A model generated the notes under the pieces. The model did not search any database. It had not been told where the DNA came from and worked only from the letters and a program-made list of their open reading frames with translations. This document shows, one piece after another, positions 1-34,142 of a DNA stretch of 34,142 nt (position 1 is its first letter; every line of letters begins with the position of its first letter). The position numbers and the translations under genes were made by a program. This DNA is from a bacterium. GTDB taxonomy: Bacteria; BMS3Abin14. The DNA lies in assembly GCA_029210545.1 (NCBI GenBank), contig JARGFV010000016.1, forward strand, positions 1 through 34,142, read 5' to 3'.

Positions 1-2
1 AC

Positions 3-82
3 AAATCAATGACTTACGGTGCGGGTCATTGATTTGGGCACCCCGCGCGGGGTGCGTTGATGGACTTTTTGCGAGTCCATCA
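3..82. repeat. Hairpin-chain repeat, copy A
   Basis: Three inverted repeats lie end to end. The first has arms AAATCAATGAC at 3-13 and GTCATTGATTT at 25-35. The second is a perfect 18-bp palindrome at 38-55 (GCACCCC arm). The third has TGATGGACT at 58-66 and AGTCCATCA at 74-82. The same modules recur at 5567, 21008 and 24562. An open frame runs through this copy into the first gene, but the peptide it would encode comes from the repeat and is not taken as coding. Confidence 0.9.
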
Positions 83-134
83 TTCTATGAAGTTACAGCA
101 ATTTGTGATAAATTTTTCATATAGGGAGAAATAT

Positions 135-485
135 GTGAAATCCGGAAGAACAACGCTGGATCTAAAGGAAAGCGAACTCCTCGACGAGGTCCACAAGACC
201 GAAAAGGAGATCGACATCTATCTCAAGGATCGGGCCAGGCAAGCCGAAGCCATCCTTGATGATGCCCAGGCAAAAGCTGAAACGGAGCAGAAGCGCATCG
301 ACCGGGAGGTAGAGGGACAGTTCGAGGAGAAGGTCCAGCTGCTGGTCGAGGAGGCGAAGCGGAAGGCTGAAACGATCCTGGAGGAGGGGGCCAGCCTGGC
401 CGAAAGTGAACAAGGCGGGTTGGAAGGGCGCAGGGACAAGGTCGTGGAGAAGATCCTGGAGCTGGTACTGGAGAAAATACCATGA
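135..485 (+). CDS. ntpF: V/A-type ATPase peripheral-stalk subunit (H/G-like, NtpF)
   Basis: A 116-residue, highly charged protein that is almost entirely predicted coiled coil (Lys/Glu/Ala-rich heptads, no membrane segment). This is the expected form of the peripheral-stalk subunit that pairs with subunit E and links the A3B3 head to subunit I. I chose the GTG at 135 because AGGGAG at 123-128 sits six bases upstream and because the longer frame from 57 starts inside a repeat. The stop overlaps the subunit I start (ATGA). First position before subunit I matches ntpF of Enterococcus. The sequence is low-complexity, so the identification rests largely on position. Confidence 0.8.
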   Translation: MKSGRTTLDLKESELLDEVHKTEKEIDIYLKDRARQAEAILDDAQAKAETEQKRIDREVEGQFEEKVQLLVEEAKRKAETILEEGASLAESEQGGLEGRRDKVVEKILELVLEKIP

Positions 486-2374
486 TCACGCCCATGGTCA
501 AGATCACCTTCATGGGCCCGAAGCGGCACCTCATGGGGATCCTTGACCTCGTCCACTCTATGGGCGTCGTGCATCTGGAGCCGTTTCCCATCCCGTATCA
601 GCGCCTCGAGTACATTCACTTCCCGTCGGAGGACGAGAGCCAGGGCCGTTTCAGGCGCCAGATGCAGGGGCTGCTCGAGGAGGTGGAGCGTCTCCTGGTT
701 TCCCTGAAACCGCCCCATAAACTCTCCAAAGCCCCCTCCTGGCTTTTTGGTCACCACATCTCCCGACAGGACCTGGAAAGCTGCATCCACCAGGCTGCCG
801 CCGACATCACCCCTGTTTACACGAGGCTCATCGAGCTGCAGGACGAACTGACCATGCTCCAGAGGTACGAGAGGGTCCTTGCAGCTCTCTATCCCCTGCT
901 GGAAGACGCCACCGAGATCGAGAACCTGGAACTCATGGGTATCATCCTCGAAAGAAAGCGGATCGGCATCCTGCCCCTCCTGGAAAAAGAGCTTGGCAGG
1001 ATCACCTCCGGGCGTTTCCGGATCTTTACGCGCCCCATGGACAAGGATAACGTGGCCGCTATCCTCGCCTACCCGAAGGAGCGGGAAAAGACGGTCCGCA
1101 CCCTCTTTTCCGAGGAAAGCATCGCGGAGATCCGCCTCCCGATCGGGTACGAGGACAAACCGCTGGCGACAACGCTGAGGCTTCTCATACGTCACCAGAG
1201 GGAACTTCCCGAGGAGATCGACGAGCTGGCCGGCCGGATCGACCTGCTTTCCTCCCGCTGGTACGGCACCCTTTCCCGCATCAGGGAGGTGTTAAGGGAA
1301 CGGCTCGACGAGTTCCAGTCCCTGGCCCTGAGCGCCAGAAGCCGACACACCTTCTTTTTGCGGGGCTGGCTGCCCGAAGACAAGGTGGAAATGATGCTCG
1401 GGGTGGTCAAGAGCAACTTCGGTGACGATGTCATGGTGGAGGCGATCCCCGCCCGTTTTCACGAACACGATCGGGTTCCTGTCCAACTTCAAAACGCCCC
1501 CTTTGTGCGCGTGTTTGAACCACTGATCCATCTTCTGGCCCTGCCAAAGTACGGCAGCATAGATCCGACCCCTTTCATTGCCTTTTTCTTTCCCCTCTTC
1601 TTCGGATTTATCCTGGGGGATATCGCCTACGGTCTTTTGCTTCTGGGCCTGTCGGCGTGGTGCTTCAAAAGGTTCGGTGACCGGCCCCTTGTAAGGAGCC
1701 TCAGCGCGGTGTTCATGCTCAGCGGTATCTCCGCGGCCGTTTTCGGCCTCCTTTTCGGAGAGTTTCTGGGGGACCTCGGAGAACACTGGGGCCTGCACCC
1801 GCTGCTCATGGACCGGTCCCATCTGATCATGCCCCTCCTGTTTATTTCCATCGGCCTCGGTTGCGGCCACATCATACTTGGGTTTGCCCTCAACATGATC
1901 ACCTCCATCCGGCAGCGGCAGGTCAAGCACTGGGTGGCCGCCCTGGCCAACATCATCTCCCTTGCCGGGCTCATCGTCATCATCATCTCGGCATCCGGCT
2001 ACTTGCCGATGGGCGATCATATCGGTATCTTTCTCCTGGTACCGGGGATCGGGCTTCTCATCTTCAGCGAGGGACTCATGGGGCCGCTGGAACTTCTGAA
2101 AATCTTCGGGAACGTGCTCTCCTACGCCCGCCTGATGGCCATCGGGGTGGCTTCGGTGGTCCTCGCCCAGGTCGCCAACATGATCGGTCGGACCAGCGAA
2201 TCCCTCGCCGTGGGGATCGTGATGGCCCTCATCTTCCACACCCTCAACTTCGTCCTGGGCGTGTTCTCACCGACCATTCACTCTCTCCGGCTCCATTATG
2301 TGGAGTTCTTCAGCAAGTTCTACCAGCCGGGCGGCAAGCCCTATAGACCGTTCAGGAGACACCGCACCCTATGA
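482..2374 (+). CDS. ntpI: V/A-type ATPase membrane stator subunit I (a-subunit)
   Basis: A 630-residue subunit I, the static half of the ion channel facing the K ring. Residues 1-340 form the soluble, partly coiled-coil arm. Residues about 365-600 hold the membrane domain, starting at the FFFPLFFGFILGD motif (368-380). The essential arginine is Arg550 in the NVLSYARLMAIG stretch (544-555), and the conserved SPTIHSLRLHYVEFF block is at 596-610. The length is normal for the family (600-700). The start overlaps the previous stop, and the stop overlaps the next ATG. It works with the K ring to couple ion flow to rotation. Confidence 0.97.
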   Translation: MITPMVKITFMGPKRHLMGILDLVHSMGVVHLEPFPIPYQRLEYIHFPSEDESQGRFRRQMQGLLEEVERLLVSLKPPHKLSKAPSWLFGHHISRQDLESCIHQAAADITPVYTRLIELQDELTMLQRYERVLAALYPLLEDATEIENLELMGIILERKRIGILPLLEKELGRITSGRFRIFTRPMDKDNVAAILAYPKEREKTVRTLFSEESIAEIRLPIGYEDKPLATTLRLLIRHQRELPEEIDELAGRIDLLSSRWYGTLSRIREVLRERLDEFQSLALSARSRHTFFLRGWLPEDKVEMMLGVVKSNFGDDVMVEAIPARFHEHDRVPVQLQNAPFVRVFEPLIHLLALPKYGSIDPTPFIAFFFPLFFGFILGDIAYGLLLLGLSAWCFKRFGDRPLVRSLSAVFMLSGISAAVFGLLFGEFLGDLGEHWGLHPLLMDRSHLIMPLLFISIGLGCGHIILGFALNMITSIRQRQVKHWVAALANIISLAGLIVIIISASGYLPMGDHIGIFLLVPGIGLLIFSEGLMGPLELLKIFGNVLSYARLMAIGVASVVLAQVANMIGRTSESLAVGIVMALIFHTLNFVLGVFSPTIHSLRLHYVEFFSKFYQPGGKPYRPFRRHRTL

Positions 2375-4566
2375 CGAGACAGATAACCGAAGCGCTCTTC
2401 CTGGAACTGGGGGAACTTCTCAACTCCAACCTCGACGAGGTCACGATCCTGCGCACCTTCTGCAACAAGGTCCTGGCCCTGTTTGACGCGGAGAGAGTTT
2501 CCATCCTGGCGCTGAATCCGCAAGGTCAGCACCTGACCCTCATCGCCTGGGCAGGGCGGTATCCGGAGGACATGGCCGGTGTCAAGGTCACCGTTGGAGA
2601 AGGTGTGTCGGGGTGGGTTGCGGCCACGGGGGAAGCGCTCCTCGTACCCGACGTCAACCAGGATCCCCGGTTCTCGGGCCATGACAAGGACCGGTACAGG
2701 ACAGGTTCTTTCCTGAGCGTCCCCCTCAAGAGCCGGGGACGGCTGCTCGGAGTCATGAACGTCACCGACACGACCATGAACGAAGGTTTCACAGAGCCGA
2801 ACCTTCGCACCCTTAAATCCCTCGCATTGCAGGTGGGGATGGGGATGGAGAACCTCCAGCACCGGAGCGTCATCAACTCCAACTACGATGCGACGACAGC
2901 CCTGGTCTCGGCGCTCCAGGATCTTCAGTCCCAGGCCGCCGATATCGAGTCCGGACTGGTCCCGGCCGCAGTCAAAACCCTGAACGTCACCCTGGGAGCC
3001 CACTCCCACATGATCCTCATCGGTGACATGACCAGTAACAGGGCCTGGGTCGGCAGCCTCGGAACGGAGGGGGGCATCAATATGTCCGTAATGGACTACC
3101 GGTCCGGATACTCCCTTTATCAGGCCCTGGCCTCTCTCTCCCTCCATCCGCCCTACAAGGAGAACGACCGCCTGGTCGAGTTCGGGTTCGCCTGGAACGA
3201 GGTCATTGACTCGGACCTGCGCCTCTTGCGCAGTCTCCTGCCGCCCAGACACGACCAGTTCGGCCTTTCCCTTTCGGCCATCCCGGACACCAACCCGGAC
3301 GCGCTGGAGACGTTCCGGTTCCACCAGTCGGTGATCACCCAGTTCGTGGGTCTTCTCCTGGAGGGGATCTTCAACAGGATCCAGATCAAACGCCTCGATC
3401 ACCTCAAGACCGAGCTGATCTCAACTGTGTCCCACGAACTTAGAACGCCGCTGACCTCCATCCAGGGGTTCTCCGAGCTCCTGCTCCGGAGCAGGGATAT
3501 CCCTGAAGGGAGTCAACGCTACCTCAACATCATCAACAACGAAAGCATGAGACTCAACCGGCTCATCAACAACTTCCTTGACCTCGCCCGCCTCGAGTCG
3601 GGGCAACTCAGCCTCACCAAGGAGCCTTTCGACCCTCTGGAGGTCGTAGAGCACGCCGTCAAGCTCCTGAAACCCCAGGCTGAAAGCGGCAAAGCGATGG
3701 TTCGGCTGCACTGCGACCGGAACCTCCACCAACTCATCGCCGACCAGGACAGAGTGGAACAGGCCCTGGTCAACCTTATCGGCAACGCCATCAAGTACGG
3801 AGGGAACGGGGTCTGCATCGACATCAATCTCAACGCTTCCGACGGGTACACCATCTTCGAGGTCTCCGACAACGGGCCCGGGATTCCCGAGGAGGAGATT
3901 TCCCTGGTTTTCAACCGCTTTTACCGGGGTATGCTCGACACCCAGACCGACGAGGGCAAGGAGGTTAAAGGAACAGGCCTCGGCCTCTCCCTGACCAGGG
4001 AGATCGTCGAGCAGCACGGCGGAACCATATCCGTCCAGAGCCGGCCCGGCGAGAGCACCTCCTTCCGATTCTCTTTGCCCAGCCTGGGGCTTATCAGCCC
4101 ACAGAGGGGGATAACAGCGTGGCATCCCGGGGACGAAAAGTTTTCCAGCGAACTGGCCAACCGCATCGCGGAGGGCAAGGCGGTGGGTGTCCTCACCCTT
4201 CATGTGAACCCCGGCTCCGGGGGTAATGAAGAGGAAGCCTACTCGGTGGAGGCCCTCAGCGACATCGAGGAACTCATTGTGGGAACGCTCAACGGCAGGG
4301 GGGTTGGAGATGACCTCATCCAGAGCAGGCCCCAGGGGGAGTTTGTCATCCTCACCTACTCCTCCCTGGTTGACCAGTGCGCTGACGACCTTATCGCCTC
4401 CTTCAAAAAACGTTTCGGGGACGGTTACGACATTGCCATCGGGGCGGCCATCGCCTCCCAGAGTGACAAACCCAAGCCCGAAAAGCTCATGGCCCTGTCA
4501 CGGCAGGCCTGTCAATATGTGGAGAGAACCCAGAAGAAAGGGTACCTGAAAAACAGGAGGATGTGA
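2371..4566 (+). CDS. Soluble GAF sensor histidine kinase with degenerate GGDEF-like C-terminus
   Basis: A 731-residue protein without membrane segments. Residues 20-165 resemble a GAF domain, and 170-335 look like a second, diverged sensory region. The HisKA H-box is at 351-366 with His355 (VSHELRTPLTS). The ATPase domain has the N-box with Asn472 and the glycine motifs DNGPGIP (500-506) and GTGLGLSL (534-541). Residues 590-728 have the layout of a GGDEF domain: GEFVIL at 656-661 where GGDEF would be, IAIGAAIA near 688, then a C-terminal helix ending in QKKGYL. The catalytic GG(D/E)EF is missing, so it is probably a sensor or partner domain. An ATGA overlap couples it to subunit I inside the ATPase operon, and no response regulator is adjacent. 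The kinase call is firm; the GGDEF relic is inferred from pattern. Confidence 0.93.
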   Translation: MTRQITEALFLELGELLNSNLDEVTILRTFCNKVLALFDAERVSILALNPQGQHLTLIAWAGRYPEDMAGVKVTVGEGVSGWVAATGEALLVPDVNQDPRFSGHDKDRYRTGSFLSVPLKSRGRLLGVMNVTDTTMNEGFTEPNLRTLKSLALQVGMGMENLQHRSVINSNYDATTALVSALQDLQSQAADIESGLVPAAVKTLNVTLGAHSHMILIGDMTSNRAWVGSLGTEGGINMSVMDYRSGYSLYQALASLSLHPPYKENDRLVEFGFAWNEVIDSDLRLLRSLLPPRHDQFGLSLSAIPDTNPDALETFRFHQSVITQFVGLLLEGIFNRIQIKRLDHLKTELISTVSHELRTPLTSIQGFSELLLRSRDIPEGSQRYLNIINNESMRLNRLINNFLDLARLESGQLSLTKEPFDPLEVVEHAVKLLKPQAESGKAMVRLHCDRNLHQLIADQDRVEQALVNLIGNAIKYGGNGVCIDINLNASDGYTIFEVSDNGPGIPEEEISLVFNRFYRGMLDTQTDEGKEVKGTGLGLSLTREIVEQHGGTISVQSRPGESTSFRFSLPSLGLISPQRGITAWHPGDEKFSSELANRIAEGKAVGVLTLHVNPGSGGNEEEAYSVEALSDIEELIVGTLNGRGVGDDLIQSRPQGEFVILTYSSLVDQCADDLIASFKKRFGDGYDIAIGAAIASQSDKPKPEKLMALSRQACQYVERTQKKGYLKNRRM

Positions 4567-4572
4567 GGATCT

Positions 4573-4669
4573 ATGTCTCAGATCTCATATCTCAAAAAAG
4601 TGCGTCGAGTCGCTGCAACCTCGCGCAAATCATAGTTTGAGATCTGAAATCTGAAATCTGAAATCTGAA
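4573..4669. repeat. 7-bp-phased repeats between kinase and subunit K
   Basis: Three loose heptads ending in CTC (atgtctc, agatctc, atatctc) occupy 4573-4593. Four perfect tandem copies of ATCTGAA follow at 4642-4669. They lie in the 125-bp gap before the proteolipid gene. They are members of the window-wide heptad pattern. Confidence 0.9.
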
Positions 4670-4691
4670 ATTCGCACTGAAAGGGGGCACC

Positions 4692-4913
4692 ATGTCAGAA
4701 AACATTCTCATCGCCTTCGCAGCGGCGCTCGCCATCGGGCTCCCTGCCCTTGCCACTGGATGGGCACAGTCCCGCATCGGCTCTGCCGGGGCCGGAGCCC
4801 TGGCAGAAAAACCCGAGATCAGCGGAACCATCATCATTCTGCTGGCCATCCCGGAAACCATGGTGATCCTGGGTTTCGTCATCGCCTTCCTTATCCTGGT
4901 GATGCTCAAGTGA
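4692..4913 (+). CDS. ntpK: V/A-type ATPase proteolipid subunit K (c-subunit)
   Basis: A 73-residue single hairpin of two membrane helices (about 5-32 and 45-72) joined by a polar loop around Glu39-Lys40-Pro41. It forms the rotating ring. The ion-binding carboxylate is Glu55 in IPETMVILGFV (53-63), typical of archaeal-type c subunits. Gln26 lies 15 residues before Pro41, the same offset as the Na+-ligand Gln32 before Pro47 in Ilyobacter subunit c, and Thr56 follows the glutamate. These features are compatible with Na+ specificity but do not prove it. Enterococcus NtpK is a doubled four-helix form; this one is undoubled. A purine-rich GGGGG stretch precedes the ATG. Confidence 0.95.
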   Translation: MSENILIAFAAALAIGLPALATGWAQSRIGSAGAGALAEKPEISGTIIILLAIPETMVILGFVIAFLILVMLK

Positions 4914-5569
4914 ACGACAGGTCCCGGGACACGTCGGGTTCTGACCGGCTTTTGGAAAGTTTGTGGCAGGACGCGAAACGGGAGGCCGCGCAGAATCTTT
5001 CCAGGGCCACGGCCCAGGCTGCGAAACTCCTCGCCGACATCCAGGCCTACCGTGACCGAGAGGTTGCCAGGGCCCACGAAAGGGCTCTGGAGAAGGCTGC
5101 CCCGGAGATCGCACGGATCCTCAACAGGGCCCGCGGAGCTGTCGAGAAAAGGACCCTCGATGAAACGTACCGCTTCCTTGATGAATGTCTTGCCCGCGCC
5201 CGGATTTTACTGAACGGGAGTGAGGATATATCCGGGGCCGCTCGCGCCGCCTTTGAGCCACTCTTCAGGCAGGCGGCCGTTCATTTCGAAAGCGAACAGG
5301 AGGTTCGGATCGTCATTGCGCCGGCCGACCTGGAGATCGCCCGGCGCCTCGTATCCGAGGCGGGGTTCGAGTGCACGATCGCCGAGGAACCAGGCATCCT
5401 GGGCGGCGCCAGGATCGAGGCAGCGAACGGCTCTCGCCTGGTGGACAACACCATCGCCGGCCGCCTCGCTGTCCTGGGGGAGTACCCGCCTGTGGAGGTT
5501 CTGGGATCGATGTTACCGGGGATCCGATCTATCCCCGACCCGGATGCTGTCGGGGAGGTCAAAGGTTGA
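4910..5569 (+). CDS. ntpE: V/A-type ATPase peripheral-stalk subunit E
   Basis: A 219-residue subunit E. Residues about 12-85 form a charged helical N-terminal half that pairs with the NtpF/H coiled coil. Residues about 100-205 form the mixed C-terminal domain that binds the top of subunit B, including the GGARIEAANGSRLVDNTI block typical of E subunits. The start is the GTG at 4910, which overlaps the K stop (GTGA). The frame is open further upstream but there overlaps all of K. The stop codon lies inside the first hairpin of the E-C spacer repeat, so the last codons border repeat DNA. Confidence 0.93.
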   Translation: MNDRSRDTSGSDRLLESLWQDAKREAAQNLSRATAQAAKLLADIQAYRDREVARAHERALEKAAPEIARILNRARGAVEKRTLDETYRFLDECLARARILLNGSEDISGAARAAFEPLFRQAAVHFESEQEVRIVIAPADLEIARRLVSEAGFECTIAEEPGILGGARIEAANGSRLVDNTIAGRLAVLGEYPPVEVLGSMLPGIRSIPDPDAVGEVKG

Positions 5570-5838
5570 TGGACTCGCAAAAAGTCCATCAACGCGCCCC
5601 GCGCGGGGCGCCCAAATCAATGACCGGCAAAAACAGCCGCACCTGGGAGAGGCGCCCGGATCGAGTGCCAATGGCTGTGTGTTCGATCCGTGAGGGAACC
5701 GAAAACCACGCTTTTCGGTTCCCGTTGAGCCAAAGTCTTACCCGGACTTTGGCGATATTACAGCAGTCTCCGTAAGGAAAGGGAAAACGACGCTTTTCCC
5801 TTTCCGTGGAGCGAAAAGTCCCGCCTGGACTTTTTGCG
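5567..5838. repeat. Seven-hairpin chain inside the ATPase operon, copy B
   Basis: The 307-bp spacer between subunits E and C is almost entirely inverted repeats. They lie at 5567-5591 (TGATGGACT arms), 5594-5611 (GCGCCCC palindrome), 5658-5689 (GGATCGA arms), 5694-5723 (GGGAACCGAAAA arms, 6-nt loop), 5730-5752 (CCAAAGTC arms), 5776-5805 (GGAAAGGGAAAA arms, 6-nt loop) and 5814-5834 (AAAAGTCC arms). None is followed by a clear T-run, so termination is not obvious. I see no gene in this spacer. The order is the reverse complement of copy A. Confidence 0.93.
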
Positions 5839-5876
5839 AAGTTGACAAACATGAGGTGACCTGGGGGGATCCTGAA

Positions 5877-6920
5877 GTGACCTGCGAGATCGAATACCTG
5901 AACGCCCATATCAGGGGGGGTGCAGGACGTCTCCTGCCGGAGGAAAGCGTCGCGGCCCTGTTCGGGGCGACGACCAGGGCATCCTGGACTGCCGCGCTCA
6001 GGGACACACCTTACAGCATCCACCTTGGACCGGTCGCCGGGGACCAGGACAGCCGCTTGTTCTTCCGTGCCGTGGACCAATCCATAGCTCACCGCACACA
6101 CCGCCTCGGGCATCTGGTCAACGGCCGCCCGGGCCTGGCCCTTTCCGTATGCCTTTCCGAATGGGACCTTTCGAACCTGCTGGGCATCGTCAGCGGTATC
6201 TGCAACAGCGCCCAACCTGCCCAGATAATCCCCGCGACCGTTGCCGGCGGGCTCCTGGGGCCCGATCAGATGGAAACCCTCTCCCACTGCAGGACTCTCC
6301 CGCAGGCCGCTGACTTCCTCAGGTTGTGGCGGTTCCCCAAACAGGCCCTCGTTCATGAGGTCTTTTTCGGGTTCCAGGACATGTCCCTGCCGCAGATCCG
6401 TCTGGAACTGTCCAGACGATGGCACGGGCAACTGCTGAAAGATGCCAGGCAGGCAGGCTTTCGGGCCCTCATCCGTCTCATGTCCGAACGGATCGATCAG
6501 ATCAACATCATGACAGCCCTTATGTGGAGGGTCCTTCCCTCTGACCGGGACCCCGTGGAGTTCTTCCTCGAAGGCGGCAGTGCAGTGGATCTTCGAACCT
6601 TTCGAAAAGCCCTCGCGGCCCCGGACATCCTGGAGGCCATCTCGGCCCTGACGGCTGGACGTCTGCGCAGCGTGCTCCAGGCCGCGGCGGTCATCGGTCC
6701 GGATGGTGAAGAGCGGATCTCAGCTCTTCACCAGGCCCTCGAAAACGAGCTGACTCACCGGTACAGCCGGCCGCTGGTCAGGGACCCTCTGGGCATAGAA
6801 CTCATGATCAGCTTCCTGCTGCGGCTGCGCCGCGAGGGGATCAGGATCAAACTTTCCCTGACCCGCCTCATATACGACATACCCAGGGACATTTTCCTGG
6901 AGATGACCGGCTATGTCTGA
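5877..6920 (+). CDS. ntpC: V/A-type ATPase subunit C (d-type, rotor-ring adaptor)
   Basis: A 347-residue, mainly helical protein without membrane segments, the expected size of the funnel-shaped C/d subunit that seats the central stalk on the K ring. The family is diverged and I see no catalytic motif. The call rests on length, the N-terminal pattern EYLNAHIRGG with the helical repeats that follow, and position between E and F. I prefer the GTG at 5877, preceded by a G-run at 5863-5868, over the in-frame GTG at 5856, whose only purine stretch abuts the codon. The stop overlaps the subunit F start by 8 bp. The hairpin-rich spacer upstream could give this distal half of the operon its own expression level. 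Confidence 0.88.
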   Translation: MTCEIEYLNAHIRGGAGRLLPEESVAALFGATTRASWTAALRDTPYSIHLGPVAGDQDSRLFFRAVDQSIAHRTHRLGHLVNGRPGLALSVCLSEWDLSNLLGIVSGICNSAQPAQIIPATVAGGLLGPDQMETLSHCRTLPQAADFLRLWRFPKQALVHEVFFGFQDMSLPQIRLELSRRWHGQLLKDARQAGFRALIRLMSERIDQINIMTALMWRVLPSDRDPVEFFLEGGSAVDLRTFRKALAAPDILEAISALTAGRLRSVLQAAAVIGPDGEERISALHQALENELTHRYSRPLVRDPLGIELMISFLLRLRREGIRIKLSLTRLIYDIPRDIFLEMTGYV

Positions 6921-7242
6921 AGTCCTGGTGGTAGGACAGCCGGAGATCGTTGAGGGGTTCGGCCTGACCGGGGCCCGGTTCGAAGCCGTGACCGACCCTG
7001 ACCGCGTCGAGTGGCTGGTGACCGAACTCATGCGCAACCGCGACACGGGGATCGTTATTATCACCGAAGACCTTTACAATCAGATCCCGGAGAAGTTGCG
7101 GGTCAAGGCCGAAGCCAGCGCCCGCCCACTGTTCATCACTCTCCCCCGCCCTGTCGGTCGGGAACTTTGGGACGAAAGGGAGGATCTCATTTCGAGGATC
7201 ATCCGCCGGGCTATCGGGTACCGGTTGAAGATCAGGAGATGA
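6913..7242 (+). CDS. ntpG: V/A-type ATPase central-stalk subunit F
   Basis: A 109-residue alpha/beta protein of the subunit F family (NtpG in Enterococcus naming). The N-terminus (VLVVGQPEIVEGFGLTG) and the GIVIITEDLYNQIP stretch (about 46-59) are typical of this Rossmann-like subunit, which binds subunit D and modulates hydrolysis in the central stalk. The ATG at 6913 overlaps the C stop by 8 bp, showing tight coupling. The length is normal (about 100). Confidence 0.93.
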   Translation: MSEVLVVGQPEIVEGFGLTGARFEAVTDPDRVEWLVTELMRNRDTGIVIITEDLYNQIPEKLRVKAEASARPLFITLPRPVGRELWDEREDLISRIIRRAIGYRLKIRR

Positions 7243-7251
7243 TACAGATAT

Positions 7252-7300
7252 CAGTAACCAGTAGGCAGTAGTCTGACCTCTGGCTACTGACCTCTGGCTA
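7252..7300. repeat. Seven consecutive 7-bp units between subunits F and A
   Basis: Seven heptads run in unbroken 7-bp phase: cagtaac, cagtagg, cagtagt, ctgacct, ctggcta, ctgacct, ctggcta. The second half is a 14-bp unit repeated twice. They fill the only gap between F and A and stop just before the subunit A ribosome site (7306-7312). Confidence 0.92.
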
Positions 7301-7320
7301 CTTGAAGAAAGGTGTCTTCC

Positions 7321-9129
7321 ATGGCTGAGGGAGGGACAATCTACCGCATCTCCGGGTCCACCGTCGAGGCGGCGGGGCTCCTATGCGCCAGGATGTACGA
7401 CGTGACGCGAGTTGGCGGCCCCGGAATCATGGGAGAGGTCATCCGCATCCACCACGACCTGACCACCATCCAGGTCTACGAGGACACGTCGGGCCTGTCG
7501 GTGGGCGAACCGGTGATCTGCGCGGGCCACCCTCTCACAGTGGAACTGGGACCGGGCCTTCTCGGACAGGTTTTCGACGGGATCCAGAGGCCGCTCCTCT
7601 CACTGAAAGAGGTTGAGGGAGATTTCATCCTGCGGGGTACCGACGTCCGTTCCCTGGACACGGAGCGGGAATGGGAGTTCACCGCCGTGGTGAGCGAGGG
7701 GCAGGAGGTCACCGGGGGAGACGTTCTTGGTACCGTGCCCGAGGGCGGCCGCATCGTTCACCGGATCATGGTGCCGCCGGACGTGGCGGGCCGGGTCCGG
7801 GAAGCGCGTTCGGGAACCTTCCGGGTGGACGACACGGTGGTCCGCCTGGACACAGGTTCCGATGGCATGCTGGATCTGTCCCTTGTACAGCGCTGGCCGG
7901 TACGAATCCCCCGACCGTGCGTCACCAAGATCGCACCCGACCGTCCCTTCCTCACGGGGCAGAGGGTTCTCGACACCCTTTTCCCCATCGCCCTTGGCGG
8001 AACCGCCATCGTCCCGGGCGGGTTCGGAACGGGTAAAACCGTCGTTGAGCAGACCCTCGCCAAGCACGCTGACGCGGACGTGATCATCTATATCGGATGC
8101 GGCGAGCGGGGCAACGAGATGACCGAAGTCCTCACGGAGTTCCCCAAGCTTGAGGACCCCCAGACGGGCCGTTCCCTCATGGAGAGGACGGTCCTCGTGG
8201 TCAACACCTCCAACATGCCCGTGGCGGCAAGGGAGGCGTCCATATACACCGGGATCACCATGGCCGAATACTTCCGGGACATGGGTTACCACGTGGCTCT
8301 CATGGCCGATTCCACCTCCCGATGGGCCGAGGCGCTGCGTGAGATATCCAGCCGCCTCGAAGAGATGCCCGGCGAGGAGGGTTACCCGACCTACATGGGG
8401 ACGCGGCTGGCCGGTTTTTACGAAAGGGCCGGGCACGTCCGGACCCTTGGTTCCGATGAGCACACAGGCTCGGTGACCATTGTCAGTGCCGTCTCCCCCC
8501 CCGGAGGTGACTTTTCGGAGCCTGTCACACAAGGGTCCATGAGGATCGCCGGCGGGCTCTGGGCTCTCGATACGTCCCTGGCCCATCGCCGCCACTACCC
8601 TGCCATAAGCTGGACCCGCAGCTACAGCCTTTACGGGGAGACGCTGGCGCCGTGGTTCGCAAGGGAAACCTTCGAGGACTGGGCAGTCCAGAAACAGCGG
8701 CTCAACCGCATGCTGGAAAGAGAAAAGGAGATCCAGGAGATGGTCCAGCTGGTGGGAGAGGACGCCATCCCGGACAACGAGAGGGTCCTCCTCCTCGGCG
8801 CCAGGCTCATCCGTGAGAACTTCCTCCGCCAGAACGCATACCACCCGGTGGACGCATCGTGCTCCCTGATGAAGCAGTACTGGATGCTCAAGGCTTTCCT
8901 GGACGGGTATGAGACAATCCTTTCGGCCCTGGGGACCGAGATCCCCCTGGAAAAGCTCCTGGAGCTGACCACCATCGTTGATCTTGCCCGGCTCAACGAG
9001 CAGCCCGACGAGAAGTTCCCTGAAGCATCCCACCTCATCCTGAAAAAGCTGAAGGCGGAGATCGAGGAACTGGCCGGAGAGATGTCCAGGCAAAGGGAGA
9101 AGTTCGAACAGGAGGAGAAACGTGGATGA
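7321..9129 (+). CDS. ntpA: V/A-type ATPase catalytic subunit A
   Basis: A 602-residue catalytic subunit that hydrolyses or makes ATP at the A/B interfaces. It shows the N-terminal barrel (about 5-70), the A-specific bulge domain (about 110-190), the P-loop GGFGTGKT at 233-240 with Lys239, the catalytic glutamate region GERG at 261-264 (Glu262), the [20 protein letters not shown] block from 333, and [13 protein letters not shown] at 392-404. I chose ATG 7321 because AGAAAGG at 7306-7312 gives good spacing; a GTG nine bases earlier overlaps that site. The stop overlaps the start of B. Confidence 0.98.
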
Positions 9130-10558
9130 GCTGATGACAAGGAAAGGTCGGGGACTTGTCGGCATATCAGGACCGCTGGTGAGCATGCCCGCCGACCCGG
9201 GTACATTCCTCGGGCAGATGTTGGAACTGACCACCGGCAGCGGACTCAGGCGCCAGGGGCAGGTGCTGGAGATCTCCAGGGAGAAGACGACGGCCCAGCT
9301 TTTCGAGACGACCCAGGGGATCGACACGGCCTCCACCTGGGTCCGTTACCTGCCAAGGACCGCCAGGATAAGGCTTTCGAGACGTATGCTGGGCAGGAGG
9401 TTCTCCGGCAGCGGCGCTCCTCTTGACGGAATGCCGCCCCCCGTACCCGAGATCGAGACCGAGATCACCGGCAGCCCCATCAATCCCATGGCCAGGGACA
9501 AACCGTCCGATTTCATCCAGACCGGTATTTCGTCCATCGACCTGCTCAATACCCTCGTCAGGGGCCAGAAACTGCCCATCTTCTCCGGTTCGGGACTGCC
9601 GTCCAACGAACTGGCTGTGCAGATCGTCCGGCAGGCCTCGGTGGTAGGCGAGGAGAGCGATTTCGCCATCGTCTTCGCCGCCATGGGCATCACCCACCGG
9701 GACGCTTCCTTCTTCGTGGACGCCTTCGAATCCACGGGGGCCATGAACCGCACCGTCGTGTTCCTGAACCTGGCTTCCGACCCCACCATCGAGCGGCTGT
9801 TGACACCACGAATGGCCCTTTCCACGGCCGAGCACCTGGCTTTCGAGCATGGCCTCCACGTCCTGGTGGTCCTCACAGACATGGCCAACTACTGCGAGGC
9901 GCTCAGGGAGATCGGCAACGCCCGGGAGGAGATCCCTGGACGACGGGGATACCCCGGGTACATGTATACGGACCTGGCCATGATCTACGAGAGAGCGGGC
10001 CGGATCAGGGGAAGAGCGGGCTCCGTGACACAGATCCCCATCCTCTCCATGCCCGACGACGACATCACGCACCCCATCGCCGATCTCACCGGGTACATCA
10101 CGGAAGGACAGATCGTCCTGTCCCGCGAACTTCACCGCAAGGGGATCTTTCCTCCCATCGATGTTCTCCCCAGCCTGTCCAGGCTCATGAACCTGGGGAT
10201 CGGTGAGGGGAAGACGAGGGGCGATCACAGGAACCTGGCCGACCAGATCTACGCTTTCTATGCCAGGGGGCGGGACCTGAGGCGCATGGAGGCCGTGGTG
10301 GGAGAGGACGCCATGACCAGCGAAGACCGAAGATACCTCGCCTTTTCCAAGCGGTTCGAGGAAATTTTCCTCCACCAGGGCAATAAAGACAGGAGCATAG
10401 ACCAATCGCTCACGGGGGCATGGGACCTTTTCGCCGGTTTTCCTGAAGCCGAACTGACGCGCATTGACCGCCGCTGGATCCAGGAGTATTTTCCCGGGAA
10501 CGGCCGGGATCGGGATGGAGCGCCCCAAACGGAGGTGGACGGAGGTGCCGTGCCGTGA
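9122..10558 (+). CDS. ntpB: V/A-type ATPase regulatory subunit B
   Basis: A 478-residue non-catalytic subunit alternating with A in the head. It has no P-loop; the equivalent place reads [17 protein letters not shown] (about 156-172), as expected for [20 protein letters not shown] (from about 278) is the conserved B signature. The GTG start at 9122 has GGAGG at 9111-9115. It overlaps the end of A by 8 bp, and its stop overlaps the GTG of D. Confidence 0.98.
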
Positions 10559-11190
10559 GCGTTCCGGCCACCCGGATCAACCTCCTGGCCAGCAGGGATC
10601 GAATGGCCCTGGCCATAGCCGGGGCCGACCTGCTGAAAAGCAAGAGGGAGGCGCTCATCAGCGATTTTTTCCGGATCGTGGACACCATCGTGCACAGCAG
10701 GGAGGAGATGGCGAGGGAGGTCCAGAGGGCCATGACCCAGGCCGGGATCGCCAAATCCTTCGCCGGGAGCCAGAGCCTGACCGCCGCGGCCCTTTCAGCG
10801 AAGAGGAATATCCCCATCAAGACCCGCGAGATCAACATCTGGGGCATCCACATTCCCGAGATCCATTTTGTTTCCCTCCGCAGGACCCCTGAAGCCCGGG
10901 GGATGCTTCCCATCGACACGTCTCCCCACATTCTCGAGACAGCCGAGTCCTACGAAAAACTCCTGGACCGGTTGCTGAGGACCGCCAGCCAGGAGATCCG
11001 CCTCAAGAGACTGGGTGAGGAGATCCGCAAGGTGAGCCGCAGGATCAACGCGCTGGAACAGAGCCTCATCCCCTCCCTTTCCGGCCAGATCCATCAGATG
11101 CTCAGCACCCTCCAGGAACGGGAGAGGGAGGACCTTTTCCGCCTCAAGCACATCAAGAAGAGCAAAAGGACAAAAGAGATTGGCCGGTAA
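10555..11190 (+). CDS. ntpD: V/A-type ATPase central-stalk subunit D
   Basis: A 211-residue rotor shaft. It starts with the family pattern [26 protein letters not shown]-type helix (about residues 5-30) and ends in a second long helix (about 125-210), the antiparallel coiled coil that turns inside the A3B3 head. The GTG at 10555 forms a GTGA overlap with the B stop, with GGAGG at 10541-10545. The following antiporter gene starts inside its last codons. Confidence 0.95.
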
Positions 11191-12406
11191 CGAGATCATC
11201 GCCCTGGGGATCCTGCTCATGGCGGGGTTCGCGGGGGGCAAGGCGAGTTATGCCGCCCGGCTGCCCAGCGTCACCGGCTATATCCTGGCAGGGCTTCTCC
11301 TCGGCCCGTCCCTCCTGGACATCATCACTCCGGAGACCATCGAGAAGCTGGAGTTCATCAACTCCCTGGCCCTTTCTCTCATCGCCATCTCCGTGGGGGG
11401 GAAACTTGACCTGGCCGAGCTTTCGGGCGGATTTGGAACGATCCTGTCCGTGAGCCTCATGCAGACCCTTTTCGTTGGTGCCGGGACCTTCGCGGCACTC
11501 GTGGTGTCCGGCGTCAGCCCGGCCCTTGCCCTTCTCCTCGCCGCCACAGCGCTCGCAACGGCGCCGGCGGCCGTCATGGCGGTGGTGGAGGAAACCCGGG
11601 CACAGGGCCCTTTTACCAACACCCTCCTCGCGGTGGTCGCTCTTTCGAACGTGCTTGCCGTCATGGTGTTCGGCTTTGCCATGGCAGCGGTTCCCTTCGT
11701 GGAACTTGACACCGGTTTTTCCCTTGCCCTGACGCGGGCCCCCATGGCCAGCCTCGGGGGAAGCCTTCTCCTGGGTGCGGGTATCGGCCTTATCCTTTCC
11801 CGGGTGGCCCCCATGGCGCGCAACCGCCAGGAGATCCTCATAATCATCCTCGGGACCGCTTTTTTGAGCAGCGAGCTGGCCAGGATAGGGTTGAAGTACT
11901 CCCCTCTCCTCATCAACATCACCATCGGGTTCGTCCTGGTGAACCTCTGTCCCCTGAAAGACCGCCTGTTCGAGGCCATCGGGAGCGTCGAGCTACCCAT
12001 CTACATCACCTTCTTCAGCCTCCAGGGGGCCCACCTCGATATCAGGGTGCTCGGCGGGTTGGGGCTTGTGGGTGTGACCTACATCCTGAGCAGGATGGCC
12101 GCCAAGGTGATGGGGGCGTGGCTGGGGGCTGCCGTGACCGGTGCGGCCGGACCCATGAGAAGGTTCCTGGGACCTGCCCTGTTCCCCCAGGCGGGCATCG
12201 CCATCGGCATGTGCGTTGCCGTGAGCAACACGCCTTCATGCAGCGCCTATGCCCCGACCGTTACCACCGTCGTCCTCGCCGCGGTGCTGATCAACGAACT
12301 CATCGGTCCTGTCGCCGTTAACATTTCGCTGAACAGGGTCGGTGAGGCCCGCCCGCGGGTCGTGCGCAAAACCGCCAAACGAAATACTGGAGACGAGAAG
12401 CGATGA
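11180..12406 (+). CDS. Cation:proton antiporter family protein (CPA2-like), first of a pair
   Basis: A 408-residue membrane protein with about 12-13 helices in the Na+/H+ exchanger fold. LPSVTGYILAGLLLGPS (28-44) is typical for the first helices. The unwound helix 4 pattern is TALATAPAAV (123-132). Where exchangers carry the ion-binding DD or ND pair on helix 5, this protein has Ser156-Asn157 (VVALSNVLAV), so it lacks the usual carboxylates. The TTG start at 11180 overlaps the subunit D end by 11 bp and has AAGGA upstream. It is probably cotranscribed with the ATPase and with the paralogue that follows. It could be a non-transporting partner subunit or use other ligands. Confidence 0.87.
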   Translation: MAGNEIIALGILLMAGFAGGKASYAARLPSVTGYILAGLLLGPSLLDIITPETIEKLEFINSLALSLIAISVGGKLDLAELSGGFGTILSVSLMQTLFVGAGTFAALVVSGVSPALALLLAATALATAPAAVMAVVEETRAQGPFTNTLLAVVALSNVLAVMVFGFAMAAVPFVELDTGFSLALTRAPMASLGGSLLLGAGIGLILSRVAPMARNRQEILIIILGTAFLSSELARIGLKYSPLLINITIGFVLVNLCPLKDRLFEAIGSVELPIYITFFSLQGAHLDIRVLGGLGLVGVTYILSRMAAKVMGAWLGAAVTGAAGPMRRFLGPALFPQAGIAIGMCVAVSNTPSCSAYAPTVTTVVLAAVLINELIGPVAVNISLNRVGEARPRVVRKTAKRNTGDEKR

Positions 12407-13509
12407 ATTTCCTCACCATCGGATGCCTGGTGCTGGGATATCTCCTGGGGGAGAGCGGCCTGGGACTCTTTAACGTCTACACCATCGGGCACCTGAAACC
12501 GTTCATTGCCTTTGCCCTCGGCTGGGTGGGGTTCATCATCGGTGAGAACCTGGAGTTCAGCACCGTGCGCAGGATGTCGGCACAGCTATTGATCCTCTCA
12601 CTGGGACAGTTGACGGCCGCCTTCGTGCTCACAGGCTGGGCGCTCTGGTGGTTCCTGTCCGGCCCCGCCGGATGGCCTGCCGGGACGGCCCTGGTCTTCA
12701 GCCTGCTGGCAGCCTGTACCGCCACAGCCACCGACCCGATCACCGCGGCGGCTCTCATGGACAGGGGCAGGAGAGCAGCCGGCCTTTCCCACCTGCTCAT
12801 GCAGCTGGCCACCATCGCGGACGTTTTAACCACCCTCCTGTTCTGGCTGGTCCTGTCATTTTCGGTGAACCACATCGGCAGCGGCGTTCCGGGCGGTTTC
12901 GGGTTCACGGTCGAGGCCCTGCTCCACCCGGCTCTCGGGCTGGCACTCGGGTTGGCCCTGTCCCTCCTCATAACACCTGAAAGGGACCAGAGGGAGGTGA
13001 CTCTCCTCTTCATGGCGGCCTTGTTCATCGCCGTTGGCGCCGGGATGGCCATCAGGGTCTCACCTCTCATCGTGTGCATGTTTGCCTCGGCCTTCGTCAT
13101 GAGCGTGAAAAGGGGCAAGACCGTTATCCGGGAGGTCGTCCACCAGCTGGAAATGCCTGTCTACGTCACCTTCCTCATCATGTGCGGTGCCCTTTTCAAA
13201 CCCCCTCTCCTTGTCGATCTCTTCTGGCCACTTCTCATCTACGTGGCCCTCAGAGCGGTGGGAAAAACGGGAGGGATCTTTATCACGGCAAAAGCGATGC
13301 ACCTTGAACCCGGGGCCCCCCGGCTGGGGTTAGGCCTGCTCAGCCAGGCCGGCCTCGCCGTGGTGCTGGCGGTCAACATCTACTTCGAAGTGGATGCGGC
13401 CCTCGGGCTGAACCTGATAGCCCTGACCACGGCGGGAATCGTCGTCAACCAGCTGCTGGGGATCGAGGGGATGAAGCTGTTAAAATCAACATTTGAGGAA
13501 GAAGAATAG
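12403..13509 (+). CDS. Cation:proton antiporter family protein, second of a pair
   Basis: A 368-residue membrane protein with about 11-12 helices, paralogous in fold to the previous gene and coupled to it by ATGA. Unlike its partner it keeps ion-site features: TATATDPITAA (106-116) with the Asp111-Pro112 seen in CPA1-type helix 4, and Ala139-Asp140 on the next conserved helix (LATIADVLTTL). In position it replaces ntpJ, the cation transporter that closes the Enterococcus ntp operon, which suggests recycling of the ion moved by the ATPase. Substrate and direction cannot be read from the sequence. Confidence 0.87.
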   Translation: MNFLTIGCLVLGYLLGESGLGLFNVYTIGHLKPFIAFALGWVGFIIGENLEFSTVRRMSAQLLILSLGQLTAAFVLTGWALWWFLSGPAGWPAGTALVFSLLAACTATATDPITAAALMDRGRRAAGLSHLLMQLATIADVLTTLLFWLVLSFSVNHIGSGVPGGFGFTVEALLHPALGLALGLALSLLITPERDQREVTLLFMAALFIAVGAGMAIRVSPLIVCMFASAFVMSVKRGKTVIREVVHQLEMPVYVTFLIMCGALFKPPLLVDLFWPLLIYVALRAVGKTGGIFITAKAMHLEPGAPRLGLGLLSQAGLAVVLAVNIYFEVDAALGLNLIALTTAGIVVNQLLGIEGMKLLKSTFEEEE

Positions 13510-13538
13510 AGCATTATTCCTCAAGCGCTGATTTTAGT

Positions 13539-13566
13539 GTCTAGCGTCTGGTGTCTGGTGTCTGGA
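13539..13566. repeat. Four 7-bp units after the antiporters
   Basis: gtctagc, gtctggt, gtctggt, gtctgga in perfect 7-bp phase, 30 bp downstream of the ATPase-antiporter operon. Confidence 0.92.
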
Positions 13567-13687
13567 ATTCAGAGTCAAAGGATCGAGGATCTGCGGAAGC
13601 TGCAATTGACAGCTGGTATTCAGGATCAAGAGCTGTCTCGCAAAGTTAGGCAGAAGCAGGGTACTGCCTGTGGCGCAAAGGCCTGGA

Positions 13688-13995
13688 TTTAACCGCCAAG
13701 CACGCCAAGAACACGGAGGGAAAGGAAACACATTTCCAGGTGAACAACTGACAGGAAAAGTTCTTAATGGCATAATTCACCTTCTGACACCGGGGAAACG
13801 GAAATCACGGGTGTTGTATTGGGGACAAGAAACGAATCAAAGAAACTTTACCAGCCTATTTAAGTCTATCTGTAATCAGCTCTAAATCCCGATTCAGCAT
13901 AGTTTCATGCATAAATGATCTTCCCGGGATTGAAAACATTTGACCTGAGAGCGTCTTTTCTTGGCGTTCTCCGCGTGCTCTGCGGTAAATAGCCT
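13688..13995. repeat. Segment flanked by inverted ACCGCNNAG-type repeats
   Basis: The left flank (about 13690-13715) reads aaccgccaagcacgccaag and continues into aacacggag. The right flank (about 13960-13992), read on the - strand, is accgcagagcacgcggagaa followed by cgccaag, an inverted relative. A third weaker relative lies at 14045-14070. The roughly 240 bp between the flanks is AT-richer than its surroundings and I find no convincing gene in it. The whole 13510-14418 stretch is gene-free. Confidence 0.6.
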
Positions 13996-14101
13996 TCAAT
14001 GGACCTGGTGGCATACGTCCGCAACTGGTTAATGATATATCGATTTTCTCTGCGTCTGGCGTCCCTGCGAGAAACAGCCTTTAGTCTGAGCTTATCGCTA
14101 T

Positions 14102-14140
14102 AAAAAAGCCGGGGACCGCATTTGCGGCCCCCGGCTTTTT
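14102..14140. terminator. Bidirectional rho-independent terminator
   Basis: Stem AGCCGGGG (14107-14114) pairs with CCCCGGCT (14129-14136), with an inner CCGC/GCGG helix. It is flanked by an A-run on the left and a T-run on the right, so it can end transcription from both the ATPase side and the cytochrome side. Confidence 0.92.
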
Positions 14141-14148
14141 GGTTATCT

Positions 14149-14176
14149 GTCAGCTGCAACCTGCCAGCTGTAACCT
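14149..14176. repeat. Four 7-bp units next to the terminator
   Basis: gtcagct, gcaacct, gccagct, gtaacct: a 14-bp double heptad repeated twice. Confidence 0.85.
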
Positions 14177-14185
14177 AGCCTGGAC

Positions 14186-14311
14186 TATTCACGAGGTTCT
14201 TTTCCGTTCTGGCTGCGTTGCTGAGTCGTTCGCTTGTGCGGAATACTAAAGTATGCCTCCGCGCTCACTCCACAGTCGCCTTGCCGGAACGAAAAACTCC
14301 TCTCGTGACTA
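14186..14311. repeat. Small element with about 28-bp imperfect terminal inverted repeats
   Basis: The left end (14186-14213, TATTCACGAGG then TTCTTTTCCGTTCTGG) and the right end (14283-14311), read in reverse complement, match at most positions. The interior holds the short palindrome atactaaagtat. The element is about 126 bp with no ORF and resembles a MITE or extended intergenic palindrome. Confidence 0.6.
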
Positions 14312-14323
14312 TGTCCGGGCAAC

Positions 14324-14418
14324 CCCGCATAATTCATGATGTTTATCGTGCCATTCCCATTTATCCATATTTGCCACACAGTTAGCTGACATCTCATCAC
14401 CATCATGAATAATGCGGG
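14324..14418. repeat. 18-bp inverted repeat enclosing 59 bp
   Basis: CCCGCATAATTCATGATG at 14324-14341 and its reverse complement with one mismatch at 14401-14418. The right arm ends exactly at the stop codon of the octahaem cytochrome gene. It may be ends of a degraded insertion or a long-loop 3' structure. Confidence 0.75.
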
Positions 14419-15750
14419 CTAGTTAACCTTCTGCTGGTACCTCTCCTCGTAGTACTTCTGGATCTCTTCGAGCTTCTTTGCGTCGAACCCCTTGAGGTAC
14501 CACTCGTGCCGTTCATCACTCTCCAGGTAATCCTTGACGATCTTCTCGTAGACCTCGGGCTTGCCGGCCTCTTCCGAAAGCCTCCTGGCGGCGGGCAGGT
14601 ACTCCGTGTAGAAGTTCCTGGCCACTTCGTAAAGGCCGTGCCACCAGGCGTAGTCCGGTCCTGACATGGCTGCTCCGTGCCTGGCCCTCCGGCCCTCGTG
14701 GTGCCACAGCTCCCAGTAGATCCAGTCGATCTCGTCGTTGAAGTTGCCCTCGGGGATCACGCCCGCATTCTGGAGGTCGTCCCGTATCTTCATGGCCGGG
14801 ATCCCGAACTTGGTGTCGTAAAGCTCCACGAACTCGTCGAGCTGCTTGTAAAAACCGCCAACGAAACCTTCTGAATGGCAGGATGTACAGATCTCAACCA
14901 TCGCTTTCCGCTTGTTGGCCGAGTTCTCCATCTTCGTTGAGACAGGGGACCTCAGGTTCCAGCTCAGGCGCTTGCCCACATCGTGGGTCACACCCTCGCT
15001 GCCGCCTGCGCTCATGTGGCAGGAGGCGCAGGTGGGAGCGTCGAAAAAGTCCACACCGGCGACCCACTTGGGGTTATCCATGTTGAGATCTTCCTCGAAA
15101 GCGCGATACAGGATCCCGTGCTTGGATTCCTCGTAGACCTCCTTCTGGGGGTGGTCAGGGCCGAGATGGCACTTGCCGCAGACTTCGGGCTTCCTCGCCT
15201 GTCCCTTGCTGAACCGGTGCCGGGTGTGGCAGGCCGAACACGAGCCCTTGGACCCGTCGGGGTTGAGCCGGCCGATACCGGTGTTGGGCCAGGTGGAAGG
15301 GTTCAGAGTCCCGTCCTTGTTGACCAGCACCACGGATCCGTGGCACTGCCGGCACCCCACGGCGACGGCCGGGGGTCCGCCCACGGTCTGGCCCAGGAGC
15401 CCGTCGGCCGAGTTGATGATGTTGCCGGCTTCGGCGTGGTGGCTCGCCTCCTGCTCGACCATCTCCGCTTTGTGACATCTGCCGCAGTCACGGGGCGAAA
15501 CAATAATTGCGATAGTGTACCCGTTGTGCTTCATGGCGTCCTTGTCCTTCTCGTCCGCCATGTGGCACTCGTAGCAGCCCACTCCGGCGTCCCAGTGACT
15601 GCTCTTGTCCCACTGTTTGACAATACCCAGGGTTCCCTCCGTGTGGCACTCGAGACACTCCTGTGTCTGGCTGGACACCCTGGCCGCGACCGGGCCGGCC
15701 ATGGCGAGGGCCATGGTAACCGCAAAAATGATCGTGAAGACCTTCCGCAT
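14419..15750 (-). CDS. HAO-family octahaem cytochrome c
   Basis: A 443-residue exported protein (signal peptide about 1-23) with exactly eight CXXCH sites starting at residues 32, 59, 89, 133, 171, 191, 241 and 288. A long helical C-terminal part without haems follows, the layout of hydroxylamine oxidoreductase-type cytochromes. In that family haem 4 (here CRQCH, 133-137) is the active-site haem. The C-terminal half holds the conserved-looking RHGAAMSGPDYAWWHG block (357-372). Whether a tyrosine here plays the cross-linking role of true HAO, or the enzyme is a reductive (nitrite/hydroxylamine) type, needs alignment. An AGGAGG site lies just upstream of the start. The 5' region is a chain of hairpins. 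Confidence 0.92.
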   Translation of the reverse strand: MRKVFTIIFAVTMALAMAGPVAARVSSQTQECLECHTEGTLGIVKQWDKSSHWDAGVGCYECHMADEKDKDAMKHNGYTIAIIVSPRDCGRCHKAEMVEQEASHHAEAGNIINSADGLLGQTVGGPPAVAVGCRQCHGSVVLVNKDGTLNPSTWPNTGIGRLNPDGSKGSCSACHTRHRFSKGQARKPEVCGKCHLGPDHPQKEVYEESKHGILYRAFEEDLNMDNPKWVAGVDFFDAPTCASCHMSAGGSEGVTHDVGKRLSWNLRSPVSTKMENSANKRKAMVEICTSCHSEGFVGGFYKQLDEFVELYDTKFGIPAMKIRDDLQNAGVIPEGNFNDEIDWIYWELWHHEGRRARHGAAMSGPDYAWWHGLYEVARNFYTEYLPAARRLSEEAGKPEVYEKIVKDYLESDERHEWYLKGFDAKKLEEIQKYYEERYQQKVN

Positions 15751-15779
15751 CTTTTCCTCCTTTTGATAGGGTCGCAGGA

Positions 15780-16035
15780 AGTCCTGGTGGGACTACCTGC
15801 TCCACGGAAAGGGAAAAGTGTCATTTTCCCTTTCCTTACGGGACTACTGATAGCGAGAAAAAGTCCATGCGGGACTTTTTCTCCACGGGAAGCGAAAAGC
15901 GCAGTTTTCGCTTCCCTCACGGATCGAAGACTCCCCAAGTCTTCAATCCGGGCGCCTTTCCCAGGCGCGGTTACTCATCACACGATTTCCGGTCATCGAT
16001 CCGGGCGCCCTTCCCGGGCGCGGCTGTTCATTGAT
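15780..16035. repeat. Hairpin-chain repeat upstream of the octahaem cytochrome, copy C
   Basis: Successive inverted repeats lie at 15806-15835 (GGAAAGGGAAAA arms), 15855-15883 (GAGAAAAAGTCC arms), 15887-15916 (GGGAAGCGAAAA arms) and 15926-15944 (GAAGACT arms). Two direct copies of a GGGCGCC/GGCGC(G) module follow at about 15947-15970 and 16000-16023. No gene lies in the 471 bp between the octahaem gene and its upstream neighbour. The leader of the cytochrome mRNA must cross this chain. Confidence 0.9.
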
Positions 16036-16221
16036 CTGGCTGCCATCCCCGGGCGCTCCGCCAGAGTTGTTGGGCGTCTATCAAGTCTCATCCGTTTTTT
16101 CCGTTTTCCGGTCAAACAGGGCCGATCCACCCCCTCTCGGCCAGCTTTTCTTTTTAACGTTGAAATTAAAGTATAGCTGTATTCCTGACATGTGCAGGAG
16201 ATGCTAAGTAAATTGAACGGC

Positions 16222-16656
16222 TCACCGGTCCTTCTTCTCCAGGAACCGACGGCAAAGGGCGATATTTTCCACGTGGACACGGTGGATCTCACCCAGTTCC
16301 TTCGCCATCCCGCCCGGAAGGGACTCCTCCATGAGTTCCTCGATTTTCCGGACGACCCACTCCTGTCCCTTGACGAGAAGCTTCAGGCGCGAGCCGAGGT
16401 CGGGAAGCGCCATCACCTTTTCAACGAAATCTCCCACGTTGCCGCTGCCCCGGCTTCCGATCTGTAGGAGCATCCGGCCCAGGTCGCGGCAGCTCGACCT
16501 CTCCCCCTCCAGGATCTCCTCCAGGAGGGCTCCCTCTTCGTCGGAGGAACCCTCTGAAAGCATCCGCTTTGCAGTGACAACCCCTGCCCTCTCAGCTTCC
16601 AGCAGAACGGTCAACTTTTCCGTCAGTTGAAGATCGGTCCCGTTTTCATTTTTCAT
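16222..16656 (-). CDS. Small helical protein, DUF6306-like
   Basis: A 144-residue, all-helical, charged protein without signal peptide or haem motif. The stretch LLEAERAGVVTAKRML near the N-terminus and the later MALPDLGSRLKLLVKGQEWV (about 81-100) recall the DUF6306/ferritin-like helical family. That recognition is from memory and tentative. I chose the ATG at 16656 because GGGGGA precedes it; an upstream in-frame ATG has no site. It sits between the octahaem gene and the conduit operon on the same strand. It has many Glu/His residues but no clear metal-binding ExxH pair, so I assign no function. Confidence 0.75.
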   Translation of the reverse strand: MKNENGTDLQLTEKLTVLLEAERAGVVTAKRMLSEGSSDEEGALLEEILEGERSSCRDLGRMLLQIGSRGSGNVGDFVEKVMALPDLGSRLKLLVKGQEWVVRKIEELMEESLPGGMAKELGEIHRVHVENIALCRRFLEKKDR

Positions 16657-16822
16657 GGTAATCCCCCTTTGGAATACAAGCATTATCTCGGCCCGGACGG
16701 TCCTTGTCCTTGACGTGGGTCAAAAGCCGTCCATTTTGCGGGCAACAGCCTTCAATCAAGTGCTTCCGCAATGCGGAGTGCCTATTCGATTCCAATACAC
16801 CGCTTTTGCAGGGATGATGTCT

Positions 16823-16857
16823 AGCTGGCGGCTACGAGTTGATGGCTGTCAGCTGAC
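16823..16857. repeat. Weak 7-bp-phased block
   Basis: agctggc, ggctacg, agttgat, ggctgtc, agctgac in 7-bp phase. It lies next to the terminator of the conduit operon. Confidence 0.6.
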
Positions 16858-16867
16858 ACAATTTGAC

Positions 16868-16906
16868 AAAAAAAGAAGCCGGGGCGGATGTCCCGGCTTC
16901 TTTTTT
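16868..16906 (-). terminator. Rho-independent terminator of the conduit operon
   Basis: Stem GAAGCCGGG (16875-16883) pairs with CCCGGCTTC (16892-16900), flanked by A7 on the left and T6 on the right. On the - strand it ends the cytochrome operon 19 bp after the stop codon. The flanks make it usable in both directions. Confidence 0.93.
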
Positions 16907-16924
16907 CTTTCGGTGAAACGTCTC

Positions 16925-18880
16925 TTACGGTCGTGCGGTTCCCAGCCAGGCGGCTCCGTCCGGATAGGTCAGGGAGTGATCGACGATGGTGCCATCCAGA
17001 GTGCCGTCCTCGACCCAGTCGATGGAGTCGAAGAGCAGCCGCTTGGCATAGTAGCGGTTGTGGGCGAAGGCGCCCGGCTCATGCTTCAGGAGGTTCAGGT
17101 TGAAAGCGGCGCCCAGCTGCTCTTCGCTGGTCCAGGCGGTAAATGCGTTGGAATAACCTCCCGCGCTGGTATCGAAGAAGTATGGGTAGCTGCTCAGGTA
17201 AAAGACGCCGTCCAGTTCGAACTTGTCGATGAGGATGTCCAGAGCCTCCTCATATCCCTCCCCCTCCTCCTCGACCTCGGCCAGGGTCAGTTCATGGCCT
17301 TCGGCGGGATCGTGGCAGTTGGCGCACACCGCTGGCAGGGCGCCGTCGACCTCGACGCTGAAGTAGTGATTGGAAGGTTCTCCGGCCATGTGGCACGTCA
17401 CGCAGGGGCCGCGCGTCCCGGTACCGTCTTCGTCGTCAACGCCGACCAGGTCGTGGGCGAAATAGGATACGTTCTCGTAGGAGGCTGCGAATTCGTACCC
17501 AACGGTCTTCCAGATGATTCCCGCCGCCGCCAGGTAGTGGGAGTTGGCGCCTCCGAAGTTGCTCGTGCTAAGGGCCGAGGCATACCTTTCCTTGACGTCG
17601 ATGCCCTTGGAGCGGCCCTGGTGGCAGTAGATGCAGGTGGCCGAGGCTCCGGCGTCGGCGATGACCGTGTCCACGTCGGCGGGGACATCGGGGTCGGTGA
17701 AAATGGTCGCCTCGCCCTTGAGCCGCAGGCGGTCGTTGAAGGCGGTGGGGTAGTTCTCCCCGTCGTGGCACCCGTTGCAGGTGATGAACCCGTCAGCCGC
17801 ATCGTCCCAGGCCCCGAGATCGACGGAGTCGCTGTAGGCCCCGCCCGCCGCGACGAAACCGACTGAGTTGTGGCACCGGACGCAGGAGGAACCGAAGCCC
17901 CCATGGTCGACCGCGTGCCAGGCGGCCGGTCCTGAGGCGACGGCCACCGTATTGTCGTCAGCAACGATCGGCCCTTCGGCGATAGGGTGGTGAGGACCGT
18001 CGGCCCACTGCTGCTGGACCGTCTTGTCGAAGGTATGGGGGCTGTGGCAGCTGGCCAGGCAGGCGTTCTGGTCGTCGCCGGCCGTTACCATCCCGCTGTT
18101 GGGCGATGTGTTGGTGAGATCGACGTAGCCGAGCCTGGCCGTGGGAACGGCAAACCGGGTCACCTTGTCGTCCTCGTTGAGGATCCACACCTCGTTGAAG
18201 TGCGTGTCGTTGATGGTCCTGTCTCCGTTGAAATAGTAGGGTCCGGCATAGGGCTCCAGGGTGATCACCTCCCCGTGATAGACATCCGTTTCCGCCCACG
18301 CACCGGCATCGGGCAAGCTCCACACTTCGAAATCATAGGACGCGATTGTCGTTACAGCCATGGAAGGGGCGTTCTTCTCACCGCCCACATTGTCACCGTT
18401 CGCGTTCTGCCAGTACCGGTAGCCGTCGATACTGTGATGGTCCTCATGAGCGCCTCCCTCCATGGGTGAATGGCACTCGGTACAGGTGGTAAAAAGCGCT
18501 CCCAGCGTCGAGGTTCCCGCCTGCCTGAGCCCGGCGTTGATGGCGCCGTGCTTGGTGCCGTCCGGCTCATGGCAGGAGGCGCAGTCCACGAAGTACTTGG
18601 GCTCGGGTGTGATGTAGTCGCCGATGCTGTCGATGCCCGTATGGCAGGGGTCGCAGGAGGCCCGGTTGGGCGAGTTGTTGGCGTCCGCGTGCCTGCTCTG
18701 GAGAAACTCTCCGTACTGGGGATGGCAGACACAGCCCAGCACCTGGTCGATCTGCTCCTGGACCGGGATCGTCGTGGTCTGATCCCCTCCGCTGTCCTTT
18801 AACGCGGCTCCACATCCCGAGATAAGGGCGCCGAACATGAGGACCACCAGGACAAAAACAAAATTACGCTTGATAAACAT
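16925..18880 (-). CDS. Outer-membrane multihaem lipoprotein cytochrome c
   Basis: A 651-residue exported lipoprotein with lipobox LISGC and acylated Cys23. It has eight canonical CXXCH sites (starting at residues 76, 100, 133, 333, 368, 416, 493 and 519) and two odd sites: CVCH at 50-53 and CLASCH at 274-279. Large haem-free stretches (about 140-270 and 525-651) suggest beta-rich domains as in surface cytochromes. ATG 18880 is preferred to the in-frame GTG 18886 because AGGAGG then has proper spacing. Following a porin and a periplasmic cytochrome, it is probably the outer-surface member of a porin-cytochrome conduit, passing electrons to or from extracellular partners. Surface exposure is inferred. 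Confidence 0.92.
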   Translation of the reverse strand: MFIKRNFVFVLVVLMFGALISGCGAALKDSGGDQTTTIPVQEQIDQVLGCVCHPQYGEFLQSRHADANNSPNRASCDPCHTGIDSIGDYITPEPKYFVDCASCHEPDGTKHGAINAGLRQAGTSTLGALFTTCTECHSPMEGGAHEDHHSIDGYRYWQNANGDNVGGEKNAPSMAVTTIASYDFEVWSLPDAGAWAETDVYHGEVITLEPYAGPYYFNGDRTINDTHFNEVWILNEDDKVTRFAVPTARLGYVDLTNTSPNSGMVTAGDDQNACLASCHSPHTFDKTVQQQWADGPHHPIAEGPIVADDNTVAVASGPAAWHAVDHGGFGSSCVRCHNSVGFVAAGGAYSDSVDLGAWDDAADGFITCNGCHDGENYPTAFNDRLRLKGEATIFTDPDVPADVDTVIADAGASATCIYCHQGRSKGIDVKERYASALSTSNFGGANSHYLAAAGIIWKTVGYEFAASYENVSYFAHDLVGVDDEDGTGTRGPCVTCHMAGEPSNHYFSVEVDGALPAVCANCHDPAEGHELTLAEVEEEGEGYEEALDILIDKFELDGVFYLSSYPYFFDTSAGGYSNAFTAWTSEEQLGAAFNLNLLKHEPGAFAHNRYYAKRLLFDSIDWVEDGTLDGTIVDHSLTYPDGAAWLGTARP

Positions 18881-18895
18881 TTTCACTCCTCCTTA

Positions 18896-19702
18896 TCAGT
18901 GGCAACGCCGGCATGTCTTGCCGCCGCTGGCGCCATCGAGATAATCCTTCATGTCGTCCCAGTCCCTGGGGTGGGGGTTCACGATCAGGCCCTCCCGTGC
19001 GCTGTGGCACTTGAGGCAGACATCCGCGTCGGGGTGGCACGCCTGGCAGGTTGGCAGGCTGCGCCGCGCCTCGCGGGCGTGGGTATCGGTCCAGTCGTGG
19101 GACGGCAGGACCGAGTCGCTGTGGCAGATGTCGCACTCCTCCTCCGTCACCAGGTCGTGGGGTCCTCCTCCAGTGGGAAGGTCGCTCCAACTCCTGCGGT
19201 GGGACTCGAAAGCCAGGTCCTCGGGTGCGAATTCGCTGTGGCAGTCGGAGCAGAACCGTTCCTCGTGGCACACCGTGCAGCTACGGTTGTCGGCCCTGGC
19301 ATGGATGGGGTGCGTGACCCTGAAATCGCTGCGGTGCACGTTCAGTTTTCCCTGCTCGTCCGCGAACCCCGCCTTGTGGCAATCGAGGCAGAAGTCCTCC
19401 CGGTAGCAGGAAGCGCAGTTGTTCACCAGCTCCTCGGCATAAGGACCGTGATCCCTGTACCAGAAGCTGTCCTGGGTGACGCGGGCCGGTATCTTCACGT
19501 CGGCAAGAAAACTCTTTTCGTGGCACTCCTCGCAGCGCTCCAGAGGCGGGGCTATGTCCAGGTCGGCCTCCTGGTGGCAGACCCCACAGTCGGATTCTGT
19601 CTCACCGACATGGAAATCGTGGTCGAACACCTTCGCTTCCACGGCGGCAGCAGTGACCGCCATGAAGAGGAGGGCCAGTATGATCGGTAGAATACGTCTC
19701 AT
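18896..19702 (-). CDS. Periplasmic multihaem cytochrome c (nine CXXCH plus one CXXCY)
   Basis: A 268-residue exported cytochrome (signal peptide about 1-21). CXXCH sites start at 39, 57, 105, 142, 151, 190, 219, 229 and 264; the last one forms the C-terminus of the protein. A tenth site at 96-100 reads CASCY, with tyrosine (codon TAC) in place of the proximal histidine. The size and spacing resemble the periplasmic decahaem (MtrA-like) partner that inserts into a porin. The start at 19702 has GGAGGG five bases upstream. It lies 10 bp after the porin gene and 15 bp before the lipoprotein cytochrome. Confidence 0.94.
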   Translation of the reverse strand: MRRILPIILALLFMAVTAAAVEAKVFDHDFHVGETESDCGVCHQEADLDIAPPLERCEECHEKSFLADVKIPARVTQDSFWYRDHGPYAEELVNNCASCYREDFCLDCHKAGFADEQGKLNVHRSDFRVTHPIHARADNRSCTVCHEERFCSDCHSEFAPEDLAFESHRRSWSDLPTGGGPHDLVTEEECDICHSDSVLPSHDWTDTHAREARRSLPTCQACHPDADVCLKCHSAREGLIVNPHPRDWDDMKDYLDGASGGKTCRRCH

Positions 19703-19712
19703 TTCATCCCTC

Positions 19713-20942
19713 CTAGAACCGGTACCTGAGGCTGACACGGCCCCGGTTGTAATAGTCGTAGACGACACTCTCGACCCTCTCCACCTTGGCCCTCAGGGTG
19801 AGGTCATCGCTCAGGTCCCTGACGCCTTCCAGCCAGTACCTCTTGGCCGTGGTGTCGTCGTCCTCGTCGTCGATACGGTTGTAGACGTTGTATTCGGCGC
19901 CCACATCCACTTTCACATCGTAGGGCGCGGGCATCCGGTAGTCGACCTTGATGCCTTTCAGATCCTCGTACCCGCTCCTGTAAACCGCCGCCACGTATCC
20001 GCCGTAGCCTCCTTTTTTGCGCAGCTCGCACCCGGCTTCAACCACGTTGGAATCGTCGAAGGATTCGTACATCTCCCGGGTGTAGCTTCCGAAAACAGTC
20101 CAGCTGCGGTCCAGGCGGTAATCGGCGCTCACCGAAACCTCCTCGTACTGGTCCACCGCGAACACCGAATAGACGGAGGTGGAATCGAACACGGGCGTAT
20201 AGCCGAAGTATTCGCTCCTGACGGTCCACTTTTCCCCCGGGACCAGCCGGACCCCCGCCAGGTAGTAGGAGTAAAGCCGGGAGAGCATGTCGTACTGGAA
20301 CTCCCCGTAGGCGGAGCCCCGCTTGGCCACCTTCGTGCGGCCCGCGACGCCCAGGATCTCGGTGGCAAGGTCGCTCCCAGCCCACTTCTGGAGGTAGCTG
20401 GCGGAAAGGTCTGTACCCGCCCAGAGGTCATCCTTTATGGAAAAGCCCCAGATGGTCTCGTCACCCTCGTCGTCCTCAACGGTCACGTAACCGCCGCCGA
20501 AGAAAGATAGGGTGAGCAGGTCGTCCCAGTTCCTGTCGATCCTTATCCCGTCCAGGATTGGCGAACCGGCCACCGTGTTGACCCACTGCCGGCCGACCCT
20601 CAGATCGGCGCCTGCCCAGATCCCCTTCTTCTGGTAGTAGGCGTAATAGAGCCGGCTTTCGGCATCAACCGCGTCGTTGAGGTCACCGGCGAGCCTCCCG
20701 TACAGCCTGAACGCCTGTGACCCGTCACCGGTACCGTCCCTCAGGTCGAGGCGGAAGTACTGATAGACGGGCAGGGCGGCATCGCCGCTCACCGGGTCCT
20801 CGTACGATTCCAGCACCGTGGTCGTGTCTCCCCTCGTGCTCCAGTCCGCTTGTGAAACCGGCGGGAAGAGCAGGACAAGGAGAACGAGAAGACCCGCAGG
20901 CACGAGAACCGCCCTCATATTTACCGTTCTCTTATCCTTCAT
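19713..20942 (-). CDS. Outer-membrane beta-barrel porin of the conduit
   Basis: A 409-residue protein with a hydrophobic signal (about 9-32, ending PVSQA). The rest has alternating Tyr/Trp-rich amphipathic strands with short acidic loops and a C-terminal SLRYRF ending in Phe, the mark of an outer-membrane barrel. First gene of a three-gene operon with two multihaem cytochromes, it fits the sheath role of MtrB/OmbB-type porins, although it is smaller than MtrB. No CXXC pair is visible near the N-terminus. I chose ATG 20942 with GGGAG upstream; the longer open frame starts in repeat DNA. Confidence 0.87.
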   Translation of the reverse strand: MKDKRTVNMRAVLVPAGLLVLLVLLFPPVSQADWSTRGDTTTVLESYEDPVSGDAALPVYQYFRLDLRDGTGDGSQAFRLYGRLAGDLNDAVDAESRLYYAYYQKKGIWAGADLRVGRQWVNTVAGSPILDGIRIDRNWDDLLTLSFFGGGYVTVEDDEGDETIWGFSIKDDLWAGTDLSASYLQKWAGSDLATEILGVAGRTKVAKRGSAYGEFQYDMLSRLYSYYLAGVRLVPGEKWTVRSEYFGYTPVFDSTSVYSVFAVDQYEEVSVSADYRLDRSWTVFGSYTREMYESFDDSNVVEAGCELRKKGGYGGYVAAVYRSGYEDLKGIKVDYRMPAPYDVKVDVGAEYNVYNRIDDEDDDTTAKRYWLEGVRDLSDDLTLRAKVERVESVVYDYYNRGRVSLRYRF

Positions 20943-21007
20943 ATGCGCTCCCAGGAAATGTGTGAAACCGCTTTGATACCTTGGCCTTGAATTCCGGGTA
21001 TTAAAGA

Positions 21008-21090
21008 TGTTGGCTTCGCAAAAAGTCATCAACGCGCCCCGCGCGGGGCGCCCAAATCAATGACAAGCCGCGCCTGGACTTTTTGCGACC
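21008..21090. repeat. Hairpin-chain repeat upstream of the porin operon, copy D
   Basis: It carries the TTCGCAAAAAGTCATCAA module, the GCGCCCC palindrome at 21034-21051, a partial AAATCAATGAC arm and a closing GGACTTTTTGCGA arm. It lies 66 bp upstream of the porin start. The 21100-21420 stretch beyond it is AT-rich and I see no gene there. Confidence 0.88.
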
Positions 21091-21439
21091 CTGTCAAAGA
21101 TGATCAGCTTCCATTTCTCCTTTAAAAGGAATATTCCCCGGATATCCCATAAACGTCTTCCGGATGGATCAGATTTTCCATTTTGCGCAGGATCGGGCAC
21201 AGGGAATCATCACCGTAACAACATGTAGAATTATGGATTGGATCAGGATACAAACGGTTGCCCCCCGGCAGGAATCCTTACCAAGAACGAGAAGGATAAA
21301 GCCCCCAAAGCTTGTTTCATAAGTGTAACATACGTTTAAATTCACGCAACTTTTTTTAAATAAAGTCGGCAATTTCAGGTGGATTATCCGGATATTGCAT
21401 ATCTGGTAGCTGGGTTACTCCGTGGGTAAGTCAGACACG

Positions 21440-21575
21440 GGGAAAGTCATGGTATCGGGAAAAGGGGGCATGGGAGCGGGGAGGAAACGACGTATCGGGG
21501 TATCGGAGTGTCGGGGAAAATGCGAAGGGGGCATGGGAGCGTGGGTGCGTGGGCGTGGGAGCATGGGGGAAAGAG
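21440..21575. repeat. G-rich quasi-periodic block (7-8 bp)
   Basis: Repeats of the type tatcggg (about 21492-21520) and gcatggg/gcgtggg (about 21530-21570), with a period of 7 to 8 bp, just downstream of the aldo/keto-reductase-like gene. Short ORFs read through it but have no support. Confidence 0.7.
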
Positions 21576-21606
21576 CTGGAACCCGGCTCCTTACGACTGC
21601 TCCCGG

Positions 21607-22401
21607 CTATTTCCCATAAACATGCCTGCCGATGCGCCGTACGCGCTCCATCTCCTCCTCCGACAGCGGTCCCAGGTCCAGGGCGGCCATGTTCTCGTCG
21701 AGTTCGGCCGCGGTGCGCGGACCGGTGAGGCAAATGTCCACGTGGCCGCTGGAAAGTGCGAAGCGGTAGCAGTCGGCGGCGGTGAGGGGCTTTTCCCCAG
21801 GGGGCATTTTCTTCGGGTTGACCAGCCGGCCCCACCGGGTTGCGGTGAACGAGATGATCCCGGGCGGGTTCTCTGACGGGATGTGGGGGAAGATATCCTT
21901 CTCCGCCCCCGTGTGAGCGGCGTTGTATCGGACCATGAGGACGTCGACCGGGCTTTGAGGGTCTGCGGCGATCCTCCCGGCAAGGGGGCGGTCGTGGGTG
22001 GAGATGCCCAGGTAGCGCACTTTCCCCTCCTCCTTCAACTTCAGAGCCGTTGAAAGCATCCCGCCCCTGGGAACGCCCCGCATCCAGCTCATGAGGAGCA
22101 GGTCCACGTGATCGATGCCCAGGCGGCGCAGGCCCTTTTCGTGAAAACGGCGCATGAGCATACCTGACTTGTCGTAGGTCTGGAAAGCCACCACCACATC
22201 ATCACGGTGAGAACGCGTCAGGTTTCTCAGCGCATCTGCCATCGGGGCACGCCGCCCCGAGCCCCAGAGGAAAAAATTCAGGCCCTTCTCGTGGAACGCC
22301 TTTTCCAGGGAATGAGCCGGTGCCGGATAGGAAGCCCCGAAACCGAGACGGCTGACGGAGAGGCCGGTGCGGCCTAGGGTGGTGTGGTTGGTAAAGTTCA
22401 T
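21607..22401 (-). CDS. Aldo/keto-reductase-family protein with altered active site
   Basis: A 264-residue TIM-barrel protein. The N-terminus LGRTGLSVSRLGFGA (9-23), the GKVRYLGISTHD strand (about 126-137) and the C-terminal LTGPRTAAELDENMAAL are clear AKR features and should bind NADPH. The catalytic tetrad is not recognisable. The usual NFFDTA with Asp reads NFFLWGSG (42-49), and the strand that normally ends in the catalytic His reads DLLLMSWMRG (about 100-109). It may be a non-oxidoreductase or use other residues. AGGA precedes the start. It lies 44 bp downstream of an ABM-fold gene on the same strand. Confidence 0.87.
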   Translation of the reverse strand: MNFTNHTTLGRTGLSVSRLGFGASYPAPAHSLEKAFHEKGLNFFLWGSGRRAPMADALRNLTRSHRDDVVVAFQTYDKSGMLMRRFHEKGLRRLGIDHVDLLLMSWMRGVPRGGMLSTALKLKEEGKVRYLGISTHDRPLAGRIAADPQSPVDVLMVRYNAAHTGAEKDIFPHIPSENPPGIISFTATRWGRLVNPKKMPPGEKPLTAADCYRFALSSGHVDICLTGPRTAAELDENMAALDLGPLSEEEMERVRRIGRHVYGK

Positions 22402-22412
22402 GGTTCCTGCCT

Positions 22413-22447
22413 CCCATTCCGGATTCCACCTTCCACATTCCGCATTT
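22413..22447. repeat. Five 7-bp units between the ABM and AKR genes
   Basis: cccattc, cggattc, caccttc, cacattc, cgcattt in 7-bp phase. The block reaches the stop codon of the ABM-fold gene. Confidence 0.85.
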
Positions 22448-22751
22448 ACCTTACATTCGACCCGACCAGCTCCAGGTCGACAAAGCCGGGCTCTTCCTCG
22501 CAGCAGAGGGAGAGTTTCTGGACGAAGACCGACATGTGGGGGGTGGAGCGGTGTTTTTCCTCTGAATAGGCGTCCTCGAAGGTCATGAGGTGGAAAAAGG
22601 AGACGTCCCCCACACCCCTGTACGCTTCGTAGAAAAGGACAGCCGGCTCATTCTCCTTGACGGCAGCGACGAACTCGGCCACGGCGGCCGTGACCTCGTC
22701 GAGCTTGTCCGGCTTGATCCGGTAAAGGGTCATCATGTGGACCTTACTCAT
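22446..22751 (-). CDS. ABM-fold (antibiotic biosynthesis monooxygenase-like) protein
   Basis: A 101-residue protein of the dimeric alpha/beta-barrel type. It starts MSKVHMMTLYRIKPDKLDEV and contains a helix with an EF(V)AAVKENEP pattern, VLFYEAYRGVGDVSFFHLMT and a final EEPGFVDLELVG strand, the usual ABM order. Such proteins range from quinol oxygenases to haem-degrading enzymes and many are uncharacterised; nothing here selects one. ATG 22751 is backed by AAGGAGA at normal spacing, so the longer open frame is not used. The leader holds an interleaved inverted repeat. Confidence 0.82.
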   Translation of the reverse strand: MSKVHMMTLYRIKPDKLDEVTAAVAEFVAAVKENEPAVLFYEAYRGVGDVSFFHLMTFEDAYSEEKHRSTPHMSVFVQKLSLCCEEEPGFVDLELVGSNVR

Positions 22752-22938
22752 GGAAATCTCCTTTGTTCTATAACGGCACGCGTTGAAGGGCAATCTGTTG
22801 AAACAGTTCTAAGAGAAAAGAGATAGGTGATATGGTAAACCTTATCTCTAATCACCTGTTCCTTAGCACTAATTCATCCCTTCCCCCAGCACCTTCCTTT
22901 CAGTAGACATGGTCCTATTGGATAAAACCTACTATCAC

Positions 22939-23023
22939 AGCTATAAGCTATCAGCTAAAAGCAGTTGTTTTTCTGCGCCCTGCGCCCTGGGACCTGCGCT
23001 CTCCATTTTCTATTTTCTATTAT
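22939..23023. repeat. 7-bp-phased blocks downstream of the DUF554 gene
   Basis: Block one (22939-22966) is agctata, agctatc, agctaaa, agcagtt. Block two (22975-23023) is gcgccct, gcgccct, gggacct, gcgctct, ccatttt, ctatttt, ctattat. Two different unit families follow each other without loss of phase, up to the DUF554 stop codon. Confidence 0.92.
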
Positions 23024-23700
23024 CCCAGAACTATCGCTATCCCGGCTGCCACAAAAATGGCCGGCAACAAGTTGCCAATCGGCAGTTTCCTGATCTGTAA
23101 GATATCCAGCCCGATGGCAACGATGAGAAGACCCCCGGTGGCATTCATCTCCGCCACAACCGGGTCGGTGAGGAACCCCTGGACCGAGACCGCCATGAGG
23201 GTGATCGCTCCCTGGTAGATCAACAGCGGAACCACGGAGAAGATGACCCCGATCCCGAGGGTCGAGGTCAGCGCCACCGAGGCGATGCCGTCGAGGGCCG
23301 ACTTGGCGTAGAGGATCGTGGGCTCTAGCCCCAGGCCGTCCTGGATGGAACCCATGATGGCCATGGCCCCGATGCAGTAAAGGAGGCTGGCGGTGACGAA
23401 CGCCTCGGCCACGTTGCCGGCATCCTTGAAACGGTCCTGCAGCCTGTGCCCGATCTTTTCGAGGTGAGCCTCGATGGACAGAACCTCCCCGATGATTCCG
23501 CCGATGAGCAGCGCCCCGATGACGATGAGGGGGTTGCGGGACTGGAGGGCCAGCTGGAACCCGATAAGGAGCACCGCCAGGCCCAGTCCCATCATGACGG
23601 TCCGGCGCATGCGCTCGGGGATGAGGTGCCCCAGGGTGCGCCCGACGACACATCCGGCGATAACGGCCAGGATGTTGACCAGCGTTCCCTTCAGAATCAT
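23020..23700 (-). CDS. DUF554 family membrane protein (YdfK-like)
   Basis: A 226-residue integral membrane protein with about 7 helices. The opening ILKGTLVNILAVIAGCVVG, the GALLIGGIIGE segment (about 62-72) and the SLLYCIGAMAIMGSIQDGL stretch (about 105-123) are hallmarks of DUF554, a family of unknown function. GGAG lies five bases before the ATG. Its immediate upstream spacer is a ten-unit heptad block, so linkage to the DUF169 gene behind it is uncertain. Confidence 0.9.
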   Translation of the reverse strand: MILKGTLVNILAVIAGCVVGRTLGHLIPERMRRTVMMGLGLAVLLIGFQLALQSRNPLIVIGALLIGGIIGEVLSIEAHLEKIGHRLQDRFKDAGNVAEAFVTASLLYCIGAMAIMGSIQDGLGLEPTILYAKSALDGIASVALTSTLGIGVIFSVVPLLIYQGAITLMAVSVQGFLTDPVVAEMNATGGLLIVAIGLDILQIRKLPIGNLLPAIFVAAGIAIVLG

Positions 23701-23710
23701 GGGAACTCCA

Positions 23711-23780
23711 GTTCCACGTTCCAGGTTTCAGGTTCCAAGTTTAACTCCTTTGGACTTTGGACATTGGACTTTGGACTCCT
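23711..23780. repeat. Ten consecutive 7-bp units between DUF554 and DUF169 genes
   Basis: gttccac, gttccag, gtttcag, gttccaa, gtttaac, tcctttg, gactttg, gacattg, gactttg, gactcct. The phase is kept for 70 bp while the unit changes from a GTTCCAR type to a GACTTTG type. It fills the whole spacer between the two genes. Confidence 0.93.
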
Positions 23781-23782
23781 CA

Positions 23783-24526
23783 TCACAGCCGCTGTTTAAC
23801 TTTCTCCCAACTGTCTGTGATGAGGAAGCTCTCCCCCATGTCTCCGGCCATGGCCGCGAACAGGTCCACGGGGACTGCGAAGGACAGAACGCCCTTTTTA
23901 ACATAAGGACGGGCGGAAATGTCGAACATTCCGATGACGGCCCTCGGCTCCTCCTTCCCCCGCTCGGCAAGGGGAAAGCTGACGAGGGCGCCGCATCCCG
24001 AGGCCTGGGGTGAGATGACGCAGAACCGGTCGGCCCTGGAAAAACCCACGAGGTGGAACAGGGCCGTGAGGACGTCGGGCGGAGCCAGCCATGCCACCAC
24101 CTCGGGGCACTCATCGGCCTTGAGATTGTCGATCCTCGTCGCCACCAGGTATTTGCCCAAGGCCGCCGGGATCTCATAGTCCACAAAGGAGGCCTCGACC
24201 AGTTGAGAGTTTTTTTTCAGCCGCAGCCCTTCGACCTTGCCGGGGACACCGCACGAGAGGAACGTTCCGAGGTCAGGGCTGGGTTTGACGGGAAAACCGG
24301 AGTACCTCACCCCTCCCTGACACCCGATGGACCCGGCGGTAAAGGCCACCCGCTCCCCTTTCAGGACCAGGTTGAACTGGCCGATCATGCACCCGAACCC
24401 ATCCCGGGACCGCACGTCGCTCTCGTATTTCCCGTCGTCGGAGTAGAAAATGGCAAAGGGCAGATCCGCACCGGGGAAGAAATGAGCCCAGTATTCCAGG
24501 AAACTTTCCCGTATGGCTTCGTTCAT
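23783..24526 (-). CDS. DUF169 family protein
   Basis: A 247-residue soluble protein without signal peptide. The middle part (GSIGCQGGVRYSGF about 67-80, the CGVPGKVEGLRLKK stretch about 91-104, then the paired YLVATRID and VVAWLAPPDVL segments) and the later CVISPQASGCGALVSFPLA fit DUF169, a family common in anaerobes and of unknown function. Several Cys residues could bind metal but no firm motif is seen. I chose ATG 24526 with AAGGA upstream; the longer frame is repeat-derived. Confidence 0.8.
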   Translation of the reverse strand: MNEAIRESFLEYWAHFFPGADLPFAIFYSDDGKYESDVRSRDGFGCMIGQFNLVLKGERVAFTAGSIGCQGGVRYSGFPVKPSPDLGTFLSCGVPGKVEGLRLKKNSQLVEASFVDYEIPAALGKYLVATRIDNLKADECPEVVAWLAPPDVLTALFHLVGFSRADRFCVISPQASGCGALVSFPLAERGKEEPRAVIGMFDISARPYVKKGVLSFAVPVDLFAAMAGDMGESFLITDSWEKVKQRL

Positions 24527-24561
24527 CTGACTATCCTTTTTGTCGGGCTTTGATTCAAGAT

Positions 24562-24718
24562 TGATAGAGTCGCAAAAAGTCCAATCCGGGACTTTTCGCT
24601 CCACGGAAAGGGGAAAGCGTGGTTTCCCCTTTCCTCACAGATCAATGACTTACAGTGCAAGTCATTGATCTGGGCGCCCCGCGCGGGGCGCGTTGATGAC
24701 TTTTTGCGAAGTCATCAA
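24562..24718. repeat. Hairpin-chain repeat, complete five-module copy E
   Basis: In order: AAAAGTCC/GGACTTTT (24575-24596), GGAAAGGGGAAA/TTTCCCCTTTCC (24605-24634), AGATCAATGACTT/AAGTCATTGATCT (24639-24671), the GCGCCCC palindrome (24674-24691), and TTGATGACTT/AAGTCATCAA (24693-24718). It is the most regular copy. The start sequence gatagagtcgcaaaaagtcc is shared with copy F at the window end. Confidence 0.93.
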
Positions 24719-24736
24719 GATTCAAGATTCAAAGAG
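24716..24736. repeat. Three 7-bp units abutting copy E
   Basis: caagatt, caagatt, caaagag directly continue the last arm of the hairpin chain. Confidence 0.75.
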
Positions 24737-24758
24737 CAGTGCGTAACCAGCACTTTTC

Positions 24759-24844
24759 TGTCATCGCGAACAGATTCCCAGGTGAAGCGATCTCGCGTTT
24801 ACCGGGATTGCGTCGTCACGCCAACGGCGTGACTCGCAATGACA
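24759..24844. repeat. Palindromic intergenic element with TGTCATTGCGAG-type ends
   Basis: It begins tgtcatcgcgaa and ends ctcgcaatgaca, with the internal landmarks gaagcgatctcgcg and cgggattgcgtcg. It encloses a perfect GTCACGCC-AAC-GGCGTGAC hairpin at 24815-24833. This is a very widespread bacterial intergenic repeat type. The rest of 24845-24975 is C-rich and I see no gene in it. Confidence 0.85.
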
Positions 24845-24975
24845 AACACTTTCCCGCCCTCCGCCCCAGGCAGGATGGACGAGTCGCCCTGCACCATGGT
24901 TTTTCTCCTCTTCCCCTCTTCCAAAGCTGAAGGTCATTCAACCTCTCTCCCCCTCCCCCCCCCTCTCAGGGAAGG

Positions 24976-26043
24976 TTACTCTCCGACAAGCCCTATCCTG
25001 ATGATGTCCGCCAGTCGGCGGTAACCATCCTGATTAGGGTGCGCCACATCCATCAAATACTCCGGCGTATTATAACCCCTGAACCTGTCGTTGACATCGA
25101 TAATGGGGATGGCCCTGTCGCTGGCGATTTTCCGGATAGCTTCGTTGAAGGGGGCCGGGTCGACCCGTCCCAGGATGCTCGCGCCTTTCTGAAGGCGGGT
25201 AGTGGTGAGCAGCACCGGTTGTGCACCCTCGGCGAGGATGCCGTCCACCATGGAAGCGAGATTCGAGGCAAAAACCGCCACCGACTCACCGTCCTTCATG
25301 TCGTTGAGGCCAAAGGCAATGAGGACGAGATCCGGATCACGGTCCAGGACGTCCCTTTGCAGCCTGGCGAGGCCGTTGGCCGCCGTGTTGCCGGCGACAC
25401 CGGCGTTGATCACCTCGACGCCTCCGAAACGGGCACCGAGATCGCGGGCCAGCATCTCGGGCCATCCCTCGGGCTGGTTATACCCTTCCACGATGGAGTC
25501 ACCGAAAGCCACCACGGTCTGGTATTGCCCGCCTTCGAACCCCGCTTTTAACTCGCCGCCTTTCCGGTCGCAGCCGGTGGTCAGCAATAGTAAAAGTAAC
25601 GGTAAAAGAGTTGTCAGGCCGAGGTTCAGAACGCGTTTCGGGTTTTGCGTTTCGAGCTTCGGGTTCTGGGTATAATTCTCGATCCTCAATCGCGCTTTTC
25701 CATTGAACCCCGCACTTCCCAGCCCTGCCTGTCCGTCGCGGCTCGTCAGAACGAAGTCGGAAGCCTGCCAAAGGGTGGGCATTGGACTGATGATCCTCTC
25801 CTGGCTCCGGACTGATGTATCCCCAGGCAAAGCGAATTTCAGATCAAGGACAGTCCCCTCGGCCGGCGGTGATGGTGTCTGGATGCAGGCTCCTCCTTCT
25901 GAAAGGTTCTTGACCACACCGGCCAGGTTCTCACCTGCCACTGTAAAAGCGCAGGGAAGGGTGGTGGAGATCCGCGGGAACTTTCTATCGACAAGAGCCA
26001 ATTCATCGTCCCTGGACAAATAAAAGCTTTGGCTCCAGGTCAT
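24976..26043 (-). CDS. PilZ domain fused in frame to a TesA-like SGNH lipoprotein hydrolase
   Basis: One open frame of 355 residues. Residues 15-85 are PilZ-like, with the c-di-GMP motifs RKFPR (20-24) and NLSEGG (46-51). Residues 100-140 are a linker partly encoded by a 7-bp repeat block. Residues 140-158 are a signal-peptide-like helix ending LLTTGC with a lipobox at Cys158. Residues 175-355 are an SGNH/GDSL esterase: FGDSI (Ser183), NAGVAGNT (Gly215), GLND (Asn247) and DVAHP (Asp332, His335). A cytoplasmic PilZ ahead of an internal lipoprotein signal is odd. The hydrolase may instead start at the TTG at 25689 (residue 119), leaving the PilZ part as a relic whose stop was lost. It is adjacent to two other PilZ genes. 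Confidence 0.8.
   Translation of the reverse strand: MTWSQSFYLSRDDELALVDRKFPRISTTLPCAFTVAGENLAGVVKNLSEGGACIQTPSPPAEGTVLDLKFALPGDTSVRSQERIISPMPTLWQASDFVLTSRDGQAGLGSAGFNGKARLRIENYTQNPKLETQNPKRVLNLGLTTLLPLLLLLLTTGCDRKGGELKAGFEGGQYQTVVAFGDSIVEGYNQPEGWPEMLARDLGARFGGVEVINAGVAGNTAANGLARLQRDVLDRDPDLVLIAFGLNDMKDGESVAVFASNLASMVDGILAEGAQPVLLTTTRLQKGASILGRVDPAPFNEAIRKIASDRAIPIIDVNDRFRGYNTPEYLMDVAHPNQDGYRRLADIIRIGLVGE
25634..25668. repeat. 7-bp-phased block inside the PilZ-SGNH frame
   Basis: cgtttcg, ggttttg, cgtttcg, agcttcg, ggttctg in 7-bp phase. On the - strand it is translated as the linker around TQNPKLETQNPKR. All other blocks of this kind here are intergenic or only touch a stop codon. Confidence 0.85.
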
Positions 26044-26234
26044 GGAGTGATAACCTATTGTAACAGCTCACTGTCGAAAACGAGGGCCATAGTTACCGAC
26101 ACGAATATATGTCTAATTTTGTTATTTACCTCATTTCGTCGTATTTTTCTGAAAATATTTCATACTTTATTGACATCCGGTTGCCGCTGACCGTCTACCC
26201 GCCCGGAATATAAGGGATTACGATTTTGTAATCT

Positions 26235-26250
26235 TGGCATGGAGATTGCT
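26235..26250 (+). promoter_or_regulatory. Sigma-54 (-24/-12) promoter for the pseudo-receiver-PilZ pair
   Basis: TGGCAT-GGAGA-TTGCT has GG at 26236-26237 and GC at 26248-26249, the exact -24/-12 spacing and nearly the consensus. It lies 89 bp before the ATG at 26339 in an otherwise AT-rich, gene-free spacer (26044-26338). Confidence 0.75.
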
Positions 26251-26338
26251 TGTTTTACTATACAGCGACGCGCACGAGAATAAGTGCCAGAGGATACACC
26301 TTGTCCTGTTCGGTTTTGTGGAGAAGGAGTGAACGAAA

Positions 26339-27043
26339 ATGAAATGGGTCCTGATTGTCGAACCGTCAGAATTCGATTTCAATTACCTCAACCGCGTGAT
26401 CACCAGGCTTGGTTATCGTACCTTCAGGGCCTCAAGCGCGGAGGAAAGCATCCATCTCCTGGGTGAGAGCCTGCCCGATGCCATCATCTGTGGAGACAAA
26501 CTGCCGGACAAGGACCCACTTGACCTTTGCCGGGCCCTCAAGGAAGATCCCATGACCACCCGGACACCCGTGCTCATGGCAAGCTCTAATACCGATTTCA
26601 TTTTCCAGCACAGGGCGCTCAAGGCAGGGTTCGCCGAGATCATCAACCGCCCCATGTCCATACAGGATTTTTTCCTGAAACTGGAGAAATGTCTTTCCGA
26701 CAGGGGCAGGGTGGTGATCCGGGCGCCCATGTCCGTACCGGTCACAGTGGATTATCAGGACCGGAAGTTCCCCTACACAACCCATACTTTCGGAGAGGGC
26801 GGCCTGTTCCTCCCCTCCCCGGATTCCATGTTCCGCAGGACGCTCCTGGGGCTCGAGTTCTGCCTTCCCGGCATCAACAACCTGTTCGATCTGAAAGGCG
26901 AGGTCGTCTACACACTCGAGAAAAGCACCGAAGATTGTCCTCCGGGAATGGGGATCAAGTTCGTTGATATCGCTCAGGCTTTGAAAAAACTCCTCAAGGT
27001 TTACATGCAGAACTACCTTACGAAGGCCGCCGTCCCGTCCTGA
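26339..27043 (+). CDS. Pseudo-receiver / PilZ domain protein, first copy
   Basis: A 234-residue soluble protein. Residues 1-120 have the receiver fold, but the acidic pocket is reduced to Glu8, the phospho-acceptor position is Gly52 (DAIICGDKLP), and the conserved Lys is Arg105 (NRP). Residues 122-225 are a PilZ domain with RVVIR (125-129) as the RxxxR arm. The second motif reads TFGEGG instead of (D/N)xSxxG, so c-di-GMP binding may be weak or lost. AAGGAG precedes the ATG. It has a close tandem paralogue 36 bp downstream and a sigma-54 promoter upstream. Confidence 0.9.
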   Translation: MKWVLIVEPSEFDFNYLNRVITRLGYRTFRASSAEESIHLLGESLPDAIICGDKLPDKDPLDLCRALKEDPMTTRTPVLMASSNTDFIFQHRALKAGFAEIINRPMSIQDFFLKLEKCLSDRGRVVIRAPMSVPVTVDYQDRKFPYTTHTFGEGGLFLPSPDSMFRRTLLGLEFCLPGINNLFDLKGEVVYTLEKSTEDCPPGMGIKFVDIAQALKKLLKVYMQNYLTKAAVPS

Positions 27044-27079
27044 TACGGGGAACGGCTGCTGTCGCCAGGGAGAACTGCC

Positions 27080-27784
27080 ATGAAGTGGGTACTGATCATA
27101 GACCCGTCGAAGAACGAAAGGGAATACCTCCAGCGCATCGTCGGGCGCCTTGGCTACAGGCTGTTTGCCGCCGAAAACGGCAGGCAGGGCCTTTACTACG
27201 CCCGGCAGAGCCTCCCCGATGCCGTCATCATCGGCGAGGGAGTCATGGACTATACGCCCACGGAACTTTGCCGGATATTCAAGGAAGACCCGTCCCTGTC
27301 CACAGCTCCCATACTTCACGTCAGCTCAAGCGGTGACCGAACCTGCAGGACTGAAGCTTTCGAAGCCGGGTTTGCAGGCGTCGTGCAAAGGCCACTGTCC
27401 GTCAGGCACTTTTTCCAGGATCTCGAACGGTGCCTTTCCAGCACGAGGAAAGATATCCGTGTGCCTGTCAGCATCCCTGTCCGGATTCTCCGGGGCCTGG
27501 AGCAGTTTTCCCTCTGGTCTTTCAACATCGGGGAAGGAGGCGTTTACCTGAAAACCATGTCCCCGCTTCCCCCGCAAACGGGGTTGGGCGTCCAGTTCAA
27601 ACTTCCGGGGCTGCGAAAGCTGTTCGATTTCAAGGGCAGGGTCATCCATTCGATAAAGAGCGATTCAGAGGAGCTTCCGGCCGGGATGGGGGTAATGTTC
27701 ACAGATATTTCGGAAACGATCCGGACCATCCTCAGCCTTTACATGGAGTACCACCTGACGAGTGCGGAACTGCCGGCAAGGTAG
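27080..27784 (+). CDS. Pseudo-receiver / PilZ domain protein, second copy
   Basis: A 234-residue tandem paralogue of the preceding gene, starting with the same MKWVLI. The receiver part again lacks the phospho-acceptor (Gly52 in DAVIIGEGVM) and the switch Lys (Arg104 in QRP). The PilZ part has RKDIR as RxxxR and NIGEGG as the second motif, closer to consensus than copy one but still with Ser replaced by Gly. It ends in a helical tail (residues about 215-234). Probably cotranscribed with copy one. Both may act as phosphorylation-independent scaffolds or c-di-GMP responders. Confidence 0.9.
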   Translation: MKWVLIIDPSKNEREYLQRIVGRLGYRLFAAENGRQGLYYARQSLPDAVIIGEGVMDYTPTELCRIFKEDPSLSTAPILHVSSSGDRTCRTEAFEAGFAGVVQRPLSVRHFFQDLERCLSSTRKDIRVPVSIPVRILRGLEQFSLWSFNIGEGGVYLKTMSPLPPQTGLGVQFKLPGLRKLFDFKGRVIHSIKSDSEELPAGMGVMFTDISETIRTILSLYMEYHLTSAELPAR

Positions 27785-27910
27785 GTGTAAATCAATTCCA
27801 GGTTCATCCGGGAAATAAGTACCCGCGAATTAGATCAAGCGGTGGTTGTAAGGGATTAAACCTTTTTTTACCACCCGTTCGTCACGATAAGGATGTGACT
27901 CACTGGAGAC

Positions 27911-27928
27911 ATCACGCCGCTGGCGTGA
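27911..27928. repeat. TCACGCC/GGCGTGA hairpin
   Basis: An inverted repeat with a 4-nt centre in the gene-free stretch 27785-28250. It matches the core hairpin of the TGTCATTGCGAG-type element at 24815-24833, so it is likely a decayed relative. Confidence 0.6.
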
Positions 27929-28115
27929 CAGGCTTCGAACACGGAGGAGATCGGAAGGGGTTAAGCTATTCCCTTCACCTGAGCTGGTCGAGGCTTGACG
28001 AACGGGATTGAAATGTATTTCCAGCCCGTGTCGTAAGCCTCATCCAGCGGATTTCGAAGAAATCTTTCTCCCGCCGGGAGAAAGCCATGAAGGGAAAATG
28101 GTTCTTACCCTGCTT

Positions 28116-28249
28116 GCATTGGCGGCACCGGCCCGAGCCTGAACCCAGGTTATCCGCCTTTCTCCGCATTTCTCCGTGACTCCGTGGTGAAATCCCGTGC
28201 ATTGGCGGCACACGCCCGGGCCTTACCCTGGTTTATCCGCCTTTCTCCG
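28116..28249. repeat. 51-bp imperfect direct repeat
   Basis: Copies lie at 28116-28166 and 28199-28249. Both open gcattggcggca and close ttatccgcctttctccg, with differences between. The insert carries the ctccgtgactccgtggtgaa phrase. I see no gene in 27785-28250. Confidence 0.85.
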
Positions 28250-28250
28250 T

Positions 28251-28712
28251 CTACCCTGAGCTTGTCGAAGGGTGTTCTCTGTAGCTCTGTGGTGAATCAG
28301 CTTTGGGGATCTGGAGTGGCAGCACAACCTCCGAGAACATGAACCCCTGCACCGCAACTGTTACCCCATGGACATCGGCTGCCGGGATGTCGCCAAGGTC
28401 GATGGTGGCCGTTGCGTCCTGAACGAAAAGGACCTTGTACCCCCTCGAATGGGCGTTTCTGGCCGTTGTATCGCAGCACATGAACGACATGAACCCGGCG
28501 ATCCTCGCAAGGTCGCTGTCGAGTCCCTCCACTGTCCCGATCCCTCCACCCAGTGTCCAGGACCTGGCGTGAAGCTCCCCTTCGACTTCGTAAAGGGTGA
28601 ACCCATCCGCGGAAGGGAAAACTGGCGGGAACTGCCCTTTACACGGGAACGTAAAAGTTTGAACGGAAGGACCCGGAACAGTTAACGGGTGCAGATGGTG
28701 CAGGAAGTGCAT
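28251..28712 (-). pseudogene. Isochorismatase-family (cysteine hydrolase) remnant
   Basis: The 153-codon frame is isochorismatase-like only in its C-terminal half: GFMSFMCCDTTARNA (73-87), GYKVLFVQDATATIDL (91-106) and the final VQGFMFSEVV. The catalytic Cys context is present, but the N-terminal half with the catalytic Asp and Lys is missing or unrecognisable. A full-length gene would collide with the regulator gene behind it. The C-terminus HPSTSSG is encoded by a palindromic repeat. A truncated, probably inactive gene is the simplest reading; a small intact variant is less likely. Confidence 0.65.
28252..28272. repeat. CCCTGAGCTTGTCGAAGGG palindrome
   Basis: A widespread short bacterial palindromic repeat. 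A diverged relative (cctgagctggtcgaggc) lies at about 27978. It supplies the last codons of the isochorismatase remnant. Confidence 0.8.
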
Positions 28713-28731
28713 TACTGCACCGAACCTTTCC

Positions 28732-28766
28732 AGGTCTGCACCCTGCTTCCTGCTGCCCTGCCCTGA
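28732..28766. repeat. Five 7-bp units downstream of the sigma-54 activator
   Basis: aggtctg, caccctg, cttcctg, ctgccct, gccctga in 7-bp phase, between the isochorismatase remnant and the activator gene. Confidence 0.75.
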
Positions 28767-28818
28767 GTCCCTTTTCTCTCCCTTCTCCCAGCATACCCCG
28801 TCTCCCGGGCGCTGACTT

Positions 28819-30393
28819 TTACGGCAAAGGAGTCATGTCCACCTGGCGGTACTCTTTCCAGTCAATGCCAAGCTTTCGCATCCTGGCGCGCAGGGTGTGC
28901 GGGTTGATCTTCAGAAGTCCCGCGGCGCCTTGAGGACCGTCAATACGGCCGTTTGTCGCCCTCAATGCCGCCTCGATATGTCCTGCGATGACAGTATCGA
29001 GTGACGGAAAAACCTGGGGAGAGCCGGACAAAGCTGCCTCGTGGGGATGGTCTCTTTCCGGAAGGCCGGCCGCCGGGCCTGAGAATCCAAGAGCCCTGCC
29101 TATTTCCAGGCCCTTGCCGTTCCCCAGAAGAACGGCCCGATCGATCACGCTGGCCAATTCACGGACATTACCCGGCCAGCTGTAGGAAACGAGCTGATTC
29201 ACCTCTTCCCGTGTAGGTGTCAGCGCCGGCAATCCAAAACGCCTTGCCGCACGCAAAGAAAAGTGTATCGCAAGCGCTTCCATATCCTCAGGCCGCTCGC
29301 GGAGAGCCGGCAGAAAAATGGGAAATACAGCGATCCTGTAAAGCAGATCACTGCGGAACTGTCCCTTTGCTGCCATGTCCTGCAGATCACGATGGGTGGC
29401 AGCCACAACGCGAACGTCGACTTTGAGCTGACGGTTCCCCCCGACCCTCTCGAAGGTTCCATCCTGGAGAACCCGAAGAAGGCGTACCTGTGCGCCCGGC
29501 GGCAATTCACCAACCTCGTCCAGTAACAGCGTTCCTCCATCGGCCCGCTCGAACCATCCCTTCCTGATCCCGACAGCCCCTGTGAAGCTACCCCTCTCAT
29601 GTCCGAAAAGTTCTGAATCAATAAGCTCAGGGGGAATGGCGCCGCAGTTCACGCGGATAAACGGGCCTGATACTCTCCCGGAACGGGAGTGAACAGCACG
29701 GGCCACCACCTCTTTTCCCGACCCCGTTTCACCAACGATCAGAACGGGGACATCCGAAGGGCTTACCACCTCAACGAGGGACATCGTCTGGCGCAGGCCG
29801 GACTCTGCCCCCACGATATCCTGGCCGATCTCACGGCGGCCCAGTTTCATCAACAGCGAGTGATGCTCCGCCATGACCGTTTCATGCTCGGTCCTCATTT
29901 CGCGGAACCTGCCCGCCTTGTCGAGGGCCAGGCTGAACGGTTCCAGCAGCGCCCGCGCGACCTCCCTGTGTCGCGGGCTCAGCGATTTTGACTTCCGGCT
30001 CAAAAGGAGCAGCAGGCCCAGGGTTCCATTGGTACAGCTCAACGGTCCTGCCACCAGTTCCCCTTCCATCCCTCCGGGCAGGAACAGCTCACGCTCCCGG
30101 ATATCATCCCCGGTAAAATGGGCGATCTCGCCTTTCCGACACCAGGCGAGCAGCCGCTCGAGATCAGTGGAGTCAATATTACGTGTCCGGGCCGGCGGTG
30201 GAACGTTACCGGCCACGCCCGTTCCCACGGTTTCAATGCGTGACTGCTGAAGGTTGATACGCTGAACCAGCAGAAGCTCAAGGGGCAGATGCTCTCGTAT
30301 CAGCAGCGCTATCCGCTCTGTGGCCCCCTGGATATCGCTGTCCTGGAACAGTTCCCGCCAGATACCCATAAGTAGTGTTGGTATTCGTTCCAT
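28819..30393 (-). CDS. Sigma-54-dependent activator, GAF / AAA+ / Fis-type HTH (FhlA-like)
   Basis: A 524-residue enhancer-binding protein. Residues 1-165 form a GAF-like sensor and 190-425 the AAA+ domain. The P-loop GETGSGKE is at 221-228, the sigma-54 contact loop GSFTGA at 268-273 (Ser for the usual Ala), Walker B LLLDEVGE at 289-296, and WPGNVREL at 406-413. A Fis-type helix-turn-helix is at 475-511. There is no receiver domain, so it is probably ligand-controlled. It faces the TSUP gene, whose upstream region carries a near-perfect -24/-12 promoter and an inverted repeat, the expected target layout. The effector is unknown. Confidence 0.95.
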   Translation of the reverse strand: MERIPTLLMGIWRELFQDSDIQGATERIALLIREHLPLELLLVQRINLQQSRIETVGTGVAGNVPPPARTRNIDSTDLERLLAWCRKGEIAHFTGDDIRERELFLPGGMEGELVAGPLSCTNGTLGLLLLLSRKSKSLSPRHREVARALLEPFSLALDKAGRFREMRTEHETVMAEHHSLLMKLGRREIGQDIVGAESGLRQTMSLVEVVSPSDVPVLIVGETGSGKEVVARAVHSRSGRVSGPFIRVNCGAIPPELIDSELFGHERGSFTGAVGIRKGWFERADGGTLLLDEVGELPPGAQVRLLRVLQDGTFERVGGNRQLKVDVRVVAATHRDLQDMAAKGQFRSDLLYRIAVFPIFLPALRERPEDMEALAIHFSLRAARRFGLPALTPTREEVNQLVSYSWPGNVRELASVIDRAVLLGNGKGLEIGRALGFSGPAAGLPERDHPHEAALSGSPQVFPSLDTVIAGHIEAALRATNGRIDGPQGAAGLLKINPHTLRARMRKLGIDWKEYRQVDMTPLP

Positions 30394-30435
30394 GTCACCC
30401 TTTCCCCATCGTAAAGCACATATTTATCGCATATA

Positions 30436-30458
30436 TGAAATATTTCTATCATATTTCA
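30436..30458. promoter_or_regulatory. Candidate enhancer site: TGAAATAT/ATATTTCA inverted repeat
   Basis: A perfect 8-bp inverted repeat with a 7-nt centre, 75 bp upstream of the -24/-12 promoter and 43 bp from the activator start. Spacing and symmetry suit binding by a Fis-type dimer. Confidence 0.55.
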
Positions 30459-30532
30459 CGTGTCAATGGCAAGCAACTCCCAAACAGTACTTTTTCCCCA
30501 TAAAATTCAACAGGTTATGGAGTTGAGCATAG

Positions 30533-30548
30533 CGGCACAATTGTTGCT
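30533..30548 (+). promoter_or_regulatory. Sigma-54 (-24/-12) promoter for the TSUP gene
   Basis: CGGCAC-AATTG-TTGCT has GG at 30534-30535 and GC at 30546-30547, matching the consensus and spacing. A start near 30559 would give a leader of about 73 nt to the ATG at 30632. Confidence 0.85.
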
Positions 30549-30631
30549 TTGTCTGTTGTCAATCCATCCGTTGGAATATTAACCGCGCAACCGGTCCTGG
30601 AAAAGGCCACCAGCAAGCTGGGGGACAAACA

Positions 30632-31717
30632 ATGGAATTGCAATCAAAAGTCAGGACCGTACCGTGCGAGATCGCTTCGGCGGAAGCTGTGACCACCCTC
30701 GGTTGGGAGGTGGCCAGGCAGCTGGAACGTGATAAACCCACCGTCCTGGAGCGGCTCAAACCTGACAGGAGAATGGTCCGGGCCGCTCTCGTCGGGATGA
30801 TTTCCTTCTTCACGGTTTTCCTGGTCGGGTGCTGGCTGGCAGGCAATCCCTTCAGCGCCACCCAACGTGTCGCCTCCGAATTCATCATGGCCAGGGGATG
30901 GGCCGGCACCGACGCCTGGAGCATATTGTGGGGGGTGGTGGGGATCGCCATAATATTGGAGTTCCTGGATGCTGCCGCGGGGATGGGATATGGTACCGCC
31001 ATCACGCCCCTGCTCATGCTGCTTGGTTTTGACCCCATTCAGATCGTACCGGCCGTGATGATCCAGCAGGCGGTCGCCGGGCTGACAGGAGCTTTTCTTC
31101 ATAATGAGTTCGGAAATGTGGAGTGGAAGTTCAAGCCGATGTCGGAGACGGTGAAACTCTGGCTGATCATTTCCCTCATCGGATGCCTGGCCGTGGTCTT
31201 TTCCATTACGGCTGTCTACGGGATACTGAAGATGGCCAAAGTCTGGATCAAGGTCTATGTCGCGATCCTGCTTGTTGTCATGGGCGTCTCTTCGCTGATT
31301 GTCGCGAGAAAGGATCGGGCCTACAAACCCGGAAAGATGTTCTTTTTCGGTGCCATGGCCGGGTTCAACAAGGGTGTCGGAGGGGGCGGATACGGCCCGG
31401 TGGTGACGGTTGGGGGGATCCTTTCCGGTGTGCCGGTGAAAAGCATGCTGGCTGTCACGGCAATTTCGGAAGGAACAGTATGTGTTTGTTCCATCGTCGT
31501 CTGGCTGGTAATGTTGCGCATGGGTACCGTCATCGATTTCATCCTGCTCCCATCCATGCTTCTGGGCAGCATGGTGGCCGCTGTTGCCGCCCCCTACGCT
31601 ACCCGGATCTTCCCGGAAAAGGCGTGGAGGACGCTGGTACCCCTTTATTGCTGCATACTGGCGGTATGGTGCTTCTGGAAGGCGGTCCCGGAGGCAATGA
31701 CACGGCTGTTTTATTGA
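30632..31717 (+). CDS. TSUP-family (TauE/SafE-like) membrane transporter
   Basis: A 361-residue membrane protein. An unusual soluble N-terminal stretch (1-48) is followed by about 8 helices. The two TSUP half-repeats are visible: LEFLDAAAGMGYGTAITPLL (about 109-128) and the later FGAMAGFNKGVGGGGYGPVVTVGGIL (about 235-260). The family moves small sulfur-containing or organic anions such as sulfite, sulfoacetate or taurine products; the substrate here is unknown. GGGGG lies before the ATG. It is controlled by the sigma-54 promoter at 30533 and probably by the divergent activator. Confidence 0.92.
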   Translation: MELQSKVRTVPCEIASAEAVTTLGWEVARQLERDKPTVLERLKPDRRMVRAALVGMISFFTVFLVGCWLAGNPFSATQRVASEFIMARGWAGTDAWSILWGVVGIAIILEFLDAAAGMGYGTAITPLLMLLGFDPIQIVPAVMIQQAVAGLTGAFLHNEFGNVEWKFKPMSETVKLWLIISLIGCLAVVFSITAVYGILKMAKVWIKVYVAILLVVMGVSSLIVARKDRAYKPGKMFFFGAMAGFNKGVGGGGYGPVVTVGGILSGVPVKSMLAVTAISEGTVCVCSIVVWLVMLRMGTVIDFILLPSMLLGSMVAAVAAPYATRIFPEKAWRTLVPLYCCILAVWCFWKAVPEAMTRLFY

Positions 31718-31771
31718 TCCCCCGGAGCAGCGGGGTCGGGGTGGGTCTAGAATAGTCTATTTCCTAATTCT

Positions 31772-31851
31772 CCCTCTCCCCATCGTGGGAGAGGGTCGGG
31801 GTGAGGGGGCAAGTTCACCCCCACCTCGGTCCTCCCCCCTCAAGGGGGAGG
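31772..31851. repeat. C/G-rich double hairpin (CCCTCTCCC type)
   Basis: CCCTCTCCC/GGGAGAGGG at 31772-31794 and CCTCCCCCCTC/AAGGGGGAGG at 31831-31851. It is a common proteobacterial intergenic repeat type, lying between the two transporter genes. Confidence 0.8.
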
Positions 31852-31885
31852 AAGGGTGAGGTGAAAAACGATTATTTTAGCCCCG

Positions 31886-31920
31886 CCTCGCGAAGCAGCT
31901 TGAAGAAACTTTTCGCGAGG
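31886..31920 (+). promoter_or_regulatory. Hairpin that includes the ribosome-binding site of the MOT1 gene
   Basis: A perfect 9-bp inverted repeat, CCTCGCGAA at 31886-31894 and TTCGCGAGG at 31912-31920. The GAGG that would serve as the Shine-Dalgarno site (31917-31920) is part of the right arm, so folding would hide it. The only start is the GTG at 31930. Confidence 0.65.
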
Positions 31921-31929
31921 TAATAAATA

Positions 31930-33141
31930 GTGCCTGAAAAATATCAATTCAATCGCATGGAGTTTTCAGGCTCGCTGGGAGACCTCGGGACTCTGCTTCC
32001 GATGGCCATGGGGATGATCCTTATAAACGGCCTGGACCCTGCAGGTTCGTTCCTTGTCATCGGTTGTTTTTACGTATTTTCCGGGATCTACTTTGGCGTA
32101 ACGGTACCGGTCCAGCCCATGAAGGTCATCGGGGCGTATGCCATCGCGACCAATATGACCGCGGCCCAGATATCGGCTTCCGGGTTCCTGGTCGGTTTCT
32201 TCCTCCTGATCATCGGTGTGACAAACGCTATTTCCATCGCGGGAAAATACATACCGAAACCGGTGATCAAAGGTGTCCAGTTGTCTACGGGTGTTCTTTT
32301 GATGGCAGAAGGCGTCAGGTTCATAACCGGCGGCTCAAAGTTCCAGATACTGCACCAGGCCGCCGAACCATTCATGAAAGTTCAGAGCCTGGGCCCTGTA
32401 CCCATCGGGATCCTCATCGGTGTAACAGGAGGCTTCCTGACGCTGCTGTTCCTGGAAAACAGGACATTTCCCGCGGGGCTTGTGATTGTAGCTGCCGGCG
32501 TTTCACTTGGAGTGGTTCTCGGTACACACCAGGGTCTCGACGGTGCGATCCACGACCTTTTTTCCGGGCTGAACTTCCCGTCGATCCTTCCCTTTGGATT
32601 CCCGAAGGAGGCTGACTTCACGTTTGTGCTCCTTGCCCTGGTGCTTCCTCAGATACCCATGACCGTCGGGAACGCGGTTGTTGCCTATGTCGACCTGTCT
32701 CACGAGTATTTCCAGGAAGACTCAAGGAAAGTAACCTTAAGATCCAGCTGCATCAGCATGGCCGTGGCCAACTTCGCGGGGTTCTTTCTGGGCGCCATGC
32801 CTCTTTGCCACGGCGCCGGCGGACTGGCCGCGCATTACCGTTTCGGCGCGCGTACCGCGGGGTCGAACCTCATCATAGGAACCATATTTATCGTTCTGGC
32901 CGTATTTTTCGGACCCCATGTACTCTCGATACTGTACCTGGTCCCGATCTCGATCCTGGGCATCCTGCTCTTTTTTGCGGGAAGCCAGCTTTCACTTGAG
33001 ATTATTGACATGAAGAATCGTAAGGACCTTTTCGTTTCCCTCGTTATCCTTGGGGTGACCCTTGCCTCGAACCTGGCCGTCGGCTTCATCCTGGGTATTG
33101 GAATAGCGTATGCGTTAAAGTCCGACAGATTGAAAATCTGA
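31930..33141 (+). CDS. MOT1-type molybdate/sulfate transporter
   Basis: A 403-residue membrane protein with about 10-12 helices. It carries the family signatures ELSGALGDLG-like EFSGSLGDLGTLLP (11-24), VTVPVQPMKVIG (57-68) and PLCHGAGGLAAHYRFGART (291-309). These place it with MOT1 putative sulfate/molybdate transporters. Choice between the two anions is not possible from sequence alone. The GTG start has a partly hidden GAGG site. It is on the same strand as the TSUP gene, 212 bp away across a hairpin block, so cotranscription is possible but not assured. A molybdate role would fit next to an FhlA-like activator. Confidence 0.9.
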   Translation: MPEKYQFNRMEFSGSLGDLGTLLPMAMGMILINGLDPAGSFLVIGCFYVFSGIYFGVTVPVQPMKVIGAYAIATNMTAAQISASGFLVGFFLLIIGVTNAISIAGKYIPKPVIKGVQLSTGVLLMAEGVRFITGGSKFQILHQAAEPFMKVQSLGPVPIGILIGVTGGFLTLLFLENRTFPAGLVIVAAGVSLGVVLGTHQGLDGAIHDLFSGLNFPSILPFGFPKEADFTFVLLALVLPQIPMTVGNAVVAYVDLSHEYFQEDSRKVTLRSSCISMAVANFAGFFLGAMPLCHGAGGLAAHYRFGARTAGSNLIIGTIFIVLAVFFGPHVLSILYLVPISILGILLFFAGSQLSLEIIDMKNRKDLFVSLVILGVTLASNLAVGFILGIGIAYALKSDRLKI

Positions 33142-33176
33142 TGCCATACCCGGAATCCGTCGATTGGGCCCCTCCG

Positions 33177-33276
33177 GCCGGGGTCGGGGCGTCGATCAAC
33201 AGTTCCTGACGCTGCCCGGACATTTTCTTCGGACCCGAACCGAAAAAACGGCCTCTCCGATGCCCCGACCGGGGGC
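33177..33276. repeat. Nested inverted repeat after the MOT1 gene
   Basis: The outer arms are GGTCGGGGC(G)TCG (33182-33194) and CGATGCCCCGACC (33258-33270), with one mismatch. Inside, TTTTCTTCGG (about 33223-33232) faces CCGAAAAAA (about 33240-33248). It could act as a terminator-like structure between two + strand genes. Confidence 0.6.
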
Positions 33277-33337
33277 TGTTTCAGACCAATCGCGGATTTC
33301 GGGACCCTTCTCCTTCTTCCCCCCGCAGACAGCGCTG

Positions 33338-33346
33338 TGCTAAAAT
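33338..33346 (+). promoter_or_regulatory. Extended -10 promoter at the TRIC gene start
   Basis: TGC-TAAAAT is an extended -10 element ending 6 bp before the GTG at 33353. No -35 and no ribosome-binding site are visible, so transcription could begin at or next to the start codon. Confidence 0.4.
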
Positions 33347-33352
33347 CTGCCC

Positions 33353-33961
33353 GTGAGCGTCCTTTACTTCCTAGACCTCCTGGGAACAGCCGCCTTCGCC
33401 GCATCGGGCGCCCTCGCCGGCGTTCAGCGCAGGATGGACCTGCTGGGCGTCGTGGTCCTCGCCCTCGTCACCGCCGTGGGCGGCGGAACGATCAGGGACA
33501 TCCTTCTCGGCACCGTCCCTCCCTTCTGCTTCACGGACGAGAACTACCTCTACCTGTCCATCGTCGTAGCCCTTTTCATCTTCTACTTCCACCACAGCCT
33601 GGACTTTCTCCACAGGCCCCTCCTCTACTTCGACGCCCTGGGGCTGGGAACGTTCCTGGTCATCGGCACCGGCAAGGCCCTCAAGTACAATGCCGGCTTC
33701 CTTGTAGCCGTGATGATGGGGGTCATGACCGCGACGGCCGGGGGGGTCGTCAGGGACGTCCTGTCCGACCAGGTGCCTTTTATCCTGCAAAAGGAGATCT
33801 ACGCCACCGCCTGCATCTTCGGGGGGATCCTCTACTACATCCTCTACCGGTTCGGCCTCAGCGAATCGCTCACCGCCGTGATCGCGGCCCTCGTTGTCGT
33901 CATCATCCGTGTCATCGCCATTCACAGGCACTGGTCACTGCCGGTGGCGAAGATCGACTGA
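33353..33961 (+). CDS. TRIC-type cation channel (YadS/UPF0126 family)
   Basis: A 202-residue membrane protein with seven helices built as two three-helix repeats. Each repeat carries the family glycine-arginine-aspartate motif: VGGGTIRD (42-49) and AGGVVRD (129-135). Prokaryotic TRIC proteins are trimeric K+-permeable channels. The GTG at 33353 gives the correct N-terminus for the family (LYFLDLLGTAAFAASGAL). No Shine-Dalgarno site lies upstream, and a -10 element abuts the start. Confidence 0.93.
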   Translation: MSVLYFLDLLGTAAFAASGALAGVQRRMDLLGVVVLALVTAVGGGTIRDILLGTVPPFCFTDENYLYLSIVVALFIFYFHHSLDFLHRPLLYFDALGLGTFLVIGTGKALKYNAGFLVAVMMGVMTATAGGVVRDVLSDQVPFILQKEIYATACIFGGILYYILYRFGLSESLTAVIAALVVVIIRVIAIHRHWSLPVAKID

Positions 33962-34020
33962 GGCTCCGGGTTTTGGGTGTTCGCTTCGCTCAGGTTCCAG
34001 GTGCGCGGAGCTTCGCTTCG

Positions 34021-34069
34021 CGGGTTTTGGGTTTTGCGTTTCGGGTTTCAACCTCAAGCATCAAACTTG
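34021..34069. repeat. Seven 7-bp units before copy F
   Basis: cgggttt, tgggttt, tgcgttt, cgggttt, caacctc, aagcatc, aaacttg in unbroken phase. More irregular units lie at 33968-34020. The block runs straight into the hairpin-chain repeat. Confidence 0.9.
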
Positions 34070-34142
34070 ATAGAGTCGCAAAAAGTCCAATCCGGGACTT
34101 TTCGCTCCACGGAAAGGGAAAAGCGTCGTTTTCCCTTTCCTT
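34070..34142. repeat. Hairpin-chain repeat at the window end, copy F (cut off)
   Basis: An AAAAGTCC/GGACTTTT hairpin (34081-34102) and GGAAAGGGAAAA/TTTTCCCTTTCC arms at 34111-34122 and 34129-34140. It is nearly identical to the start of copy E and continues past the window. Confidence 0.9.

Follow-up and report, generated by a model that had tools for sequence, protein, structure and literature searches.

A modular hairpin-chain MITE family sharing its ends with an IS1182-like insertion sequence in a BMS3Abin14 bacterium

Closest described systems and the copies in the window

BOX elements of Streptococcus pneumoniae are modular stem-loop arrays with a variable number of modules; we know of no link between BOX and an IS1182-like transposase group. 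The repeat described here is also a modular stem-loop array, but its sequence differs from that of BOX and it has a 46-bp form made of ends only. BOX elements have been mentioned alongside the Correia repeats of Neisseria and the ERIC repeats of Enterobacteriaceae, whose transcripts fold and for which RNase III- or RNase E-dependent effects on adjacent transcripts are reported (PMC10969869). Like Correia and ERIC, the present repeat is a high-copy intergenic MITE; unlike them, it has other ends and another host group. Abundant intergenic hairpins are shared with the REP/BIME elements associated with RAYT, whereas the terminal inverted repeats (TIRs), the 6-bp duplications and the matching ends of a DDE insertion sequence set the present repeat apart. 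MITEs derived from IS1182 are known as well, for example the ISMac2-related elements of 160 and 169 bp in Methanosarcina acetivorans (PMC3852290, Table 4). These resemble our repeat in the broad transposase family, the size of about 160 bp, the long TIRs and the multicopy state, but are flanked by direct repeats of 4 or 0 bp (PMC3852290, Table 4) instead of 6 bp with the consensus AANNTT. No earlier description was recovered in the paper collection searched by the core TIR sequence, the papers retrieved all being unrelated as judged from title and abstract. The MITE family is thus apparently undescribed so far, folding MITEs and IS1182-derived MITEs themselves being already known.

The compact element measured 154-155 bp and consisted of five hairpins: H1 (the left TIR folded on itself), H2 (the GCGCCCC palindrome), H3 (12-bp stem with a hypervariable 11-nt loop), H4 (12-bp purine/pyrimidine stem) and H5 (which includes the right TIR core). 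The window, the whole 34,142-nt stretch analysed, is contig C16 of a 2.72-Mb genome in 241 contigs. It held six copies of one repeat sharing a hairpin chain, as the sequence-only reading had claimed. The stems listed there at 5694, 5776, 15806, 15887, 24605 and 34111 were exact, with 6-nt loops and fully matching arms; all six are of the H4 type and sit in four elements, and the remaining two elements (1-82 and 21009-21095) have no H4. The copy at 1-82 (minus strand), truncated by the contig start, retained the left TIR, H1, H2 and H3. Its H2 read GCACCCC/GGGGTGC (about position 38) instead of GCGCCCC/GGGGCGC, so that the central-palindrome change and the matching change in the partner arm were both real.

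The copy previously placed at 5567-5838 proved to be a real repeat with slightly different borders, extending from 5568 to 5846 on the plus strand. Besides the left TIR (GATGGACTCGCAAAAAGTC), this long 279-bp element contained additional hairpin modules, two H4 hairpins, and H5, which includes the right TIR. H1 (GATGGACT / AGTCCATC) was recognised at 5568-5590 from the sequence, and H2 (GCGCCCC-GCGC-GGGGCGC) at 5594-5611 from both sequence and covariation; the first H4 (GGGAACCGAAAA-CCACGC-TTTTCGGTTCCC) occupied 5694-5723, the second (GGAAAGGGAAAA-CGACGC-TTTTCCCTTTCC) 5776-5805, and H5 with the right TIR core (GCGAAAAGTCC ... GGACTTTTTGCG) 5812-5838, all on the plus strand. An intact target duplication was absent at the flanks of this copy (AAAGGTT / AAACATG). 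A degenerate long copy at about 15765-16082 (minus strand) carried H4 at 15806 and 15887 and a decayed left TIR. An 87-bp deletion derivative without H4 (21009-21095, plus strand) was flanked by the exact 6-bp duplication AAAGAT (21003-21008 and 21096-21101), and the canonical compact element of 154 bp with five hairpins (24563-24716, minus strand) by AATCTT (24557-24562 and 24717-24722). The last copy (34069-34142, minus strand) was truncated by the contig end and retained H4, H5 and the right TIR. A co-directional gene run including V/A-type ATPase subunits (V_ATPase_I, vATP-synt_AC39, ATP-synt_ab) spanned 482-13509, with the AC39 subunit gene directly downstream of copy 5568-5846.

Ends, target duplications and the partner insertion sequence

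The element was bounded by TIRs of ~19 bp (GATGrmyTCGyAAAAAGTC ... GACTTTTTGCGACyCTrTC) and by target duplications of 6 bp with the consensus AANNTT. Identical flanking 6-mers were present in 80 of 173 elements; by comparison, re-pairing the flanks among these 173 elements gave a mean of 4.5 exact matches and a maximum of 12. In two elements the outer letter departed from the consensus in the same way on either side (AAGGAA and AATAAA), indicating that six bp rather than four were duplicated. The 4-bp reading (ANNT with a TIR of TGATG) was ruled out by these two cases, and no duplication length other than 6 bp fitted. The repeat was short, non-coding, multicopy and TIR-bounded (154-155-bp own-genome alignment; 323 right ends). 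The long TIRs and fixed 6-bp duplications exclude a REP/RAYT element and show that the repeat is a real MITE family, with an unusually modular, structured interior.

An IS1182-like insertion sequence whose ends are of the MITE type (GATGGACCCGCAATTAGTC ... GACGGCATCGCAAAAAGTATC, each read from the outside in) was found in the same genome (G000:C1, L237), where the gene at L237 1258-2820 encodes an IS1182-like transposase of 520 aa with DUF772 and DDE domains. In the relatives G009 and G007, the MITE TIR with an IS-specific continuation (...AAAAAGTATCATTC) lay immediately upstream (5') of the transposase, showing that it is the end of the insertion sequence itself and not of a neighbouring MITE. 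Desulfosarcina widdelii had three identical 1.9-kb copies with the ends GATGAACGCGTAAAAACTCAC / GATGGTCCTGTAAAAACTCAC and the flanking duplications ATAATT, AATTTT and AAATTT, indicating that the duplications made by this transposase group are 6 bp long and of the MITE type. An autonomous partner with the same ends was thus seen at G000:C1, in G009, in G007 and in D. widdelii, the partner inside this genome looking defective. The G000 and D. widdelii transposases were 48% identical, and the alignment to the intact D. widdelii protein reached only residue 448. Beyond it, most of the C-terminal DDE_Tnp_1_6 region was missing and an internal deletion was apparent, so the G000 transposase is probably inactive. 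An active partner copy may have been lost, may be unassembled or may reside elsewhere. Most MITE-bearing relatives had transposase fragments only or no match, and no transposase relatives were confirmed in viral contigs. The IS1182 family model NF033551 was the best match for the partner transposase, but the scores (116 and 142 bits) were below the NCBIfam cut-off of 270; the partner is therefore called IS1182-like only, and its group differs in this respect from the IS1182 family.

Since the ends are common to the MITE and the insertion sequence, we infer that the MITE is mobilised in trans by the IS1182-like transposase. The DDE transposase of a full-length element would bind the ~19-bp TIRs and direct insertion to intergenic, AT-rich AANNTT sites, with duplication of 6 bp.

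Size forms, abundance and genomic context

The smallest elements, of 46 bp, consisted of ends only, and the largest, of about 414 bp, contained duplicated modules. Besides the compact form, this genome contained elements of 46, 87, 166/167, 175 and 188/189 bp and longer ones, differing by deletion or module duplication. The larger forms would arise when hairpin modules are duplicated, and the 46-bp form through a deletion from the left TIR to the 5' arm of H5, the two being nearly identical; these routes are proposed from the forms observed. Six loci of this genome (L275, L295, L301, L313, L320 and L321) held 46-bp elements that were two fused ends and nothing more, making them candidates for very small mobile elements. 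Exact duplications flanked 8 of the 18 46-bp elements from all genomes examined, about as often as other elements, which suggests that mobility does not require the hairpin chain, although in-place deletion between near-direct repeats would look identical. Among elements longer than 215 bp, an exact duplication was kept in only 1 of 15, so that the long forms, including copy 5568-5846, may have expanded in situ or decayed. The 11-nt H3 loop (e.g., in 24563-24716, minus strand) had 3.0 changes per site in own-genome copies compared with 0.2-1.25 elsewhere; one guess is that it forms the tip of a cruciform exposed to mutation. In the H4 loop, positions 1 and 5 covaried as C-G or T-A, with 9 double changes, so that the remaining loop has 3 nt and one C is bulged.

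Allowing up to 2 mismatches, the right-end motif occurred 323 times in this genome, corresponding to about 320 copies, and the reversed control gave 0; blastn with copy 5568-5846 returned 54 matching places. A stricter 13-mer right-end pattern was found 306 times in this genome, 154 times in G003, less often in other relatives and never in G001 and G002. The repeat matched this genome and same-family genomes except G001, and 0 of 19 genomes of other families, the compared genomes of this phylum all belonging to one family. MITEs were abundant in 9 of 11 relatives (G003-G011), and the two lacking the right-end motif (G001 and G002) also lacked the transposase. Among named records, the same end motif was found mostly in Desulfobulbaceae, Desulfobacterales or Deltaproteobacteria, and also in an Acidobacteria bin and a Nitrospirae bin; the interiors behind it were usually unrelated, and a few single matches look like chance. 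A sister MITE family of 101 bp, often flanked by 6-bp duplications and having related ends (GACGGTTTCGTAAAAACCC ... GAGATTGTC), was observed in Desulfobulbaceae MAG127 (L083, L090, L091, L096, L106, L109, L110, L123, L125 and L151). No match to the repeat was found in the phages and plasmids searched.

Nearly all copies were intergenic, with 7 of 202 inside genes; genes were called with a home-made coding score, which makes these context counts approximate. In a first set, 39 downstream genes were co-oriented with the element and 14 were not. This bias was not replicated in further sets (23:18, 13:7 and 37:38), and no 5'-UTR role is therefore claimed. Contigs very often started or ended inside the repeat, as at 1-82 and 34069-34142 in the window and in many other contigs, for example C2, C13, C19, C32, C33, C41, C47 and C54, and the repeat is a main cause of assembly fragmentation. 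A MITE copy with an exact 6-bp duplication lay close to the single RAYT-like Y1 protein of the genome (L019/L050, G000:C150).

Maintenance of the fold and competing explanations

When 20 diverse copies were aligned (A2), 97.7% of the pairing cells were paired compared with 94.4% in shuffles, and 35 cells were altered on both sides where 11.5 were expected, a count reached in 0 of 500 shuffles. Register shifts of the same alignment lowered pairing to 39-53%. The tree-aware null, in which parsimony changes in 88 compact copies were re-placed on the tree (Fitch/FastTree), was beaten by three internal stems: H3 (p=0.0025, the limit), H4 (p=0.0075; its apical pair p=0.0025, also the limit) and H2 (p=0.015), with p-values bounded at 1/401 and under the assumption of tree-like copies, though copies may recombine. 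H5 gave no covariation signal in this null with the 88 copies. Stems were substituted at 0.3-0.5 of the unpaired-site rate, and likewise on the terminal branches of this genome. Covariation thus exceeded the shuffle, slide and tree-aware controls, the significance check that the sequence-only reading had proposed, indicating that the fold was kept along amplifying lineages. Our conclusion is that amplifying lineages retained the pairing, with selection at single sites uncertain.

For a selected RNA of the plus strand, G-U intermediates are expected well above A-C. The ratio of G-U to A-C was 39:20 overall and 10:2 on internal branches; terminal branches gave 29:18 in total and 5:5 for those of this genome. 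The earlier proposal that covariation means a fold maintained as RNA or single-stranded DNA consequently holds in part: the compensated changes were real and did not reflect shared ancestry only, but covariation by itself is no proof of a functional fold. The overall G-U excess was modest and vanished in own-genome copies, the gene orientation bias was not reproducible, the H4 stem was partly broken in one lineage that amplified, and template switching also yields paired changes.

We are highly confident that the repeat is best explained as a MITE, a non-coding passenger of a 6-bp-duplicating IS1182-like insertion sequence, with paired arms changing together along amplifying lineages. The most likely cause of the covariation is selection for the folded state, which would be helped by template-switch repair of imperfect palindromes; the folded state might, for example, protect or process read-through transcripts, so that intergenic insertions are tolerated. 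There is a considerable chance, though somewhat below even, that covariation arose without selection, by template switching between quasi-palindrome arms or by recombination between subfamilies, and that the fold is functionless. Template switching as a source that creates and maintains hairpins with paired changes is documented (PMC8794818). Own-genome terminal branches carried 6 double changes next to 5 G-U, 5 A-C and 4 other single changes, and several new stem states recurred on separate branches, both consistent with such a process. However, candidate spacer inversions, the template-switch signature, were limited to 2 H3-loop and 2 H2-loop pairs with none in H4 or H5, and the 33 paired double changes were spread over 26 branches, 20 of which had a single pair, with 25 of the 33 of the transition type. 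Further, stems changed 2-3 times more slowly than unpaired sites, which is unexpected from arm homogenisation alone, and the H4 apical pair (C1-G5/T1-A5) covaried across a bulged C. Template switching is still a serious contributor to the paired changes.

A functional structured RNA, be it a cis-regulator, a processing site or a small RNA, that spread as a MITE and is selected at individual sites is an unlikely reading of the hairpin chain. The five hairpins with covarying internal stems, the G-U excess on internal branches and overall, and the almost exclusively intergenic location point to such an RNA, but searching Rfam with the repeat gave no match at the gathering score or at E<=1, and the co-orientation with downstream genes seen in the first set was not reproduced. 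We consider doubtful, a shade more so, a transposon family with a modular structured-RNA cargo, in which a five-hairpin chain would be under strand-specific selection at hundreds of intergenic sites. A REP/BIME-like element moved by a RAYT (Y1) transposase, the mover that the sequence-only reading had suggested looking for, is very improbable. The hairpins are abundant and intergenic, and the genome encodes one RAYT-like (C150, L019) and one IS200-like (C27, L018) Y1 protein; no link between the RAYT-like protein and repeat mobility was found, and such an origin is refuted by the 6-bp target duplications, which like the long TIRs are foreign to Y1 mobilisation, and contradicted by ends that match a DDE insertion sequence.

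These results name an origin for a very abundant unannotated repeat that fragments the assemblies of these genomes, and link it to a transposase group (IS1182-like, 6-bp AANNTT) whose ends recur across several sulfate-reducer-type bacterial groups. If the structured-RNA cargo were true, transcripts would be processed or stabilised at the insertion sites, and modules would be duplicated and lost like domains. Hundreds of copies with co-changing arms in one genome provide a natural test bed for separating fold selection from template-switch mutation, a question shared by many hairpin repeats.

Follow-up and report, generated by a model that had tools for sequence, protein, structure and literature searches.

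Paired heptad and octad arrays in the intergenic DNA of BMS3Abin14 genomes as possible recognition elements of array-binding proteins

Repeat Arrays of the Window

The stretch of DNA under study (the window; 34,142 nucleotides, 59% G+C) is contig 16 of a 2.72 Mb genome assembled in 241 contigs (G000). A V-type ATPase operon, which contains a GAF/histidine kinase gene, occupies positions 482-13509. Its A subunit exhibits 75-78% identity to counterparts in three genomes of the phylum (G001, G003 and G006) and weak matches in the remaining phylum members; the nearest named relative of the V-ATPase, at 60% identity, is in a Nitrospirae MAG. Gaps between genes were delineated with one purpose-written simple gene finder (~85% of the DNA called coding), and arrays were scored as matches minus mismatches at the given lag, with a cut-off of at least 11. 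By this measure, the 6.0 kb of intergenic DNA of the window harbour 10 arrays, and every block named in a sequence-only reading of the window (near 4642, 7252, 13539, 22939, 22975, 23711 and 34021) is indeed present.

The inverted pairs of the window are located at 4576-4671, 7245-7302 and 23711-23777, the latter two being assigned by a shared core and fold and not by automatic family label. In the first pair, a 5′ arm with the unit TCTCANA (TGAGATN family; 4576..4594, plus strand) is matched by a 3′ arm of 4.9 TGAAATC/TGAGATC units (4638..4671, minus strand), which folds onto it, and the arms stand in the order seen in 6 of the 7 pairs of this family. The second pair consists of a plus-strand 5′ arm (CAGATAT, CAGTAAC, CAGTAGG, CAGTAGT; 7245..7272), which fits the CAGTANN family with a value of only 0.55, and an abutting minus-strand 3′ arm (7273..7302), in which CTGACCT and CTGGCTA alternate twice before a final CT; the reverse complement of the latter contains CAGTAGC, and the two arms fold. 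The in-phase switch of unit that had been read within this block, at 7272/7273, is thus the junction of an array with its own reverse-complement partner. The 5′ arm of the third pair (GTTCCAC, GTTCCAG, GTTTCAG, GTTCCAA; 23711..23741, minus strand) fits the AACCTGG family best, and its TCCA core complements the TGGA core of the 3′ arm (CTTTGGA, CTTTGGA, CATTGGA, CTTTGGA; 23748..23777, plus strand). The 3′ arm belongs to the TTGGAYN family, and its heptads are found at ~30 places in the genome.

Single arrays on the minus strand include TAGTGTC/TGGTGTC of the ACACYAG family (13535..13565), ATTCCRC (22416..22445), which takes up most of a 44-bp gap, and GGGTTTT/GGGTTTC (34022..34049). A unit resembling the last one, CGCGTTT/CGGGTTT, also forms a heptad array within the reading frame of a PilZ-GDSL lipase gene (25632-25671). 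The arrays listed without a strand are AGCTATN (22939..22962), which lies outside the large families (fit 0.48), an array drifting from CTGCGCC to TTCTATT with its phase kept (22973..23019), which fits no family well (0.51), the short array TCAAGAT (24715..24732), and the weak arrays AAGAGAW (22811..22832) and CTGCNNC (28736..28757), both with a score of 9. Period-8 arrays, likewise without a strand, were found at 21481..21514 (GGNGTATC-like), 21527..21567 (GGGNGCNT-like) and 24903..24922 (a short one, TTCYCCTC).

Genome-wide Phasing and its Distribution

The wider analysis covered 12 genomes of the phylum BMS3Abin14, which belong to one family and eight genera. G000 was represented by 1.53 Mb (56% of the genome), of which 248 kb are intergenic, and lag-k matches were scored against dinucleotide-preserving shuffles. 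The 248 kb gave z=48.1 at lag 7, followed by z=27.1 at lag 14 and z=17.3 at lag 21, while the neighbouring lags 6 and 8 were weaker (z=12.6 and 16.3, respectively). Hence, the genome-wide excess at lag 7 foreseen in the sequence-only reading is borne out, and it is neither absent nor equalled at lags 6 and 8. A smaller sample of G000 (434 kb) gave z=28 at lag 7, and the 6.0 kb of the window gave 7.9, 3.3 and 0.3 at lags 7, 6 and 8. In the same intergenic DNA of G000, lag 17 fell below the shuffled level (z=-7.7) while lag 16 lay above it.

At a score of at least 11, the gaps of G000 contain 359 arrays of period 7, 126 of period 8 and 17 of period 6, as compared with 1, 1 and 2 in one dinucleotide shuffle of these gaps; the 1,282 kb of coding DNA hold 42 period-7 arrays. 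Those of period 8 form a second class in their own right, with units of their own.

Period-7 arrays were detected in all eight phylum genomes sampled, at 6 to 17 per 10 kb of intergenic DNA in G001, G002, G003, G004, G007, G008 and G009, where G002 and G008 are represented by array counts alone because masked N inflates their lag z-scores. No arrays were found in 50 kb of E. coli K-12 or in one stretch each of five genomes belonging to other families, and about eighty named loci of other bacteria and archaea yielded arrays only in scattered cases. The pattern TTGGANNTTGGANNTTGGA was matched 54 times in G000, 52 times in G003 and once in a Nitrospirae genome, with no match in seven others.

One explanation of such phasing is that of neutral simple repeats, according to which slippage prefers steps of 7 nt and the arrays survive in noncoding DNA; the preferred step may correspond to the stretch of DNA that the polymerase grips (Mrazek 2007, as relayed by PMC4679880 and PMC4692102). 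The harmonics at lags 14 and 21 and the scarcity of arrays in coding DNA agree with this explanation, whereas the separate period-8 class with its own units does not, and on the whole of the evidence given below we consider it unlikely. Mismatch-repair loss is not the cause, since MutL was found in 8 of the 12 genomes, G000 included. The dedicated reverse transcriptase for which a search had been proposed was found in none of G000, G001, G004, G007 and G008.

Unit Families with Cores and Free Columns

The sequence-only reading took the units to be ever-changing and the 7-bp step to be independent of sequence. The vocabulary, however, is restricted: 156 canonical units suffice for the 350 arrays of eight genomes, as opposed to 281 after shuffling of letters within units, and units are common to genera. 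A unit also used in G000 was found in 25 of the 59 arrays of G003 (null 5.6) and in 12 of the 18 of G007 (null 2.2), while no unit is common to G004 and G000. When units were grouped by greedy clustering, about 12 heptad families covered 294 of the 350 arrays, the largest being TTGGAYN/TGGANNY (74 arrays in seven genomes), TGAGATN (42), CAGTANN (36) and AACNGTR (34), with the rest smaller; NNCGAAG is also among the large families. The octads are represented by GACRCGGR (75 arrays) and ACYCCGAT (49). One of the heptad families, AATCACG, has an ATCAC core, to be set beside the WATCACW heptads of pSM19035 ParB/omega.

Variation within the units is not spread evenly. In AACNGTR, neighbouring units differ at the free column in 0.49-0.54 of comparisons and at most other columns in 0.07-0.16. 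Because clustering itself could create differences between columns, the deviations of each array were spread evenly over the columns in simulation and the arrays were then reclustered; the total chi2 of column heterogeneity was 1044 as observed and 115-152 in six such simulations. Each family thus has a fixed core and free positions, and the uniform decay of columns expected of slippage was not seen. Together with the restricted vocabulary and the fixed order of pairs described below, this contradicts a 7-bp step made regardless of sequence. Self-palindromic units, tried as a source of the step, are not enriched and were therefore ruled out. At G003:C6:71198-71258, about nine TTGGAGT units form a perfect array, which exceeds the usual four in both length and purity and is probably a recent slippage expansion.

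One family deserves separate mention. AACGAAG forms a compact element of ~70 bp, and in the nine copies aligned the 5-bp cores are constant and the intervening 2 bp variable. The spacer measures 11-15 bp in 7 of the 9 pairs, and the unit next to the outermost one reads CAAAG in most left arms, opposite CTTTG in most right arms. These copies resemble a multi-copy element, spacer included.

Inverted Pairs

A complement score of at least 12 within the same gap was reached by 35% of the G000 arrays, as opposed to 6% when arrays were matched to other gaps. Two arrays of one family lying on opposite strands at most 150 bp apart were taken as a pair. The two possible arm orders are distributed over the heptad families as 0/9, 6/1, 6/0, 0/10, 9/0, 3/0, 0/3, 0/2, 0/2 and 1/0, which places 51 of 52 pairs in the majority order of their family, and over the octad families as 6/0, 0/10, 0/2 and 0/1 (19 of 19), or 70 of 71 pairs altogether, most of them from one dominating genome. 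With the first pair of each family left out, the chance of this under random order is ~2e-16, a figure to be read bearing in mind that shared descent makes the pairs not fully independent; the fixed order could reflect inheritance by descent.

Paired arms comprise at least three full units in 96 of 103 cases, at least four in 63 and at least five in 9. The tail of unit numbers is longer in unpaired arrays and looks like slippage, which speaks for the neutral explanation. Yet under that explanation units should be random and all columns should decay alike, and neither inverted partners nor a fixed order should occur; all four predictions fail. Neutral slippage as the sole process is consequently disfavoured: it acts on the arrays but leaves their content unaccounted for.

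The spacers range from 2 to 148 bp, with 46% A in the first 6 nt and 47% T in the last 6 nt. Fixed-order inverted pairs with a variable spacer are what would be expected of non-autonomous mobile elements, whose inverted terminal arrays would be moved in trans by a transposase in the manner of REPINs and RAYTs. Such mobility would also suit the random extragenic placement of the pairs, the behaviour of AACGAAG as a multi-copy element with its spacer, and the occurrence of Y1 transposases in 8 of the 12 genomes. In most other families, however, the copies have no common spacers or flanks, their arms show no compensatory changes, and the free columns are random, whereas descendants of a single master would be expected to agree in them. 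In addition, G007 (98% complete) has arrays without any Y1_Tnp match, for which reason the Y1 transposase was rejected as the mover. Taken together, mobile elements seem an improbable source of the arrays in general.

Since the paired arms are predicted to fold into long stems, and 39 of 50 pairs sit between codirectional genes, RNA hairpins in transcripts (terminators, stabilisers or protein-binding RNA) were considered as well. The pairing of the arms, though, is no better than with their units permuted (672 vs 699), and compensatory changes are absent. Mismatches in codirectional pairs comprise 50 G.T and 75 A.C, the opposite of what is expected of RNA, the large families show no strand or orientation bias relative to genes, and the window has no Rfam match. 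The hairpin reading is therefore disfavoured already and seems very improbable indeed. Maintenance of the arms by base pairing was rejected too, there being neither covariation nor a G.U bias.

Placement and Turnover

The position of arrays within gaps is near-uniform, with no preference for starts, stops or terminators. Per kb, convergent gaps contain 2.27 arrays, codirectional ones 1.45 and divergent ones 1.22; the near-uniform position and the 1.5-fold excess in convergent gaps are both in accord with neutral repeats.

Turnover could be followed in G004 and G009, which are ~82-89% identical over collinear DNA. Arrays in orthologous gaps differ in presence, unit number and unit sequence, and the differences in presence or absence fit mobile elements. 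As regards gain and loss of single units, 6.2 kb of intergenic DNA are alignable, and they contain one clear step of 7 bp in unit number, the four CTCTGGA units at G004:C4 9715 as against three in the orthologous gap of G009, which is also what neutral repeats would give. At G004:C4 4352 the unit itself differs between the two genomes (TAGTACC vs TGGTTTC).

Other repeats were noted as well. In G000, a compound palindromic intergenic element, TCATTGATTTGGGCGCCCCGCGCGGGGCGCGTTGATGACTTTTTGCGAAGTCATCAAC, recurs and often abuts a heptad array (L116:1-80, L118:7210-7300, L119:12940-13030, L160:20-100). A dispersed repeat of ~165 bp in G003 (L145:9487-9651) has dozens of copies with 85-93% identity; those found in G011 and G008 have diverged further. 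In loci L182-L184 of G007 (e.g. L183:11308), several TTGGAYN arrays adjoin a GATTGCCACGTCG...CTCGCAATGACA repeat, a relative of which is found in L111 of G000.

Interpretation

The over-representation of heptanucleotides in many bacteria is usually ascribed to polymerase slippage. Here, the conserved core, the arms of four units and the fixed orientation of pairs argue for recognition and not for slippage alone. We therefore favour, with confidence evenly balanced between its being right and wrong, the reading that the arrays are dispersed dyadic recognition elements, in which 5-6-bp cores repeated at a pitch of 7 or 8 bp serve cooperating putative DNA-binding proteins and are reshaped by slippage. 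The observed base of this reading comprises the pitch, the vocabulary, the core and free columns, the pair order, the paired arms of about four units and the sharing between genera; the absence of a strand preference relative to genes, and of pairing of the kind expected in RNA, points to elements acting at the level of DNA.

The full form of such an element would consist of two arrays, each with about four copies of the core, in opposite orientation across a variable spacer that is A-rich at its left edge and T-rich at its right. Several related sequence-specific proteins may bind adjacent sites cooperatively along an array, so that the step of 7 or 8 bp would be set by the footprint of the protein, as in omega/ParB (7 bp); the step of the MetJ repressor is 8 bp. 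The bound proteins may then bridge or dimerise across the pair, while slippage or deletion between near-identical units would subsequently alter the number of units and could lengthen unpaired arrays. Given that location within gaps is nearly neutral, a function for the chromosome as a whole (in nucleoid structure, segregation or silencing) is more probable than the control of particular genes.

Several observations stand against protein binding. Promoter-proximal placement, which is expected of regulators, is not favoured; 619 of the 722 heptad arrays (~85%) have no inverted partner of the same family within 150 bp; and the heterogeneity of columns per array, without clustering, reaches only z=3, so the column effect is strongest at the family level. 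Moreover, G000 encodes only 2 RHH_1 domains, far below the number of unit families, and proteins of the RHH_1 family thus cannot serve them all.

A bolder proposition, which we put forward as a doubtful one, is that hundreds of dyadic arrays serve as marks on the chromosomes of this phylum. They would be composed of over a dozen distinct words of 7 and 8 bp, every word being recognised by a separate member of a putative family of array-binding proteins, and the repeats of Xanthomonas and Geobacter would represent simpler forms of this unrecognised system. One architecture would then tie together three unexplained observations, those made in the present phylum, in Xanthomonas and in Geobacter. 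The binding model predicts that the binding protein can be retrieved with 70-bp DNA.

Comparison with Known Systems

In most bacterial genomes that are rich in repeats, heptamers outnumber all other long simple repeats (Mrazek 2007, as relayed by PMC4679880 and PMC4692102). The parallel with cyanobacterial STRRs, which the sequence-only reading had drawn while knowing of no description in this kind of organism, holds in so far as these and other long simple repeats are heptanucleotide tandem repeats over-represented in intergenic DNA, but heptads have been described well beyond cyanobacteria, in Xanthomonas, Beggiatoaceae and Geobacter metallireducens. In the portion of the description given by PMC4679880 and PMC4692102, STRRs and long simple repeats are defined by unit length only, and core and free columns or a pairing rule do not form part of it.

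Some likenesses are limited to single traits. The TAACTGA repeats of Beggiatoaceae (MacGregor 2015, PMC4679880) are dispersed intergenic heptads in two to six copies; in contrast to the present arrays, they have a single unit, oriented upstream of start codons with one inverted case, and their presumed effect is on translation. REPINs (Bertels and Rainey 2011, PMC3116915) are inverted doublets with a variable spacer and random extragenic placement, but their ends are conserved 16-mers tied to RAYT genes, with compensatory changes, and not tandem heptads. The ParB/omega protein of pSM19035 is a ribbon-helix-helix protein, the dimers of which bind 7-bp repeats in direct or inverted orientation (PMC9499535). 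Its parS sites, like the present arrays, are contiguous non-palindromic 7-bp repeats in both orientations, at least four of which are required for function (PMC9499535), and a family with the ATCAC core, AATCACG, is present among the arrays here. The parS sites, however, serve in plasmid partition, next to copS, delta and omega, and have one unit only.

The closer counterparts share the paired architecture. The GGGNATC heptads of Xanthomonas (Rehm et al. 2015, PMC4692102), found also in Nostoc, have a 7-bp pitch, variable positions within the unit and mostly four units; they are intergenic, scarce between divergent genes and without a favoured gene class, form ~70 convergent inverted pairs per genome, and differ in unit number between species. 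They nevertheless comprise one G-rich unit per genome, ascribed to G-quadruplex formation, whereas here octad families occur in one genome together with some 12 families of heptads, the majority of which lack G-tracts, and none of the large families TTGGAYN, TGAGATN, CAGTANN, AACNGTR and NNCGAAG is a G-rich, quadruplex-forming unit of this kind. Classes 1-3 and H4 of Geobacter metallireducens (Aklujkar et al. 2009, PMC2700814) consist of 3-5 tandem 7- or 8-mers in opposite-strand pairs at variable distance, and, by the published consensus, class 2 (TCTCCGTS) corresponds, on the opposite strand, to the main octad family GACRCGGR. These elements, regarded as putative global-regulator sites, with IHF/HU binding put forward as a hypothesis, number 24, 21 and 8 pairs and 49 H4 elements, as against several hundred arrays per genome and many families here. 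The orientation rule of both systems is taken as worded in PMC4692102 and PMC2700814. The arrays described here are a richer form of the architecture reported, but left unexplained, in Xanthomonas and Geobacter.
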